Shown here: positions 1-64,000 of the stretch, one piece after another
Layout of the letters: every line of letters begins with the position of its first letter
Numbering within the stretch: the stretch's first letter is position 1
From: Brevibacterium sp. S22
GTDB lineage: Bacteria > Actinomycetota > Actinomycetes > Actinomycetales > Brevibacteriaceae
Length of the DNA stretch: 64,000 nt
Direction of reading: 5' to 3'
Assembly (NCBI RefSeq): GCF_004745485.1
Contig: NZ_RHFG01000003.1
Location: 186,001-250,000, forward strand
The notes under the pieces: model-generated
Seen by the model: only the letters and a program-made list of their open reading frames with translations
What the model was told of the DNA's origin: nothing
Database searches by the model: none
Program-made: the position numbers and the translations under genes

Positions 1-3000
1 CGCAGACCGTTGAGCACGAGCGTCTGCTGGGCTTCGGCCAGACCCAGCTCCCACGGGGTGCCGGCATGTTTGAGCGAGTTGAGCGGGCTGGCGCCCGTTC
101 CTCCGTCGTGGCCGGAGATGAGCACGACGTCGGCTCCGGCCTTCGCCACTCCGGCGGCCACCGTCCCGACTCCGATTCCGGAGACGAGTTTGACGTGGAC
201 ACGGGCAGCCGCATTGGCACGCCCGAGGTCGTGGATGAGCTGGGCGAGGTCTTCGATGGAGTAGATGTCATGGTGCGGAGGCGGTGAGATGAGGCCGACT
301 CCGGGGGTGGCATGCCGGGTCTTCGCGATCCACGGGTACACCTTCTCTCCCGGCAGCTGACCGCCCTCACCGGGTTTGGCGCCCTGAGCCATCTTGATCT
401 GCAGGTCATCGGCGGCGGTGAGGTAGTGGCTGGTGACGCCGAAACGACCGGAGGCGATCTGTTTGATCGCCGACCGGCGCTGCGGGTCGAGCAGACGTTC
501 GGCGTCCTCCCCGCCCTCTCCCGTATTCGACTTCCCGCCGATCCGGTTCATGGCGATCGCCAGCGTCTCGTGGGCTTCGGCCGACAGGGAGCCGTAGCTC
601 ATGGCTCCGGTGGAGAAGCGACGCATGATCGCCTCAGCGGGCTCGACCTCGGAGATGTCGATCGGTCCCGTTTCGGTCGGGACGAGGTCGAAGAGTCCGC
701 GCAGAGTCATCAGCTCCGCGGACTGTTCGTCCACCGCGCGCGTGTACTGCCGGAAGATGTCGAAGCGGCCGGTCGCCGTCGAATGCTGCAGTCTGAAGAT
801 CGTCTCCGGATTGAACAGGTGCCCCGGACCTTCCCGCCGCCACTGGTACTCACCGCCGACGAGCAGGTTCCGGTGTGCCGGACGCGGATGGTCCTCCCGG
901 TAGGCATCGGCGTGCCGGGCCGTCGTCTCAGCCGCGATATCGTCAAGGGTCTTGCCGCCGAGCTGATGCGGGGTCGAGGCGAAGTGTTCGTCGATGACCG
1001 AGTCGGCCAGGCCGAGTGCCTCGAAGGTCTGCGCCCCGTGGTAGGACTGGACCGTCGAGATGCCCATCTTCGACATGATCTTCAGCAGGCCCTTGTTCAG
1101 CGCAGTCAGCACGTTGGCCACGGCCGCCTCGGCGCTGATGCCTCGGATCCGTTCGGACTTCACGAGGTCCTCGGCCGATTCCATGAGCAGGTACGGATTG
1201 ACCGCTGAGGCGCCGAACGACACGAGCGTGGCCGCATGATGGACCTCACGGACGTCTCCGGCCTCGACGATGATGCTCACTCGGGTTCGGGTCCGCTCCC
1301 GGACGAGATGGTGGTGCAGGGCGGAGGTCAGCAGCAGGGACGGGATCGGTGCGAATTCCGAATTCGAGTCCCGATCGGTGAGGATGAGGAACACCGCACC
1401 GCCGGCGACCGCTGCGCTCGCCTCCGCGCACAGGTCCGCGAGGCGACGGGTCATCGCGTCCTCACCGGCGCCCACCGGATACAGTCCCGACAGCGTCACC
1501 GAGGGGCGGGTGATTCCTTCGCCGAGGTGGTGCCCGGCCAGGTGCGCGATCGCCGTCAGTTCGTCGTTGTCGATCACCGGCCGCTCGAGCAGGATATGGG
1601 CGGAGTCCGGCTGAGTGGAGCACAGCAGGTTGCCTTCGCGGCCGATTCCTGCCGACATGCTCGTGACGATGTCCTCGCGGATCGAGTCCAGCGGCGGATT
1701 CGTCACTTGGGCGAAGTTCTGGTGGAAGTGGTCGAAGAGCAGTCGTGGACGGGTACTCAGGGCCGCGATCGCCGTATCGCTGCCCATCGCACCGAGGGGT
1801 TCGGCGCCGGTTTCGGCCATCGGGGCGATGAGCACGCGCAGCTCCTCCTCGGTGTAGCCGAATGTCCGCTGGCGTCGACGGACGGAGGAGCTGGGGTGGC
1901 TGATATGGACGCGGGTGGGCAGTTCGCCGAGACGGGTGGCCGAGGTCTCGACCCATTCGCGGTAGGGATGCTCGGTGGCCAGCCGGTTCTTGATCTCCGT
2001 ATCGGAGATGATGCGCCCGGCCTCCACATCGACGAGGAACATCCGGCCCGGGGTGAGTCGACCGCGTGCGGTGACTTCGGCTTCGGGCACGTCGACGACT
2101 CCGGCCTCGCTCGCGAGCACGACCGTGTCCTCGGTCATGATGTACCGGGCCGGGCGAAGTCCGTTGCGGTCGAGCACGGCTCCGGCGAGGCGACCGTCGG
2201 TGAAGGCGACACAGGCCGGCCCGTCCCAGGGCTCCATGAGCAGCGAGTGGTATTCGTAGAAGGCTCGCCGTTCCTCCGACATGGCCGGGTTGTTCTCCCA
2301 GGCTTCGGGAATCATCATCAGCATCGCCTGCGGAAGGGACCGTCCGGAGGCGACCATGAGTTCGAGCACGGAGTTGAATGATGCGGAGTCCGAGGATCCG
2401 GCGGGAATGATCGGGAAGATGCGCTCGAGGCCGCTGTGCGTGTCCCCGACCGGGGATTCGAGCAGCTCGCTGGCCAGGGCCGATTCGCGTGCCTGCATCC
2501 AGTTGCGATTGCCGCGCACGGTGTTGATCTCGCCGTTGTGGGCGATCGTGCCGAACGGCTGGGCAAGCTGCCAGGACGGGAAGGTGTTCGTGGAGAATCG
2601 GGAGTGGACGAGCGCGATCGCCGAGGTGAGACGCTCGTCGCCGAGTTCGGTGAAGAAGCGGTCGAGCTGCGCGGTCGAGAGCATACCCTTGAACGTCAGC
2701 GTCGTCGGCGACAGCGAGGGGAAGTACAGGCCCGAGTTGTCGAGTCGTTTCCGCACGATGAAGGCCCGACGGGCCAGATCGTTCTCGTCACGGGCCGGAT
2801 GATCGGCGCTGAGGCCGAAGAACACATAGCGCATGGACGGCATCGTCTCGGCGGCGATCCGGCCGAGCACTCCGGGGTCGACAGCCACGGAGGCCACGTG
2901 GAGGACCTGCAGTCCCTCTTCCGCGGCGATCCGGGACACGAGCGCGTCCTGGTCTGCCCCTGCGGCCTCGCGGCTGAAGTCGGGCTGCGTCTCCGACGTC

Positions 3001-3368
3001 AGCGGAGCGGTGACCGTGTTGAGGTCGGCGGCGTAGTCCTGGGCGAAGAAGCCGATGCCCATGGCGTAGTCGCCGGGCGCCGGCAGTGTGACTCCGGATT
3101 CGGCGAGACGGGCGGAGAAGTAGTCGTGCGGAATCTGGATGGTCAGTCCGGCTCCGTCACCGGTGCCGTCGTCGGAGCCGATTCCGCCGCGGTGTTCGAG
3201 TCGGCGCAGAGCGTCGAGAGCCTGTGTGATGACCGTATGGTCGGCACCGCCCCGGTAGCGGGCGATGAGGGCAAGACCGCAGGCATCGTGTTCGAGTGCC
3301 GGATCGTAGAGCCCGACTCGGCCCGGTGGCGCCGTGGTCTCGTGGGTCGGCTGAGCGCTGTGGTTCAT
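1..3368 (-). CDS. gltB: Glutamate synthase (NADPH) large subunit, 3' end outside window
   Basis: Large subunit of glutamate synthase, which makes two glutamates from glutamine and 2-oxoglutarate. The frame is open from the ATG at 3368 to the window edge, giving about 1,122 of the roughly 1,500 residues usual for the family. The N-terminus carries the class II glutamine amidotransferase domain: after a propeptide of 29 residues comes LEHDACGLA, with Cys30 as the expected processed nucleophile, then the [17 protein letters not shown] segment. The last readable residues ([18 protein letters not shown]) lie just before where the 3Fe-4S cysteines should be, so those are not visible. A Shine-Dalgarno (GAGAAGG) sits about 6 nt before the start. 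gltD would be expected to the left. The gene is separated from the upstream lgt-like gene by 186 bp, so it is probably its own transcription unit. Confidence 0.96.
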
Positions 3369-3460
3369 GTTCTGCCTTCTCGGTGTTGTGTGTTCTCCGA
3401 AAAGACGGCGCTGTCCTCTGCGGTTTGGACGAGCCCGGAAAGAGTGTTCCCGAACCCGAC

Positions 3461-3478
3461 TGTGAGATCACTCTCACA
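3461..3478. promoter_or_regulatory. Perfect palindrome upstream of gltB (candidate operator)
   Basis: TGTGAG-6 nt-CTCACA is a perfect 6-bp inverted repeat lying about 93 bp upstream of the gltB start, in the 186-bp gap after the lgt-like gene. It is in the right place for a regulator of nitrogen assimilation, but I could not match it to a named factor, and no clear -35/-10 pair was seen next to it. Confidence 0.4.
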
Positions 3479-3554
3479 AGCCGGAGTTTCAACCTACACC
3501 CACGTGCAACCGCAGAGAAAGCAGAAAAAGGAACGAAGTGCGAACCTATTCGTC

Positions 3555-4706
3555 TTAGGTTTCGGACGATTGGGGGTTCTCTTCGCCTGGTGCGGAGGCT
3601 GATCTTCCGCGCACATCGGGCACGATCGAGATCGCCGAGGTGACCGCTCCGAAGAATCCGAAGCTGTGGCGTCCGCTGAGATCGATGCCCGGTTCGTCCT
3701 CGGTCTCCGAGTCGTCCGTGTCGGCATCGTTCGCGGCTGCGGTCACGTCTGCCGACATCCGATCGGCAGCCGAGGCGTCGTCTGCCGAGGCGTCGTCTGC
3801 CGAGGCGTCGTCTGCCGAGGCGTCGGCGGCCGAATGGGCGGTGGCCGGTGCGGCTGTGTCTCGGCGTCCGTGTGGGTCGTCGGGGTCGGCCACGCGCGCC
3901 ACGGACGGCAGCGGGGCGCCGGCCGCCTCGGCGATATTGGGCACATTGACTTCGAAGGTGTGCTTGCCGCGGCGGTGGCGGCGCAGCAGGGTGCGGGACC
4001 CGTGAGTGTAGACGCCGGTCTCATAGGTGCGGTGGCGCAGCCGGGACACGATGAGCCAGCCGAGGCCGAGAAGCAGGGCGAGGACAGCTGTCCAGACGTT
4101 GAACGGCAGTCCGAGGAGGAGCCGTGCATCCTCGGCGGCGGGAGTGCCGATCCGCAGGGCCTCGAGCAGAATGCGGCCGAGTCCGAACAGGCACAGGTAG
4201 AGGGCGAAGACCTGACCGTAGCCGAGCCGGAGGCGTTTGGACACGGTGATGAGGACGACGCAGGCGATGAGGTTCCACACCGATTCGGTGAGCACCGTGA
4301 CCAGTTCGAGGCGACCGTCGAACCAGTCGCTGAAGGCCCCGGCGACATGGCCGAGGATGAGGCCCGGGGCGACCGAGTCGAGCAGGGGACGGAACCTGAT
4401 GCCTTGGAAGCGGGTGAGCACCCACACGGAGAGGAAGCCGAGGATGGTGGCTCCCCAGAAGCTGAATCCGCCGTCCCAGAGGGCCAGCGCCCGCAGAGGG
4501 CTGCCAGCGGGGCCGAAGTAGGTGTCCGGCGCCGAGAGCAGATGTCCCAAGCGTCCGCCGATGACAGCTGCCGGAAGACCGACGACCGTGATGGCCCACA
4601 GGTCTCCCTTATGGCCGCCGCGGGCGCGCCATTGGATGCTCGTCATCCATATGGCGAGTCCGACGCCGAGGATGGTGAAGACGACCCATGCCGGGCTGAA
4701 GCTCAT
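3555..4706 (-). CDS. Lgt-family membrane protein with degenerate catalytic loop
   Basis: Homologue of prolipoprotein diacylglyceryl transferase (Lgt), the polytopic enzyme that transfers diacylglycerol to lipobox cysteines, in the position after trpA where Actinobacteria usually encode Lgt. Family features are present: IGGRLGHLL (about 49-57), LWDGGFSFWGA (76-86), VAPGLILGH (112-120) and GQVFALYLCLFGLGRILLE (164-182). The usual loop of type IGRxGNxxNQELYG, with essential Arg, Asn and Glu, is replaced by VAGAFSDWFDGRLE (121-134), and the following periplasmic segment is shortened. The N-terminus also begins later than in typical Lgt. A hydrophilic tail (about 230-383) holds ASADD repeats. The ATG start overlaps the trpA stop (ATGA); a GTG 6 nt earlier is an alternative. 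Family membership is clear, but activity as Lgt is doubtful. Confidence 0.8.
   Translation of the reverse strand: MSFSPAWVVFTILGVGLAIWMTSIQWRARGGHKGDLWAITVVGLPAAVIGGRLGHLLSAPDTYFGPAGSPLRALALWDGGFSFWGATILGFLSVWVLTRFQGIRFRPLLDSVAPGLILGHVAGAFSDWFDGRLELVTVLTESVWNLIACVVLITVSKRLRLGYGQVFALYLCLFGLGRILLEALRIGTPAAEDARLLLGLPFNVWTAVLALLLGLGWLIVSRLRHRTYETGVYTHGSRTLLRRHRRGKHTFEVNVPNIAEAAGAPLPSVARVADPDDPHGRRDTAAPATAHSAADASADDASADDASADDASAADRMSADVTAAANDADTDDSETEDEPGIDLSGRHSFGFFGAVTSAISIVPDVRGRSASAPGEENPQSSET
3766..3825. repeat. 15-bp in-frame tandem repeat in the Lgt-like tail
   Basis: Three perfect copies of TCTGCCGAGGCGTCG (3781-3825) and one near-copy (3766-3780). Read on the minus strand they encode repeated ASADD-type units in the cytoplasmic tail, so copy number can change without a frameshift. 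Confidence 0.9.
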
Positions 4707-5494
4707 GCACACCCTTCTGCGAGCTCGGCTGCGAGTCGCCCGACTCCGGCGACTCCTTCGGAGTCCAGCGCTCGGACGAGAGCAGAGCCGACGATGACGC
4801 CGTCGGCGTATTCGGCGACCTCGGCCGCCTGCTCGCGATTCGACACGCCGAGACCCACGCAGGTGCGTTCGGCGCCTGCCTCTTTCAGCCGGGCGACGAG
4901 GTCACGGGCATGGTTGTCGACCTCGGAGCGGACACCGGTGACCCCCATGGTCGAAGCGGCGTAGACGAAACCGGAGCTGTGCTCGACGATTCGGGCCAGA
5001 CGTTCGGGCGTGGACGAGGGTGCGGCGAGGAAGATCCGGTCGAGATCGTGCGTCTCAGACGCCGCCAACCAGGGTCCGGCCTCGTCGGGGATGAGGTCGG
5101 GGGTGACGATTCCACCGCCTCCGGCCGAAGCGAGGTCGCGGGCGAAGCTGTCGATGCCGTATTGGAGCACGAGGTTCCAGTAGCTCATGACGACGGCGGT
5201 GCCGCCGGCCTCGGCGATCGCTTCGACGGCGGTGAAGATGTCTGTGGTGCGCACCCCGTTCTCCAGTGCCGCTTCACCGGCTCGCTGGATGACGGGTCCG
5301 TCCATCCCGGGGTCGGAGTACGGCATGCCGACCTCGATGATGTCGACGCCGCTGCGGACGAGCTCCACCATGGCTGCGGTCGATCCGGGCACCGTCGGGA
5401 AGCCGACGGGAAGGTAGGCGATGAGCGCGGCCTTGCGGCCCGCCTCGGCGACGGCGTTGAGGGTGGTTCCTGTGCGGGGGCCTGAGTGCGTCAT
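4703..5494 (-). CDS. trpA: Tryptophan synthase alpha chain
   Basis: Cleaves indole-3-glycerol phosphate to indole and glyceraldehyde-3-phosphate and passes indole to TrpB in the cytosolic alpha2beta2 complex. The 263-residue TIM-barrel protein has the catalytic acids in [12 protein letters not shown] (Glu54) and SDPGMDGP (Asp65), plus the phosphate-binding region near GVTGVR. Length is normal. The ATG overlaps the trpB stop (ATGA), and its own stop overlaps the next start, which indicates translational coupling through the trpB-trpA-lgt-like segment. Confidence 0.97.
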
Positions 5495-6705
5495 ACCTGC
5501 ACCGCTCCTTCATCGATGTAGTCGAACCATTTCGCGGCGGTCGTCATGTCCTTGTCGCCGCGGCCGGAGAGATTGACCAGCAGGACCGCGTCGGGTCCGA
5601 GCTCACGTCCGATGCGCATGGCTCCGGCCAGGGCGTGAGCGGATTCGATGGCGGGAATGATGCCTTCGGTGCGGGAGAGCAGCCGCATGGCTTCCATCGC
5701 TTCTTCGTCGACGACGGGTTCGTAGGTCACGCGCCCGGAGTCATGGAGGTGTGAGTGTTCGGGGCCGACCGATGGGTAGTCGAGTCCGGCGGAGACTGAA
5801 TGGGAGGCCTGGGTCTGGCCGTCGGAGTCTTGGAGGATGTAGGTGGCCGAGCCGTGGAGGACACCGGGGCGTCCGCCGGAGAACCGGGCGGCATGGCGGC
5901 CTGAGTCGACTCCCTCGCCGCCGGCTTCGAAGCCGTAGATCTTGACATCAGCATCGCCGAGGAAGGCGGCGAAGAGGCCCATGGCGTTCGAACCGCCGCC
6001 GACGCAGGCGCAGACGGCGTCGGGCAGACGGCCGATCGTGTCCTGGATCTGTTCGCGGGCCTCGATGCCGATGACGTTCTGGAAGGAGCGGACCATCGCC
6101 GGGAACGGGTGCGGGCCGGCGACCGTGCCGATGACGTAGTGGGTGTCGTCGACATTGGCCACCCAGTCGCGCATGGCTTCGTTCATCGCGTCCTTGAGGG
6201 TGCGGGTGCCGTTGGTCACGGCGTTGACGGTGGCTCCGAGCAGCCGCATGCGGGCGACGTTGAGGGCCTGACGCTGAGTGTCCTCCTCACCCATGTAGAC
6301 CACGCAGGACATATCGAGCAGAGCGGCGGCGGTCGCCGTTGCGACTCCGTGCTGTCCGGCTCCGGTCTCGGCGATGAGGCGGGTCTTGCCCATTCGCTTC
6401 GCCAGCAGTGCCTGGGCCAGGGCGTTGTTGATCTTGTGGCTGCCCGTGTGGTTGAGGTCTTCGCGTTTGAGGAACACGCGGGCTCCGCCGCAGTGCTCAG
6501 CGAAGCGTGTGGCCTCGGTGAGCAGCGAGGGGCGGCCGATGTAGCTGCGCTGCAGCGTCAGAAGTTCGTCGGTGAAGGCCGGGTCCACTTGGGATTTGCG
6601 CCAGGTCTCTTCGATCTCGTCGAGTGCCGGGATCAGCGCTTCGGGGATGAACCTGCCTCCGAACTCGCCGAAGTACGGTCCGGTCTCCTGGCTCAAATCG
6701 GTCAT
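5491..6705 (-). CDS. trpB: Tryptophan synthase beta chain
   Basis: PLP enzyme that condenses indole with serine to give tryptophan. The 404-residue product starts [19 protein letters not shown], the family N-terminus; a much longer open frame upstream has no family similarity. PLP-binding Lys91 lies in TGSHKINN, and the phosphate-binding glycine run GGGSNAMG is intact. An AAGGA ribosome binding site precedes the ATG by 5 nt. A 127-bp gap separates it from trpC; it is one of the larger gaps in an otherwise tight operon and holds a long hairpin. Confidence 0.98.
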
Positions 6706-6734
6706 TGCGGTCCTTCTCGATCTCCTCGTGGCGT

Positions 6735-6767
6735 CGGCGGGTGAGGCGAAGAGCCTCCACCCTGCCG
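6735..6767 (-). promoter_or_regulatory. Long hairpin in the trpC-trpB intergenic gap
   Basis: Inverted repeat with 13 paired bases, two single-base bulges and a 5-nt loop (GAAGA on the plus strand), ending 30 nt before the trpB start. There is no downstream T-run on the minus strand, so it is not a normal terminator. It could be a processing or stabilising element, or an attenuator that sets TrpB relative to upstream genes. The structure is read directly; the role is inferred. Confidence 0.5.
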
Positions 6768-6832
6768 GACGACCGAATGGGTGCACTATCGGCCCATCGT
6801 CGACCATCTGCGGCGGCCGTCGCGGGCGGGGT

Positions 6833-7630
6833 TCAGGATGCGGACAGGCAGCGGCGTTCGCGCCCGAGCGCCGTGTACTCCTCGACAGCGGCCTGCGGGC
6901 GACCGCCGGTGACGAGGGCTTCGCCCACGAGCACGAGATCGGCTCCGGCATCCGCGTACTTCGCCACTTCGGCGGCGCCGCTCACGCCGGATTCGGCGAC
7001 GAGGGTGCAGCCGTCGGGGGCCAGATCGGCCAGCGGGGCGAACCTGTCGGTGTCGACGCTGAGGTCCTTGAGGTTGCGGGTGTTGACGCCGATGAGTTCG
7101 GCACCGAGCTCAGCAGCGATCTCGAGCTCTTCGCGGTTGTGGGTCTCGACCAGCGCCGTCATCCCCAGCTCGGCGGCGAGGGCGTGGTATTCGCCCAGCT
7201 GTCCGGGGTCGAGGGCCGCGACGATGAGCAGTACGATATCGGCGCCGTGGGCGCGAGCCTCATGGAACTGGTATTCGTCGACCATGAAGTCCTTGCGCAG
7301 GACCGGGATGTCGACGGCCGCGCGCACCGAGTCGAGGTCGGCAAGGCTGCCGTTGAAGCGGCGGGTCTCGGTGAGCACGCTGATGGCTCGGGCTCCCCCG
7401 GCGGCATACAGTCCGGCCAACGTTCCGGGGTCGGGGATCCGGGCCAGGTCTCCGCGGGAGGGTGACTTGCGTTTGACCTCGGCGATGACGCCGAAGTCTG
7501 CGCTCAGGTCGAAGGGGCGGACGGGTTCGGCCGCCGCGGCGCGAGCGGTGATCTCGCTCAGCGGAACCTCGTTCCGGCGTGCCTGCAGATCTTCGCGCAC
7601 GCCGGAGACGATGTCATTGAGAACCGTCAT
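6833..7630 (-). CDS. trpC: Indole-3-glycerol phosphate synthase
   Basis: Closes the ring of carboxyphenylamino-deoxyribulose phosphate to indole-3-glycerol phosphate. The 265-residue TIM barrel shows [26 protein letters not shown] (catalytic lysines), the NTRNLKDL strand and the AESGVSG phosphate-binding loop. The start [15 protein letters not shown] was chosen because it overlaps the upstream gene's stop (ATGA) and matches family length; the longer open frame upstream is unsupported. No trpF lies nearby; in Actinobacteria the HisA homologue PriA often supplies that step, but it is not in this window. Confidence 0.97.
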
Positions 7631-7896
7631 TTCTGCTTCGGCTTGTTGCCCAGTCCCACGGCACGCAGGATCAGACCGACGACGACACCGAGGGCGACGA
7701 TGCCGATGGAGATGTAGGTGATCGTGGGGTTGTGGATCGTGAAGCCCACGCAGCCGACTGTGACCCCGATGAGCATGATGATGACTCCGGTCCATCCCGC
7801 CACCGAGTTGCCGTGACCGGGATCGGCGATCGCTGCGTAGTCGATCGTGGATTTGTCGAGATCTGCGGCCCCGTTGCGGGCGATGGACTGCGACAT
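7627..7896 (-). CDS. HGxxPAAW-type small membrane protein
   Basis: Protein of 89 residues with a soluble N-terminus and two predicted membrane segments (about 33-53 and 58-80) ending in a basic tail (GLGNKPKQK). The motif HGNSVAGW just before the first helix fits the actinobacterial family named after HGxxPAAW, which is usually encoded beside trpC and has no known function. The ATG at 7896 has a strong AAGGAG site 6 nt upstream; the stop overlaps the trpC start. Its place in the trp operon suggests a link to tryptophan metabolism or transport, which is inference only. Confidence 0.85.
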   Translation of the reverse strand: MSQSIARNGAADLDKSTIDYAAIADPGHGNSVAGWTGVIIMLIGVTVGCVGFTIHNPTITYISIGIVALGVVVGLILRAVGLGNKPKQK

Positions 7897-7916
7897 GGCG
7901 CTCCTTTGTGTGACAG

Positions 7917-7988
7917 GCGTGACACGCGTGTGGACTGTTGATCCCATTGTGTCACGCTTCGCTGACTGACCGGGCACCGACCCGGTCA
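7917..7988. promoter_or_regulatory. Two inverted repeats between the TrpP-like and HGxxPAAW genes
   Basis: A 9-bp inverted repeat GCGTGACAC (7917-7925) / GTGTCACGC (7949-7957), and a perfect 8-bp hairpin TGACCGGG-6 nt-CCCGGTCA (7967-7988) that begins 6 nt after the TrpP-like stop codon. The hairpin lacks a T-run. It may be a partial terminator, and the first repeat may be an internal operator. Roles are not established. Confidence 0.45.
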
Positions 7989-7993
7989 CAAGG

Positions 7994-8602
7994 TCATTTC
8001 GAATCCGGTTCGGTGTCTGGATCGGTCGGCTCCTCGTCGTCGGTGTCTGGATCGGTCGGCTCCTCGTCGTCGGTGTCTGGATCGGTCGGCTCCTCGTCGT
8101 CGGGGGCGTCTTCGACGTCGTCTCCGCGGGAGAGGGCGTCCCAGGCTGCGGCGGAGTCGAATTCCCCGCCGGCGGCCTCGGCCGTGCGGGCGTAGCGGTT
8201 GGAGTTCGTCCACCCGTTCGAAGCGACGGCGACCCAGATGATGCCGATGACGCCGATTCCGCCGGCCACTGCCGCGATGATCGCCCATGAGGTGGCTCCC
8301 GGCGCCGAGGCGGCGCTCAGGGCGGTGATCCCGTAGCCGATTCCGGCGATTGCGGCCAGACCCAGAACGACGAAACGTCCGATCCGACCGAGCATTGCGG
8401 CGAGCAGTCCCGAGACCGCGATGATCGCCACGCATGCGGTGGCCACGGGTGAGGCCTGCGAACTCGGATCCTCGGTGACCTCCGCCACACCGCTGGGTCC
8501 GAGCGTGTCGCCGCCGGTGCCTGCCTGCCAGGCGGAGATCGTCAGCGCCCACAGGGCGGCGGCGATGACGAGGACGATGAGGACTCCGCGTGATTTGGTC
8601 AT
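7994..8602 (-). CDS. Trp-operon-associated membrane protein (TrpP-like)
   Basis: Protein of 202 residues in the slot between trpE and trpC that Actinobacteria fill with the Trp-associated membrane protein family. It has an N-terminal hydrophobic segment (about 7-22), three more hydrophobic stretches (about 50-70, 76-95, 105-128), then a cytoplasmic acidic tail with three perfect DDEEPTDPDT repeats. The start at 8602 lies 4 nt after the trpE stop and has a GAGG-type site; the earlier in-frame ATG at 8641 would overlap trpE. The biochemical role is unknown; a tryptophan or precursor transport role is only suggested by context. Confidence 0.8.
   Translation of the reverse strand: MTKSRGVLIVLVIAAALWALTISAWQAGTGGDTLGPSGVAEVTEDPSSQASPVATACVAIIAVSGLLAAMLGRIGRFVVLGLAAIAGIGYGITALSAASAPGATSWAIIAAVAGGIGVIGIIWVAVASNGWTNSNRYARTAEAAGGEFDSAAAWDALSRGDDVEDAPDDEEPTDPDTDDEEPTDPDTDDEEPTDPDTEPDSK
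8011..8100. repeat. Three perfect 30-bp tandem repeats
   Basis: Three identical 30-bp units at 8011, 8041 and 8071 within the TrpP-like gene, encoding three DDEEPTDPDT repeats. Absence of any substitution between copies points to recent expansion or active homogenisation. Confidence 0.95.
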
Positions 8603-8606
8603 TCCC

Positions 8607-10160
8607 TCACCTCTGGCTTCCTTCGGCTGCGTGCAGCGCATCGGCCGCGGCGGCGGCGCGCAGGACGGCCGCGGCCTTGTTCTCGGATTCCCGGTATTCG
8701 GTCTCGGGCACGGAGTCGGCGACGAGACCGCCTCCGGCGTAGACGCTCATCGTGGCCTGCCTGAGCACTCCGGTGCGGATGGCGATGGCCAGGTCGAGGT
8801 CACCGGTGAAGGACATATAGCCGACCACTCCCCCATAGATTCCGCGTCCGACGGGTTCGAGTTCGTCGATGATCTGCAGCGCCCGCGGTTTGGGCGCCCC
8901 GGACAGGGTGCCGGCGGGGAAGGTCGCCCGCAGCACGTCGATGGCGGAGGTTCCGGGTTCGAGTTCGCCGCGCACCGTCGAGCTGATGTGCATGATGTGG
9001 CTGTAGCGCACGATGTCCATGAACTCGCTGACGTCGATCGTTCCGGCGGCGCACACCTTCGCCAGGTCGTTGCGGGCGAGATCGACGAGCATGAGGTGTT
9101 CGGCGCGCTCCTTCTCATCGGCCAGGAGCTCCCGGGCCAGGCAGTCATCGGCTTCCGGGGTGGTGCCGCGGGGCCGGGAACCGGCGATCGGATGGGTGAG
9201 TACCTCTCCGGAGCGGACGGTGACGAGTGCTTCCGGTGAGGAGCCGACTATGCTCACCGGGTCACCGCCGTCGTCGTGGAGGTTGAGCAGGTACATGAAT
9301 GGGCTCGGATTCGCATGCCGCAGCATCCGGTACACGCTCAGCGGATCGGCATCGCAGGGGGTGTCGAAGCGCTGGCCGACGACGACTTGGAAGATCTCCC
9401 CGTCGACGATCTTCTGCTTCGCCGTCTCCACACCGTCCAAGTACACCTGCGGCTGGGTGCGGGTGGCCACCTCGGGGTCGACTTTCCGGGGGCGGAGGAC
9501 ATCGGCCGGGCTGGGCTGCTGCAGGCGGTCGAGCATCGCCGTGATGCGCTCGACTCCTGAGGCATGGGCCTCGTCGATGCCGGTGTCGGCGCCGTTGACG
9601 TTGAACACATTGGCCACGAGGGTGACCATCCCCGAATAGTGGTCGAAGACGGCGATGTCGCCGGGGATCATCAGCTGGACGGTCGGCAGGTGGTGTTCGT
9701 TGGGGCGGGGCGGTCCGAGACGTTCGAAACGGCGGACGATGTCCCATCCGAAGTAGCCGACGAAGCTTGAGACCATCGGCGGCAGCACTGCTTCCGCTTC
9801 GGCCACGGCCAGCAGGTCGAGGGTGGCGGTGACCGCGTCGAGGACGTCGCCGTCGGTGGGGATGCCCACCGGCGGAGTGCCGGTCCAGTCGAATCCGTCC
9901 TCGGTGGAGATGAGGGTGGCCACGGGTGCCGATCCGATGAAGGAGTACCTGGCCCAGGATCCGGCGACCGCGGATTCGAAGAGGAAGCTTCCCGGCCCGC
10001 CGTCGGTGAGCTTGCGGTAGAGGCTCAGCGGGGTCTCCGAGTCCGCGAGCACCTGGGCATGGACCGGCACCAGCCGGTGTTCGGCGCCGAGGGCGCGGAA
10101 CTGGTCGAGGCTGGGCCGGATCGGCAGGTCGGTCGGGTTCGCCGCTGAGTCAGTCGACAC
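8607..10160 (-). CDS. trpE: Anthranilate synthase component I
   Basis: Converts chorismate and ammonia (from TrpG, not encoded here) to anthranilate. The GTG at 10160 gives 517 residues, the normal length, with an AAGGA site 7 nt upstream; it overlaps hisI by 11 nt. The N-terminal region carries [18 protein letters not shown], the tryptophan feedback segment. The C-terminal chorismate-binding domain has [37 protein letters not shown] and [11 protein letters not shown]. Genes for TrpD and TrpG are not adjacent, so tryptophan synthesis is split over several loci. Confidence 0.97.
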
Positions 10161-10506
10161 TGATGGTCCTTCCGGTGAAGCAGGTCGGGGTGTTCGTATG
10201 GCAGGCGGGTCCGGTCTGGTCGACGAGCATGAGCAGGGCGTCGGCATCGCAGTCGAGGCTGAGTGAGCGGACATGTTGGACATGGCCCGAGGTCTCCCCC
10301 TTCACCCAGTATTCCTGCCGGGAGCGCGACCAATAGGTGGCCCGCTTCGTCTCCAGTGTGCGGGAGACCGCCGCGATGTCCATCCAGGCGAGCATGAGCA
10401 CCTCACCGCTCGTGGCCTCTTGGACGATGACGGGGATGAGTCCGTCTGTGCCCAGTCTGATGATCTCCTGCCAATTCTGCGGGGTGGCGTCGATTTCGCT
10501 GCTCAT
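10150..10506 (-). CDS. hisI: Phosphoribosyl-AMP cyclohydrolase
   Basis: Hydrolyses the purine ring of phosphoribosyl-AMP in histidine synthesis. The 118-residue monofunctional form shows [29 protein letters not shown] (metal-binding Asp/Cys) and CHTNTPTCF (zinc cysteines). The HisE activity is encoded separately at 15334-15597. The ATG overlaps the hisF stop (ATGA). Confidence 0.97.
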
Positions 10507-11267
10507 CGGACGTCGATTCCCTCTGCCCGCAGTGCGTCTTTGACCTCGGCGATGCTCAGCGTGCCGAAGTGGAAGACGCTGGCGGCCAGCAGCGCATCCG
10601 CACCTGCGGCCACGGCCGGGGCGAAGTGTTCGACCTTGCCGGCTCCGCCCGAGGCGATGAGCGGCACGTCGACGGCGGCGCGGGCGGCACTGATGAGTTC
10701 GAGGTCGAAGCCCTCGCGAGTGCCGTCGGCGTCGATGGAATTGAGCAGGATCTCGCCGACCCCGCGCTCAGCGGCCTCTCGGATCCAGTCGATGGCGCAG
10801 CGGCCCGTTCCTTCGCGGCCGCCGCGGGTGGTGACTTCGAAACCGGATTCCGTGCTCGTCCCCTGCGTGCGTCTGGCGTCGAGGGACAGGACGAGGACCT
10901 GGTTGCCGAAGTGTCGGGAGATCTCGCTGATGAGCTCCGGATCGGCCACCGCCGAGGTGTTGACCGAGACTTTGTCGGCTCCGTCGCGCAGCAGCCGGTC
11001 GACGTCGGCGACACTGCGGATGCCTCCGCCGACGGTCAGCGGGATGAAGACCTCTTCGGCGCAGGCGCGCACCACGTCGTGGACGGTCTCGCGGTCACCG
11101 CTGCTGGCTGTGACGTCGAGGAAGGTGAGTTCGTCGGCACCGGATTCGCCGTAGCGGCGAGCGAGCTCGACTGGGTCGCCGGCGTCTTTGAGGTCGGCGA
11201 ACTTCACTCCCTTGACGACGCGTCCGCCGTCGACGTCGAGACAGGGGATGACTCTGACAGCTACCAC
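10503..11267 (-). CDS. hisF: Imidazole glycerol phosphate synthase, cyclase subunit
   Basis: With HisH (not in this window) forms imidazole glycerol phosphate and AICAR. The 254-residue barrel has [17 protein letters not shown] with the first catalytic Asp, LSLDARR with the second, and phosphate loops VGGGIRS and [14 protein letters not shown] start with a strong GGAGGA site 5 nt upstream. Unlike the common order hisH-hisA-hisF, the gene immediately upstream is the carboxyltransferase at 11277, 9 bp away. Confidence 0.97.
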
Positions 11268-11276
11268 TCAGTCCTC

Positions 11277-12779
11277 CTAGATTCCCAGGCCCCGGTAGCG
11301 ATCCATTCGGCGGGCCAAGCGCCTGGCCGATGGTTCGCGCATGAGCGAGATGAGTTCGAATTCGAGTGTCGTCCCGACCCGCGCGACGAAGTCAAGGGGT
11401 TCGTCGCTGGCGTCGGGGTGTTCGGCGATGATCCGGTCGACGACGCCGTTGGCCTGCAGCATGGGAGCGTGCACACCCTGGCTCTGTGCCATCTCGGCGG
11501 CCCGTTCGGTGGTGCGGTGCACGATCGCCGAGGCGCCTTCGGGCGGCAGCGGCGAGAGCCAGCCGTGTTCGGCACTGAGCACCCGGTCGGTGGGGATGAG
11601 CGCCAGGGCCCCGCCGCCGGATCCCTCACCGAGGATGAGCGAGACGGACGGGGCATCGAGGTTCGCGAGGTCAGCGAGGCTGCGGGCGATCTCGCCGGCG
11701 ATTCCGCCTTCCTCCGCCGATTGGGACAGTGCCGCTCCGGGGGTGTCGATGACGGTCACGAGCGGCAGGTGCAGTTCCGCGGCCAACCTCATTCCGCGCC
11801 TGGCCTCACGCAGTGCCGCCGGCCCCATGGGGGCCCGGGAGTCCTGCCGGAACCGGTCCTGGCCGAGGACGATGCACGGTGCGGAGCCGAACTTCGCCAG
11901 GGCCAGCAGCAGTCCGGGGTCCTTCTCCCCTTCGCCGGTGCCGTTGAGCGGCAGCACAGTGTTCGCTGCCGTCCGCAGCAGGTCACGGACTCCGGGGCGT
12001 TCGGAGCGACGCGAACTGGTGATCGCGGCCCAGGCGTCGGAGTCCGGATCGACCTCGGCGGGCGAGGTGTCCGGGTCCGGCACCTGGGGCGGGACCTCCT
12101 TGGCCCCCATGAGCACATCGAGGACGCGGGAGACGGTGGTGGTGATGCGTTCGGGACCGATGACGGCGTCGATGATGCCGTTCTTGTGGAGGTTCTCTCC
12201 CGTCTGCACGTTCTCCGGGAACTTCTCTCCGTAGATGGCCTCATACACCCGGGGTCCGAGGAAGCCGATGAGGGATCCGGGTTCGGCCACGGTGACATGT
12301 CCCAGCGACCCCCAGGAGGCGAAGACTCCTCCGGTCGTGGGATGGCGGAGGTAGACGAGGTAGGGCAGCCCGGCCTTGCGGTGGGCGATGACGGCGTTGG
12401 TGATCTTCACCATCGACAGGAAGGCGATGGTGCCCTCCTGCATGCGGGTGCCACCCGACGCGGGTCCGGCCAGCAGGGGCAGGCCCTCGAGGGTGGCACG
12501 TTCGATGGCGTCGACGAGGCGTTCGGCCGCGGCCACGCCGATCGAGCCGGCGAGGAAGCGGAATTCGCCGGCGACCACGGCGACCCGACGTCCGTTGATG
12601 GAGCCTTCACCGGTGATGATGGCTTCGTCGACCCCGGACTTCTGCGCCGCGGCGTCGAGCTCTGCGGCATAGTCGGCGGAGATCCCGCCGGCCGGCCGGA
12701 TGGGGGCAGAGTCCCAGGACAGAAACGATCCTTCGTCGAGGACGATGTCGACGAGTTCATATGCGTTCAGGCGTGGCAT
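11277..12779 (-). CDS. Fused beta-alpha acyl-CoA carboxyltransferase (AccD3-like)
   Basis: A 500-residue protein joining a beta-type carboxyltransferase half and an alpha-type half. The first half shows GPASGGTRMQEG, HPTTGGVFASWGSLGH and EPGSLIGFLGPRVYE; the second shows VIDTPGAALSQSAEE, LILGEGSGGGALAL and LSPLPPEGASAIVHR. These correspond to the AccD and AccA CoA-binding and oxyanion segments. The AccD zinc-finger cysteines are absent. Mycobacterial AccD3 has a similar fused layout and size. No biotin carboxylase or biotin carrier is encoded nearby, so the acyl-CoA substrate is unknown. The ATG at 12779 was preferred over an upstream start that would overlap caiB. It is 9 bp before hisF and 11 bp after the CoA-transferase, so co-transcribed. 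Confidence 0.88.
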   Translation of the reverse strand: MPRLNAYELVDIVLDEGSFLSWDSAPIRPAGGISADYAAELDAAAQKSGVDEAIITGEGSINGRRVAVVAGEFRFLAGSIGVAAAERLVDAIERATLEGLPLLAGPASGGTRMQEGTIAFLSMVKITNAVIAHRKAGLPYLVYLRHPTTGGVFASWGSLGHVTVAEPGSLIGFLGPRVYEAIYGEKFPENVQTGENLHKNGIIDAVIGPERITTTVSRVLDVLMGAKEVPPQVPDPDTSPAEVDPDSDAWAAITSSRRSERPGVRDLLRTAANTVLPLNGTGEGEKDPGLLLALAKFGSAPCIVLGQDRFRQDSRAPMGPAALREARRGMRLAAELHLPLVTVIDTPGAALSQSAEEGGIAGEIARSLADLANLDAPSVSLILGEGSGGGALALIPTDRVLSAEHGWLSPLPPEGASAIVHRTTERAAEMAQSQGVHAPMLQANGVVDRIIAEHPDASDEPLDFVARVGTTLEFELISLMREPSARRLARRMDRYRGLGI

Positions 12780-12790
12780 GAGAGTCCCGT

Positions 12791-13996
12791 TCAGTTTCCG
12801 TCGGCGAGCCACGCCACGATGGACTCGGCGTCTTCGTCCAACAGCGGCGGAGCATCATGAGCGGTGCGGGTGGTTTCGACCTCACCGTCGCCGCCGGCGT
12901 CGAAGAAGCGCAGCGGCGGTCCGGGCAGGTCGATGTCACCGAGCACCGGATGGTCGACGGAGACCTTGAGGCCCTGACTGAGCGCCTGCTCCCACTGGTA
13001 GACCTCGGGCAGGGTGCGGACCGTGCCGGACGGGATGCCCGCCTCGGTGAGCTCGGCCAGCAGGTCGGGTGCGTCGTAGGCGGAGAAGCGGTCTTCGATG
13101 AGTTCGATGAGTGCCGGCCGGTTGGCTACGCGTGAGGCGTTGTCGGCCATGCCTTCGGTGGCGGGGTCGATGTCGAAGGCGGCGCAGAACTTCTGCCACA
13201 GGTTCTCGTTTCCCACGGAGATCTGCACGGCGCCGTCGCGGCAGTTGAACAGTCCGTACGGCGACAGCGACGGGTGGTGGTTGCCGCCGGGTTGGGGTTC
13301 TTGGCCGGCCACGGTCGCGCGTGTGCCCTGGAAGGCGTGGACGCCGACCATTCCCGCGATGAGCGAAGTGCGCACGACCTTGCCCTTGCCCGTGCGTTCG
13401 CGTTCGAGCAGGGCCGCGAGGACTCCGTACGAGCCGTAGATTCCGGCCAGCAGATCGGCGATCGGCACACCCACACGCTGCATGTCATCGGGTCCGGGTC
13501 CGGTCAGCGACATCAGTCCGGCCTCGCCCTGGGCGATCTGGTCGTAGCCGGCGCGGGAGGCTTCGGGGCCGTCATGGCCGAAGCCGGTGATGGAGAGGAT
13601 GACCAGGCGCGGGTTGATCTCCATGCACCGGGCGGTGGAGAAGCCGAGCCGGTCGAGGACTCCGGAGCGGAAGTTCTCGATGAGCACATCGGCACGTGCG
13701 ATGAGTCCGGTCAGGGTGTCCGTGCCCGTCTCGGATTTGAGGTCGAGGGCGATGGATTCCTTGTTGCGGTTGCACGAGAAGAAGTATGTGGCCTGAGGGT
13801 CGTCCTCAGGACCGACGAAGGGAGGACCCCAGGACCGCGAATCATCGCCCTTGCCGGGGTTCTCGACCTTGATCACTCGTGCGCCGAGGTCTCCGAACAT
13901 CATTCCTGCATGAGGGCCGGCGAGTGCTCGGGAGAGGTCGACGACGGTGTATCCGGTCAGGGGGCCTGCCGCAGTCTCGGGTGTCTCGTTCGCCAT
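12791..13996 (-). CDS. CaiB/BaiF family (class III) CoA-transferase
   Basis: Moves CoA between carboxylic acids through an aspartyl-CoA anhydride. The 401-residue protein has LSRALAGPHAGMMFGDLGARVIKVE, the NKESIALDLK segment, ADVLIENFRSGVLDRLG and AGYDQIAQGEAGLMSLTG, where Asp152 aligns with the catalytic aspartate. ATG with an AGGAGG-type site. It sits between a PH-domain gene (2-bp gap) and the fused carboxyltransferase, all inside the His/Trp operon. The pairing suggests one acid is activated to its CoA ester and then carboxylated or decarboxylated; substrate unknown. Confidence 0.92.
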   Translation of the reverse strand: MANETPETAAGPLTGYTVVDLSRALAGPHAGMMFGDLGARVIKVENPGKGDDSRSWGPPFVGPEDDPQATYFFSCNRNKESIALDLKSETGTDTLTGLIARADVLIENFRSGVLDRLGFSTARCMEINPRLVILSITGFGHDGPEASRAGYDQIAQGEAGLMSLTGPGPDDMQRVGVPIADLLAGIYGSYGVLAALLERERTGKGKVVRTSLIAGMVGVHAFQGTRATVAGQEPQPGGNHHPSLSPYGLFNCRDGAVQISVGNENLWQKFCAAFDIDPATEGMADNASRVANRPALIELIEDRFSAYDAPDLLAELTEAGIPSGTVRTLPEVYQWEQALSQGLKVSVDHPVLGDIDLPGPPLRFFDAGGDGEVETTRTAHDAPPLLDEDAESIVAWLADGN

Positions 13997-13998
13997 TC

Positions 13999-14433
13999 CT
14001 AATCCTCCTTGAAGTGGGTGCGTCTCTTGATGAGCATACGCAATCGTGCGACCTCCGCATGGGCGCGGCGACCGTCTGCATGCTGGATCGCCATCACCGC
14101 GCAGGTGGTGCCGTCGGTGAGGTCCAGCAGGGGCCAGGGGTCATCGCCGACGGGTGAGAACGTCACGCCGAGGATCTGCCCCCAGTCGAACCGGCGGGTG
14201 CGCACCATGTTCTTGACCACCAGGCCCTCCTCGGTGGGTCGGGCCTGGATATCGGAGATGCGCAGCAGGGCAGCTCCGAAGAGAATGCCCAGCAGGTTCA
14301 TCCATATCATGTCGAGCACGGTCCATGGTTCCCAGTCCACGACGAACAGCGCCACGGACAGGACCGCGAACCCCGCGGTCACGGCAACGGCACCGACGAT
14401 GCTGATGATGCGCACCTGTCGGGGCCGGAACAC
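13999..14433 (-). CDS. PH-domain membrane protein between hisG and caiB
   Basis: About 144 residues: two N-terminal hydrophobic segments, then a bacterial PH-like fold (RISDIQARPTEEGLVVKNMVRTRRFDWGQILGV) and a basic C-terminus. This is the small actinobacterial membrane PH family usually linked to hisG; function unknown. The start is uncertain: the GTG at 14433 lies 7 nt after the hisG stop, while a TTG at 14460 would overlap hisG by 20 nt. Neither has a clear Shine-Dalgarno, so translation may depend on coupling to hisG. Confidence 0.8.
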   Translation of the reverse strand: MFRPRQVRIISIVGAVAVTAGFAVLSVALFVVDWEPWTVLDMIWMNLLGILFGAALLRISDIQARPTEEGLVVKNMVRTRRFDWGQILGVTFSPVGDDPWPLLDLTDGTTCAVMAIQHADGRRAHAEVARLRMLIKRRTHFKED

Positions 14434-14440
14434 CGCGAGA

Positions 14441-15280
14441 TCAGATTCGGCAAGCGCCAATGTTCGTCACCAGGATCGCTCGGGCGCCGGCTGCGTAGAG
14501 TCGGTCCATCACGTTGTTGACTTCCTTCGCCTCGACCATGACGCGCACGGCAACCCATCCGGTCTCCTGCAGCGGAGACACGGTCGGGGATTCGAGTCCC
14601 GGGGTCAGCGAGATCGCTTCGGGAACCAGGCGCTGCTCGATGTTGTAGTCGACGAGCACGTACTGGCGGGCGACCATGACCGATTCGAGGCGGCGCTTGA
14701 GCACGCCGATGCGGGATTCGGCTCCGTCGCGCTGGATGAGCACACCTTCTGATTCGAGCAGCGCCTCGCCGAAGGGCTCGAGTCCCGCGGCGCGCAGGGT
14801 CGAACCGGTTTCGACGACATCTGCGATGGCGTCGGCGACTCCGAGCTGGATGGAGACCTCGATCGCTCCGTCGAGCTGCACGGTCGTCGCGGAGATGCCG
14901 CGCCGCTGCAGGTCGGCATCCACGAGGTTCGGGAAGCTCGTGGCGATGCGGGCACCGGCCAGTTGGTCGGGTGAGGTGAAGGAGCCGGCGGTGCCGGCAT
15001 AGAAGAAGCGGGAGGTGCCGAATCCGAGTCCGAGCACCTCATCGGCTTCGGCCTGCGATTCGAGCAGCAGGTCACGACCGGTGATACCGGCGTCGAGGAT
15101 GCCGGAGCCGACGTAGATGGCGATATCGCGAGGGCGCAGGTAGAAGAATTCGACCCCATTGACCTCATCCTGATGGACCAGCGTCTTGGTTCCGCGTCGA
15201 GTGGAGTATCCGGCCTCGCTGAGCATATCGGAGGCGGCTTCGGACAGTGCGCCCTTGTTGGGCACGGCTACACGCAGCAT
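14441..15280 (-). CDS. hisG: ATP phosphoribosyltransferase (long form)
   Basis: Commits ATP and PRPP to histidine synthesis. The 279-residue product begins MLRVAVPNKGALSEAA and carries the PRPP-binding region DVVETGSTLRAAGL plus a C-terminal regulatory ACT-like domain (about 205-279), typical of the long, histidine-inhibited form that needs no HisZ. The start at 15280 has an AAAGGGA site; the longer open frame upstream runs into hisE and is not supported. It lies 53 bp after hisE. Confidence 0.97.
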   Translation of the reverse strand: MLRVAVPNKGALSEAASDMLSEAGYSTRRGTKTLVHQDEVNGVEFFYLRPRDIAIYVGSGILDAGITGRDLLLESQAEADEVLGLGFGTSRFFYAGTAGSFTSPDQLAGARIATSFPNLVDADLQRRGISATTVQLDGAIEVSIQLGVADAIADVVETGSTLRAAGLEPFGEALLESEGVLIQRDGAESRIGVLKRRLESVMVARQYVLVDYNIEQRLVPEAISLTPGLESPTVSPLQETGWVAVRVMVEAKEVNNVMDRLYAAGARAILVTNIGACRI

Positions 15281-15333
15281 GGGGTCCCTTTGGAGTTCGA
15301 TGGCGTCGGGGCGGTCAGGTTCGCGAGAAGGTC

Positions 15334-15597
15334 TCAGAGGTGGGTGTTGACATCGTCGAGGGTCAGTCCCTTGGCGATCATCATCACCTGCACATGGTAG
15401 AGCAGCTGCGAGATCTCCTCGGCGAGCTCTTCCTCGGTCTCGTATTCGGCGGCCATCCACACTTCGGCGGCCTCTTCCACGACCTTCTTGCCGATCGCAT
15501 GGACTCCGGCGTCGAGTTCGGCCACGGTCTTCGAACCGGCCGGTCGTTCGAGGGATTTCTGCTGGAGTTCGGCGTAGAGAGTCTCAAAGGTCTTCAC
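15334..15597 (-). CDS. hisE: Phosphoribosyl-ATP pyrophosphatase
   Basis: Removes pyrophosphate from phosphoribosyl-ATP. The 87-residue all-helical protein has the metal-binding [18 protein letters not shown] segment. The GTG start follows a TAGGCT hexamer by exactly 6 nt, so translation may start at the first transcribed base (leaderless); GGAG is present but only 2 nt from the start. It is the first gene of the His/Trp superoperon. Confidence 0.96.
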
Positions 15598-15603
15598 TGC
15601 TCC

Positions 15604-15656
15604 AGCCTAATGCATCCGTCCTGACCGCAGCATTCCGGGTCTCATGTTCTAGAACA
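15604..15656 (-). promoter_or_regulatory. hisE promoter with upstream palindrome
   Basis: On the minus strand a TAGGCT -10-like hexamer (15604-15609) lies 6 nt before the hisE GTG. Upstream at 15645-15656 is the perfect 12-bp palindrome TGTTCTAGAACA. No good -35 hexamer is seen, which would fit an activator-dependent promoter. It would drive hisE through to the lgt-like gene. Confidence 0.45.
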
Positions 15657-15695
15657 CCGAGGGCCGTCTCTCATCAGCACTGGGATCGGCGATGC

Positions 15696-16361
15696 TCAGT
15701 CCTCGGGATCGCGGCCGATCTCGGTGGCCGGGCGATGGGGTGCCGAGATCGTCTGGCGTGAGCGTTTCGACCAGTCGATGAGTCCGAGGATGACCATGAC
15801 GAGGAAGAACAGGTACACGGCTCCGGAGAAGACGAGTCCGCCGGAGATCGCCAGGGGGATGCCGACGAGGTCGACGGCGAGCCAGACGAACCAGAATTCT
15901 ACGATGGCCCGGCCCTGGGCGTACATGGCCACGATCGAACCGATGAAGATGTACGCGTCAGGGTACGGGTTCCACGACCATCCGCCCAGAGCGAGGATCC
16001 AGCCGAAGACTCCGGTGCCGATGACCAGCGCCGCCAGCAGCAGTGCCCGTTCCTTCCATGTGGCCCAGCGGACGACGACCTCACCTGAGGCGGCTTTGGA
16101 CTTCTTCCACTGGGTCCAGCCCCAGACCGCGGCGACGATGATGACGACCTGCCGGGAGGCGTTGCCGCCGAGCCCGGCGGAGACACTGGCGGAGAAGAGG
16201 AGGAGGGAGCCCAGAATCTGCACCGGCCAGGACAGGATGTTTCTGCGCAGAGCGAGGACGACGGTGGCCAGGGCGCAGATATTGCCGAACAGGTCGGAGT
16301 ACGGCACGGGTTTGCCCAGCAGTTCGAACGCCGGGGTGTTCAACCAGTCGAACAGGTCCAT
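15696..16361 (-). CDS. pnuC: Nicotinamide riboside transporter PnuC
   Basis: Membrane carrier for nicotinamide riboside, an NAD precursor trapped by phosphorylation after uptake. The 221-residue protein has about seven hydrophobic segments, the family WGWTQWKK motif (about 80-87) after the third, and GRAIVEFWFVWLAVDLVGIP near the substrate site. A short charged tail ends the protein. It is 51 bp downstream of rpe on the same strand. The related nadR-type kinase is not in the window. Confidence 0.92.
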   Translation of the reverse strand: MDLFDWLNTPAFELLGKPVPYSDLFGNICALATVVLALRRNILSWPVQILGSLLLFSASVSAGLGGNASRQVVIIVAAVWGWTQWKKSKAASGEVVVRWATWKERALLLAALVIGTGVFGWILALGGWSWNPYPDAYIFIGSIVAMYAQGRAIVEFWFVWLAVDLVGIPLAISGGLVFSGAVYLFFLVMVILGLIDWSKRSRQTISAPHRPATEIGRDPED

Positions 16362-16412
16362 CGCAGGCTCTCTTCTGAGTGTGGGCCGTCGGAGGCTTCC
16401 GGCCCGAGTCGG

Positions 16413-17075
16413 TCAGTGGGTGTGCGCTGCGGCGCGGGTGCGCAGCTGACTGATCGCAGCCGCCGCGTCTTCGGCCCCGTAGACGGCGGAGCCGGCCACG
16501 AGGACGTCGGCGCCGGCGTCGACGACGCGGTCGATCGTCGACGCGGAGACTCCCCCGTCGACCTGCAGGCGGATCTCGAGGCCGGTGGCCGAGATGGCCT
16601 GGCGGGTCCGAGCGATCTTCGGCAGGCACACGTCGAGGAACTTCTGACCGCCGAATCCGGGTTCGACGGTCATGATGAGGATCTGGTCGAACTCGCCGAG
16701 GAGGTCGATGAACGGTTCGATCGGGGTCGCCGGTTTGAGCGCGAGGCTGGCCTTCGCCCCGAGGCGGCGCAGTTCCCGGGCCAGACGGACGGGGGCGGCG
16801 GCCGCCTCGGCGTGGAAGGTCACCGAGGCGCAGCCGATCTCCGCATACACGGGGGCGTGGCGATCGGCGTCGGCGATCATGAGGTGAGCATCGAGTGGGA
16901 TCGGGGAGATCGCCTGGATGCGTTCGACGACGGGCGGGCCGAAGGTGAGATTCGGGACGAAGTGGTTGTCCATGACGTCGATATGGGCCATATCGGCGGT
17001 GCTGATCTTCTCGAGCTCACCGCGCAGATCGGAGAAGTCCGAGGACAGGATCGAAGGGTTGATGTCGATGGACAT
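16413..17075 (-). CDS. rpe: Ribulose-phosphate 3-epimerase
   Basis: Interconverts ribulose-5-phosphate and xylulose-5-phosphate. The 220-residue barrel has the metal and catalytic residues in [17 protein letters not shown] (His31, Asp33), the LDAHLMI histidine, [10 protein letters not shown] and LQVDGGVS (second catalytic Asp). The start [14 protein letters not shown] is the usual N-terminus. It follows rsmB by 3 bp. Confidence 0.97.
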
Positions 17076-17078
17076 GGG

Positions 17079-18551
17079 TCATTTCGCCTTTCGCAGGAGG
17101 GCCAGGAACATTCCGTCGCTGTTGTGCAGGTGCGGCCAGAGCTGAGCGTACCGCCCGCCGTCCCGGTCCACGGAGGCGAACGATTCCGCCTCGGTGTCGG
17201 TGATCGCCGACAGCACGGCCGGGGTGTCGAGGATCTCGATGTCCGCGGATCCGGATTTTTCGCGCAGCCGCAGCACTTCGTCGACGATGAGCACGGTTTC
17301 GGCATAGTGCGGAGAGCAGGTCGAGTACGCGACCACTCCGCCGGGTGCGCAGGCGTCGAGGGCTGCGGCGAGCAGTTCGCGCTGCAGTCCGGCCAGGGCC
17401 GTGATGTCGTCGGGCCGTCTGCGGTAGCGGGCTTCGGGGCGACGCCGCAGGGCACCGAGTCCGGAGCAGGGCACATCGACGAGGATCTTCGAATAGGGTC
17501 CCCGGGCGTCGCGTCCGTCGCCGACCGCAGAGGTGACGTTGGTCAGTGCCTGGGTTGAGTCGCGGACGAGGTCGACGCGGTGTTCGCTGGAGTCGAAGGC
17601 CTCCAGTGTCCTCGCTTCGCCGGCGGCCACGGCGCCAAGGACGGCGGCTTTGCCGCCGGGTCCGGCGCACAGGTCGGCCCAGGTTCCGTCAGGTGCGTCG
17701 ATTTCGGCCAGGGCGAGGGCGACGAGGGCCGATCCTTCGTCCTGGACTCGGGCGCGTCCGTCGGCCACGGCCGGGACGTCCCGAGGCACCGCGGTGTCCA
17801 GAGTGACGCCGATCGGTGACAGTGCCGTGGGTTCTCCCGGCAGTTCGCTGCGATCGATGAGTCCGGGCAGGGCGGTCACGCCGACCTTGGCGGGTGTGTT
17901 GTCGGCTGCGAGGAGGGCATCGAGTTCGGCGGCGTCGCGGCCGTGTCCCTTGAGCGCCTGGGTCAGTGCCCGCACGACCCATTCGGGATGGGAGTGTTCG
18001 ATGGCCAGCCGGGTGGTCTCGTCAGCCTCGGCGGTGACGCGGTCGAGCCATACGGCGGGTTCGGCTTCCGAGATGCGGCGGAGCACGGCGTTGACGAATC
18101 CGGCGGTCTTCGCTGCGGAGCGTTTGACCACGGCCACGGTTTCGGACAGTGCCGCATGATTCGGCACACGCATCGACAGGAGCTGGTGGGCGCCGAGGCG
18201 CATGGCGGCCAGGGGTTCGGGATCGATCTCGTCGATGGCCCGCGATGAGGCGATTTCGATGATCGCATCGTAGAACTTCTGTCGGCGCAGGGCGCCGTAG
18301 GTGAGCTCGGTCGTGAAGGCGGCGTCCTGTGCGCCCATGTGGGTGCGGGCGAGTTTCGCCGGGAGGAGCAGGTTCGCGTAGGCGTCTTTCGTCGCCACGT
18401 CGAGAAGGACTTCCCAGGCGATGCGCCGCGGCAGGTTCTTGCCGCCGTGGTCGCTGCGGCCTCCACCGTGGCGGTCGGTTCGGCGTCCGTCGCCGCGGTC
18501 GCTGCGTCCCCGACCCGGCCGGCTTCTGCGGTTATCTGCTGACTCAGCCAT
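17079..18551 (-). CDS. rsmB: 16S rRNA cytosine-967 C5-methyltransferase
   Basis: Methylates C967 of 16S rRNA using SAM. The 490-residue protein starts with an Arg/Gly/Asp-rich tail (about 1-38), then a NusB-like RNA-binding domain (about 40-180), then a Rossmann methyltransferase with WADLCAGPGGKAAVLG (SAM loop), LVDVPCSGLGALRRRPE (cysteine and PCSG motif) and AYSTCSPHYAET (catalytic cysteine). The start overlaps the fmt stop by 8 bp. Confidence 0.96.
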   Translation of the reverse strand: MAESADNRRSRPGRGRSDRGDGRRTDRHGGGRSDHGGKNLPRRIAWEVLLDVATKDAYANLLLPAKLARTHMGAQDAAFTTELTYGALRRQKFYDAIIEIASSRAIDEIDPEPLAAMRLGAHQLLSMRVPNHAALSETVAVVKRSAAKTAGFVNAVLRRISEAEPAVWLDRVTAEADETTRLAIEHSHPEWVVRALTQALKGHGRDAAELDALLAADNTPAKVGVTALPGLIDRSELPGEPTALSPIGVTLDTAVPRDVPAVADGRARVQDEGSALVALALAEIDAPDGTWADLCAGPGGKAAVLGAVAAGEARTLEAFDSSEHRVDLVRDSTQALTNVTSAVGDGRDARGPYSKILVDVPCSGLGALRRRPEARYRRRPDDITALAGLQRELLAAALDACAPGGVVAYSTCSPHYAETVLIVDEVLRLREKSGSADIEILDTPAVLSAITDTEAESFASVDRDGGRYAQLWPHLHNSDGMFLALLRKAK

Positions 18552-19491
18552 TGTTCTGCTGCTCTCCGGTCTCTGGGTATGGGTCGAAGGTCACGTTTCC
18601 GCGGCCGCGCAGGAAGTCGGCTGCGTCCATGCGGGCCTTGCCGAAGGGTTGGATCTGTTCGAGGCGGACCCAGCCGTCACCGCAGCGCAGCACCGGCTGT
18701 TGATTCCATGTGGTCAGTTCGCCGACTGCACCGGCGGCGTTGACCTCGGGGGCGGGGGTGAGTCCGAAGAGCTTCGTTCTCCTGCCGTCGAGTTCCACCC
18801 ATGGCCCCGGTGCCGGACTGGTTCCGCGAGCTCGGTCGATGACGTGGGCAGCGGGTGCGGAGAGGTCGAGGTGGGCATCGGTGACAGTGATCTTCTCCGC
18901 GTGGCTGGACTCACCGATCTGTGGGCTCAAGGTCGCGGTGCCTGCGGCCAGTTCGTCGAAGGCGGCGACGAGTTCCGGAGCGCCTCGGTGCGCATAGTCG
19001 TCAAGCGCGGCGGCGACGTCCGGGTGGTCGAGCGGCAGTTCGAGCCTGCGCAGCACGGGGCCGGTGTCCATGCCCTCGTCGATGCGGAATACGCTGACTC
19101 CGCTCGTGGTCTCACCGCCTATGAGTGCGCGTTGGACGGGAGCGGCCCCGCGGTAGGCGGGAAGCAGGGAGAAATGGAGGTTGAACCAGCCGAGTCGGGC
19201 GGTGTCCAGGGCAGCGGGTCCGGCGATGGCGCCGAACGCGACGACCGCGACGGCATCGGCTTCGAGGTCGCGCAGCTGGGAGATGACGTCGCCCCGCAGC
19301 CGGTCGGCTTCGATCACGGGCAGTCCGAGTTCGACGGCGCGGGTCTTCACCGGTGACGGGGTGAGGACTCGTCTGCGTCCTACGGGCGCATCGGGTCGGG
19401 TGAGCACCGCACGGATGCGGTGGTCCGAAACGGCTAGGGCCTCGAGGGCGGGAACTGCGACATCAGGGGTGCCGGCGAAGACGATATCCAC
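18544..19491 (-). CDS. fmt: Methionyl-tRNA formyltransferase
   Basis: Formylates initiator Met-tRNA from 10-formyl-THF. The catalytic domain shows IVFAGTPDVAVPALEAL, the LGWFNLHFSLLPAYRGAAPVQ segment (Asn/His catalytic residues, SLLP folate motif) and DEGMDTGPVL. A C-terminal OB-like domain follows. The GTG at 19491 gives the family N-terminus VDIVFAGTP and 315 residues; GTG/ATG codons at 19524 and 19521 overlap the priA stop and are possible alternatives. None has a strong ribosome binding site. Confidence 0.95.
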   Translation of the reverse strand: MDIVFAGTPDVAVPALEALAVSDHRIRAVLTRPDAPVGRRRVLTPSPVKTRAVELGLPVIEADRLRGDVISQLRDLEADAVAVVAFGAIAGPAALDTARLGWFNLHFSLLPAYRGAAPVQRALIGGETTSGVSVFRIDEGMDTGPVLRRLELPLDHPDVAAALDDYAHRGAPELVAAFDELAAGTATLSPQIGESSHAEKITVTDAHLDLSAPAAHVIDRARGTSPAPGPWVELDGRRTKLFGLTPAPEVNAAGAVGELTTWNQQPVLRCGDGWVRLEQIQPFGKARMDAADFLRGRGNVTFDPYPETGEQQNNG

Positions 19492-19520
19492 ACCGGGGAT
19501 TCTACTGCTTCGCCGGTCCA

Positions 19521-21617
19521 TCACAGCGACCGGGGATCATCGATGCGCACTCGCACCTGCGGCAGCTTCTTCGCCGACCGGGAGGCGATGATCTCTGCCG
19601 CTCTCGTCCCGACGCGGTCCCCCGCGGAGAACGAATAGGCGCTGACGCTGCGCTGGCCGTCCTCGGCGTCCTCGCGCAGCAGCTCTTCGACCTCGCCGAT
19701 CTCGGCGAGCACCGCGTCGATGTCGGCGCCGGCGCCCTTCAGTTCGAGTATCCGTCGGTACGGCGGGAAGCCGAGGACCTTCCTGTCGCCCAGCTGCCGG
19801 GACATGAAGGTCGTGGGGTCGAAGGAGGTCAGCGTCTGCCGGATGAGTTCGTCTTCATCGCCGAGGTAGACGGCTCCGCCCTCATCACGTGAGCGCACGA
19901 GGGAGGCGGCTCGCAGCCGGCGCGCCACGCTTTCGTCGATCGAACGCATCCACGGCCCCGGCCACAGCGAATCCAAGAGGATCGCCGCGGCATAGCCGCC
20001 GAGCACATAGGGTTCGGCACCCGTGGTGGCCACCACGAGTCGTGGGGTCTCGTCGAGGACCGTGGAGATGTGGTCGCCTCCGGATTCGACGATCTCGATG
20101 TCCGGCAGCGCTCGGGCGAGTTCTTCGACGGTGCGGGCCCGGCCGCGCACGATCGACCGCACCTGGTGCGAGCGGCAGCGCAGACAGCTGAACGTCTCTG
20201 CGTGGTATCCGCAGGATCGGCAGGCGAACGGCCCGACTTCCGACTGCGTGGTCAGCGTCGCCTGACACTGGGGGCAGCGCGCGACTTCCTGACAGCGGGC
20301 ACAGGCGAAGACCGGATAGTAGCCCGACCGCGGCACCTGCACGAGAACCGGTCCCGGCACTCCCCCGTCACGGGCACGCGGGTGCAGGGCCGTGCGCATG
20401 ATCTGCCAGGCCCGGCTCGGGATGCGCTGCCACGCGAAGGGATCTCGGTCCTCGTCGGGGACGAAGACCACGGGTGCGGCATGCCGTCTGGCGGGACCGA
20501 TCGGTGTGATGTCGGCCAGCCACCCGATTTCGACGAGGCGCTGCACCTCGGCGCTGCGGTCGGTGGAGACGAAGAACAGTTCGGCGTCCTCAATCGTCGA
20601 CCGCAGCAGGCAGACCTCCCGGGCGTGCGGGTACGGGGCGTGCTGGTCGAGGTAGTTGAGGTTCGCATCATCGGTGCAGATGATGAGCCCGAGATCGGCG
20701 ACAGGCGCGAACGCGGCGGCGCGGGTGCCGATCGTGATGCGCGTGTGCCCGAGCAGTCCCCGCAGCCAGGCCTGCCATCGCAGCTCCGGTGATTGGTCGG
20801 CGCTGAGCACCGAGACGTCCCCGATCCCGGCGGCGGTGAGACTCGTATGGAGCACGGTGAGTTCGCGATGGTCGGGCACGAGCCAGAGCACGGATCTGCC
20901 GGCCTCGAGAGTCGCTCGGGCGGCATCGAGTCCGGCACGGATCCAGCTGAGTCCCGGTGTCGCCCCGGGTGTGCACGCGAGAGCTCTGCGCCGGGGTGTT
21001 CCGGTCGCTTCCGGAGTCTGTGCCGGGCTCTCCCCCATTCCCGCGTGAACCCATTCGCCGAGGCGGTCCAGCACCTGCCGATCGACCTCGGAATTCTCCG
21101 GTGTCCCTTGGTCCGAGTCGTTCGCCGAGGCGCTCGCCCCAGCAGGCGCCGGGTCATCGTGTTCCCCGGCCTTCTCCCTGGCCGTCTCTGCTGCCTTCTC
21201 CGCCTTGAGCACGGCCTTCTCCCCGCGGGCATGTCGCGGCGGGATGGCCAGACGCAGCACATCGGCCAGTGTGCCGCCGTAGCGGCGGGCCACGGCTTCG
21301 CTCAAGGCGAGCAGGTCCTCACGCAGCACCCGGATGGGTCCGCTGAGCCGTTGGATCGTGGCCAGAGGCCCGATGTGGTCAGAGGATTCGACGCGGTGGA
21401 GCAGATAGCCGTCGCGCAGCTTCCCGGCGAACTTCACCCGCACTCGCACACCGGGCAGGGCCGCCTCGGCGAGCTTCTCCGGGACCGCATAGTCGAAGAT
21501 CCGCGCCAGGTGTGGGACGGGATGGTCGATGAGCACTCGGGCGACCGGATCGGTCGGAGCCACCGGCACCTGGCCCTCGGCCGAGGTGCCGGTGTCGATC
21601 GGGAGGGGTTCGTCCAC
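19521..21617 (-). CDS. priA: Primosomal protein N' (PriA), helicase-deficient actinobacterial form
   Basis: Replication restart factor of 698 residues. The N-terminal DNA-binding domain (about 28-120) includes ARIFDYAVPEKL and VRVKFAGKLRDGYLL. The central zinc-binding cysteines are intact (FACARCQEVARCPQCQ, FACRSCGYHAETFSCLRCRS). The expected Walker A box GSGKT is missing: the aligned stretch reads CTPGATPGLSWIRAGLDA, and no DEEH box was found, as in the actinobacterial PriA group regarded as lacking helicase activity. The GTG at 21617 has no clear ribosome binding site, so the start is approximate. Confidence 0.93.
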   Translation of the reverse strand: MDEPLPIDTGTSAEGQVPVAPTDPVARVLIDHPVPHLARIFDYAVPEKLAEAALPGVRVRVKFAGKLRDGYLLHRVESSDHIGPLATIQRLSGPIRVLREDLLALSEAVARRYGGTLADVLRLAIPPRHARGEKAVLKAEKAAETAREKAGEHDDPAPAGASASANDSDQGTPENSEVDRQVLDRLGEWVHAGMGESPAQTPEATGTPRRRALACTPGATPGLSWIRAGLDAARATLEAGRSVLWLVPDHRELTVLHTSLTAAGIGDVSVLSADQSPELRWQAWLRGLLGHTRITIGTRAAAFAPVADLGLIICTDDANLNYLDQHAPYPHAREVCLLRSTIEDAELFFVSTDRSAEVQRLVEIGWLADITPIGPARRHAAPVVFVPDEDRDPFAWQRIPSRAWQIMRTALHPRARDGGVPGPVLVQVPRSGYYPVFACARCQEVARCPQCQATLTTQSEVGPFACRSCGYHAETFSCLRCRSHQVRSIVRGRARTVEELARALPDIEIVESGGDHISTVLDETPRLVVATTGAEPYVLGGYAAAILLDSLWPGPWMRSIDESVARRLRAASLVRSRDEGGAVYLGDEDELIRQTLTSFDPTTFMSRQLGDRKVLGFPPYRRILELKGAGADIDAVLAEIGEVEELLREDAEDGQRSVSAYSFSAGDRVGTRAAEIIASRSAKKLPQVRVRIDDPRSL

Positions 21618-21629
21618 GCCGACGGCAGA

Positions 21630-22835
21630 CTAGTTGGAGGACACGGCGCGCAGCAGATCCTCGGCGCGGTCCGTGACCTCCCAGGTGAAGTCGGGCAGTT
21701 CGCGGCCGAAGTGGCCGTAGGTCGAGGTCTGCAGGTAGATCGGACGCAGCAGGTCGAGTTCCTGGATGATCATCGCAGGGCGGAGGTCGAAGACCTCACG
21801 GATGGCTGCCGAGATTGCTGTCGGGTCCACCTTCTCCGTTCCGAAGGTCTCGACGTACAGGCCCATCGGATCGACTCGTCCGATCGCATAGGACACCTGC
21901 ACCTCCGCCCGGTCGGCCAGACCGGCGGCGACGACGTTCTTCGCCACCCAGCGCATGGCGTAGGCAGCCGAACGGTCGACCTTTGAAGGATCCTTGCCGG
22001 AGAACGCACCTCCGCCGTGCCGGGAGAATCCGCCGTAGGTGTCGACGATGATCTTCCGCCCGGTCAGACCGGCATCACCCATCGGTCCGCCCGTGACGAA
22101 GGGGCCGGCGGGGTTGATGTGGATGTTGGTGCCCGAGACGTCGAGACCTGAGTCGGAGATGACCGGGTCAATGACGAGTTCCCTGATCTCCGTGTGCAGC
22201 TGGGACTGACTGGTCTCTGCCGAATGCTGGGTGGAGACGACGACGTTCTCGATCGATACGGCCTCATCACCGTCGTAGCCCAGCGTCAGCTGCGTCTTCC
22301 CGTCCGGGCGCAGGTAGTCGAGTCGGCCGGATCTGCGCACGGCAGAGAGCTGCTCTGCCATCCGGGAGGCCAGGTGGATGGGCAGCGGCATGAGCACATC
22401 GGTGGAGTTGTCGGCATAGCCGAACATCAGTCCCTGGTCGCCCGCGCCGAGGCTGGTGCCGTGGTCGGAGGATGCGACGGCTTCACGGAAGTCCAGGGGG
22501 TTCGTCACACCGGAGTGGATGTCCGTGGACTGGCTGCCGATGGACACGGAGACTCCGCAGGAGTGCCCGTCGAAGCCGGTGTCCGAGGAGTCGTAGCCGA
22601 TTCCGGTGATGAGGTTGCGCACAATGCCGGCGACGTCCGCGTACGCAGCAGTGTTGACCTCACCGGCGACGTGGACGAGGCCGGTGGTGACCATGGTCTC
22701 CACGGCCACTTTGGCGTTGGGGTCCTGGCGGAGGAGGTCGTCGAGCACCGCATCGCTGATCTGATCGCAGATCTTGTCGGGATGCCCCTCGGTGACGGAC
22801 TCGGATGAGAAGAAACGCAGATTTGTGTGTGTCAC
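21630..22835 (-). CDS. metK: S-adenosylmethionine synthetase
   Basis: Makes SAM from ATP and methionine. The 401-residue protein has [31 protein letters not shown] and the P-loop-like [16 protein letters not shown], the three family signatures. The GTG start overlaps the coaBC stop (GTGA). Next downstream is priA, 12 bp away. Confidence 0.98.
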
Positions 22836-24106
22836 GTTGTCGATTCTACGTGGGTGAGCTGAGCAGACAGGGCCGCGATGACCTTTTGTGAAACATCATC
22901 CTTCGACCCGACGAATTCCTCACCGACGGCGATCTCGCCGTCGTCGGAGGAGATGATCTGGACCATGGTGTCATCGTGGCCGAAGGCACGGTCGTCGGAG
23001 ACGTCGTTGAACACGAGCAGGTCGACGCCCTTGCGTCGGAATTTGGCTCGCGCATAGTCGAGCGCGGTGGTGTCGGCGTCACCGGTTTCGGCGGCGAATC
23101 CGACGATGATCTGATCGCCGAGGCGGGTCTGCCGGCCACGCTCGTCGACGAGTCCGCGCAGGATGTCCGGGTTCTGTACCAGTCGCAGAGTCAGCCCGTC
23201 GTCTCCGGACTTCTTCATCTTCGAGTCGGTGGCCTCCGCAGGCCGGTAGTCGGCGACGGCTGCGGCCATGATGATCGCGTCGGCGTGTGTCTGGGCCGTG
23301 TGCATCGCCGCCTGCAGCTCCAGGGTGGATTCGACAGGAGTGATCGTGATGCCTGCGGGCAGTCCGGACAGCAGTCCCGAATCGATGTTCGCGGCGACGA
23401 GGTCCACGTGCGAACCGGCGGCATGGGCGGCCTTGGCCAGGGCGATGCCTTGTTTGCCCGAAGACCGGTTGCCGAGGAACCGGACGGGGTCGAGTGCTTC
23501 CCGGGTGCCTCCGGCGCTGATGACGATGCGGCGGCCGGACAGCGGTCGGGTCTCTGTGCTCGACTGTTCGGGCCGCGTCCGGTCGGTTTGCCTGGAGAGA
23601 GCGAAGTCGACGATGTCCTCGGGTTCGGGCAGGCGTCCGGGACCGGAGTCGGGGCCGGTGAGGCGCCCGACGGCGGGGTCGAGGACGTGGATGCCGCGGG
23701 ACCGCAGTGTCGCGATGTTCGCCACGGTGGCGGGGTTGAGCCACATCTCCGTGTGCATGGCCGGGGCCACGACCACCTCGGCGGTGGTGGTGAGCACGGA
23801 GGCGGTGAGCAGATCATCGGCTCTTCCGGCAGCGATCTTCGCGATCAGATCGGCGGTCGCCGGGGCGATGATGACGAGGTCGGCTTCCTGTCCGATCCGG
23901 ACATGGTTGACGGTGTCGACCTCGTCGAAGACGTCGGTGGTCACGGTCTGGCCGGACAGGGCCTCGAGCGTGGGGGCACCGATGAATTTCAGCGCGTTGG
24001 CCGTCGGGACGACCTTGACGCTGTGGTCGAGCTCCCGGAGTCGCCGGATGACGTGTGCCGCCTTATAGGCGGCGATCCCACCGGCGACGCCGAGTACTAC
24101 TCTCAC
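22832..24106 (-). CDS. coaBC: Bifunctional phosphopantothenoylcysteine decarboxylase/synthase
   Basis: Two steps of coenzyme A synthesis. The N-terminal flavin decarboxylase (CoaC) has [11 protein letters not shown], the NHVRIG histidine and PAMHTEMW. The C-terminal synthase (CoaB) has [34 protein letters not shown] and KMKKSG. Its 424 residues are normal. GTG start overlaps the rpoZ stop (GTGA). Confidence 0.97.
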
Positions 24107-24450
24107 TGGTCGCTGAAGTCGATCGCGCCGTCGGGACTCACAGGAGCGGTGGCTTCGGGCTCGGGTGCGGCCTGGATGAAGTCGGCTTCGGAGACCTCGC
24201 GGGCGACGATCTTCGATTCGTTGACCTCACGCAGAGCGATCGACAGAGGCTTCTCGTTCGTGCCCGGTGTGACGAGCGGACCGACGTTCTCGAGCAGTCC
24301 CTCCTGCAGCTGAGCGTAGTACGAGTTGATCTGACGGGCGCGCTTTGCCGCGATCGAGACCAGTTCGTACTTCGAACCGGTCACGCTCAGCAGATCGTCG
24401 ATCGGAGGATTAGTGATGCCTTCAGGCTGTGCGGGCAAGGAGATTCCCAT
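24103..24450 (-). CDS. rpoZ: RNA polymerase omega subunit
   Basis: Omega helps assemble RNA polymerase through beta'. The 115-residue protein has the conserved [27 protein letters not shown] helix-rich core and the PLSIALREV segment, followed by an acidic Ala/Pro-rich tail. The ATG directly abuts the gmk stop (TAGATG), so it relies on coupling to gmk. The context gmk-rpoZ-coaBC is conserved. Confidence 0.96.
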
Positions 24451-25014
24451 CTAATCGGAGGTGGATATACCCATCAATGATAGGAGTTCTTCGGCCGCAG
24501 TGCGAACGTGGTCGTTCACGATGGTCACGTCGAACTCGGATTCGGCGGCCAATTCGCGTTTCGCGGTGGCCAGCCGACGCTGCTGCTCCTCTTCCGTTTC
24601 GGTGCCGCGGCCGGTCAGTCGGGAGACGAGTTCATCCCAGCTGGGCGGAGCGAGGAAGACGAAGCGCGCCTCAGGCATCTTCTCTTTCACCTGGCGGGCA
24701 CCCTGCAGGTCGATCTCGAGCAGTGCGGGAATCCCCTGCTCGAGCTTCTCCTCCACCGGGGCCGCGGGTGTGCCGTAGCGGTGGCGTCCGTGGACGACGG
24801 CGTATTCGAGCAGCCGACCCTCGGCGATGAGGGCGTCGAACGCATCGTCGGAGAGGAAGTGATAATGGACACCGTCGAACTCACCGGGGCGTCTGGGCCT
24901 GGTCGTGGCCGACACGGAGAACCAGACCTCGGGGTGGTTCTGCCGAATATAGGTGCTGATGGTGCCTTTTCCCACAGCGGTCGGACCCGCGAGGACGGTG
25001 AGTCGATTATTCAC
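24451..25014 (-). CDS. gmk: Guanylate kinase
   Basis: Phosphorylates GMP to GDP. The GTG start at 25014 gives 187 residues beginning [18 protein letters not shown] with the P-loop near the N-terminus; the GMP-binding [19 protein letters not shown] segment follows. The longer open frame upstream overlaps mihF and is unsupported. Only 19 bp separate it from mihF. Confidence 0.96.
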
Positions 25015-25033
25015 AGATCTGAGGTTGTCACAC

Positions 25034-25345
25034 TCAGGAATATTTCTCCAACAGGGCGGACTTCTGATGCACGCCCAGACCCTTGATCCGCCGGGAGGTG
25101 GCGATGCCGACCTCGTCCATAGCGGCTTCGGCTCGCCGGTCACCGACTCCGGGCAGCGATCTCAGCAGATCGAGCACACGCATCTTCGCCAGTGCTTCGT
25201 CATCAGCCGCCTTCTTGAGCACGGCGGCGAGATCGGTGTCTCCGTTCTTCAGCGCCGACTTCACTTCGGCTCGTGCCTGACGTGCCTTGAACGCTTTGTC
25301 CAGCGCAGCGGAACGCTGTTGCGGGGTCAACGGTTCGAGTGCCAC
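25034..25345 (-). CDS. mihF: Actinobacterial integration host factor
   Basis: Nucleoid-associated, DNA-binding protein of 103 residues, unrelated in sequence to enterobacterial IHF. The C-terminal helix-two-turn-helix region reads [22 protein letters not shown] followed by RRIKGLG. GTG start with a GAGGAG site. The promoter region upstream is the only sizeable gap (173 bp) between the pyr operon and gmk, so mihF likely heads the gmk-rpoZ-coaBC-metK unit. Confidence 0.95.
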
Positions 25346-25384
25346 TTTGTCTCCTCTGTCACCATGAACGGGCAGGTAGGGAAG

Positions 25385-25403
25385 TTGTCTCAGTCTAAGA
25401 CAA
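25385..25403 (-). promoter_or_regulatory. mihF promoter region with imperfect palindrome
   Basis: TTGTCT-7 nt-AGACAA forms an inverted repeat; on the minus strand a TAGACT hexamer inside it could be the mihF -10, about 50 bp before the GTG. A site overlapping its own -10 would suit repression, possibly autoregulation. No -35 was seen. Confidence 0.4.
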
Positions 25404-25450
25404 AATCCCTGCCGAGAGGCGATATGGACGGAAATTTATGGCCCGGCGAG

Positions 25451-25484
25451 CCGGATTCACCTGCGGGCAGACCACCGAATCCGG
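25451..25484 (-). terminator. Hairpin downstream of pyrF
   Basis: Eight-base inverted repeat CCGGATTC/GAATCCGG with an 18-nt loop, about 35 bp after the pyrF stop. The wide loop and lack of a T-run make it only a weak terminator candidate for the pyr operon. Confidence 0.3.
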
Positions 25485-25518
25485 TGTCCGGACCGTCCAG
25501 CGATACGGACACCGACGC

Positions 25519-26364
25519 TCAGTCCATTGCCGTCAGCGCACGGTTGAGCGCAACCGCGGAGTCGGCCAGACCCTCGGGCCCGGCGCCGAGCACTGCCCGG
25601 GACGCTGTGGCGAGCACCTGTCTCGAGGCCAAGGCTCGGTCGCCGAAGACCTCGCGCAGCTCGGCCAGACCGGCACCCTGAGCGCCGACGCCCGGGGCGA
25701 GGATCGGTCCCCCGCAGTCGCTGGGATCGATGCCGAGGTCCTTCGCCGCACGCCCGATGGTCGCTCCGACGACGAGTCCGTAGGGACCGAGCTCAGCGGA
25801 GGAACCGAATGTGTGAGCATTGCGCTGCCGCACCTGGGACACGATCGATCCCGCCACCGAAGTGCCGCCGGCTCCGGCGTGTTGGACCTCGGCGCCTTCC
25901 GGGTTCGAGGTCAGCGCGAGGACGAACACGCCCTTGCCGTGGGCGTCAGCGAGAGCGAACGCCGGCTCCAGCGCGCCGAAGCCGAGGTAGGGCGAGGCCG
26001 TGATCGAATCCGCTGCCAGCGGCGAGGCCGGATCGAGGTAGGCCTTCGCATAGGCGCCCATGGTCGACCCGATATCACCGCGTTTGATGTCGAGGACGGT
26101 GAGCAGCCCGGCTTCCCTGGCCGCGGCCAGGGTCTCTTCGAGAGCGGCGACCCCCGCGGAGCCGTACTGTTCGAAGAACGCGGACTGCGGTTTCACCGCG
26201 GCGACCGTCCCCTTGAGCTCGGAGACCGTGCGGAGAGCGAACTCTCGCACGCCTGCGGCACTGGCCGGCAGCCCCCAGGAGGCCAGGAGGTGCTCGTGCG
26301 GGTCGATGCCCACACACAGCGGTCCGTGCTCGTCCATGGCGGCTGCCAGTCGGGTACCGAACAT
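25519..26364 (-). CDS. pyrF: Orotidine 5'-phosphate decarboxylase (type 2)
   Basis: Last step of UMP synthesis. The 281-residue protein belongs to the longer actinobacterial type: CVGIDPHEHLLASWGL at the N-terminus, KPQSAFFEQYG, and the catalytic LTVLDIKRGDIGST segment. APGVGAQG binds phosphate. The ATG shares bases with the carB stop (TGATG). Confidence 0.97.
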   Translation of the reverse strand: MFGTRLAAAMDEHGPLCVGIDPHEHLLASWGLPASAAGVREFALRTVSELKGTVAAVKPQSAFFEQYGSAGVAALEETLAAAREAGLLTVLDIKRGDIGSTMGAYAKAYLDPASPLAADSITASPYLGFGALEPAFALADAHGKGVFVLALTSNPEGAEVQHAGAGGTSVAGSIVSQVRQRNAHTFGSSAELGPYGLVVGATIGRAAKDLGIDPSDCGGPILAPGVGAQGAGLAELREVFGDRALASRQVLATASRAVLGAGPEGLADSAVALNRALTAMD

Positions 26365-29300
26365 CAGGCGCTCCAGTCCTGCAGGCTGCGCACGTCGAAC
26401 TTCGAGTCCCGGATGACCTCGAGCGAGGTCACGGCGGCGGCGAATTCGGCGAGAGTCGTGATCAGCGGCACCGAGTTCGCGGTCGCAGCGGCCCGGATCT
26501 CGTACCCGTCGGCACGTTCCTGCCGACCCGAGGGGACGTTGATGACCATGTCGATGGTGCCTGCGGTGAGGTAGTCGATGACCGTGCGGTCCTCGGCGTC
26601 GGCCTCGAAGTGCTTGTGCACCTGAGTGGTCTTTATCCCGTAGCGGGAGAGCACTGCCGCGGTGCCGGTGGTCGCGACGACGTCGAAGCCCATGTCGATG
26701 AGCTCCTTGACCGGAAGCACCATGGCCCGTTTGTCCCGATCGGCCACGGAGACGAACACGGTGCCCGAGGTCGGCAGCTTCACGGATGCGCCGAGGAGGC
26801 CCTTTGCGAAGGCGGTCGGGAAGTTGTGGTCGATGCCCATGACCTCACCCGTCGAGCGCATCTCGGGTCCGAGGATCGAGTCGACGATCTTGCCTTCGAC
26901 GGTGGTGAACCGGCGGAACGGCAGGACCGCCTCCTTGACGGCGATCGGATGGGTCAGCGGCAGGGTCGAGCCATCGCCCTCTGCGGCCAGCAGGCCACCG
27001 CGCAGATCGTCGATCGACCGTCCCACGGCGATGAGAGCCGCGGCCTTGGCCAGCTGGGTGGAGGTCGCCTTCGAGACGAAGGGCACGGTCCGTGACGCCC
27101 GCGGGTTGGCTTCGATGACGTGGAGGACGTCGGCGGCGATCGCGAACTGGATGTTGAGCAGTCCGCGCACACCCACTCCCTCGGCGATGGCTTTTGTGCC
27201 CTGGCGGACGCGTTCGAGCACATCGTCGCCCAGGGTCAGCGGGGGCAGCACACAGGCCGAGTCACCGGAGTGGATTCCGGCCTCCTCGATGTGTTCCATG
27301 ATTCCGCCGATATAGACCTCGCTGCCGTCGAAGAGGGCGTCGACGTCGATCTCGATGGCGTCTTCGAGGAACCGGTCGACGAGGACCGGACGGTCGGTCG
27401 AGATCTCCGTGGCACTGGCCATGTAGTCGAGCAGCTGTGTGCGGTCGTAGACGATCTGCATTCCGCGGCCGCCGAGGACGTAGGAGGGGCGCACGAGGAC
27501 CGGGTAGCCGATGTTCTCGGCGATCGCGGCGGCTTCGGCAGCGGTCACCGCGGTGCCGTGCTTGGGTGCGGTGAGTCCGGCCCTCTCCAGCACAGCGCCG
27601 AACTCTCCGCGGTCCTCGGCCAGGTCGATGGCTTCGGGCTGAGTGCCGAGCACCGGCACGCCTGCGGCCTTGAGCTTGTCGGCCAGCCCCAGCGGGGTCT
27701 GTCCCCCGAGGGTGCACACGACGCCGAGGACCTCACCGGCGGCGAGCTCCGCGTGGTAGACCTCCATGACGTCTTCGAACGTCAGGGGTTCGAAGTACAG
27801 ACGATCGGCGGTGTCGTAGTCGGTCGACACGGTCTCGGGGTTGCAGTTGACCATGATCGTCTCGTACCCGGCCGAACCGATCGCCATGGTGGCGTGCACG
27901 CACGAGTAGTCGAACTCGATTCCCTGTCCGATCCGATTCGGTCCGGAGCCGAGGATGATCACGGCAGGTCGGTCACGGGGCGCGACCTCGGTCTCGGTGT
28001 CGTAGCTCGAGTAGTGGTACGGCGTGTGTGCTTCGAATTCGCCGGCGCAGGTGTCGACTGTCTTGAACACCGGACGCACGCGCAGAGCGTGGCGGATGCC
28101 GGTGACGACACCGGTGTCGAGGACACGCAGGGCCGCGATCTGCTCATCGGAGAAGCCGTGGTTCTTCGCAACCCTCAAGACCTGCTCGTCGAGTTCGTCG
28201 GCGTCGCGGATCACCGCGGCGACCTCGTTGATGAGCTGGATCTGGTCGAGGTACCAGGGGTCGATCTCGCAGGCGTCGAAGACCTCTGCCGCACTCAGCC
28301 CGGCGGCGAGGCCGCGCTGGACCGAATGGATGCGGTCAGCAGTGGCGTGCGAGATGGCTTCGAGGACGGATTCGCGGACCTCGTCGTCGGAGACGTCGGG
28401 CAGGTCGTTCCAGCTGAAGGAAGCGTCCTTCTGCTCGAGTGAGCGCATCGCCTTCTGCAGTGCGGTGGTGAAGTTGCGCCCCAGGGCCATGACTTCGCCG
28501 ACCGATTTCATCGTCGTCGTCAGGGTCGGATCCGCTGCCGGGAACTTCTCGAAGGTGAAGCGTGGGATCTTCACGACCACATAGTCCAGGGTCGGTTCGA
28601 AGCTGGCCGGGGTGACCTTCGTGATGTCGTTGGGGATCTCGTCGAGCGAGTAGCCGACGGCGAGCTTCGCGGCCATCTTCGCGATCGGGAAGCCCGTGGC
28701 CTTCGATGCCAGGGCCGAAGACCGGGACACGCGAGGGTTCATCTCGATGGTGATGATGCGTCCGGTCTTCGGGTCGACGGCGAACTGGATGTTGCATCCG
28801 CCGGTGTCCACGCCCACGGCGCGGATGATGGCGATGCCGATATCGCGCATCGACTGGTATTCCCGGTCGGTCAGGGTCAGGGCGGGTGCCACGGTGATCG
28901 AGTCACCGGTGTGCACGCCGACGGGATCGACGTTCTCGATCGAGCACACGACGACGACGTTGTCCTTGTTGTCGCGCATGAGCTCGAGTTCGTACTCCTT
29001 CCACCCGAGGATCGATTCCTCGAGCAGCACCTCGTGGGTGATCGAGTCGGACAGACCGGCCCCGGCGATGCGGCGCAGATCGGCTTCGTCATAGGCCATG
29101 CCCGAGCCGAGGCCGCCCATGGTGAACGAGGGGCGGACGACGACCGGGTAGTTGAGCTCCTCGGCCGCGGCCAGAGCTTCGTCGAGGGTGTGGCAGATGG
29201 CCGAGCGGGCCACCTCGGCGCCGCAGTCTTCGGCGATGTCCTTGAACTTCTGCCGGTCCTCGCCACGCTGGATGGCGTCGACATCGGCGCCGATGAGTTC

Positions 29301-29639
29301 GACACCGTACTTCTCGAGCACTCCCGCGTCGTGGAGGGCGATGGCAGCGTTGAGCGCGGTCTGTCCACCGAGGGTGGGCAGGAGCGCATCGGGACGCTCC
29401 TTCTCGATGATCGTCTCGATCACCTGCGGATCGATGGGCTCGACGTAGGTGGCGTCGGCGATGTCCGGATCGGTCATGATCGTCGCCGGGTTCGAGTTGA
29501 TGAGGATGACGCGCAGGCCTTCGGAGCGCAGCACGCGGCAGGCCTGGGTCCCCGAGTAGTCGAACTCGCAGGCCTGACCGATGACGATCGGGCCGGAGCC
29601 GATGACGAGGACGGATGTGAGGTCTTGTCTCAGTGGCAT
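26364..29639 (-). CDS. carB: Carbamoyl-phosphate synthase large subunit
   Basis: Forms carbamoyl phosphate from bicarbonate, ATP and ammonia delivered by CarA. The 1,091 residues contain two ATP-grasp halves: the first with [21 protein letters not shown] and VEVMNPR-type [11 protein letters not shown], the second with [19 protein letters not shown] and [16 protein letters not shown]-terminal MGS-like allosteric domain (about 950-1091) would bind UMP or IMP. AAGGAG site 6 nt before the ATG. It follows carA by 12 bp. Confidence 0.98.
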
Positions 29640-29651
29640 TGGGTGTTCTCC

Positions 29652-30812
29652 TTAGGCCTGGGCAGCCGAATCGGCCTGGGAAGCGGACATGAGATCGACG
29701 AAGCGATCGAACAGGTAGCTCGAATCATGCGGGCCGGCCGCAGCCTCGGGGTGGAATTGGACGGAGAAGGCGGGAATGTCGAGGCAGGAGAGTCCTTCGA
29801 CGACATCGTCGTTGAGGCACACATGGGAGACGGTCACGCGGCCGTAGTCGGCCGTGTGCGGGGCGATGGTCTCTCCCTGAAGCGGAGCGTCGACGGCGAA
29901 GCCGTGGTTCTGCGAGGTGATCTCGACCTTGCCGGTGGCCCGGTCCATGACGGGCACGTTGATCCCGCGGTGGCCGAAGGGCAGCTTATAGGTGCCGAAG
30001 CCCAAGGCCCGACCGAGCAGCTGGTTGCCGAAGCAGATTCCGAAGAACGGCAAGCCTGAGTCGAGCACGGCACGCAGCAGTTCGACTTGGTCGTCTGCGG
30101 CGGCGGGGTCGCCGGGACCATTGGAGAAGAAGACTCCGTCGACGCCCAGGGCCTGGATCTCTTCGACGCTGATCGTCGACGGCAGCAGGTGGACGTCGAT
30201 TCCGCGTTCGGTCAGTCGCTGCGGTGTCATCGATTTGATGCCGAGATCGACAGCGGCGACGCTGAACCTCTTCTCCCCGCGGGCGGGGATGAGCGTGGGT
30301 TCGGTGATCGAGACTTCGTCGACGAGGTTGGCTCCGGCCATCTGCGGTGAGGCGAGGACACGGGCGAGGAGTTCGGACTCGGACGCCTCGGCGGCGGGGC
30401 CGGAGAAGATGCCGACTCGCATGGCGCCCTTGTCGCGCAGATGCCGGGTCAGGGCTCGGGTGTCGACATCGGAGATGCCGACGATCCCGGACTCGGTCAG
30501 CCAGTCGACGAGGTCGCCTTCGGCCCGCCAGTTCGACGAGATCCGGGAGGCGTCACGGACGACATAGCCGGCCGCCCAGATCCGGGCGGATTCGTCATCG
30601 GTGCGGTTGATGCCGGTGTTGCCGATGTGCGGAGCGGCCTGGATGACGATCTGCCGGTGGTAGGACGGGTCGGTCAGCGTCTCCTGGTAGCCGGACATGG
30701 CAGTGACGAACACGGCCTCGCCGGTGGTCTCGCCAACGTGTCCGTAAGCGGATCCGTGGAAGGTCCGTCCGTCTTCGAGGACGAGAACGGCGGGGATGGT
30801 GGAAAAGCTCAT
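29652..30812 (-). CDS. carA: Carbamoyl-phosphate synthase small subunit
   Basis: Glutamine amidotransferase subunit that feeds ammonia to CarB. The ATG at 30812 gives 386 residues. The N-terminal domain ([13 protein letters not shown]) is followed by a class I GATase with SNGPGDP, the nucleophile in [14 protein letters not shown], and the catalytic His/Glu in VQFHPEA. A far longer open frame upstream is not coding. The start overlaps the stop of the PH-like gene (ATGA). Confidence 0.98.
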
Positions 30813-31303
30813 TGTGCCTCTTCGATCATTTCGCGGATGCGGTCGACGGTGGGGGTGGTGGATGCGGCGTAGCGGGCACGGAATCCCGTGTCGACGAGGG
30901 TGTCGCCGAGGTGCCAGGTGATGCGGATGATGCCTCCGCGTTCGACGAATTTGCCGATCATCCCGTTCGTGGTGTCCACGGAGACGATGTCGCGGCGCGG
31001 GATGAGGAAGTCCTCGCGGCCGGCCAGGTCCATGATCACTCCCCCGTCGGTGACGACGAGTTCCCCGGTGGTGCGGATGCCCAGACCGTGGACGGCGACA
31101 CGTTCGAGCGGATGTCCGGCCTTCGTCGTCGACACATAGGAGCCTTCGACGGGATCGGACACGGGCTTGATGCCCAGATGGGGCTTCGGCGGGGTGACGA
31201 CTTCCGCCTGTGCCCGTTTGCGTCGGCTCCATCCCCATGCGATCGCGACGATCACGAGGAGGATGACTGCGGCGACGATGAGTGTGCCTACTGTTCGGTC
31301 CAT
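30809..31303 (-). CDS. PH-like membrane protein of the pyr operon
   Basis: Protein of 164 residues with one N-terminal membrane helix (about 5-24), a basic stop-transfer (WSRRKRAQ), then a PH-like beta domain ([44 protein letters not shown], quoted only in part by family feel). The same kind of gene lies between pyrC and carA in mycobacteria (Rv1382 position), so the placement is conserved, but its function is unknown. The ATG overlaps the pyrC end by 16 bp. Confidence 0.85.
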
Positions 31304-32601
31304 GTTGCTCCTGCCGGGTGGGGTGTGGTGAGTGCCCCTGCGGCCAGTACCCGGTGGCCGTAGAAGAAGGTGTCGGTGACCTGTGCGGTCACTTCGACGC
31401 CGGCGAAGGGATTGTTGCGTCCCTTCGTGGCGTGGTCGGCGGGTTCGATGCGGTGCGGTGCGGTCGGGTCGACGAGGACGATGTTCGCGCTCGCACCGAT
31501 CTCGAGGCTGCCGTGCCCGGAGGCTCCGGTGATGCGGGCCGGAGCCGAGGACATCACACGGGCCACATCGCCGAAGTCGAAATCGTGGTCGGCCATGGCG
31601 GCGACGACGATGGACAGAGCGGATTCCATACCCACCATGCCCATGGCCGCGGCGGTCCATTCGCTGCACTTGTGCTCGGCGGTGTGTGGGGCGTGGTCGG
31701 TGCCGACGACGTCGATCGTGCCGTCGGCCAGGGCAGCCCGGAGCGCCTGCACGTCCCGATCGGTGCGCAGCGGCGGATTGACCTTGAACACGGGGTCGAA
31801 GGTGCGCACGAGTTCGTCGGTGAGCATGAGATGGTGCGGAGTCACCTCGGCGGTCACGGCGATCCCGCGGGCCTTGGCCCAGCGGATGAGATCGACGCTG
31901 CCGGCGGTCGAGACATGGCAGATGTGCAGTCGGGATCCGACGTGTTCGGCCAGGAGCACATCGCGGGCGATGATCGACTCCTCGGCGACGGCGGGCCAGC
32001 CGGGCAGTCCGAGTTCGGCCGAGACCGTTCCCTCGTTCATCTGCGCGCCTTCGGTCAGGCGCGGTTCCTGGGCATGTTGGGCGATGATCCCGTCGAAGGT
32101 CTTGACGTATTCCAGGGCGCGGCGCATGAGCAGCGGATCGGAGACGCAGATGCCGTCGTCGGAGAACATCCGCACACGGGCACCCGAGCGTGCCATGGCA
32201 CCCAGTTCGGCCAGCTGCCGACCTTCGAGTCCCGTGGTCACGGCGCCGACGGGAACGACCTCGGTGAATCCGGCGGCGCGGCCCAGCCGGTGCACCTGTT
32301 CGACGACGCCGGCGGTGTCGGCCACAGGCGCGGTGTTGGCCATCGCGTGGACGCAGGTGAACCCGCCGGAGGCCGCCGACCGGGACCCGGTGAGGACGGT
32401 CTCGGCATCCTCCTTGCCGGGTTCGCGCAGGTGAGTGTGCATGTCGACGAGTCCCGGCAGGGCCACGAGGCCTGCGGCATCGACGGCCTCGCAGTCGCCC
32501 GCGGCCAGCAGTTCGGGGTCGACGATGCGGCCGTGCCGAATCGCGATGTCGGCGACGCCGCGTCCGAGCACATCGGCACCGCGGATGAGGTAATCAGTCA
32601 T
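31288..32601 (-). CDS. pyrC: Dihydroorotase
   Basis: Cyclises carbamoyl-aspartate to dihydroorotate. The 437-residue amidohydrolase has the zinc-binding [12 protein letters not shown], further metal ligands in ICHVSTAG and EVTPHH, and the catalytic Asp in VVGTDHAPH. Class I type. The start overlaps the pyrB stop by 8 bp. Confidence 0.98.
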
Positions 32602-33574
32602 TGGTCTCCTCCTGACCGGTCAGCAGACGGTAGAGGACCGCCATGCGCACGCTCACTCCGTTCTCGACTTGGTCGAGGACGAGGGCGCGGGGTGAGTCCG
32701 CTGCATCAGCGGAGATTTCGAAACCGCGGTTCATGGGGCCCGGGTGCATGATGAAGGTCGACTCGGGCAGTGTGGCCAGTCGGGCCGCGCTCAGTCCCCA
32801 CAGACGCGCGTATTCGCGTTCGTTGGGGAAGAAGGATTCTTCCATCCGCTCCTGCTGGACCCGCAGCATCATCACCGCCGCGAAGTCCTCGGTGCTCAGT
32901 GCCGCATCGAAGTCGAAGTGAACGGTCACCGGCCAGTCGTCGACTCCCCAGGGCAGCAGGGTGGGTGGGGCGATGAGGTGGACGTCCGCACCGAGGCGGG
33001 CAAGCAGGTGGACATTCGACCGGGCCACCCGGGAGTGCAGGATATCGCCGACGATGGCGACCTTCGCGCCGTCGAGTCCCTGACCACGCGGTCCCCCGGT
33101 CACCGGCCCCGAGGCGGGGACTCCGGCCAGTGCCCGGCGCAGGGTGAACGCGTCGAGCAGGGCCTGGGTGGGGTGTTCATGCGTGCCGTCTCCGGCGTTG
33201 ACGACGGGGACGTCGATCCACCCGGTGTGGGCGAGGCGATGGGCGGTCCCGGCCCCGGAGTGGCGGACGACGATGGCGTCGGCGCCCATGGCCGAGATCG
33301 TCTGGATGGTGTCCTGGAGGCTCTCGCCCTTCGACACGGACGAACCTTTGGCGGAGAAGTTGAGCACATCCGCCGACAGCCGTTTGGCGGCGGCTTCGAA
33401 GGACAGTCGTGTGCGGGTGGAGTCTTCGAAGAACAGGTTGACCACGGTGCGTCCGCGCAGCACGGGCAGCTTCTTGACTTCGCGCTGCGAGACGAGAGTC
33501 ATCTCTTCGGCGATGTCGAGGATGGCGATGGCGTCCTCACGGCTGAGCGCGGCGGTGTCGAGCAGATGCTTCAT
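32594..33574 (-). CDS. pyrB: Aspartate carbamoyltransferase catalytic subunit
   Basis: Joins carbamoyl phosphate and aspartate. The 326 residues carry the carbamoyl-phosphate site [31 protein letters not shown], and the aspartate-binding HPGPMNRG loop. No pyrI regulatory chain is present. There is a 12-residue Gly/Pro-rich insertion ([12 protein letters not shown]) ahead of the KVAIVGDI strand. ATG overlaps the pyrR stop (ATGA). Confidence 0.98.
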
Positions 33575-34122
33575 TCGCGACCTCCGGAGATGGTCACGGC
33601 ATCGTCTCCGTCGATTTCGGTCAGGGAGACGTTGACTCGTTCGCTGCTCGACGTCGGCAGGTTCTTGCCCACATGGTCGGCGCGGATGGGCAGGTCGCGG
33701 TGGCCGCGGTCGACGAGGACGGCGAGACGGACTTTGGCAGGACGGCCGACATCGGCGAGAGCATCGAGCCCGGCGCGGATGGTGCGTCCGGAGAAGAGCA
33801 CATCGTCGACGAGGACGACGGTCTTCGCGTCGATTCCCGCACTCGGGATGGAGGTGGGCTCCGGTGCCCGGTAGGAGCCGCCGCGCAGGTCATCGCGGTA
33901 CATCGTGATGTCGAGGCTGCCGGCCAGTTCGACTGCGGTCTCCGGTCTTCCTGCGATCGAGGCGATCGCCTCGGCGAGCCGGTCGGCCAGCGGGACTCCG
34001 CGGCGTGGGATGCCGAGGAGGACGAGGTCGTCGCTGCCCTTATTGGATTCGATGATCTCGTGAGCGATGCGGGTGATCGCCCGCGAGATATCGGGGGCGT
34101 CCAGCACTGTTCGCTGTGTCAT
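33571..34122 (-). CDS. pyrR: Pyrimidine operon regulator / uracil phosphoribosyltransferase
   Basis: UMP-responsive RNA-binding regulator of the pyr genes, often with weak UPRTase activity. The 183-residue protein has the PRPP loop [36 protein letters not shown] and the dimer-interface region [11 protein letters not shown]. First gene of the operon. The untranslated leader contains a recognisable PyrR binding loop that pairs over the ribosome binding site, so PyrR probably represses its own translation and that of coupled downstream genes. Confidence 0.97.
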
Positions 34123-34126
34123 ATTT

Positions 34127-34162
34127 CCCCTTCTCCGCCTCTCTGGACGGTGGTTAAAGGAG
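34127..34162 (-). promoter_or_regulatory. PyrR-binding hairpin over the pyrR ribosome binding site
   Basis: On the minus strand the 36-nt leader segment folds as CUCCUU / AAGGGG (one G-U pair), an internal loop, CCG / CGG, and the terminal loop UCCAGAGAGG (34138-34147). That loop matches the conserved PyrR-recognition sequence known from Bacillus pyr leaders. The AAGGGG strand is the likely Shine-Dalgarno, 4 nt before the pyrR ATG, so PyrR binding would hide it. Mycobacteria use a translational form of PyrR control. Confidence 0.8.
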
Positions 34163-34174
34163 TGGTTCGATTCG

Positions 34175-34180
34175 ATTGTA
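34175..34180 (-). promoter_or_regulatory. Candidate -10 of the pyr promoter
   Basis: TACAAT on the minus strand, 53 bp before the pyrR ATG. A start about 7 nt further on would give a leader of about 45 nt just holding the PyrR hairpin. No convincing -35 hexamer is present. Confidence 0.5.
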
Positions 34181-34204
34181 GACCCGGTGGAGCGCCCACC
34201 GACG

Positions 34205-34229
34205 GGCGGGTCCGAACTGCGGACCCGCC
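34205..34229 (-). terminator. Strong hairpin after nusB
   Basis: Perfect 10-bp stem GGCGGGTCCG / CGGACCCGCC with a 5-nt loop, starting 4 nt after the nusB stop and ahead of the pyr promoter. No T-run follows on the minus strand. Probably ends or attenuates the aro-efp-nusB transcript. Confidence 0.6.
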
Positions 34230-34232
34230 GAC

Positions 34233-34643
34233 TCAGATGAGTGTCGGTTTGACGTCGAGGATGCGTGAGAGCAGGCCGGAGACGAAACCGGGTGAGTCAT
34301 CTGTGGAGAACTGCCTAGCCAGGGACACTGCTTCGTCGATGGCCACCTTGTCGGGGACCTCGTCGTTGAACAGCATCTCCCAGGTTCCGATCTCCAACAG
34401 CGACCGGTCGACGGCCGGCATCCGATCCAGGGTCCAGCCCTGCGCGTAGGTGGAGATGATCTCGTCGATCTCCGCCTGCTTCTCGGTGATGCCTCTGACG
34501 ATCTCGACCGCGTATTCCTTCATCGGGTAGTCGGGATCGTTCGACCGCATGGTGACGAGTTCGTCCATGGCCAATCGGCGCTGCCCGGCTTCGAAGAGCA
34601 GCTCAAGAGCCCGGCGACGGGCTCGGGTGCGTGCCGATGCCAC
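34233..34643 (-). CDS. nusB: Transcription antitermination factor NusB
   Basis: Component of the rRNA antitermination complex with NusE. The 136-residue all-alpha protein has [19 protein letters not shown] at the N-terminus, [16 protein letters not shown] and [26 protein letters not shown] (arginine-rich RNA surface and NusE contact). The GTG start immediately follows the efp stop (TAAGTG). Confidence 0.97.
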
Positions 34644-35204
34644 TTACTTGACGCGTCCGAGGTAGTCGCCGCTGCGGGTGTCCACCTTGACCTTGGTGCC
34701 CTCTTCGAGGAACAGGGGCACCTGGATCTCGTAGCCGGTCTCGAGAGTCGCCGGCTTCGAACCGCCGGTGGAACGGTCGCCCTGCAGGCCGGGTTCGGTG
34801 TGGGTGATGGTCAGCTCGACCGAGGGCGGCATCTCCACCGACAGCGGGGTGCCTTCGTGGAAGGAGATCTGCAGCTCCTGGTTCTCGAGCATGTAGTTCG
34901 CAGCATCACCGACGAGCTCCGTGGAGATGGTGACCTGGTCGTAGTCCTCGGAGTCCATGAACACGTAGTCGGTGCCGTCGTGGTAGAGGTACTGCATATC
35001 GCGGCGGTCGACGTTCGCGGTCTCGACCTTGGTGCCGGCGTTGAAGGTCTTGTCGATGATCTTGCCGCTCGTCACGCTCTTGAGTTTGGTGCGAACGAAC
35101 GCCGGCCCCTTGCCGGGCTTGACGTGCTGGAACTCCAGCACCTGCCACAGCTGGTTGTCGAGGTTGAGCACAAGGCCGTTCTTCAGGTCGTTCGTTGTCG
35201 CCAC
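34644..35204 (-). CDS. efp: Translation elongation factor P
   Basis: Relieves ribosome stalling at polyproline. The GTG at 35204 with AAGGA 8 nt upstream gives 186 residues; the longer open frame upstream is unsupported. Loop KPGKGPAF places the functional residue at Lys32, flanked by prolines as in the actinobacterial type. No epmA/epmB modification genes are nearby, which fits a form working unmodified, but this is inference. Confidence 0.98.
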
Positions 35205-35305
35205 TAATTCGTCCTTCTTCGGTTCAGTCCTGATCACCCAACGGTGATCGCAGTCGGCAAGGCGCGCCTGTCCGCCCCGAGGTGCGGGGTCGACGAACGC
35301 GCCAC

Positions 35306-35328
35306 TGGGCAAGTCTAGCAAGCCCAGC
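35306..35328 (-). terminator. Hairpin between aroB and efp
   Basis: CTGGGC / GCCCAG inverted repeat (extendable by two pairs including one wobble) with an 11-nt loop in the 147-bp aroB-efp gap. No T-run. May be a weak terminator separating aroB from efp-nusB. Confidence 0.35.
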
Positions 35329-35351
35329 GGGAGGCTTCCATCCGAGTGGAC

Positions 35352-36467
35352 TCAGCCGAGGCTGATGCCGAGGGGAACTGTCGGCGAATCCTCGCCGATC
35401 TCCTGGTAGGCGGTGAAGAGGATCGAGGCATCGGGGATCTCGACGGTGCTGGGTTCGCCGATGCCGGACAGCAGCACCATCCGCAGCATCGCCCCGCGGG
35501 ACTTCTTGTCCCTCTTCATCGTGTCCAGCAGCTGCGGCCACACATCGGAGCGGTAGCCGACGGGCAGTCCGAGCTTGCCGAGCAGCTCGCGATGGAGGTC
35601 GACGACTTCATAGGGCAGGCTCTTGATCATCGAGGCCACCTCGGCGGCGAAGACCATGCCCACGGATACCGCGGCACCGTGGCGCCACTGGTAGCGCTCC
35701 TTGTGTTCGATCGCATGTCCCAGCGTGTGGCCGTAGTTGAGGATCTCCCGGCGTCCGGACTCCTTGAAATCGTTGGAGACGACATCGGCTTTGACCCGGA
35801 TGGAGCGTTCGATGAGTTCGCGCAGCACGGGCCCGTGCACATCGGCGATCTCATCCTTCGAATGGTTCGAGACGAGCTCGAGGATCTCGGGGTCGGCGAT
35901 GAATCCGGTCTTGACCACCTCGGCGAGGCCGGTGAACAGTTCGTTCTCCGGCAGCGTCCCCAGTGTGTCCAGGTCGACGAGGACTCCGGCGGGGGCGTGG
36001 AAGAACCCGACGAGGTTCTTGCCTTCGGCGGTGTTGATTCCGGTTTTGCCGCCGACGGAGGCGTCGACCATGCCGAGGACCGTCGTGGGAATGTGGATGA
36101 CCTTGATTCCGCGCAGCCAGGTGGCGGCGACGAACCCGCCGAGGTCGCTCACGGCTCCTCCGCCGACGGTGACGACGGCATCGGTGCGGGTGAAGTCGGA
36201 CTGGCCGAGGACCTGCCAGCAGAAGGCCGCGACCTGGACGTGCTTGGCCTCTTCGGCGTCGGGGATCTCCGCGGCCACGGCCTCGAGGCCGGCGGCTGCG
36301 AGGTCGTCGCGGACGGTCTCACCGGTGGTGCGCAGGGCCCGGGGATGGATGACGAGGACCTTCTCCACGCGGTTTCCGAGCAGCTCGGGCAGTTCGCCGA
36401 GCAGTCCCTGGCCGACGAGGACGGGATAGTTCCCGCCGGCTTCCACATTGATGCGTGTGAGGCTCAT
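35352..36467 (-). CDS. aroB: 3-dehydroquinate synthase
   Basis: Second step of the shikimate pathway. It has VVTVGGGAVSDLGGFVAATWLRG (NAD site), IPTTVLGMVDASVGGKTGIN and the zinc-binding GHTLGHAIEH. The ATG at 36467 (371 residues) is preferred since it has GGAAG 8 nt upstream; the ATG at 36491 has a poorly spaced site. A gap of about 160 bp to aroK holds no gene. Confidence 0.97.
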   Translation of the reverse strand: MSLTRINVEAGGNYPVLVGQGLLGELPELLGNRVEKVLVIHPRALRTTGETVRDDLAAAGLEAVAAEIPDAEEAKHVQVAAFCWQVLGQSDFTRTDAVVTVGGGAVSDLGGFVAATWLRGIKVIHIPTTVLGMVDASVGGKTGINTAEGKNLVGFFHAPAGVLVDLDTLGTLPENELFTGLAEVVKTGFIADPEILELVSNHSKDEIADVHGPVLRELIERSIRVKADVVSNDFKESGRREILNYGHTLGHAIEHKERYQWRHGAAVSVGMVFAAEVASMIKSLPYEVVDLHRELLGKLGLPVGYRSDVWPQLLDTMKRDKKSRGAMLRMVLLSGIGEPSTVEIPDASILFTAYQEIGEDSPTVPLGISLG

Positions 36468-36627
36468 TCGTCCGTCTTCCTGATCGTTCATCGTCTTCTC
36501 TCAAGCGCTGTTCGGGTGGTGGGTGCACTGAGTGGAGGCATCGAATCCACCGACCGGACCCAGCCTAGCCCTCACAGGCGCCCGGCGGCGAAACGTCTGA
36601 CCGGGAGTCTCACCGCCGGGTCTGAGC

Positions 36628-37266
36628 TCAGTCCTCGTCTCGGGGTCCTTCGTCGTCCGGGTTCGCATACTTCGCGTACTCCTCGGCTCGCTGCAGGCCA
36701 GTGAGGACGTCGACGACCCGGTTGACGACCGTCGACGGCGGTGAGTTCGAGGCCAGCACCCGGAAGGTCGCAACCTGTTCGTACAGCGGTTCGCGTTCGT
36801 TGACCAGCGCCAGCCAGTTCTCCACCGCGCTTCCGGCGCCGCGCAGCAGCGGCCGATGCGGGGCGGTGAGCCTCTGCGCCACGGTGTCGACATCGATATC
36901 GATGTGCACGACCTTGATCGCCGGATGTTTCAGCTGTGCCCGGGTGCCGGGGTTGAGGATCGCTCCTCCGCCCAGCGACACGATGCCCGGCCGATCGAGC
37001 AGACGACGCAGCGCTCTGCGCACGACCTCCCGTTCGATCCGTCGGAAATGGTCTTCGCCGCGCTCGACGAAGATCTCCGAGATGACCCCGTACTGGTCGA
37101 CGATGTTCGCGTCCGTATCCGTCAGCGGCAGGGCGAGCCTGTCGGCGAGCAGCCGGCCGATCGTCGATTTCCCTGCCGCCGGCGGGCCGGAGAGCACGAT
37201 GCGCGAGAGCGCAGCAGGCACCGGTTCCAGGGGTGGAACCGGTTTGGGCAGCGGGGTGTGGTTCAT
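36628..37266 (-). CDS. aroK: Shikimate kinase
   Basis: Phosphorylates shikimate. The P-loop is [10 protein letters not shown] (about 26-35), shikimate-binding Asp in LTDTDANI, and GGGAIL. The 212-residue protein has a 20-residue proline-rich N-terminal extension and an acidic C-terminal tail compared with the usual 170-180 residues. Its ATG overlaps the aroC stop (ATGA), so the extension is genuine if this start is used; no other good start lies before the P-loop. Confidence 0.96.
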
Positions 37267-38462
37267 TGCCCGATGCGGAGGTTCTCCGGAATGGCCGCGA
37301 CATAGGCGTCCAGGTTCCGCTTGGTCTCGGCAACCGAGTCTCCGCCGAACTTCTCGATGACCGCCTCGGCGAGCACCAGCGCCACCATGGCCTCGGCCAC
37401 GACCCCGGAGGCGGGCACTGCGCAGACGTCGGAGCGCTGGTGGTTCGCCTTCGCGGCTTCACCGGTTTCGATGTCGACGGTGGCCAGGGCGCGCGGGACG
37501 GTGGCGATCGGCTTCATCCCCGCCCGCACACGCAGCGGACCGCCCGTGGACATTCCGCCCTCGGTGCCGCCGGCACGGTTGCTCGTGCGGCGGAACCCGT
37601 CGTCGCCGACGGCGAGTTCGTCGTGAGCCTTCGAGCCGGGACGCTTCGTGGTGAGGAACCCGTCCCCGACCTCGACTCCCTTGATCGCCTGGATGCCCAT
37701 GAGGGCGCCGGCCAGGCGGGAGTCGAGGCGACGGTCCCAGTGGACGTGGGAGCCGAGTCCCGGAGGAAGATCGTAGGCGAGGACTTCGACGACTCCGCCG
37801 AGCGTGTCCCCGGACTTCTTCGCCGCGTCGATCTCGGTCACCATCGCCGCCGAGAGTTCGGTGTCGAAGCAGCGGACCGGATCGGCGTCCAGGGCCTCGA
37901 CGTCGGCCGCAGTCGGCAGTTCCGGCAGCGCATCGGCGGCGTGTTCGGCGCCGCCGATGGCCACGGTGTGGGAGACGAGGGTGATGCCCAGTTCGGCGAG
38001 GAGATTCGCAGCCACGGTGCCCAGCGCCACGCGCATCGCAGTCTCCCGGGCCGAGGCGCGTTCGAGCACGGGGCGGGCCTCGTCGAAACCGTATTTCTGC
38101 ATGCCGACGATATCGGCATGCCCCGGACGCGGCCGGGTCAGAGGGGCGTTGCGTGCCAGCCCCTCGAGCTCGGCCGTGTCGACGGGGTCCGGGCTCATCA
38201 CGGATTCCCACTTCGGCCATTCGGTGTTGCCGACCTCGATCGCCACGGGTGAGCCCAAGGTCTCCCCGTGTCGGACGCCGCCGAGGAGGCGCACCTCGTC
38301 GGCTTCGAACTTCATTCGTGCGCCGCGGCCATAGCCGAGTCGGCGGCGAGCCAAGCTCGCTCGAATATCGTCCCTGGTGATCGGTACATGGGCGGGAAGC
38401 CCTTCAATGATCCCGGTCAGCGCTTCGCCGTGGGATTCGCCTGCAGTCAGCCATCTCAACAT
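37263..38462 (-). CDS. aroC: Chorismate synthase
   Basis: Forms chorismate from EPSP with reduced FMN. The 399 residues include [52 protein letters not shown] and [15 protein letters not shown] signatures. It is the common precursor source for TrpE in the same window. Follows the prepilin peptidase by 10 bp. Confidence 0.98.
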
Positions 38463-38472
38463 TCCACCGATT

Positions 38473-39186
38473 CTACAAAAGGATCGGACCGAACAGGCAC
38501 CCGAGCCACATGCCGGATAGCATGGCGGGTCCGAAAGCGATGGTCACCCCGCGCACCCGACCGGCTCGAATCGCGCCGAAGAGCGCCCAGATCCCGCTGA
38601 TGAGCATCATCGCCACGAGGACGAGGACCGCGGCGAAGGGTTGGAAGAGAGCGGCGGTGGAGAACACGACGAAGGCGAGTTTGACGTCGCCGAGGCCCAT
38701 GGTCCGTGCGTTCATGACCCGTCCCAGCAGGTGCACACCGGCGAAGAAGATGGTCGCGATGATCCCGGCGAAGAGGACGAGGAACCACACGCTCGTGCCG
38801 CCCAGCACCGAGGCGAGAACAGCGGTGACGACGCCGATGCCGATGAGCGGCCAGACGATCCGATCAGGCAGGCGCCGGACCACGATGTCGGTGTGCACGA
38901 GGAACGGGGTGGCCCCGGCGACCGAGCCCAGCAGGAGTGCTGCGCCGATGTGGTCGGCCGGAGTCGTCAGCACCTCGCCGACGGGGAGGGCGAGTCCGCC
39001 GAGCGCGGCGATGAGGGTTCCGGCGATGACGAGTCCGAAACTCCTGCGGGAACCTTCGAGCACGACGGCGTGAGCATCATCGGCGATCCAGGTGCGCAGG
39101 GTGCGCGCCAGCATCAGGCCGACGGCCACGGCGATGAGTACGGTCAGGCCGATGACCATCCCGTGCATCACCCCGACCTCCACCAT
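38473..39186 (-). CDS. A24-family prepilin peptidase
   Basis: Membrane aspartic peptidase that cleaves prepilin-like leader peptides. The 237-residue protein has about seven hydrophobic segments and both catalytic motifs: [15 protein letters not shown] (first Asp) and [10 protein letters not shown] (second Asp, GxGD). The N-terminal methyltransferase cysteine region of full-length PilD is absent. The ATG at 39186 has a strong GAGGGAG site 5 nt upstream and lies after the aroE stop. No pilin or secretion ATPase is nearby; substrates must be elsewhere. Confidence 0.9.
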
Positions 39187-39196
39187 GGCGACTCCC

Positions 39197-40099
39197 TCAG
39201 GCCCGGGCCGAAGGATGCTGGTCACTCAGGGCCGAGTACATGGCGTGGGTGATGCGGTCCCGCAGACCCGGCTTCTGTGTGTCGGTCGCGAGTCCTTCCT
39301 CGGCGTCTCCCGCGGCCGCCCGTGCCGCGCCGAGGAACATCTCGAACTGGGCGACGGCCTGTTCGACGAGCATGGCGGTTCCGGACACTGGTCGCAGACC
39401 GTGGGCGGCGGCCGCGGCGAGGAAGGTCGAAGCACCGGCGTAGGCGACGTCGAGGGCGATGTCACCGGCGGTGAACGAATCGTCCCAGACCGGGTCGGGG
39501 GCCGCCTCGGCGGGCAGGGTGGAGATGACGAACCTCGACGCGCCGAGGCGGGTCAGGTCCCCCACCGAGGCGGTCAGTCCGATGCGCTCGGCCAGGTCGA
39601 GGACCCGGCGGGCGCGGTCGGGGCTGCGGACGCGGAAGTCCACATGGGTGATCCCGAGATCGTGGCAGGCCACGAGCGCCGAGGCGGCGGTGGCTCCGGC
39701 CCCGAGGATCGTCGCCCGGCCGGCTCCCGCACTCGCGACTTCCGCATCTGTGTGCGCAGAGATCGCACGCACGATGCCTTCGACGTCGGTGTTCGTCACC
39801 TGCACCTGACCGTCGCGGCGGACAAGGGTATTGCCGGCGGCCGTCAGTGCAGCCGTCTCATCGACGCTCCACCCGCGTTCGGCGGCGAGGGTGACGAGCC
39901 GGTCCTTCAGCGGCATCGTCAGCGAGAACCCGGTGTGGTCGGGAGAGGAGTCGAGGAAGCTCTCGAGGTCATCGGCTCCGAGCTCGAACCGGGAGTATTC
40001 GCTGGACGCCATGCCGAGGGCCGCGAAGGCGGCCCGATGGAGCAGCGGGGACTTCGAATGTGCGATCGGTGAACCGAGCACCGCGGCGACAATCCTCAC
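39197..40099 (-). CDS. aroE: Shikimate dehydrogenase
   Basis: Reduces 3-dehydroshikimate with NADPH. LGSPIAHSKSPLLHRAAF binds substrate, SLTMPLKD carries the catalytic Lys, AAGNTLVR and the nucleotide loop ILGAGATAASAL follow. The 300 residues are somewhat longer than the usual 270-280, with an Ala-rich C-terminal tail. GTG start 3 nt after the mltG stop. Confidence 0.96.
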   Translation of the reverse strand: MRIVAAVLGSPIAHSKSPLLHRAAFAALGMASSEYSRFELGADDLESFLDSSPDHTGFSLTMPLKDRLVTLAAERGWSVDETAALTAAGNTLVRRDGQVQVTNTDVEGIVRAISAHTDAEVASAGAGRATILGAGATAASALVACHDLGITHVDFRVRSPDRARRVLDLAERIGLTASVGDLTRLGASRFVISTLPAEAAPDPVWDDSFTAGDIALDVAYAGASTFLAAAAAHGLRPVSGTAMLVEQAVAQFEMFLGAARAAAGDAEEGLATDTQKPGLRDRITHAMYSALSDQHPSARA

Positions 40100-40102
40100 T
40101 GG

Positions 40103-41239
40103 CTATCCGTCGTCCTTGCTGTGCTCGCGCAGCCACTTGCGGTAGATCTCGACGTTCTTCTTGTGGTCCTCGTAGTTGTCGGCGAACTTCGTCTCCCCCG
40201 TATCCGGGTTCGTTGCGACGAAGAACTGCCAATCACCGTCGGCGGGGTCGAGCGCGGCTTCGACAGCTCCTCGGCTCGGCGAGTTGATCGGGCCGGGAGG
40301 CAGGCCCTTCTTCTTGTACGTGTTGTACGGCGAGTCCGATTGGCGTTCCTTCTTCGTCGTCGTCAGGTCGGAGCGGGCACCGTGGATATAGGCCACGGTC
40401 GCGTCCGATTGGAGCAATCCTCCCGTCTGAGACTTCTCGGAGATGCGGTTGAGGAAGGACCGGGCCACCTTCGACCGCACCTCGGAGTCTCCCGGGGATT
40501 CCTTCTCCACGAGGCTCGCCAGGGTGAGGATGCGGTTGGCGTCCTTGTTCTCGATCCCCAGTTCGCCGAGTTCGGTCTCGGTCTTATCGACCATGTTCTG
40601 GACGATGTCTTCGGCTGTCTTCTGCTTGTTCATGTCGTACGTCGCCGGGTAGAGGTAGCCTTCGAGGCTCGGGGCCTCGATGTCGAGTCCGTAGTCCTGC
40701 GGCGTCTTGTCGTCGATGGCTTTGTCGACCTCGTCGGCGTTCATTCCCGACTCGATCATGATCGCCTTGATCTCTTCGACCTGTTTGCCTTCGGCGACCG
40801 TGATCTTCGGCGGGGCGATGGGGTTGATGAGCGCTTCGACCGCGGCCTTCGAGCTCATCTTCTCCCGCATCGTCCACGTTCCTGCCTGGATGGTGGCATC
40901 ACGGCGTTCGACCTCGTCGAGGAAGGGATCGGAGTTCATGATCACTCCGGCTTCGACGAGCTGATTGGCCACAGTGCGCGCCGAGGAGCCGGGAGCGATT
41001 TCGATCGACACCTCGTTCGTTCCCTGACCTTCATAGTCGCCTTTGGGTCCGAACAGGTCTTCGAAGACTCCCCCGGCGGCGCGCACACCGAAGAATCCCC
41101 CGATGCTGAAGACGAGGACGCAGATGATCACGATCGTCGTCGTCCGGCGCCGGCGCATCATTCTGCGCCGCTTCTTCGCACGGACCTCCGCGCGGGTCAG
41201 TCCTTCGTCGGACGAGAATTCTTCGGTGATCGGGCTCAT
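40103..41239 (-). CDS. mltG: Endolytic transglycosylase MltG
   Basis: Cleaves nascent glycan strands at the membrane. The 378 residues comprise a basic cytosolic segment (AKKRRRMMRRRR, about 21-32), one membrane helix (about 35-52), a LysM-like region, and the YceG domain with the catalytic Glu in LASLVEKESPGDSE and the SPYNTYKKKGLPPGPI motif. The ATG overlaps the ruvX stop. Confidence 0.96.
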   Translation of the reverse strand: MSPITEEFSSDEGLTRAEVRAKKRRRMMRRRRTTTIVIICVLVFSIGGFFGVRAAGGVFEDLFGPKGDYEGQGTNEVSIEIAPGSSARTVANQLVEAGVIMNSDPFLDEVERRDATIQAGTWTMREKMSSKAAVEALINPIAPPKITVAEGKQVEEIKAIMIESGMNADEVDKAIDDKTPQDYGLDIEAPSLEGYLYPATYDMNKQKTAEDIVQNMVDKTETELGELGIENKDANRILTLASLVEKESPGDSEVRSKVARSFLNRISEKSQTGGLLQSDATVAYIHGARSDLTTTKKERQSDSPYNTYKKKGLPPGPINSPSRGAVEAALDPADGDWQFFVATNPDTGETKFADNYEDHKKNVEIYRKWLREHSKDDG

Positions 41240-41712
41240 TCGTCGTTCTCCTCGTCGGGCATCTCACGGCCGGCGGGGACACCGGTGTTGTGTTCGTACT
41301 CGAGGGCGTTCTGGAGGATGATCACGGCGGCTTGGGCGTCGACGATCTCGCGTCGCTGGCGCGATGACTTTCCGGCTGCGGCGAGAGCGTGGTGGGCTTC
41401 GACCGTGGTGAATCGTTCGTCGACGAGGCGGACCGATGTGCCGGTGGCCGCGGAGATCCGGCGGGCGAAGTCCAGCGCCGAGGTGGCTGCGGCCCGCGCG
41501 GCCCCGTCGAGCGACTTCGGGTCCCCCACCAGGAGTTCGATGGGTTCGTACTCGTCGACGATGTCGCGCAGCTGTTTCAGCGCCGCCGGTTCGTCTGTGC
41601 GACGCACGACGGTGAGCGGGGTGGCCAGAATCCCGTCGGGGTCGCTGGCGGCGACACCGATCCGGACCGAACCGATGTCGAGACCCAGCCGGCGACCTCG
41701 GCGGAAACTCAC
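41236..41712 (-). CDS. ruvX: YqgF/RuvX family Holliday junction resolvase homologue
   Basis: RNase H-fold nuclease family implicated in 16S rRNA maturation and possibly Holliday junction cleavage. The 158 residues keep the acidic sites: LGLDIGSVRIGVA, LVDERFTTVEA and VDAQAAVIIL. GTG start overlaps the alaS stop (GTGA), in the conserved alaS-ruvX-mltG order. Confidence 0.95.
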   Translation of the reverse strand: MSFRRGRRLGLDIGSVRIGVAASDPDGILATPLTVVRRTDEPAALKQLRDIVDEYEPIELLVGDPKSLDGAARAAATSALDFARRISAATGTSVRLVDERFTTVEAHHALAAAGKSSRQRREIVDAQAAVIILQNALEYEHNTGVPAGREMPDEENDE

Positions 41713-44363
41713 TGGATGGCTGCCTTGACTGCCGCGATGGCGGACGGGATCGCTGCGGGGCTGCTGCCTCCGCCCTGCGCGAGGTCGGGCTTGCCGCCGC
41801 CTCCGCCGCCGAGTTCGCCGCAGGCCAGCGACACGAGCCTGCCGGCCTGCAGACCGGCGGCGCGGGCCGCCTCGGTGGTGGCGATGACGACGACGGGTTT
41901 GCCGTTGCTGACTCCGATGCCGACGATCACGGCCTGACGGCCCGAGACCCGGTTGCGCAGGTCGGTCACCAGTGTGCGGATGTCTCCGGCGTTGGCGATA
42001 TCGCCGAGTTCGGCCTGCACGAACAGCGTCTGGCCCACGGTCTGTGCCTCATCGAGGAACTTCCCGGCCGAGGCCAGCAGCTGTTGGGCGCCCAGCCGAG
42101 CGATCTCCTTCTCCGCGTCCTTGAGCCTGCTCATCAGATCGGAGACGCGGGAGGGGACATCGGTGCCGGGAACCTTGAGCATCTCCGACAAGGAGGACAC
42201 GATGGTCCGTTCGGCAGCCAGAGAGCGGAAGGCGTCCATGCCGACGGAGGCCTCGATGCGGCGGACTCCGGAGCCGACGGAGGCTTCGGAGAGCACGGAG
42301 ATCGGTCCGACCTCGGCGGAGCCGCCGACATGGGTGCCCCCGCAGAGTTCGCGGGAGAAGGGTCCGCCGATGTCGACGACGCGCACCACGTTCGGGTACT
42401 TCTCGCCGAAGAGGGCCATGGCACCGGACTTCTTCGCATCATCGAAGGACATGTATTCGGTGCCGACCTCGTAGTTCGAGCGCACCGCGAGGTTCGCGAC
42501 CTCTTCGATCTCGGCCCGCATCTGGGTGCTCGGGGCTTCGGGGAACGAGTAGTCGAAGCGCATGTATCCGGGTTGGTTGAGTGATCCGGCCTGCACGGCG
42601 TGGCTGCCGAGGATCTCCCGCAGCGCAGCGTGGACGAGGTGGGTGGCGGTATGGGCCTGTGCACCTTGGAACCGGTGGTCGTGGTCGACGGCGGCGAGGA
42701 CTTCGTCGCCGACGCGCAGTTCCCCGTCGATGACCTCGACGCGGTGGGCGGGCAGACCCTTGATCGGGTTCTGCACGTCGGTGACGCGAGCGGTGAAGCC
42801 ATGCCCGGAGATGAGGCCGATATCGGCGCGCTGGCCGCCGGACTCGGCGTAGAACGGGGTGAGGTCGAGGACGACGTCCCCGCTCTGGCCGGTGGTGAGC
42901 ACCTCGGCCCCGACACCGTCGGTGACGATCCCACGGACTCGGGAGTCGGCTTCGAGCCGGTCATAGCCGACGAATTCGCTGGTGCCGTCCTCGAGCAGCG
43001 CCGAATAGGCGGACAGGTCGGTGTGGCCACCGCCCTTTTTCGCCTTGGCATCGGCCTTGGCACGGGTCCGCTGCTGATCCATGAGCTCGCGGAAGCCGGC
43101 CTCATCGACGTTCAGCCCGGCCTCGGAGGCCATTTCGAGGGTGAGGTCGATGGGGAATCCGTGGGTGTCGTGGAGGGCGAAGGCGATGTCTCCGCTGATG
43201 GTCTTGTCCCCACCGCTGACCGACTGAGCGGCATTGGTGAACAGCTGGGTGCCGGATTCGAGGGTGCGCAGGAACGCCTTCTCCTCGGCGAAGGCCACCC
43301 GCGAGATCCGGTCGAAGTCGGTTTCGAGTTCGGGGTAGGACAGCTTCATGGCCTGCATGGATACCGGCAGCAGCTCGGGCAGGACCTCTTCCTTGACTCC
43401 GAGCAGGCGCATGGCGCGCACAGCACGGCGAAGCAGACGACGGAGGATGTATCCGCGGCCTTCGTTGCCGGGGCGGACTCCGTCGCCGATGATGATCAGG
43501 GCCGAACGGACGTGGTCGGCGACGACGCGCAGCTGCACATCGGCGTGCTCGTCTTCACCGTAGCTCCGACCGGCCAAGCGGCTGGCGGCCTCGATGACGG
43601 GGTAGACCTCGTCGATCTCGTACATGTTCTCCACGCCCTGGAGCAGGAAGGCGACACGTTCGAGTCCCATACCCGTATCGATGTTCTTCGCGGGCAGGTC
43701 ACCGGCGATGTCGAAATCGACCTTCGAACGGACATCGGAGAGTTCGAACTCCATGAACACGAGATTCCAGATCTCGATATACCGGTCTTCGTCGGCCACC
43801 GGTCCGCCCTCGACGCCGTAGGCGGGGCCGCGGTCGAAGTAGATCTCGGAGCAGTAGCCTCCGGGGCCGGGCTGGCCGGTATGCCAGAAGTTGTCTTCAT
43901 TGTCGCGCAGCTGGATGCGCTCCCGGGGAACGGAGGTCTCCTCGAGCCACATGTCGATGGTCTCGGCATCGTCCTCGTGCACCGTCGCCCACAGCAGGTC
44001 CGGATCGAAGCCCAGCCCGCCCTCGGCGACGGGGTTCGTCAGCAGTCCCCAGGCGAACTTGATGGCATCGCGCTTGAAGTAGTCGCCGAACGAGAAGTTG
44101 CCGTTCATCTGGAAGAACGTGCCGTGACGGGTCGTCTTGCCGACCTCTTCGATGTCTCCGGTGCGCACACACTTCTGCACACTGGTGGCGCGGTTGAACG
44201 GTGCCGGTTCACGACCTGTCAGGTAGGGAATGAACTGCACCATTCCCGCGATGTTGAACAGGATGGACGGATCGGAGCTGATCACCGACGCCGAGGGGAC
44301 CACGGTGTGCCCGTTCGCTTCGAAGTAGTCCAACCAGCGTTGTTTGATCTCTGCCGTCTTCAA
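41709..44363 (-). CDS. alaS: Alanyl-tRNA synthetase
   Basis: Charges tRNA-Ala. The TTG at 44363 gives 884 residues with N-terminus MKTAEIKQRWLDYFEANGH, matching actinobacterial AlaRS, and has AAAGG 7 nt upstream; the longer open frame ahead of it is not family sequence. Class II catalytic core: NAGM-like NIAGMVQFIPY, TTRHGTFFQMNGNFSFGDYFK. The editing domain has HTATHLVHAALR and RELCGGTHVGGSAE (zinc ligands). A C-terminal oligomerisation domain ends in a Gly-rich segment. Upstream gap of 339 bp to rpsD. Confidence 0.97.
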   Translation of the reverse strand: MKTAEIKQRWLDYFEANGHTVVPSASVISSDPSILFNIAGMVQFIPYLTGREPAPFNRATSVQKCVRTGDIEEVGKTTRHGTFFQMNGNFSFGDYFKRDAIKFAWGLLTNPVAEGGLGFDPDLLWATVHEDDAETIDMWLEETSVPRERIQLRDNEDNFWHTGQPGPGGYCSEIYFDRGPAYGVEGGPVADEDRYIEIWNLVFMEFELSDVRSKVDFDIAGDLPAKNIDTGMGLERVAFLLQGVENMYEIDEVYPVIEAASRLAGRSYGEDEHADVQLRVVADHVRSALIIIGDGVRPGNEGRGYILRRLLRRAVRAMRLLGVKEEVLPELLPVSMQAMKLSYPELETDFDRISRVAFAEEKAFLRTLESGTQLFTNAAQSVSGGDKTISGDIAFALHDTHGFPIDLTLEMASEAGLNVDEAGFRELMDQQRTRAKADAKAKKGGGHTDLSAYSALLEDGTSEFVGYDRLEADSRVRGIVTDGVGAEVLTTGQSGDVVLDLTPFYAESGGQRADIGLISGHGFTARVTDVQNPIKGLPAHRVEVIDGELRVGDEVLAAVDHDHRFQGAQAHTATHLVHAALREILGSHAVQAGSLNQPGYMRFDYSFPEAPSTQMRAEIEEVANLAVRSNYEVGTEYMSFDDAKKSGAMALFGEKYPNVVRVVDIGGPFSRELCGGTHVGGSAEVGPISVLSEASVGSGVRRIEASVGMDAFRSLAAERTIVSSLSEMLKVPGTDVPSRVSDLMSRLKDAEKEIARLGAQQLLASAGKFLDEAQTVGQTLFVQAELGDIANAGDIRTLVTDLRNRVSGRQAVIVGIGVSNGKPVVVIATTEAARAAGLQAGRLVSLACGELGGGGGGKPDLAQGGGSSPAAIPSAIAAVKAAIQ

Positions 44364-44640
44364 TCCAAGGCCTTTCAGATATTGCCTGTGCGTCTGCACC
44401 CGACGCTTACTCGTGCGTACCCGCACTCAACAGGGACTAGTTTAATGGCTCCGTCGCAATATGCGAGGTGGCGCGGCGTGCCGGGGGGTGCCCCTCTGCC
44501 GGTGGGGCGCCGAGGCGACGGCCGATGTCCACTCGTTCAAGCCGCAGCGCGTCCGGCGGTCCGTAGACCCTTCGATATACGCGCTCCGCCTTGATCGAGG
44601 TCGAGTACCGGCGTGCACGGCGAGCCGCTGGGTGAATAGA
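44364..44640. other. Intergenic region upstream of alaS, no gene seen
   Basis: GC-rich, no credible ORF and no tRNA or T-box-like element recognised. On the minus strand a TAAACT hexamer at about 44440 could be the alaS -10, giving a leader of about 70 nt; no matching -35 was found. Confidence 0.5.
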
Positions 44641-44641
44641 C

Positions 44642-44672
44642 GACTGCCCGGAACCTGAGGTCCCGGGCAGTC
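44642..44672 (-). terminator. rpsD terminator hairpin
   Basis: Perfect 10-bp stem GACTGCCCGG / CCGGGCAGTC with an 11-nt loop, starting 30 bp after the rpsD stop. On the minus strand it is followed by a modestly T-rich stretch (TCGTCTATTC). Good intrinsic terminator by position. Confidence 0.75.
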
Positions 44673-44702
44673 ATAGTGGCGCGATGTGCTGTGTTCAGTC
44701 GA

Positions 44703-45329
44703 TCAGCGCGAGTAGAACTCGACGACGAGCTGAACGTCACAGGTGACCGGGACCTCTTCGCGCTTCGGGGTGCGCAGCAGGGTTGCCTGCAGACCCTCGA
44801 GGTTCACGTTGAGGTAGCCCGGAGTTGCGGGCAGGACGTCCTTGTGACCACCGGCGGCGGCGACCTGGAACGGGTCCATCGAAGCCGAACGCTCGTGCAC
44901 CTGGATGGTCTGGCCTTCCTTCACGCGGAAGGAGGGACGGTCCACGCGCTGTCCCTCGACCGTGATGTGACGGTGAACGACGAACTGACGGGCCTGGGCC
45001 ATGGTGCGGGCGAAGCCTGCACGCAGGACGAGGGCGTCGAGACGCGATTCGAGGAGCTCGACCATGGTCTCACCGGTCAGACCGGGCAGACGGCTGGCTT
45101 CCTTGTAGGTCTTGAGCATCTGAGCCTCGCGGATGCCGTACTGCGCGCGCAGACGCTGCTTCTCCTTGAGGCGGACCGAGTAGTCGCTGTCGTTGCGACG
45201 ACGGGCGCGGCCGTGCTCACCTGGAGGGTACGGGCGACGCTCGAAGTACTTCTCGGCCTTGGGTGTCAGAGCAATGCCGAGGGCGCGCGAGACGCGCGTC
45301 ATCCGGCGATTACGTGCTGGTGCTGGCAC
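44703..45329 (-). CDS. rpsD: 30S ribosomal protein S4
   Basis: Primary 16S rRNA binding protein. The 208-residue product has SRALGIALTPKAEKYFERR, PYPPGEHGR, and the S4 RNA-binding domain (LESRLDALVLRAGFARTMAQARQFVVHRHITVEG, cited in part). The N-terminal zinc cysteines are absent. GTG at 45329 chosen for its AAAGG site 7 nt upstream; an ATG 15 bp earlier lacks one. Encoded alone, away from the alpha operon, next to alaS as in other Actinobacteria. Confidence 0.96.
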   Translation of the reverse strand: MPAPARNRRMTRVSRALGIALTPKAEKYFERRPYPPGEHGRARRRNDSDYSVRLKEKQRLRAQYGIREAQMLKTYKEASRLPGLTGETMVELLESRLDALVLRAGFARTMAQARQFVVHRHITVEGQRVDRPSFRVKEGQTIQVHERSASMDPFQVAAAGGHKDVLPATPGYLNVNLEGLQATLLRTPKREEVPVTCDVQLVVEFYSR

Positions 45330-45452
45330 TGTATTACCTTTCATCAATGAGTTCTGTCACGAAGGGCCTTTGAGGTTCTCGCCCCGAACGCGACTGTTGT
45401 TTCCCCGGATGGGAAAGAGGGATTGAGCGTCGAGATCCGCTCGCACCGACCG

Positions 45453-45482
45453 CCTTTAGGGTGCAGGCACAACAGCTGTCAA
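45453..45482 (-). promoter_or_regulatory. Candidate rpsD promoter
   Basis: Minus-strand TTGACA (45477-45482), a consensus -35, then 18 nt and TAAAGG (45453-45458) as a weak -10. The predicted leader of about 118 nt before the GTG is long enough for S4 autoregulation, but no known leader fold was recognised. Confidence 0.55.
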
Positions 45483-45552
45483 TCTTAGCGGGTGCACGGC
45501 TCTCGCCGCAAAGCGGATCGGCGGACTCGCGGCTGTGATGTTCCCGACTCAT

Positions 45553-45624
45553 TCCGCGGGCCTGCCTGACCCACTGACTCCGCGGGCCTGCCTGACCCAC
45601 TGACTCCGCGGGCCTGCCTGACCC
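45553..45624. repeat. 26-bp tandem direct repeats between the antiporter gene and rpsD
   Basis: Nearly three perfect copies (two full, one of 20 bp) of a 26-bp unit beginning TCCGCGGGCCTGCCTGACCC. It lies in the 393-bp noncoding gap 45330-45722, about 70 bp upstream of the rpsD -35. Since 26 is not a multiple of three, it is unlikely to be coding. Confidence 0.9.
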
Positions 45625-45722
45625 GACCACTCCGTCGGCCCGCCCACCGCGTCCGGCCGGCCCCGCGCGCCCAGCGGGTTCGGCCCGATCGGTTCCGTTC
45701 GGCCCGACCGCTGTCTCTGCTG

Positions 45723-47312
45723 TCATTTCCGACAGTCGTCTTCATGGCTGTCGATGGCGGCGTCGGCCACCGCCGCTCCCGAACCGCTATAGATGTTGAT
45801 CACCGCGTGGACACCGGCACGGGCGAAATGCTCGACCTGATCGGGACGTTGGACGACGGCGGCGATGGTGCCGGGGAAGCCGGCGATGCGCAGCTGTTCG
45901 AGGGCGAAGGTGTTCGAGTCGTGCAGCGCCATGGCCAGCACCACCGTGTGCGCGGTCCCGCCGACGACGAGGCGGTGCCAGAATTCGTGGTCGGTGGCAT
46001 CGCCTTCGAGGACGGTGAAGCCGTCCTCCCGCAGAGCTTCGATGACGAGATGGTCGTTGTCGATGCCGATGACGTCGCTGTCGCCGCGTTCGACGAAGCG
46101 CTCATAGGCGCCGCGTCCGATTCGTCCCATTCCGAGGACGACCACCTCGGCGGCGCCGGTGTCGAGCGGTCGGTCGTTCTTCCGCAGCCTGGCTTCGTTC
46201 TCGTCGGGCAGGATCTCGTCGAGCTTCGCGACGATCTGCAGACTGTAGGAGTTGGCCAGCGAGGAGATGATCATGCCCAGCGCCACGGCCAATGCGGTGA
46301 TGGTCAGCCAGTCGTCGGCGAACAGGCCGTTGTCGATGCCGACGGCGACGACGATGAGGGCGAATTCGGAGAAGTTGCTGAGTGCCAGACTGGTGCGCAC
46401 GCTCGTGCGGTTGCGCAGCCCGAAGAGTCGGCCCATGAGGAAGAAGCTGACGAAGTTGAACGGCAGCAGGACAGCGCAGAGGAGGAACGCCATGAACAGG
46501 TCGGACCAGGTCGGGACCGCCTGCAGTCCGATGACGACGAAGAAGCCGACGAGGAAGAGCTCCTTGACGCTGAACAGCGACTTCGACATCTCGACGGCCC
46601 GCGGATGGGTGGAGAAGAGCAGGCCGAGGACCAGAGCCCCGAGGTCGCCGTGGATGCCGACGGATTCGAAGGCGACGTATCCCGGCCCCAGAGCCATGAC
46701 CACGCCGAAGAGGACGAGGAGTTCGCCGCGGCCGACACGGTCGAGGATCCGACGCAGCACCCACACACCCGGGATGAGCAGGAGCAGCGCCAGCGCCCAT
46801 GGGCTCGGCGGCTCCTCACCGGCGATGGTGATGAAGGCAACCGCGGCGAGGTCCTGCAGGACGAGGATCGCGATGGCGATCTGACCGTAGTAGGAGCCGT
46901 CGTCCGAACGGTCCTCGAGGACTTTGACCACGAGCACTGTCGAGGAGAACGAGAGTGCGAACCCCAGCAGCGCCAGCGTACCGAGTCCCCCGCCGACGCT
47001 GACGACGCCGATGACGGTGGCGAATCCGATTGTTCCGGCGCCGAGGAGGACGACCGTGACCATATGCAGCAGTGCAGTGCCGTGGGCCTCGGGTTGGAGC
47101 AGGGAGCGCAGGTCGAATTTCAGTCCGATCGTGAACAGGAGGAGCACGACACCGAGGTCAGAGACCTCCTGCAGGCCGGCGAATGCGGTGAAGCCGAAGA
47201 GGTGGAGGCAGAATCCGGCGGCGAGGAACCCGACGAGGGGTGGGATGCGGACCTCGTGGGCGAGGATGCCGAAGGCCAGCGCGGCGGCGATGGTGATGAC
47301 GATGTCTGCCAT
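45723..47312 (-). CDS. CPA2-family cation:proton antiporter with TrkA-N domain
   Basis: KefB-like monovalent cation/H+ antiporter. The 529-residue protein has about twelve hydrophobic segments, with GFALSFSSTVLVVKVLED and IAIAILVLQDLAAVAF (conserved Asp) in the transport core, then a Rossmann TrkA-N domain (about 388-505) beginning VVVLGMGRIGRGAYERF. That domain binds NAD(H)/nucleotide and gates transport. ATG has a GAGGAGG site. It is 65 bp downstream of rarA. Ion preference (K+ or Na+) cannot be read from sequence. Confidence 0.92.
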   Translation of the reverse strand: MADIVITIAAALAFGILAHEVRIPPLVGFLAAGFCLHLFGFTAFAGLQEVSDLGVVLLLFTIGLKFDLRSLLQPEAHGTALLHMVTVVLLGAGTIGFATVIGVVSVGGGLGTLALLGFALSFSSTVLVVKVLEDRSDDGSYYGQIAIAILVLQDLAAVAFITIAGEEPPSPWALALLLLIPGVWVLRRILDRVGRGELLVLFGVVMALGPGYVAFESVGIHGDLGALVLGLLFSTHPRAVEMSKSLFSVKELFLVGFFVVIGLQAVPTWSDLFMAFLLCAVLLPFNFVSFFLMGRLFGLRNRTSVRTSLALSNFSEFALIVVAVGIDNGLFADDWLTITALAVALGMIISSLANSYSLQIVAKLDEILPDENEARLRKNDRPLDTGAAEVVVLGMGRIGRGAYERFVERGDSDVIGIDNDHLVIEALREDGFTVLEGDATDHEFWHRLVVGGTAHTVVLAMALHDSNTFALEQLRIAGFPGTIAAVVQRPDQVEHFARAGVHAVINIYSGSGAAVADAAIDSHEDDCRK

Positions 47313-47377
47313 GCCGTCCTCCTCGCTCGGCCGCTCTCTCAGCGGGCGTCTTCGCTGCCGCGTCTAAGTCAAAGCTA

Positions 47378-48781
47378 TCAGGGCCGAAGCAGGCGTTGCA
47401 GGTTCTCCAGCCTTTCGGCCATCGACCTCTCCATTCCATTGCCCGTCGGAGTGTAGTAGCGCTTTCCGCGCAGCGTTTCCGGCAGGTACTCCTGATCCGC
47501 GACTCCGTGCGGAAAGTCGTGGGAGTACTTGTATCCTTCGCCGTGGCCGAGTTCCTTCGCCCCCGGATAGTGGGCGTCGCGCAGATGCATGGGCACCTGT
47601 CCGGCGAATCCGTTCTTGACATCGGCGATCGCAGCATCCAGGGCCCGGTAGCTCGCGTTCGACTTCGGTGCCAGGGCGAGGTACGTGACCGCCTCTGCCA
47701 GCGGGATCCGTCCTTCGGGCATGCCGATGTTCTGCACCGCCGTCGAGGCGGCCACCGCAATGGGCAGCGCCTGCGGGTCGGCCATGCCGATGTCTTCGGC
47801 CGCGGAGATGACGACTCGTCGAGCGATGAAGCGCGGGTCTTCACCGGCGACGATCATCCGCGCCAGATAGTGCAGAGCCGCATCGACATCGGAGCCGCGG
47901 ATGGACTTGATGAATGCAGAGACCACGTCGTAGTGCTGGTCGCCGTTCTTGTCATAGCGCAGAACGGTCTCGCTGCTCGCCTCGGCGCAGGCGGACTCGG
48001 TGATCGCTATCGGTCCCTCGGTCTCCTCCTCGATCTGGGCGGCGGCGATTCCCGCGGCGGCTTCGAGGACGGTCAGCGACCGGCGGGCGTCGGCTCCGGC
48101 GATGCGGACGATGAAGTTCCGGGCCTCCTCGGTGAGGGTGAACTGCCCGGCCAGACCGCGGTCGGATTCCACGGCACGGTCGAGCAGATTGCCGACCGCT
48201 TCGTCGTCGAGGGGACGCAGGGTGAGCATGAGGGAGCGCGACAGCAGCGGTGAGATCACCGAGAATGACGGGTTCTCCGTGGTCGCGGCCACGAGCACGA
48301 CCAGGCGGTTCTCCACCGCCGGCAGCAGAGCGTCCTGCTGGGCCTTGGAGAAGCGGTGGATCTCATCGAGGAAGAGCACCGTCGTGCGTGAGTACATTTC
48401 GCGTTCGCGGCGGGCGTTCTCGATCACCTGACGGACGTCCTTGACACCTGCGGTGATCGCGGAGAGTTCGACGAAGGTGCGTCCGGGCGCGTGGGAGATG
48501 ACATGGGCCAGAGTCGTCTTCCCGACTCCGGGTGGGCCCCACAGGATCACCGAGGAGGCCCCCGCCCGGTCTCCCCCGCTGGCTTCGACGAGCTGGTTGA
48601 GTGGGGATCCGGGGAAGGTCAGGTGCTCCTGGCCGACGACCTCGTCCAAGGTCCGCGGACGCATCCGCACCGCGAGCGGATCCAGGGCCCGCCCCGAGGA
48701 GGTCCCGGAGGAACCGGCGAAGCCCGGACCAGGAGATTCCTGGTCCGGGCCGTCGGAGAACAGATTCGGTTCCTGGCTCAT
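47378..48781 (-). CDS. rarA: Replication-associated recombination protein A (MgsA/RarA)
   Basis: AAA+ ATPase acting at stalled forks. The 467 residues show Walker A VILWGPPGVGKTTLAH, Walker B TVLFLDEIHRFSKAQQD, sensor ATTENPSFSVISPLLSR, and the tetramerisation region with GSDVDAALHYLARM and EDIGMADPQAL. An acidic Gly/Ser-rich N-terminal linker precedes the core. The ATG shares bases with the aspS stop (TGATG). Confidence 0.96.
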   Translation of the reverse strand: MSQEPNLFSDGPDQESPGPGFAGSSGTSSGRALDPLAVRMRPRTLDEVVGQEHLTFPGSPLNQLVEASGGDRAGASSVILWGPPGVGKTTLAHVISHAPGRTFVELSAITAGVKDVRQVIENARREREMYSRTTVLFLDEIHRFSKAQQDALLPAVENRLVVLVAATTENPSFSVISPLLSRSLMLTLRPLDDEAVGNLLDRAVESDRGLAGQFTLTEEARNFIVRIAGADARRSLTVLEAAAGIAAAQIEEETEGPIAITESACAEASSETVLRYDKNGDQHYDVVSAFIKSIRGSDVDAALHYLARMIVAGEDPRFIARRVVISAAEDIGMADPQALPIAVAASTAVQNIGMPEGRIPLAEAVTYLALAPKSNASYRALDAAIADVKNGFAGQVPMHLRDAHYPGAKELGHGEGYKYSHDFPHGVADQEYLPETLRGKRYYTPTGNGMERSMAERLENLQRLLRP

Positions 48782-50565
48782 CAGGCCTCTGCGTCGTCGT
48801 CTTCCGGCTCGAAGTCGACTCCGGCCTCGGCCCTCTGGGCATCGGTGATCGGTGCCGGAGCCTGCGTCAGCGGATCGAAGCCGCCACCGGACTTCGGGAA
48901 CGCGATGACCTCACGGATCGAGTCGACCCCGGCCAGCAGGGACACGATGCGGTCCCAGCCGAAGGCGATGCCGCCGTGCGGGGGCGCACCGAATTTGAAG
49001 GCCTCGAGGAGGAAGCCGAACTTCTCCTGCGCCTCTTCCTCGGTGATGCCCATGATCGTGAAGACTCGTTCCTGCACATCCTTGCGGTGGATGCGGATGG
49101 AGCCGCCGCCGATCTCGTTGCCGTTGCAGACGATGTCGTAGGCGTAGGCCAGAGCCTTGCCTGGGTCGGATTCGAGCGTGTCGAGGAATTCGGGCTTCGG
49201 TGCTGTGAAGGCGTGGTGGACCGCGGTCCACTGTCCGCCGCCGACAGCGACGTCGCCGGCAGCCTGAGCATCGGCGGCCGACTCGAACAGGGGTGCGTCG
49301 ACGACCCACACGAACGCCCAGTCGCCGTCCTTGATGAGTCCCGTGCGTTCGGCGATCTCGTTGCGGGCGGCACCGAGCAGGGCGCGGGAGGAATTCGCCT
49401 CACCGGCGGCGAAGAAGATCGCATCGCCCGGGTTCGCTCCGGTCGCCTCGGCGAGTCCTGCCTTCTCCTCATCGGAGATGTTCTTGGCCACGGGGCCGGA
49501 CAGGGTGCCGTCCTCGGCGATGAGCACATAGGCCAGGCCCTTCGCGCCGCGCTGCTTGGCCCAGTCCTGCCAGGCGTCGAGCTGCCGCCTGGGCAGCGAT
49601 CCGCCGCCGGGGTAGACGACGGCGCCGACGTACTCGGACTGGAAGACGCGGAAGGGGGTGTCGGCGAAGAACTCGGTGAGGTTGTTCAGTTCGAGGCCGA
49701 AGCGCAGGTCGGGCTTGTCCGAGCCGTACTTCTCCATCGCCTCGTGGTAGGTGATGTGCGGGATCGGGGTCGTGATGTCGTAGCCGATGAGCTTCCACAG
49801 TGCGGTGAGGATCTCTTCGGCCAACGCGATGATGTCGTCCTGCTCGACGAAGGAGGCTTCGATGTCGAGCTGGGTGAATTCGGGCTGACGGTCGGCGCGG
49901 AAGTCCTCATCACGGTAGCAGCGGGCGATCTGGTAGTAGCGTTCCATGCCGGCGACCTGCAGCAGCTGCTTGAACAGCTGCGGCGACTGCGGCAGTGCGT
50001 ACCAGGAGCCGGGCTTGAGCCTGGCGGGCACGAGGAAGTCCCGTGCCCCCTCCGGTGTCGATTTCGTCAGGGTCGGTGTCTCGACCTCGACGAAGCTGTG
50101 GGCGTCGAGGACCGACCGTGCCGCCTTGTTGACATCGGAGCGCAGGCGAATCGTCTTCGCCGGACCCGACCGGCGCAGGTCGAGGTACCGGTAGCGCAGA
50201 CGGGTCTCCTCCCCCACGGCACCGGAGTCCTCGGCGTGGTCGGAGACCTGGAACGGCAGCGCCGCAGCTTCGGAGAGCACCTCGACGCTGGTGTCGATGA
50301 TCTCGATCTCACCGGTCGGCAGGTTCGAGTTCGTGTTGCCGTCGGGGCGGACCGAGACGGTGCCGGTGGCCTTGATGACGGTTTCATTGCGCAGCTGGTG
50401 GGCGTCGTCTTCGCGGACGACGACCTGCACGATTCCCGAAGCGTCTCGCAGATCGATGAAGGCGACACCTCCGTGATCGCGACGACGATCGACCCACCCG
50501 GTGAGGGTGACGGTTTCTCCTGCGTTCGCGGCTCGCAGGCTTCCGGCTTCGTGGCTTCGCAGCAC
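48781..50565 (-). CDS. aspS: Aspartyl-tRNA synthetase, probably non-discriminating
   Basis: Charges tRNA-Asp. The 594-residue bacterial type has an OB anticodon domain ([19 protein letters not shown]), class II motif 2 [21 protein letters not shown], a GAD insertion domain and motif 3 [13 protein letters not shown]. His31 in the anticodon domain is the residue typical of AspRS enzymes that also charge tRNA-Asn, which would require GatCAB amidation. GTG start with AAGGAG 7 nt upstream. Confidence 0.96.
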
Positions 50566-50623
50566 CTAAGGCTCCTTTGTGGTTTTGTGGTCTAGCGCCT
50601 GAACAATGATAGTCGTTCGCCGA

Positions 50624-51958
50624 TCATGCCCGGTACACTCGTGGCCACAGGTCCGCGGCCTCCGGTGTCCAGGCGGCGGGATCGGCCAAGGTCTGCTCTC
50701 CCGAGCGGATGTCCTTGACCTCGTGGCCGGACTCGCCGTCGGTGAACCAGACGAACGGGATGTCGCGGCGTTCGGCGTAGCGGATCTGCTTGCCGAACTT
50801 CGCTGCCGACGGTGAGACCTCGCAGGGGACGTCACGGGCTCGCAGGGCCTGCGCCACCGCGTCGGCCTCGTCCCGTTTGGCTTCGTCGGTGACGGCGATG
50901 ACGACGGCCGAGGGGGTGCCACGGGTGGCACGGATATCGGATCCTTCGCCGAGGATGAACGCCATGAGTCGGGAGACCCCGATGGACATGCCCACCCCCG
51001 GATAGTTCTTCTTCCCCACAGTGACCAAGGAATCGTAGCGGCCGCCGGAGGACACGGAACCGAGGTCTTCGTGGCCGATCAGCTGAGTCTCGTAGACCGC
51101 TCCCGTGTAGTAGTCGAGACCGCGAGCGATCTTGAGCTGCGCGACGACGACCCCCGGGGCTCGTTCGGCTGCGGCACGCAGCATGGTCGTCAGCGACTCG
51201 AGTCCGGCGTCGAGCAGCGGGTGTTCGACGCCGAGCGCGCGCACCTCATCGGCGAAGTCCGGGGAGTCGGATTCGATCGCGGCCAGCTCCAGGCACAGAC
51301 GCTGCTGGTCCTCGTCGGCGCCGGCTTCGGCGGCGAGCAGCCTGCCGACCTCGGCGGGGCCGATCTTGTCGTACTTGTCGAGGCAGCGCAGCACGGCCTG
51401 GATGTCCGTCAGCCCGACTCCGCGAGCGAACCCTTCGAGCAGTCGCCGATCGTTGACGACGATTTTGATTCCGGGCACGCCGAGAGGAGCGAGACGGGAG
51501 AACGCGTCGGCCACGGCCAGAGGGATCTCGACCTCGAAGTGTCCAGGCAGCTCACCATCGGCGATGACGTCGATATCGGCCTGGATGAACTCCCGGTATC
51601 GGCCTGCCTGCGGTCGTTCGCCTCGCCAGACGGGCTGGACGCGGGCTGCCTTGAACGGGAAGCTCAACTCGTTCGCATTGTCGGCGATGTATCGGGCCAG
51701 GGGCACCGTGAGATCGAAGTGGAGGCCGAGCGGATTGCGTTCGGCGCCGTCGGAGTGCAGCCGGGAGACGGCGAAGATCTCCTTGTCGATCTCCCCGTCC
51801 TTGGCCAGCTGGCTGATCGGTTCGACGGCGCGGTGGTTGAGGGCAGAGAACCCGTGCAGGGCGAAGGTGTGCTCGAGAGTGTCGATGACGGCCTTCTCGA
51901 TCACGCGTTCGGCCGGAAGTCGTTCCGGGAATCCGGACAGACGGGCTGACTTCGCCAT
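50624..51958 (-). CDS. hisS: Histidyl-tRNA synthetase
   Basis: Charges tRNA-His. The ATG at 51958 has a strong AAGGAG site and gives 444 residues; an upstream in-frame start is unsupported. Motifs: FDLTVPLARYIA (motif 1/2 region), VWRGERPQAGRYREFIQADID, and the histidine-specific ARGLDYYTGAVYE. A C-terminal anticodon domain follows. 58 bp upstream of aspS. Confidence 0.95.
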   Translation of the reverse strand: MAKSARLSGFPERLPAERVIEKAVIDTLEHTFALHGFSALNHRAVEPISQLAKDGEIDKEIFAVSRLHSDGAERNPLGLHFDLTVPLARYIADNANELSFPFKAARVQPVWRGERPQAGRYREFIQADIDVIADGELPGHFEVEIPLAVADAFSRLAPLGVPGIKIVVNDRRLLEGFARGVGLTDIQAVLRCLDKYDKIGPAEVGRLLAAEAGADEDQQRLCLELAAIESDSPDFADEVRALGVEHPLLDAGLESLTTMLRAAAERAPGVVVAQLKIARGLDYYTGAVYETQLIGHEDLGSVSSGGRYDSLVTVGKKNYPGVGMSIGVSRLMAFILGEGSDIRATRGTPSAVVIAVTDEAKRDEADAVAQALRARDVPCEVSPSAAKFGKQIRYAERRDIPFVWFTDGESGHEVKDIRSGEQTLADPAAWTPEAADLWPRVYRA

Positions 51959-52076
51959 GGTGCTCCTTGCTTTCGGTGCGGTGGCGATGCCGTGCGGCAC
52001 CGCTGAATCGGGTGGTGTCGGTGAGATCCGGGCGATGGGCTCGGAGGGGCGGCCTGGGGTGCTCGGTCGGAGCCGC

Positions 52077-52721
52077 TCAGAAGAACGGGTTCGTCGCGAG
52101 TTCCGTGCTCACCCGCGAAGCCGGTCCGTGTCCAGGATAGATCGGCACGTCGGGCAGCGTCGTGAACGCCCGCAGAGTCGCCTGCATCGCCTCCGGGTCT
52201 CCCCCGGGCAGGTCGACGCGGCCGATGGCTCCGGCAAAGACGACGTCACCGGTGAAGATGGCTTCTTCCTCACCGTCGAAGACGCGCAGCAGCATGGATC
52301 CTTCGGTATGGCCGGGTGCGGCGACTGCCGTGATGGTCAGCCCGGCGACCTCGAAGCTCTGCCCTTCGGTGATGTCGTCGGCCTCGGGGGCGTTCCAGTC
52401 TGCGACCAGCGGGGCGAGCATCGCCGCGAACTGCGGGTTGAGCGTCGTCGCCGGTGAGTCCAGTCGGTACCGGTCCGGGGCGCCGAGGTGGACGGGCACG
52501 TTCCAGCGGGCGAGCACATTGGTCAGGCCCAGAATATGGTCAGGGTGACCATGCGTGAGGAAGATCGCCCGCGGCTCCAGTCCCTCCTCGCTCAGCAGCG
52601 TCTCGAGTCCGGGAGCACAGTCGTATCCGGAGTCGATGAGAATGCAGTCGCTGCGTCCGGCAGCGCGCACGGCATAGCAGTTGACGTCGAGGAATTCGGC
52701 GTTGGTCGAGAACACATCCAT
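52077..52721 (-). CDS. Metallo-beta-lactamase-fold hydrolase (glyoxalase II-like)
   Basis: Zinc hydrolase of 214 residues with LTHGHPDHILGL, APGHTEGS, FTGDVVFAGAIGRVDLPGGD and PGHGP, all the expected ligands. A homologous gene sits beside hisS in mycobacteria (annotated glyoxalase II-like). True substrate unknown. The ATG at 52721 lies 6 nt after a TAGACT hexamer and has no Shine-Dalgarno, suggesting a leaderless mRNA; a TTG 6 bp earlier is the only alternative. Confidence 0.9.
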   Translation of the reverse strand: MDVFSTNAEFLDVNCYAVRAAGRSDCILIDSGYDCAPGLETLLSEEGLEPRAIFLTHGHPDHILGLTNVLARWNVPVHLGAPDRYRLDSPATTLNPQFAAMLAPLVADWNAPEADDITEGQSFEVAGLTITAVAAPGHTEGSMLLRVFDGEEEAIFTGDVVFAGAIGRVDLPGGDPEAMQATLRAFTTLPDVPIYPGHGPASRVSTELATNPFF

Positions 52722-52727
52722 GTGCAA

Positions 52728-52733
52728 AGTCTA
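52728..52733 (-). promoter_or_regulatory. -10 of the MBL hydrolase gene, leaderless architecture
   Basis: TAGACT on the minus strand, followed by exactly 6 nt and the ATG. Transcription would start at or next to the A of the start codon. Confidence 0.5.
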
Positions 52734-52759
52734 TCTACACGCACGCCGATGGTTATGCT

Positions 52760-52776
52760 GGGATAACGTCTATCCC
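52760..52776. promoter_or_regulatory. Palindrome in the divergent MBL / DUF349 promoter region
   Basis: GGGATA-ACGTC-TATCCC, a perfect 6-bp inverted repeat. It abuts a plus-strand TATGCT hexamer (52754-52759) that could be the -10 of the DUF349 gene, so the repeat would overlap that start site. Likely an operator, or a 5' hairpin of the transcript. Confidence 0.45.
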
Positions 52777-52789
52777 ACAATCGAGTGAT

Positions 52790-52811
52790 CGGCGGGAGTG
52801 AAGACCCGCCG
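52790..52811 (+). promoter_or_regulatory. Leader hairpin of the DUF349 gene
   Basis: CGGCGGG / CCCGCCG, 7-bp stem and 8-nt loop, 29 nt before the DUF349 ATG in a predicted 75-nt leader. No T-run. Function unknown. Confidence 0.4.
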
Positions 52812-52840
52812 GTTCGACCGATGGAAACAAGGTGAGAACC

Positions 52841-54193
52841 ATGTCGACCCCGACACCGAAGCCGACCCCCCGCCCGTCGTCGCTGCCGCGTCCGCAGGCG
52901 GCACAGGTGGTCAATGCCAGCCATATCGACCACGACGCCGAGGTGGCTCGCGCGTTGACTCATGGTCGGGCCGATGCACAGGGCAATGTGTTCGTCACCG
53001 CTGCTGATGGTGAGCGGGCCGTCGGCCAGTACCCGGATGCCACCCCCGAGGAGGCGCTCGAGTACTTCGCGAAGAAGTACGTCGAACTCGCGGAGAGCGC
53101 CGTCCTGCTGCGCAATCGCCTCTCCGCCGGTGCCCCTGGCCGTGAGGTCATGTCGGCGGCGAAGACACTGCAGGAGTCGCTGCCGGCGGCCAATGTCGTC
53201 GGCGATCTCAAGGGACTGAGCGCCACGCTCGACACCCTCATCTCCGATGCCGAGGCCACGGAGTCCCGACAGGCCGCCCGCGCCCAGACTGCGAAGCTCG
53301 CCGCGGCCGAGGACCGTGAGGCTCTCGTCGTCGAGGCCGAGGCCCTGGCCAAACAGGATCCGTCGAAGATCCAGTGGAAGCAGTCGGGTGCCCGCCTGCG
53401 TGAGCTCTTCGCACAGTGGAAGGACATGCAGCGCAGCGGACCGCGTCTGCCGCGGGCCATCGACCAGGAGCTCTGGGGTCGATTCTCTCAGGCGCGGAAC
53501 ACCTTCGAACACAAGCGCAAGGAGTTCTTCGCCGAACTCGACAAGGTCAATGCCGAGGGCAAGCGGATCAAGGAGAAGATCGTCGCCGAGGCGGAGTCGC
53601 TGTCAGCCTCGACCGACTTCCGCACCGTGTCCCAGAAGTACAAGGACCTGATGAGCCAGTGGAAGCGTGCTCCGCGTGCATCCCGCAAGGACGATGACGC
53701 TCTGTGGGCGAGGTTCCGCGCCGCACAGGATGTGTTCTTCTCCGCGCGTGATGCGGAGAACGCCGCCCTGGACGAAGAGTTCAAGGGCAACCTCGTCGTC
53801 AAGGAAGAGCTGCTGAAGAAGGCTCAGGCGCTGCTGCCGATCACCGACCCGGTGGCGGCCAAGCGTGAGCTGCGCACCATCCAGGATCAGTGGGAGGACG
53901 CCGGAAAGGTCCCCCGCGCGGGTGTCTCCCGGATGGAGAACGGCCTGCGTGATGTCGAGCGTGCGCTCGCCGAAGCCGAGGAGGCCGCTTGGCAGCGCAG
54001 CAACCCGGAGACGAAAGCCCGCACGTCGGGGGCGCTGAGTCAGCTCGACGAGTCGATCGTCGAACTCGAGAAGAAGCTTCAGACCGCGCAGTCAGGTGGC
54101 GATGAGAAAGCCGTCGCCGAGGCGCAGGAAGCGCTTGATGCTCGCCGCGCCTGGAGAGATCAGCTCGCGCAGACCGCCGCGGAACTCGACTGA
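52841..54193 (+). CDS. DUF349-repeat protein
   Basis: A 450-residue, highly charged, mostly helical protein with three or so DUF349 repeats, seen as QWKQSGARLRELFAQWKDM, TVSQKYKDLMSQWKRAPRAS and AKRELRTIQDQWEDAGKVPR; each has the Trp-containing helix typical of the domain. A proline-rich N-terminus (1-20) precedes it and a coiled coil (SQLDESIVELEKKLQTAQ region) ends it. Function is not established; DUF349 proteins are often stress- or division-linked. ATG at 52841 with AAGGTGAG upstream. First of only two plus-strand genes in the window, placed where mycobacteria carry ppiB. Confidence 0.88.
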   Translation: MSTPTPKPTPRPSSLPRPQAAQVVNASHIDHDAEVARALTHGRADAQGNVFVTAADGERAVGQYPDATPEEALEYFAKKYVELAESAVLLRNRLSAGAPGREVMSAAKTLQESLPAANVVGDLKGLSATLDTLISDAEATESRQAARAQTAKLAAAEDREALVVEAEALAKQDPSKIQWKQSGARLRELFAQWKDMQRSGPRLPRAIDQELWGRFSQARNTFEHKRKEFFAELDKVNAEGKRIKEKIVAEAESLSASTDFRTVSQKYKDLMSQWKRAPRASRKDDDALWARFRAAQDVFFSARDAENAALDEEFKGNLVVKEELLKKAQALLPITDPVAAKRELRTIQDQWEDAGKVPRAGVSRMENGLRDVERALAEAEEAAWQRSNPETKARTSGALSQLDESIVELEKKLQTAQSGGDEKAVAEAQEALDARRAWRDQLAQTAAELD

Positions 54194-54204
54194 GGACTCT
54201 CTGC

Positions 54205-54245
54205 TCGTCCACAGGTGCCGACGAACGAGTCTGCAGCTGTCCACA
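54205..54245 (+). other. Two DnaA-box-like 9-mers
   Basis: TCGTCCACA (54205-54213) and CTGTCCACA (54237-54245), same orientation, 32 bp apart, each one or two bases from the actinobacterial DnaA box TTGTCCACA. They lie between the DUF349 stop and the next promoter. Only two copies, so not an origin. Confidence 0.3.
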
Positions 54246-54261
54246 GGCTCTCGCCGAAGTC

Positions 54262-54290
54262 TTGCCAACGCCTCCACACCCGACGATAGT
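54262..54290 (+). promoter_or_regulatory. Promoter of the AbiEi-like gene
   Basis: TTGCCA (54262-54267), 17 nt, GATAGT (54285-54290), then 6 nt to the ATG at 54297. The spacing is ideal, and there is no Shine-Dalgarno, so the transcript is probably leaderless. Confidence 0.55.
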
Positions 54291-54296
54291 TCGGGT

Positions 54297-54911
54297 ATGG
54301 AGGCGTTGTTTCATCTGCGGGACTTCGGGTATGAGCAGCTCACCGAGCTCACCCTCGACGGTCTGCTCATCCGACTGACCGAATCGACATGGGTGCGTAA
54401 GGGCGCGATCCTCTCCCCCGCGGAGCGGATGGCCGCTCTGCATTCGCTCATCCCACCGGGCCTCGCGCTCTCCCATGACACCGCCTGGTGGGTCCATCGC
54501 GGCCTCGGCCGAGCCCCCGCCCCGCTGAACTTCATCACTCTGCCCCGAAGACGGTGGATCGCCGATGACGGTTTCGACGTCCACGAGACGACGCTGGCGG
54601 ACGACGAATGGTGCCTCATCGACGCACTGCCCATCACGACGGAAGAACGGACATTCTACGACCTGCTCTACCCGCACTTCCGGTCCCGTACCGCAGAATC
54701 GGCGAAGGCACTGCGAGGGATCATTGCGGAGATCCCCACCGGTCTGCGCCACCGGCTCAGGGACTACCTCACCGAGGTGGCCCGCCGACCGTTCGTCGCC
54801 CAGATGCGCGCCGCCTTGGACAGCGCCGCCTTGGACAGCGCTGCCTTGGACAGCCGGGCCCTCGGCGGGATCGGCAGCGACCGGGAGGATCAGCCGCCGG
54901 AGATGCGGTAG
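54297..54911 (+). CDS. AbiEi-antitoxin-like hypothetical protein
   Basis: A 204-residue protein. The middle segment LSPAERMAALHSLIPPGLALSHDTAWWVHRG, then RRRWIADDGFDVHETTL and ITTEERTFYDLL, resembles the common actinobacterial family related to type IV antitoxin AbiEi (HTH/winged helix plus endonuclease-like C-terminal half). No AbiEii-like toxin is encoded beside it. The C-terminal tail has three ALDSA-type repeats. The start was set by the promoter spacing; a much longer open frame upstream runs through the DUF349 3' end. Its 3' end overlaps the convergent rel gene by 22 bp. Assignment is moderate; it may be a regulator or nuclease of unknown role. Confidence 0.65.
   Translation: MEALFHLRDFGYEQLTELTLDGLLIRLTESTWVRKGAILSPAERMAALHSLIPPGLALSHDTAWWVHRGLGRAPAPLNFITLPRRRWIADDGFDVHETTLADDEWCLIDALPITTEERTFYDLLYPHFRSRTAESAKALRGIIAEIPTGLRHRLRDYLTEVARRPFVAQMRAALDSAALDSAALDSRALGGIGSDREDQPPEMR
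54813..54857 (+). repeat. 15-bp tandem repeats in the AbiEi-like gene
   Basis: Three in-frame copies of GCCTTGGACAGCGCC with changes at one base in the second copy and a few in the third, encoding ALDSA units just before the region overlapping rel. Confidence 0.85.
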
Positions 54912-57187
54912 ACGTCGAAGACGCCTTCGACCTTGCGCACGGCGGAGAGCACTGTGTCCAGGTGGCTGGCGTCGCTCATCTCGAAGACGAACTTCGACTG
55001 GGCCACGCGTGCCCGGGACGTGCCGACGGTCGCCGACAGGATGTTCACATGGGTCTCGGTGAGGACCTTCGTGATGTCGGAGAGCAGACCGCTGCGGTCG
55101 AGGGCCTCGACCTGGATCTGGACGAGATAGATTCCGCTCGTCTTCTCACCCCACGACACCTCCACCATGCGTTCGGGTTCGCGTTTGAGTGACGTCACGT
55201 TCGGGCAGTCGACGCGATGCACGGACACGCCGGAGCCGCGGGTGACGAAGCCGAGGATCTCGTCGCCCGGCACCGGGGTGCAGCAGCGAGCGAGCTTGAC
55301 GAGCACATCGTCGACGCCCTTGACGATGACGCCTTCTGACGAAGAATGGTGTCCCGAGGACTGGCCGGTGCGGTTCCGCGGCTCCGGCGACAGCACCACC
55401 GAGTCGTCATCCTCCCCGACTTCCTTGGCCAGCAGATCGACGACGTGCTGGGCCGAGGACACACCGTTGCCGATCGCAGCGTAGAGGGCGCTGACATCGG
55501 GCAGACGCATCTCTGTGGCGACGACCTGGAGGGCTTCCTGGCTCATCAGAGAGGCCGCGGAGATCGTATGCCGGCGCATCGCTCTGGCGAGCTGTTCGCG
55601 ACCGTTCTCGATCGCCTCTTCGCGGCGTTCCTTCGAGAACCACTGACGGATCTTGCTCCGAGCCCGCGGGCTCTTGACGAAGCCGAGCCAGTCGCGGCTG
55701 GGCCCGGCGTTCTCGTCCTTCGAGGTGAAGACCTCGACGGAATCCCCGTTCTTCAGCTCCGTGTCCAAAGCCACCAGGCGGCCGTTGACGCGGGCGCCCA
55801 TGGTCTTGTGCCCGACTTCGGTGTGCACGGCATAGGCGAAGTCGATGGGGGTGGCTCCCGACGGCAGGCTCATCACCTCACCCTTGGGAGTGAAGACGTA
55901 GACCTCCTTCGAATTCACCTCATAGCGGAGACTGTCGAGGAACTCATCGGGATCCGAGACCTCACGCTGCCAGTCCAGCAGCTGCCGCAGCCAGGCTGCA
56001 TCGTCGACAGCGCCGGCGTCGGAGACCTTCACCGACCGTGCGGTATTCGAGGTCACGGCCTTCGAGGATTTGTTCAGGTCCTTGTACTTCCAGTGAGCGG
56101 CGACGCCGAATTCTGCGCGTCGGTCCATCTCGTGGGTCCGGATCTGGATTTCGACGGGTTTGCCGGCCGGCCCGATCACTGTGGTGTGCAGGCTCTGGTA
56201 CATGTTGTACTTCGGCATCGCAATATAGTCCTTGAACCGCCCGGGAACCGGGTTCCAGCGGGCATGGACGATACCGAGGGTGGCATAGCATTCGCGCACG
56301 GATTCGACGAGGACGCGGACTCCGACGAGATCGTAGATGTCGGCGAACTCGTGGCCGCGCACAACCATCTTCTGATAGATCGAATAGTAGTGCTTGGGCC
56401 GTCCCGTGATGGAGGCGTCGATCCCGGACTCCTTGAGCTCGCCCTGCAGCTCCTCGGAGACCGTGGCCAGATACTTCTCGCGTTCGGGCGCACGGTCGGC
56501 GACGAGTCGGACGACTTCGTCGTAGACCTTGGGATGGAGGACCTGGAAGGACAGGTCCTCGAGTTCCCATTTGATCGTGTTCATACCCAGCCGGTGTGCC
56601 AGCGGGGCGAAGATGTCGAGGGTCTCGCGGGCCTTCTTCGTGCTCGACGAGGCGGGCACGAATCGCCAGGTGCGCGCATTGTGGAGCCGGTCGGCGAGCT
56701 TGATGACCAGTACCCGGATGTCCTTGGCCATCGCCACGATCATCTTGCGCACGGTCTCGGACTGCGCGGCCTGCCCGTAGGTGAGCTTGTCGAGCTTCGT
56801 CACCCCGTCGACCATGGCCGCAACCTCGGACCCGAATTCCGCGGTGAGCTCCTCGAGCGAATATGAGGTGTCTTCGACGGTGTCGTGCAGCAGTGCGGCG
56901 GCGAGGGTGACCGGCAGCATGCCGATCTCGGCGAGGATCGTCGCCACTGCGATGGGGTGGGTGATATAGGCGTCACCGGACTTCCGGGTCTGACCGCGAT
57001 GAGCCTCCTCGGCGACCTTGTAGGCGCGCACCACAAGGTCGATGTCCGCCTTCGGATGGTTCGACTGCAGGGCCCGAATCATCGGACCCAGGACTCGGGG
57101 GTAGCCAGGGTTGTTCTGTGCCCTGGCCGCCCACCAGGCTAAGCGGGAGATGCCTCGCGGACGACGCGAATCAGCGGACGAAGCCAC
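54890..57187 (-). CDS. rel: Bifunctional (p)ppGpp synthetase/hydrolase Rel
   Basis: Makes and degrades (p)ppGpp in the stringent response. The 765-residue protein has a complete hydrolase domain (HDTVEDT, His101/Asp102), a synthetase domain with GRPKHYYSIYQKM and RFKDYIAMPKYNMYQSLHT, where the charged RxKD type loop is that of bifunctional enzymes, then TGS (EVYVFTPKGEVMSLPSGATPIDFAYAVH, cited in part), a zinc-finger-like region with KLARCCTPVPGDEI, and a C-terminal ACT domain. GTG start with AGGAG. The apt gene often found between secF and rel is missing. Confidence 0.97.
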   Translation of the reverse strand: MASSADSRRPRGISRLAWWAARAQNNPGYPRVLGPMIRALQSNHPKADIDLVVRAYKVAEEAHRGQTRKSGDAYITHPIAVATILAEIGMLPVTLAAALLHDTVEDTSYSLEELTAEFGSEVAAMVDGVTKLDKLTYGQAAQSETVRKMIVAMAKDIRVLVIKLADRLHNARTWRFVPASSSTKKARETLDIFAPLAHRLGMNTIKWELEDLSFQVLHPKVYDEVVRLVADRAPEREKYLATVSEELQGELKESGIDASITGRPKHYYSIYQKMVVRGHEFADIYDLVGVRVLVESVRECYATLGIVHARWNPVPGRFKDYIAMPKYNMYQSLHTTVIGPAGKPVEIQIRTHEMDRRAEFGVAAHWKYKDLNKSSKAVTSNTARSVKVSDAGAVDDAAWLRQLLDWQREVSDPDEFLDSLRYEVNSKEVYVFTPKGEVMSLPSGATPIDFAYAVHTEVGHKTMGARVNGRLVALDTELKNGDSVEVFTSKDENAGPSRDWLGFVKSPRARSKIRQWFSKERREEAIENGREQLARAMRRHTISAASLMSQEALQVVATEMRLPDVSALYAAIGNGVSSAQHVVDLLAKEVGEDDDSVVLSPEPRNRTGQSSGHHSSSEGVIVKGVDDVLVKLARCCTPVPGDEILGFVTRGSGVSVHRVDCPNVTSLKREPERMVEVSWGEKTSGIYLVQIQVEALDRSGLLSDITKVLTETHVNILSATVGTSRARVAQSKFVFEMSDASHLDTVLSAVRKVEGVFDVYRISGG

Positions 57188-57209
57188 ACCATCTCCTCTC
57201 TGCAGGGAA

Positions 57210-58226
57210 TCAGACTTCGGAATAGATCACCGGAGGGACGTCTGATTCCCCATTGTCCAATCGTAGTTCACGCACGGCTGCCTCTTGTTCCACGACCGCC
57301 GGCTCATGTGCCCGGAGCAGGGCGTAGAGCGGGCTGGCCACGAACAGGGTCGACGACGCTGCGACAATCATACCGATGAACAGGGACAGTGAAATGTCGA
57401 CGAGCGTGCCGGCGTTGAGCGCCAGCGCACCGATGAAGAGAATCGATGCGACCGGCAGCACGGAGACCACCGTGGTGTTGATCGAGCGCACCGTGGTCTG
57501 GTTGACACCGAGATTGACGAGTTCGGAGAACTTGAGGTTCCGTTTGTCCTTGAACCGTGCCGTGTTCTCGCGGATCTTGTCGAAGACCACCACCGTGTCA
57601 TAGAGAGAGAAGCTGAGCACGGTGAGGAAGCCGATGACCGCTTCGGGCGTGACCTCGATGCCGGTGGCCGAGTAGATGCCCATGGTCACGACCATCACGG
57701 CGACAAGACCGATGATCGCGGCCAGCGACATCTTCCACGTGCGGAAGTACAGTGCCATGACGATCATCGCGATGGCAACGAAGATCACGAGTGCGCGGAC
57801 CATCTTCTCGGTCACGTCCTGGCCCCATTCGGGTCCGACGAATGTCGAGGTGACGTCCTCGGTCGGAACGTCATAGCCAGCGACGAGTGCGTCGCGGACC
57901 TTCTGCATCTGGTCATCCGAGAGCTGGTTCGTCTCGATCTGCACGGCGGTGTCGCCGGTCGGCGTCAATCGCGGTTCGGAACCGGAGACGGCATCGTTGA
58001 CGATGCCCTCACCCTTAGGTGCCGAGGTGTCGCTGACGTGGTCGACCTGGAACTGCGAACCGCCCTTGAAGGCGATTCCGAAGTTGAATCCGGCGATGAG
58101 CGGCACGAGCAGGGACAGGATCACGAGGACCCCGGCGATGCTCAGCCACAGCTTCGCCTTGCCGACGAAGGGGATCGAGGTCTCACCGTTGTGGAGGCGG
58201 TTGCCCCAGGCAAAGAACCGTTTCAC
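57210..58226 (-). CDS. secF: Protein translocase subunit SecF
   Basis: RND-type partner of SecD that uses the proton motive force to drive late translocation. The 338 residues contain six membrane helices, with FGIAFKGGSQFQVDHVSD after the first and VIGFLTVLSFSLYDTVVVFDKIREN (conserved Asp/Arg region, cited in part) in the core. A short acidic tail ends it. GTG start overlaps the secD stop (GTGA). Confidence 0.97.
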   Translation of the reverse strand: MKRFFAWGNRLHNGETSIPFVGKAKLWLSIAGVLVILSLLVPLIAGFNFGIAFKGGSQFQVDHVSDTSAPKGEGIVNDAVSGSEPRLTPTGDTAVQIETNQLSDDQMQKVRDALVAGYDVPTEDVTSTFVGPEWGQDVTEKMVRALVIFVAIAMIVMALYFRTWKMSLAAIIGLVAVMVVTMGIYSATGIEVTPEAVIGFLTVLSFSLYDTVVVFDKIRENTARFKDKRNLKFSELVNLGVNQTTVRSINTTVVSVLPVASILFIGALALNAGTLVDISLSLFIGMIVAASSTLFVASPLYALLRAHEPAVVEQEAAVRELRLDNGESDVPPVIYSEV

Positions 58227-60442
58227 TTGTCAGCCTCCTTGCCAGCGTCTGCCGCCGAGTCATCGGCAGCATCCTCTTCTTCGGCTCGGCGAGCCGCGGC
58301 CTTCCGCTCGGCGATGGTCATTTCGCCCGTCGCAGACGCGGACTTCGACTTCGCGGGTTTCGACCGAGCAGCCTTCTGCTTCTTGGTCGCGCCTTTATCG
58401 GTCGTGGACGTCGTCGTGATCTCCTCTGACTCGGCCTCAGCCGTCTCGGCGGTGCTCGACTCAGTTGAGCTCTCGGCCGTCATACCGGCCTTGCGCATCC
58501 GCGCCTTCTCACGCCGCCTGGCCTCCGGGGACTTGTCACTGTCGTCGATGGACAGGCCGAGTGCCCCGCGATATGCGGCGGGCTTGACTCCGAGCAGACG
58601 GGGATCCATGCCCGACATCGGATGGCCTTCGCCGAAGAACTTCGTGCGGGCCAGGACCTGGAGCATCGGGTGGGTGAAGAGGAAGACAACGATGACGTCG
58701 ACGATGACGGCCAGCCCGAAGGTGAACGCGAAGCCGCGCACCGACCCCACGGCCAGAATGTAGAGGATGATTGCGGCGAGCATGTTCACGCCCTTGGAGG
58801 CGTAGATGGTCCGCTTCGCCCGGTCCCAGCCGACTTCGACGGCAGAGAGCAGATTGCGCCCGCTGCGCAGCTCGTCTCTCACGCGTTCGAAGTAGACGAT
58901 GAACGAGTCCGCCGCCATGCCGATGCCGATGATGATGCCGGCGAGGCCGGCCAACGAGAGCCGATAGCCGTATCGCCACGAGGACATGAGCAGCAGCAGA
59001 TACGTGAGCACTCCGACGACCACGAGGCTCGAGACCGTGACGAGGCCGAGCATCCGGTACTGCAGCAGCGAGTAGATGACGACGAGGAGGAGCCCGACGA
59101 GTCCGGTGTAGATGCCGATCTGGAGGAAGTTCGACCCCAGAGTCGGCGAGATCTGGTCCTCGCTCTGGACCTGGAAGCTCAGCGGCAGCGAACCGTTCTT
59201 GAGCTGATTGGCCAGCGTCTGAGCCTCGTCGAGGCTGAAATCGCCCGTGATCTCGGCGTTGCCATCGGTGATCACCGCGTTCGACGACGGGGCAGAGAGC
59301 ACGAGGCCGTCGAGTTCGATCGCGAACTGGTTGTAGGGCTGCTGCTTGTCCGTGATGTCCGAGGTGATCTGCTTGAAGATCTCACGCCCGGTCGCATCGA
59401 AGGAGAGGTTGACGGCAGGGTTGTTCGTCTGTACGCCATTGGCTCCTGCGGAATAGCCGGCGCTGGCGTCGGCGAGGTGATCACCGGAGAGTTCGACGGG
59501 TCCGAGTATGTACTTCGCCTGACCGTCTTCGGAACATGCGACGACCGGTTCGTCAGACGGCTGCTGCTGGCCGCCGGTGCGGTTCTTCTTGTTCGTGCAG
59601 TCGAGCTCCGAGTATTCCTTGATGATCGCTTCGGTCTGCCACTCGGAGGCGTCCTTCTCCGGATCGAAGAGAGGCCGCGGTGTCGAGTCGGTGACCTTCG
59701 TGCCTTCGCTCGACCCGCTGCCCTCAGTCTTCTCCGAGGCAGGTTCGCTCGCCGATCCCGAGGACTCTTCGCCGGTCGATTCCTTCGCCGACTCGTCCGA
59801 GTCCTGCGCCGAGGTGGTTCCGCCCGGTTCGGCGACCTCGCCGCCCCCGGCCGGAGCCTGGTCCTGCCCCTGAGCATCGCCCTGAGAGTCCTGTCCGTCA
59901 CCCTGCGCCCCGGAGTCGCCTCCGGTGAGGTCCTCGATCCGCTTGCGCTCTTCGTCGCTCAGCCCGTCATCGGATCCCGAGGAATCGCCGCTGTCTCCGT
60001 TCTCGCCGCTCTCTTCCTGCTCCTTCTGGACCTGCTCCTGTGAACGCGGGTCACCGACGAGCGCCACACGGCGGAACACAAGCTGAGCAGAGGAGCGGAC
60101 GAGGTTGCGGGTCTCCTCATCGGGGTTGCCCGGAAGATTCACGACGATGTTGCGGTCGCCCTGCGTCGTGATCTCGGCTTCGGAGACACCGGTCGAATCG
60201 ACGCGCTGGCGGATGATCGCCACGGCCTGGTCGAGCTGCTCCTTGCTGATGTCCGTGTCCTTCGACACCTGCGGTTCGAGGATGATCGAAGTTCCGCCTT
60301 CGAGGTCGAGAGCGAGTTTGGGACTCGCCGTGGCATTCGACCAGATGACGCCCGCAGCGATGACGCCGGCGAGGACGAGGGTGACGATCACCAGCCACAG
60401 GAAGCGCAGACCAGGGCGTGGCTTTTCTTCGATATCGGACAC
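58223..60442 (-). CDS. secD: Protein translocase subunit SecD, with long acidic insertion
   Basis: RND-type translocation motor. First helix at about 11-33, then LALDLEGGTSIILEP. The extracytoplasmic P1 region is interrupted by a Ser/Gly/Glu/Asp-rich segment (about 132-255) followed by a stretch with two cysteines (Cys282, Cys303), making the protein 739 residues rather than about 570-620. Five membrane helices close the core (GLAGIIIGIGMAADSFIVYFERV). The C-terminal tail (from about 635) is charged and Lys/Ala-rich. GTG start, weak ribosome binding site. Cotranscribed with secF and probably yajC. Confidence 0.96.
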   Translation of the reverse strand: MSDIEEKPRPGLRFLWLVIVTLVLAGVIAAGVIWSNATASPKLALDLEGGTSIILEPQVSKDTDISKEQLDQAVAIIRQRVDSTGVSEAEITTQGDRNIVVNLPGNPDEETRNLVRSSAQLVFRRVALVGDPRSQEQVQKEQEESGENGDSGDSSGSDDGLSDEERKRIEDLTGGDSGAQGDGQDSQGDAQGQDQAPAGGGEVAEPGGTTSAQDSDESAKESTGEESSGSASEPASEKTEGSGSSEGTKVTDSTPRPLFDPEKDASEWQTEAIIKEYSELDCTNKKNRTGGQQQPSDEPVVACSEDGQAKYILGPVELSGDHLADASAGYSAGANGVQTNNPAVNLSFDATGREIFKQITSDITDKQQPYNQFAIELDGLVLSAPSSNAVITDGNAEITGDFSLDEAQTLANQLKNGSLPLSFQVQSEDQISPTLGSNFLQIGIYTGLVGLLLVVIYSLLQYRMLGLVTVSSLVVVGVLTYLLLLMSSWRYGYRLSLAGLAGIIIGIGMAADSFIVYFERVRDELRSGRNLLSAVEVGWDRAKRTIYASKGVNMLAAIILYILAVGSVRGFAFTFGLAVIVDVIVVFLFTHPMLQVLARTKFFGEGHPMSGMDPRLLGVKPAAYRGALGLSIDDSDKSPEARRREKARMRKAGMTAESSTESSTAETAEAESEEITTTSTTDKGATKKQKAARSKPAKSKSASATGEMTIAERKAAARRAEEEDAADDSAADAGKEADK

Positions 60443-60480
60443 GTTTCAGCTTTCAGTCGGGAGCAGAGTGAGGGAACGGA

Positions 60481-61032
60481 TCAGTTCTTCTTGTCCGAAT
60501 CCGAGTCCGGGGAGTCCGTCGAATCGTCATCCGCAGCGGCGGAATCATCGTCGGTCTCAGCGGTGGTCTCGGCATCGACGTCCTCGGTCGTCGCAGCGGA
60601 GTCGTCAGCGACAGCGTCCTCAGCAGTGTCCTCGTCCGGAATGTCGTTCTCGGCGCGCTTGCGTGCGTTCATGGCGTCGAGTTCGGCGTCGGTGATGGCC
60701 GGCTTCTCGTCGGCTTCGGCGGCGTCGACATCGGAATCGGCATCGACGGGGGCGGGAGCGTCGACGGGTGCGCCGGCCTCGTTGTTCTCGACCTGGCCGA
60801 TGGCCTGGCGGTGGACGCGCAGGACCGTTCCGGGTCCCGACTCGATGGTCACCTGGTTGTTCTCTTCGTCGATGGAGAGCACTGTGCCGAAGACGCCGAA
60901 CGTCGTCATCACGGTTGCACCGGGGGCGAGACCCGATTTGATCTGCTCCGCACGCGCCTTCTGCTTACGCCGAGAATTGAATAGGAAAAAGATCAGCAGC
61001 GCGGCAAGCGCAAGAGGGATCAGCAAATCCAC
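60481..61032 (-). CDS. yajC: Preprotein translocase subunit YajC
   Basis: Small SecDF accessory membrane protein. One N-terminal helix (about 2-18), then FNSRRKQKARAEQIKSGLAPGATVMTTFGVFGTV, the family core (cited in part). Residues about 88-183 form a long acidic Asp/Ala/Glu tail not found in the 110-residue enterobacterial protein. GTG start with AAAGG 9 nt upstream. Confidence 0.95.
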   Translation of the reverse strand: MDLLIPLALAALLIFFLFNSRRKQKARAEQIKSGLAPGATVMTTFGVFGTVLSIDEENNQVTIESGPGTVLRVHRQAIGQVENNEAGAPVDAPAPVDADSDVDAAEADEKPAITDAELDAMNARKRAENDIPDEDTAEDAVADDSAATTEDVDAETTAETDDDSAAADDDSTDSPDSDSDKKN

Positions 61033-61113
61033 AGATATCAGCCTTTCATATGAATGAATCAGTGAACCAGCTTAGTTCGTCCTCACCACTCATAGCGAAC
61101 TCAAATGCCGGGT

Positions 61114-62190
61114 TCAGAACTCATAGTTTGCTGGGATCTGCATTTCCAGATGTTTCCAGGCAGCCGTAGTGGCCACCCGTCCGCGCGGAGTCCGGCTGAT
61201 CAGCCCCTCCCGTACGAGGTAGGGTTCGGATACGGTTTCGACCGTATCGGCTTCTTCGCCGACGGAGACTGCGAGGGTTCCCAGGCCCACCGGCCCGCCG
61301 CCGAAACGCCGGCACAGCACCTGCAGAACGGATCGGTCGAGGCGGTCGAGGCCGAGTTCGTCGACCTCGTAGACGCGCAGTGCGATGGTGGCGGCTTCCT
61401 CGTCGATGATTCCGTTCCCGCGCACCTGTGCCCAGTCGCGGACGCGGCGCAGCAGTCGGTTCGCAATTCGCGGGGTGCCGCGGGAACGGGTGGAGATCTC
61501 TTCCAGACCGGCGAGTTCGGCATCTATGCCGAGCATCCGGGCCGAGCGCTGCAGAACGGTGAGCAGGTCGGCGCTCGAATAGAAGTCGAGCAGGGCGGTG
61601 AAGCCGAAGCGGTCGCGCAGCGGTGCCGGCAGCAGTCCGGACCGGGTGGTGGCCCCGACGAGGGTGAACTGCGGGAGGTCGAGCGGGATGGCGGTGGCGC
61701 CGGGGCCCTTGCCGACGATGACGTCGACGCGGAAGTCCTCCATCGCCACGTACAGCATCTCTTCGGCGGCGCGGGCCATCCGGTGGATCTCGTCGATGAA
61801 GAGGACTTCGCCCTCTTCGAGGGAGGAGAGTATGGCGGCGAGGTCACCGGCATGCTGGACGGCCGGGCCTGATGTCACCCGCAGGCTCGAGTTCATCTCA
61901 TGGGCGATGATCATCGCCAGAGTGGTCTTGCCGAGCCCGGGAGGGCCGGAGAGCAGCACATGGTCGGGCGCCTTCTGCCGAGCCTTTGCCGCATCGAGGA
62001 CGAGTGAGAGCTGCTCACGCACCTGCGGTTGGCCGATGAAGTCGGCGAGGCCCTTCGGACGCAGTGCGGCTTCGGCATCGCGTTCGGCTGTCTCGGCGCG
62101 GCCGGAGACGAGTCTCTCCTGTTCGGCCCCGGTCAGCTCCTGATCGCCGAAGTCCATTTCGTAGGAGTCAGATCCTGAGGAACTCGTCAT
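61114..62190 (-). CDS. ruvB: Holliday junction DNA helicase RuvB
   Basis: Hexameric AAA+ motor of branch migration. The 358 residues have [19 protein letters not shown], Walker [17 protein letters not shown], Walker [11 protein letters not shown], and sensor [19 protein letters not shown], then a winged-helix domain. ATG overlaps the ruvA stop (ATGA). Confidence 0.97.
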
Positions 62191-62783
62191 TTCTTCGCAC
62201 CGAGGACCTTCAGCGCGGCTTTGAGGACCACGGAGGTGCCGGCATCAGCACCGGTCTCCGTCACGACCTCGGCGACGACCTCTTCGGCCTGCGATTCCTT
62301 CCAGCCGAGGCCGACGAGGGCATCGACGACCTGCTGGCTGCCGCCGCCGAAGGACAGCGTCGGTCCGGGAGCGGAGACGGTGAGTTTGGGCAGCTTGTTC
62401 TCGAGTTCGAGGATGATGCGCGAGGCGCCCTTCTTCCCGATTCCGGGAACCCGGGTGAGCGCATTGGCGTCCTGATTCGTGATCGCAGCAGCCAGCTCGT
62501 CGGGCCCCATCACCGACAGGATCGCCATCGCCAGACGGGGACCGATCCCGGAGATCGACAGCAGCACGTCGAAGGTGTGGCTCTCGTCTTCGGTGGTGAA
62601 GCCGTAGAGCGTCATCGAGTCTTCGCGGACCACGAGGCTGGTGACCACTTCGATCTCGGCACCGTGCCGGGTTCCGGCCAGGGTGTCGGGGGTGACGTGG
62701 ACCTTGCGGCCGACGCCGTAGGTCAGAACGACGAGGTGGTCAGCTGCGATCCGATGCACCGTACCGCTGAGAAAACTGATCAC
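62187..62783 (-). CDS. ruvA: Holliday junction DNA helicase RuvA
   Basis: Tetrameric junction-binding protein. N-terminal OB fold starting [19 protein letters not shown], two HhH segments ([39 protein letters not shown]), and a C-terminal domain III that contacts RuvB (about 150-198). GTG start. 65-bp gap from ruvC. Confidence 0.97.
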
Positions 62784-62848
62784 GGACAGCCTTTCTTAAG
62801 GGGAACACGTGTACGAATCCAGGTTAGCAGGCACCCGCTCCCCCATGC

Positions 62849-63445
62849 TCATTTGGCGCGCCGCATGGCCTCGGCCCACTGCTGTTGGGCCTTCGTCAGT
62901 CCGCTGCCCTGCCGGCCGCCGGCCTTGCGTTCGGTGAGGTCCTTGTTCATTCCCGGCGTCGATTGGGCCGAGAGCGCCCCGCGCCACGAATGGCAGATCG
63001 CGATCGCCAGGGCATCGGCGGCATCGGCGGGCTTCGGCGGCGCGCCGAGACCGAGGATCCGCGTCACCATCGAAGTGACCTGCTTCTTGTCCGCACGGCC
63101 GGAGCCGGTGATCGCGGCTTTGACCTCGGACGGCGTGTGCATGGCCACGGGCAGTCCCCGGCGGGCCGCCAGGCCCATGGTCAGTCCCGAAACCTGGGCG
63201 GTGCCCATGATCGTGGAGACGTCGTTGCGGGCGAAGACGCGTTCGATGGCCACGACATCGGGACGGTATGTGTCCAACCAGCTGTCGAACGCCTCGGCGA
63301 TTGATCCGAGACGCAGGTCGACGGAGTCGGCTGAGGGGGTCCGCAGGACGTCGACGGCGACCATCGTCGCCTTCCGTGCGGGCAGGGTGTCGATGACACC
63401 GAGCCCGCACCGGGTCAGTCCGGGATCAACGCCGAGGATGCGCAT
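62849..63445 (-). CDS. ruvC: Holliday junction resolvase RuvC
   Basis: Dimeric nuclease resolving Holliday junctions. The 198 residues keep the catalytic acids in [18 protein letters not shown] (Asp7), [10 protein letters not shown] (Glu) and the [12 protein letters not shown] pair. A short basic Gln-rich tail follows. Start shares bases with the upstream stop (TGATG). Confidence 0.97.
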
Positions 63446-64000
63446 CAGGCATCGAGTTCGGCGAGGACCTCATCGCTGACGTCAGCGTTCGAATACACGT
63501 TCTGCACGTCGTCGCAGTCTTCGAGTGCGTCGATGAGGGTGAAGACCTTCTGCGCGGTCTCTGCGTCGAGGCTGACTTCGAGTTCGGGCACGAAGGAGGC
63601 CTCGGCCGAGTCGTAGTCGATTCCTGCGTCGACGAGGGCAGTGCGCACGTCCACGAGATCGGTGGCCTCGCAGATGATCTCGAACTTCTCGCCTTCGTCC
63701 TTGACCTCTTCGGCACCGGCGTCCATGGTCGCCAGCAGGATGGCCTCTTCGTCGGTGTCTTCAGCGTTGACGATGATGACGCCCTTGCGGTTGAAGTTGT
63801 AGGTCACAGAACCGGGATCGGCCATGCTTCCGCCGTTGCGGGTCACGGCCACGCGCACCTCGGAGGCGGCACGGTTGCGGTTGTCGGTGAGACATTCGAT
63901 GAGCAGCGCCACGCCGCCGTCGGCATAGCCTTCGTACATGATCGTCTCGTAGTTGACTCCGGCGCCGTCGAGGCCACCGCCGCGCTTGACCGCACGGGTG
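63445..64000 (-). CDS. YebC/PmpR-family protein, 5' end outside window
   Basis: Frame open to the window edge. Readable portion starts [20 protein letters not shown] and continues [36 protein letters not shown] and the acidic C-terminal half, all typical of the YebC/PmpR family (about 250 residues in full). Family members act as transcription regulators or, by more recent work, in translation of difficult motifs. It heads the conserved yebC-ruvC-ruvA-ruvB order. The true start lies beyond 64000. Confidence 0.95.

Follow-up and report, generated by a model that had tools for sequence, protein, structure and literature searches.

The window analyzed here, the whole stretch of 64,000 nucleotides from Brevibacterium sp. 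S22 (contig NZ_RHFG01000003.1, positions 186,001 to 250,000), carries on its minus strand a run of pyrimidine biosynthesis genes headed by pyrR, with nusB upstream of it. A hairpin lies immediately ahead of the pyrR start codon and is itself preceded by a predicted promoter element.

34175 to 34180, minus strand: predicted -10 element TACAAT (a conserved TANNNT box)
34127 to 34162, minus strand: putative PyrR-binding-loop hairpin (sequence, match to covariance model R2, covariation, energies of two inner registers)
34162-34156 paired with 34133-34127, minus strand: outer stem of the hairpin
34150-34146 paired with 34139-34135, minus strand: inner stem of the hairpin
34145-34140, minus strand: hexaloop CAGAGA
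34127 to 34132, minus strand: Shine-Dalgarno (SD) sequence AAGGGG, the 3' arm of the outer stem (low unpaired probability, opening cost, 16S tail found in the genome)
33571 to 34122, minus strand: pyrR, with its ATG at 34122-34120 (NCBIfam NF003547, 265.9 bits, cut-off 230)
32594 to 33574, minus strand: pyrB, aspartate carbamoyltransferase (ATGA overlap with pyrR)
31288 to 32601, minus strand: pyrC, dihydroorotase (8-nt overlap with pyrB)
30809 to 31303, minus strand: bacterial PH-like domain protein (Pfam bPH_11, E 9.3e-33; 16-nt overlap with pyrC)
29652 to 30812, minus strand: carA (ATGA overlap with the preceding PH-like-domain gene)
26364 to 29639, minus strand: carB (12-nt gap after carA)
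25519 to 26364, minus strand: pyrF (TGATG junction with carB)

The product of pyrR scores above the cut-off of its family model and aligns over residues 4-178 with the solved PyrR 1a3c. This alignment includes a 12-residue stretch that we take to be the PRPP motif and shows T18, H22, R141, R146 and K152 to be conserved, presumably the residues that contact RNA in the PyrR of B. subtilis. Among the best 80 of 424 named relatives, the nearest are Brevibacterium species, the PyrR of B. sediminis sharing 96% identity. The PH-like-domain (bPH_11) gene, which sits between pyrC and carA and overlaps both, has counterparts encoding similar proteins at the same place in genomes G241 and G296.

On the minus strand, positions 34162 to 34120 read CUCCUUU, AACCA, CCGUC, CAGAGA, GGCGG, A, GAAGGGG, AAAU and AUG; in continuous form, CUCCUUUAACCACCGUCCAGAGAGGCGGAGAAGGGGAAA occupies 34162-34124 and is followed by U and AUG. 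The loop sequence UCCAGAGAGG, its closure by CCG/CGG and the outer stem CUCCUU/AAGGGG, all named in the original prediction, are present, and the AAGGGG arm is the SD sequence as claimed, with a 4-nt gap between GGGG, which ends at 34127, and the ATG. The element carries the PyrR-loop consensus UCCNGNGAGG with a short closing stem and CCUU/AAGG outside it, and it overlaps the SD of the first gene, as a translational operator does. These details of the hairpin are confirmed well beyond chance, a case that is made by conservation and not by fold energy.

Fold energy was dropped as a proof of the hairpin, z being only about -1 for stretches of 51-59 nt (-1.06 to -1.36; -12.9 kcal/mol, with 21-28 of 200 shuffles as good) and +0.51 at 121 nt, where the fold was no better than the shuffles (135 of 200). 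Also, the thermodynamic optimum is a different register of the inner stem, at -12.9 kcal/mol versus -12.5 kcal/mol for the CCG/CGG register, with probabilities of about 0.66 and 0.27-0.33, respectively; it is the CCG/CGG register, and not the energy optimum, that covariation favors. What folding bears out of the proposed structure is the pairing of the AAGGGG arm, which is found in both registers; the CCG/CGG pairing is not the optimum and the energy is unexceptional relative to shuffles. In the modeled ensemble of 34169-34060, AAGGGG has an unpaired probability of 0.001-0.047, and opening it would cost 6.7 kcal/mol, as compared to an SD:anti-SD energy of -6.9 to -9.2 kcal/mol, calculated with the 16S tail GGATCACCTCCTTTCT, which occurs once in the genome. 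Judging from these rough energies, the hairpin would be so balanced against the ribosome that a bound protein could tip the balance.

The site was searched for with two covariance models. Model R2, trained on 23 sequences with the Brevibacteriaceae left out, matches it with 45 bits (E 2.1e-12 for the window, 1.4e-10 for the whole genome) and detects no second convincing site genome-wide, the next match having an E of 1.98. Model R1, whose training included the window's own site, gives 55.6 bits (E 2.6e-11 in the genome) and no further convincing site genome-wide (next match, E 1.71). An additional R2 match in the window at 26799-26817 on the plus strand, antisense to carB (17.1 bits, E 0.0033 in the window), was taken as chance because it is absent from the R1 list and from the genome-wide R2 search.

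Allowing up to 2 substitutions, the motif was found in 80 named relatives (the best 80 of 424) and in 59 of the 60 family genomes. Removal of 7 loci fetched in duplicate from the 139 with the motif left 132 nearer leaders, a set that excludes locus L137, which has no simple match and comes from the 60th family genome (G034). At positions 530-595 of this locus, two PyrR-loop-like inner segments lie inside a single CCUUU and AAGG; it looks like a duplicated variant, arisen either by real duplication or by assembly error.

Compensatory changes in the leaders of relatives, which the original prediction had called for, are seen in the inner stem. A MAFFT alignment of sequences of unequal lengths (A1) had its 5' arm shifted, so the analysis relied on sets of equal length (A2, A4) and on alignments fitted to the model (A3, A5). 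A5 holds 100 of 140 loci (the 80 named ones, which are the best 80 of 424, and 20 of the 60 from the family; 76 distinct sequences), including all 34 training rows of R1, and A3 holds 100 of the 110 loci fetched around loops of the phylum (94 distinct sequences, the window's site among them). In these two alignments, whose fitting to the model favors the model's structure, double-changed cells amount to 30 in A5 versus a shuffled mean of 12.0 (none of 500 shuffles reaches 30) and to 99 in A3 versus 32.3. When the pairing partners were slid by 1-3 columns, at most 14 (A5) and 41 (A3) such cells were obtained. Pairs changed on both sides number 5 of 13 in A5 (mean of 3.0 in 500 shuffles, 10 of which reach 5) and 8 in A3, with no excess of further pair types in A5 (14 versus 13.4 in shuffles). 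By way of example, one pair in A5 occurs as CG 64, AU 5, UA 4 and GC 2 times and is never unpaired, and another in A3 as GC 49, CG 31, AU 8, GU 3 and UA 1. The small equal-length set A2 shows little covariation, with 3 pairs changed on both sides versus 2.5 in shuffles. Most of the changes affect the inner stem and the ends of the outer one. Little variation is seen in the CCUU/AAGG core, which therefore yields almost no covariation evidence; its letters may be preserved by PyrR contact or by their role as SD.

Occurrence of the loop follows that of PyrR within the class of Actinomycetota to which Brevibacterium belongs. Among 148 class genomes, 146 have PyrR (E <= 1e-20) and 146 have the loop (E <= 0.01), the same two genomes (G384 and G447) being devoid of both. 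In a sample of 296 genomes from the phylum, PyrR occurs in 280 and the loop in 143 as counted by a class-trained model under strict filters, about half of the PyrR genomes showing no loop visible to that model; 107 of the 110 loci fetched around phylum loops contain PyrR. Second, weak loop matches in L198 (G135) and L207 (G173), with no PyrR in the fetched stretch, are probably due to chance. A hairpin that hides the SD by itself, at the modeled opening cost given above, might be thought to act independently of PyrR, either as a plain sequestering structure or as an RNA thermometer. However, a thermometer has no need of a conserved loop, most of the loop letters are invariant in the aligned relatives and match the loop part of the Rfam PyrR model RF00515, and the two sampled class genomes lacking PyrR also lack the loop, all of which makes a PyrR-independent hairpin highly improbable.

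Upstream of the loop, a TANNNT box ending at a distance of 8-27 nt is present in 123 of the 132 leaders versus 6 in a control window (mean of 12.9 and maximum of 30 in 200 base shuffles). A consensus scan for a full sigma-70 promoter gave none, the -35 side not being recognizable. The position of the box suggests that transcription very probably starts near 34168, upstream of the loop. Between nusB and pyrR, a perfect 10-bp inverted repeat without a T run occurs at 34205-34229 and may mark the end of the nusB transcript.

In agreement with the original prediction, no terminator was recognized in 33400-34700; none lies between the loop and the first gene, and the intrinsic terminator behind the loop that is typical of PyrR transcription attenuators is absent. 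A strict terminator scan likewise returned 0 of the 132 nearer leaders; in 131 of them, a start codon in the PyrR frame follows AAGG at a distance of 5-15 nt. The exception, L131 (G043), has pyrR in two frames and an intact leader. For the phylum sample, from whose 110 loci L198, L207 and L238 (without PyrR) were dropped, near starts were found in 22 of 23 class loci and terminators in 0 of 23; the class locus that misses the start rule, L172, has by eye an ATG 11 nt behind AAGG. Outside the class, 31 of 74 loci have a near start, 10 have a terminator and 33 have neither, as judged by the same strict scan. The two features never coincide in one locus: none of the 53 loci that have a near start has a terminator, versus 10 of the 44 other loci (Fisher p 2e-4, kinship among the loci being ignored). 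The layout of loop followed by intrinsic terminator before pyrR, as in attenuation, was observed outside the class in L188, L193, L197, L203, L213, L239, L240, L244, L247 and L249.

The window was also scanned with Rfam at gathering scores, which gave no entry. RF00515 does match the loop, but with 30.8 bits (E 0.013 in 301 bases) it falls short of the gathering score of 54, because the model also covers the terminator. At that score, it recovers none of 20 named relatives (drawn from the best 80 of 424) and, among 20 loci from outside the class, 6 of the 10 that have a terminator and none of the 10 that have a near start; five further translational loci are missed even at E <= 0.1. What the Rfam model detects is the loop together with a terminator, and treating the lack of a hit strictly would wrongly discard the site; since the 20 relatives do not reach the score either, the shortfall was not counted as excluding the loop. 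As regards RF00515 and the Bacillus pyr attenuators, the loop CCUUU...GUCCAGAGAGGC...AAGG matches the 5' part of the Rfam model. Unlike in the model, which includes a terminator, AAGGGG in Brevibacterium is an SD and no terminator comes after it. In favor of attenuation of the Bacillus type, in which PyrR stabilizes an anti-antiterminator and a downstream terminator stops transcription, the same loop precedes terminators in 10 of 74 loci outside the class, 6 of these 10 reaching the gathering score. Here, however, the terminators are missing both from 33400-34700 and from the 132 nearer leaders, and with the ATG 4 nt past the stem an attenuator could not be accommodated ahead of pyrR, so that attenuation at this site is scarcely credible. 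In the literature consulted, pyrR RF00515 appears among 43 motif families (PMC3766115), the B. subtilis anti-antiterminator is described (PMC4347634) and PyrR is mentioned only as a self-regulating RNA-binding protein (PMC2965389).

The leader is interpreted, with high confidence, as a PyrR-controlled translational operator at which PyrR would repress translation initiation. Observed are the site, its structure and conservation, the lack of a recognizable terminator and the co-occurrence with PyrR, which support this reading; PyrR binding, UMP dependence, repression and coupling are what we infer, repression by UMP-PyrR from homology and from the precedent in Mycobacterium smegmatis. The transcript would very probably begin just a few bases before the hairpin, and PyrR, presumably bound to UMP, would hold the CCGUC CAGAGA GGCGG loop, closed by CCUUU/GAAGG, in its folded form. 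No ribosome could then start as long as the loop is folded, because the 3' arm of the stem is the pyrR SD. When UMP-PyrR is lacking, the hairpin would hold only marginally against the ribosome, and translation would go on. The effect would be passed to pyrB, pyrC and later genes through overlapping or abutting genes, by translational coupling or polarity, and translation of the pyrimidine-synthesis operon would in this way be switched off when pyrimidines are plentiful.

PyrR-dependent translational repression was reportedly described in M. smegmatis by Fields and Switzer in 2007, where the pyr transcript is said to begin with a PyrR loop that lies at the first ribosome-binding site and to have no terminator. 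Going by this description, the putative Brevibacterium operator is alike in the position of its loop at the first ribosome-binding site and in the lack of a terminator, and its transcript is likewise predicted to begin with the loop, but it belongs to a different genus. The mechanism is already known from mycobacteria, and the Brevibacterium site would extend it to another genus.

Coupling to the later genes is suggested by the gene overlaps and, indirectly, by a comparison of carA locations described below. The ATGA overlaps that had been proposed hold for pyrR/pyrB; the pyrB/pyrC junction is instead an 8-nt overlap (ATGACTGA). SD-like sequences of their own occur at pyrB, pyrC and carB, and in view of those at pyrB and pyrC the coupling may be partial and could be weak. 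With such sequences, re-initiation need not depend on pyrR translation, and PyrR might repress here while its effect on pyrB to pyrF runs mainly through polarity (Rho-dependent termination or mRNA decay). Overlaps at all junctions except carA/carB, with its 12-nt gap, speak against this, sequence alone not being decisive; we regard polarity as the main route as possible but rather unlikely. It would in any case be compatible with translational control by PyrR, competing only with its last step.

Additional information on the reach of the operator comes from a Nocardioides-like genus of the class. Five of the class genomes sampled contain two loops, the second directly before carA in each (L255 in G418, L257, L258, L260 and L261) and with SD and start codon arranged as at the pyrR loop. 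In two of these five, pyrC and carA fall on the same fetched stretch and are 1.4 and 2.7 kb apart; in four one-loop genomes of the genus carA abuts or overlaps pyrC. A wider look covered 59 genomes of the genus, whose nearest PyrR among the 132 loci is that of Nocardioides (78% identity), and 58 carA places, second carA pieces in G490, G498 and G510 being left out and G487 (7% contamination) being counted twice. A loop was found within 150 nt of carA in 34 of these places and none in 24. The latter lie 2783-3033 nt behind the pyrR loop, which is the distance of a carA directly after pyrC. Places with their own loop are 2938-25925 nt behind it (32 places), two others having no other loop on the contig. 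Expressed by distance, all 31 carA places lying farther than 3.1 kb from the pyrR loop have a loop of their own, as compared to 1 of the 25 nearer ones (G504, at 2938 nt). The genomes are related and the events therefore not independent, but such a distribution is consistent with one operator for each coupled gene run.

These comparisons make it likely, though less firmly than for the leader itself, that the PyrR loop serves this class of Actinomycetota as a portable translational operator, with a fixed AAGG that doubles as SD, one copy per coupled gene run and a separate copy at a departed carA in one Nocardioides-like genus, and that in other classes the same loop can drive terminators, giving two output modes of which Rfam misses the translational one. 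The class-wide comparison, with its class picture, two output modes, Rfam gap and carA case, matters more than the single site, suggesting that PyrR control in the class is usually translational, a form overlooked by the Rfam model. Also, the split of carA in one genus suggests a natural experiment on how far down the operon a single operator reaches. No report of a carA loop of its own was found in the open literature searched, most subscription journals lying outside it. Outside the class, one locus (L262, in G284) carries a PyrR loop ahead of carA, and a start codon follows its AAGG closely.
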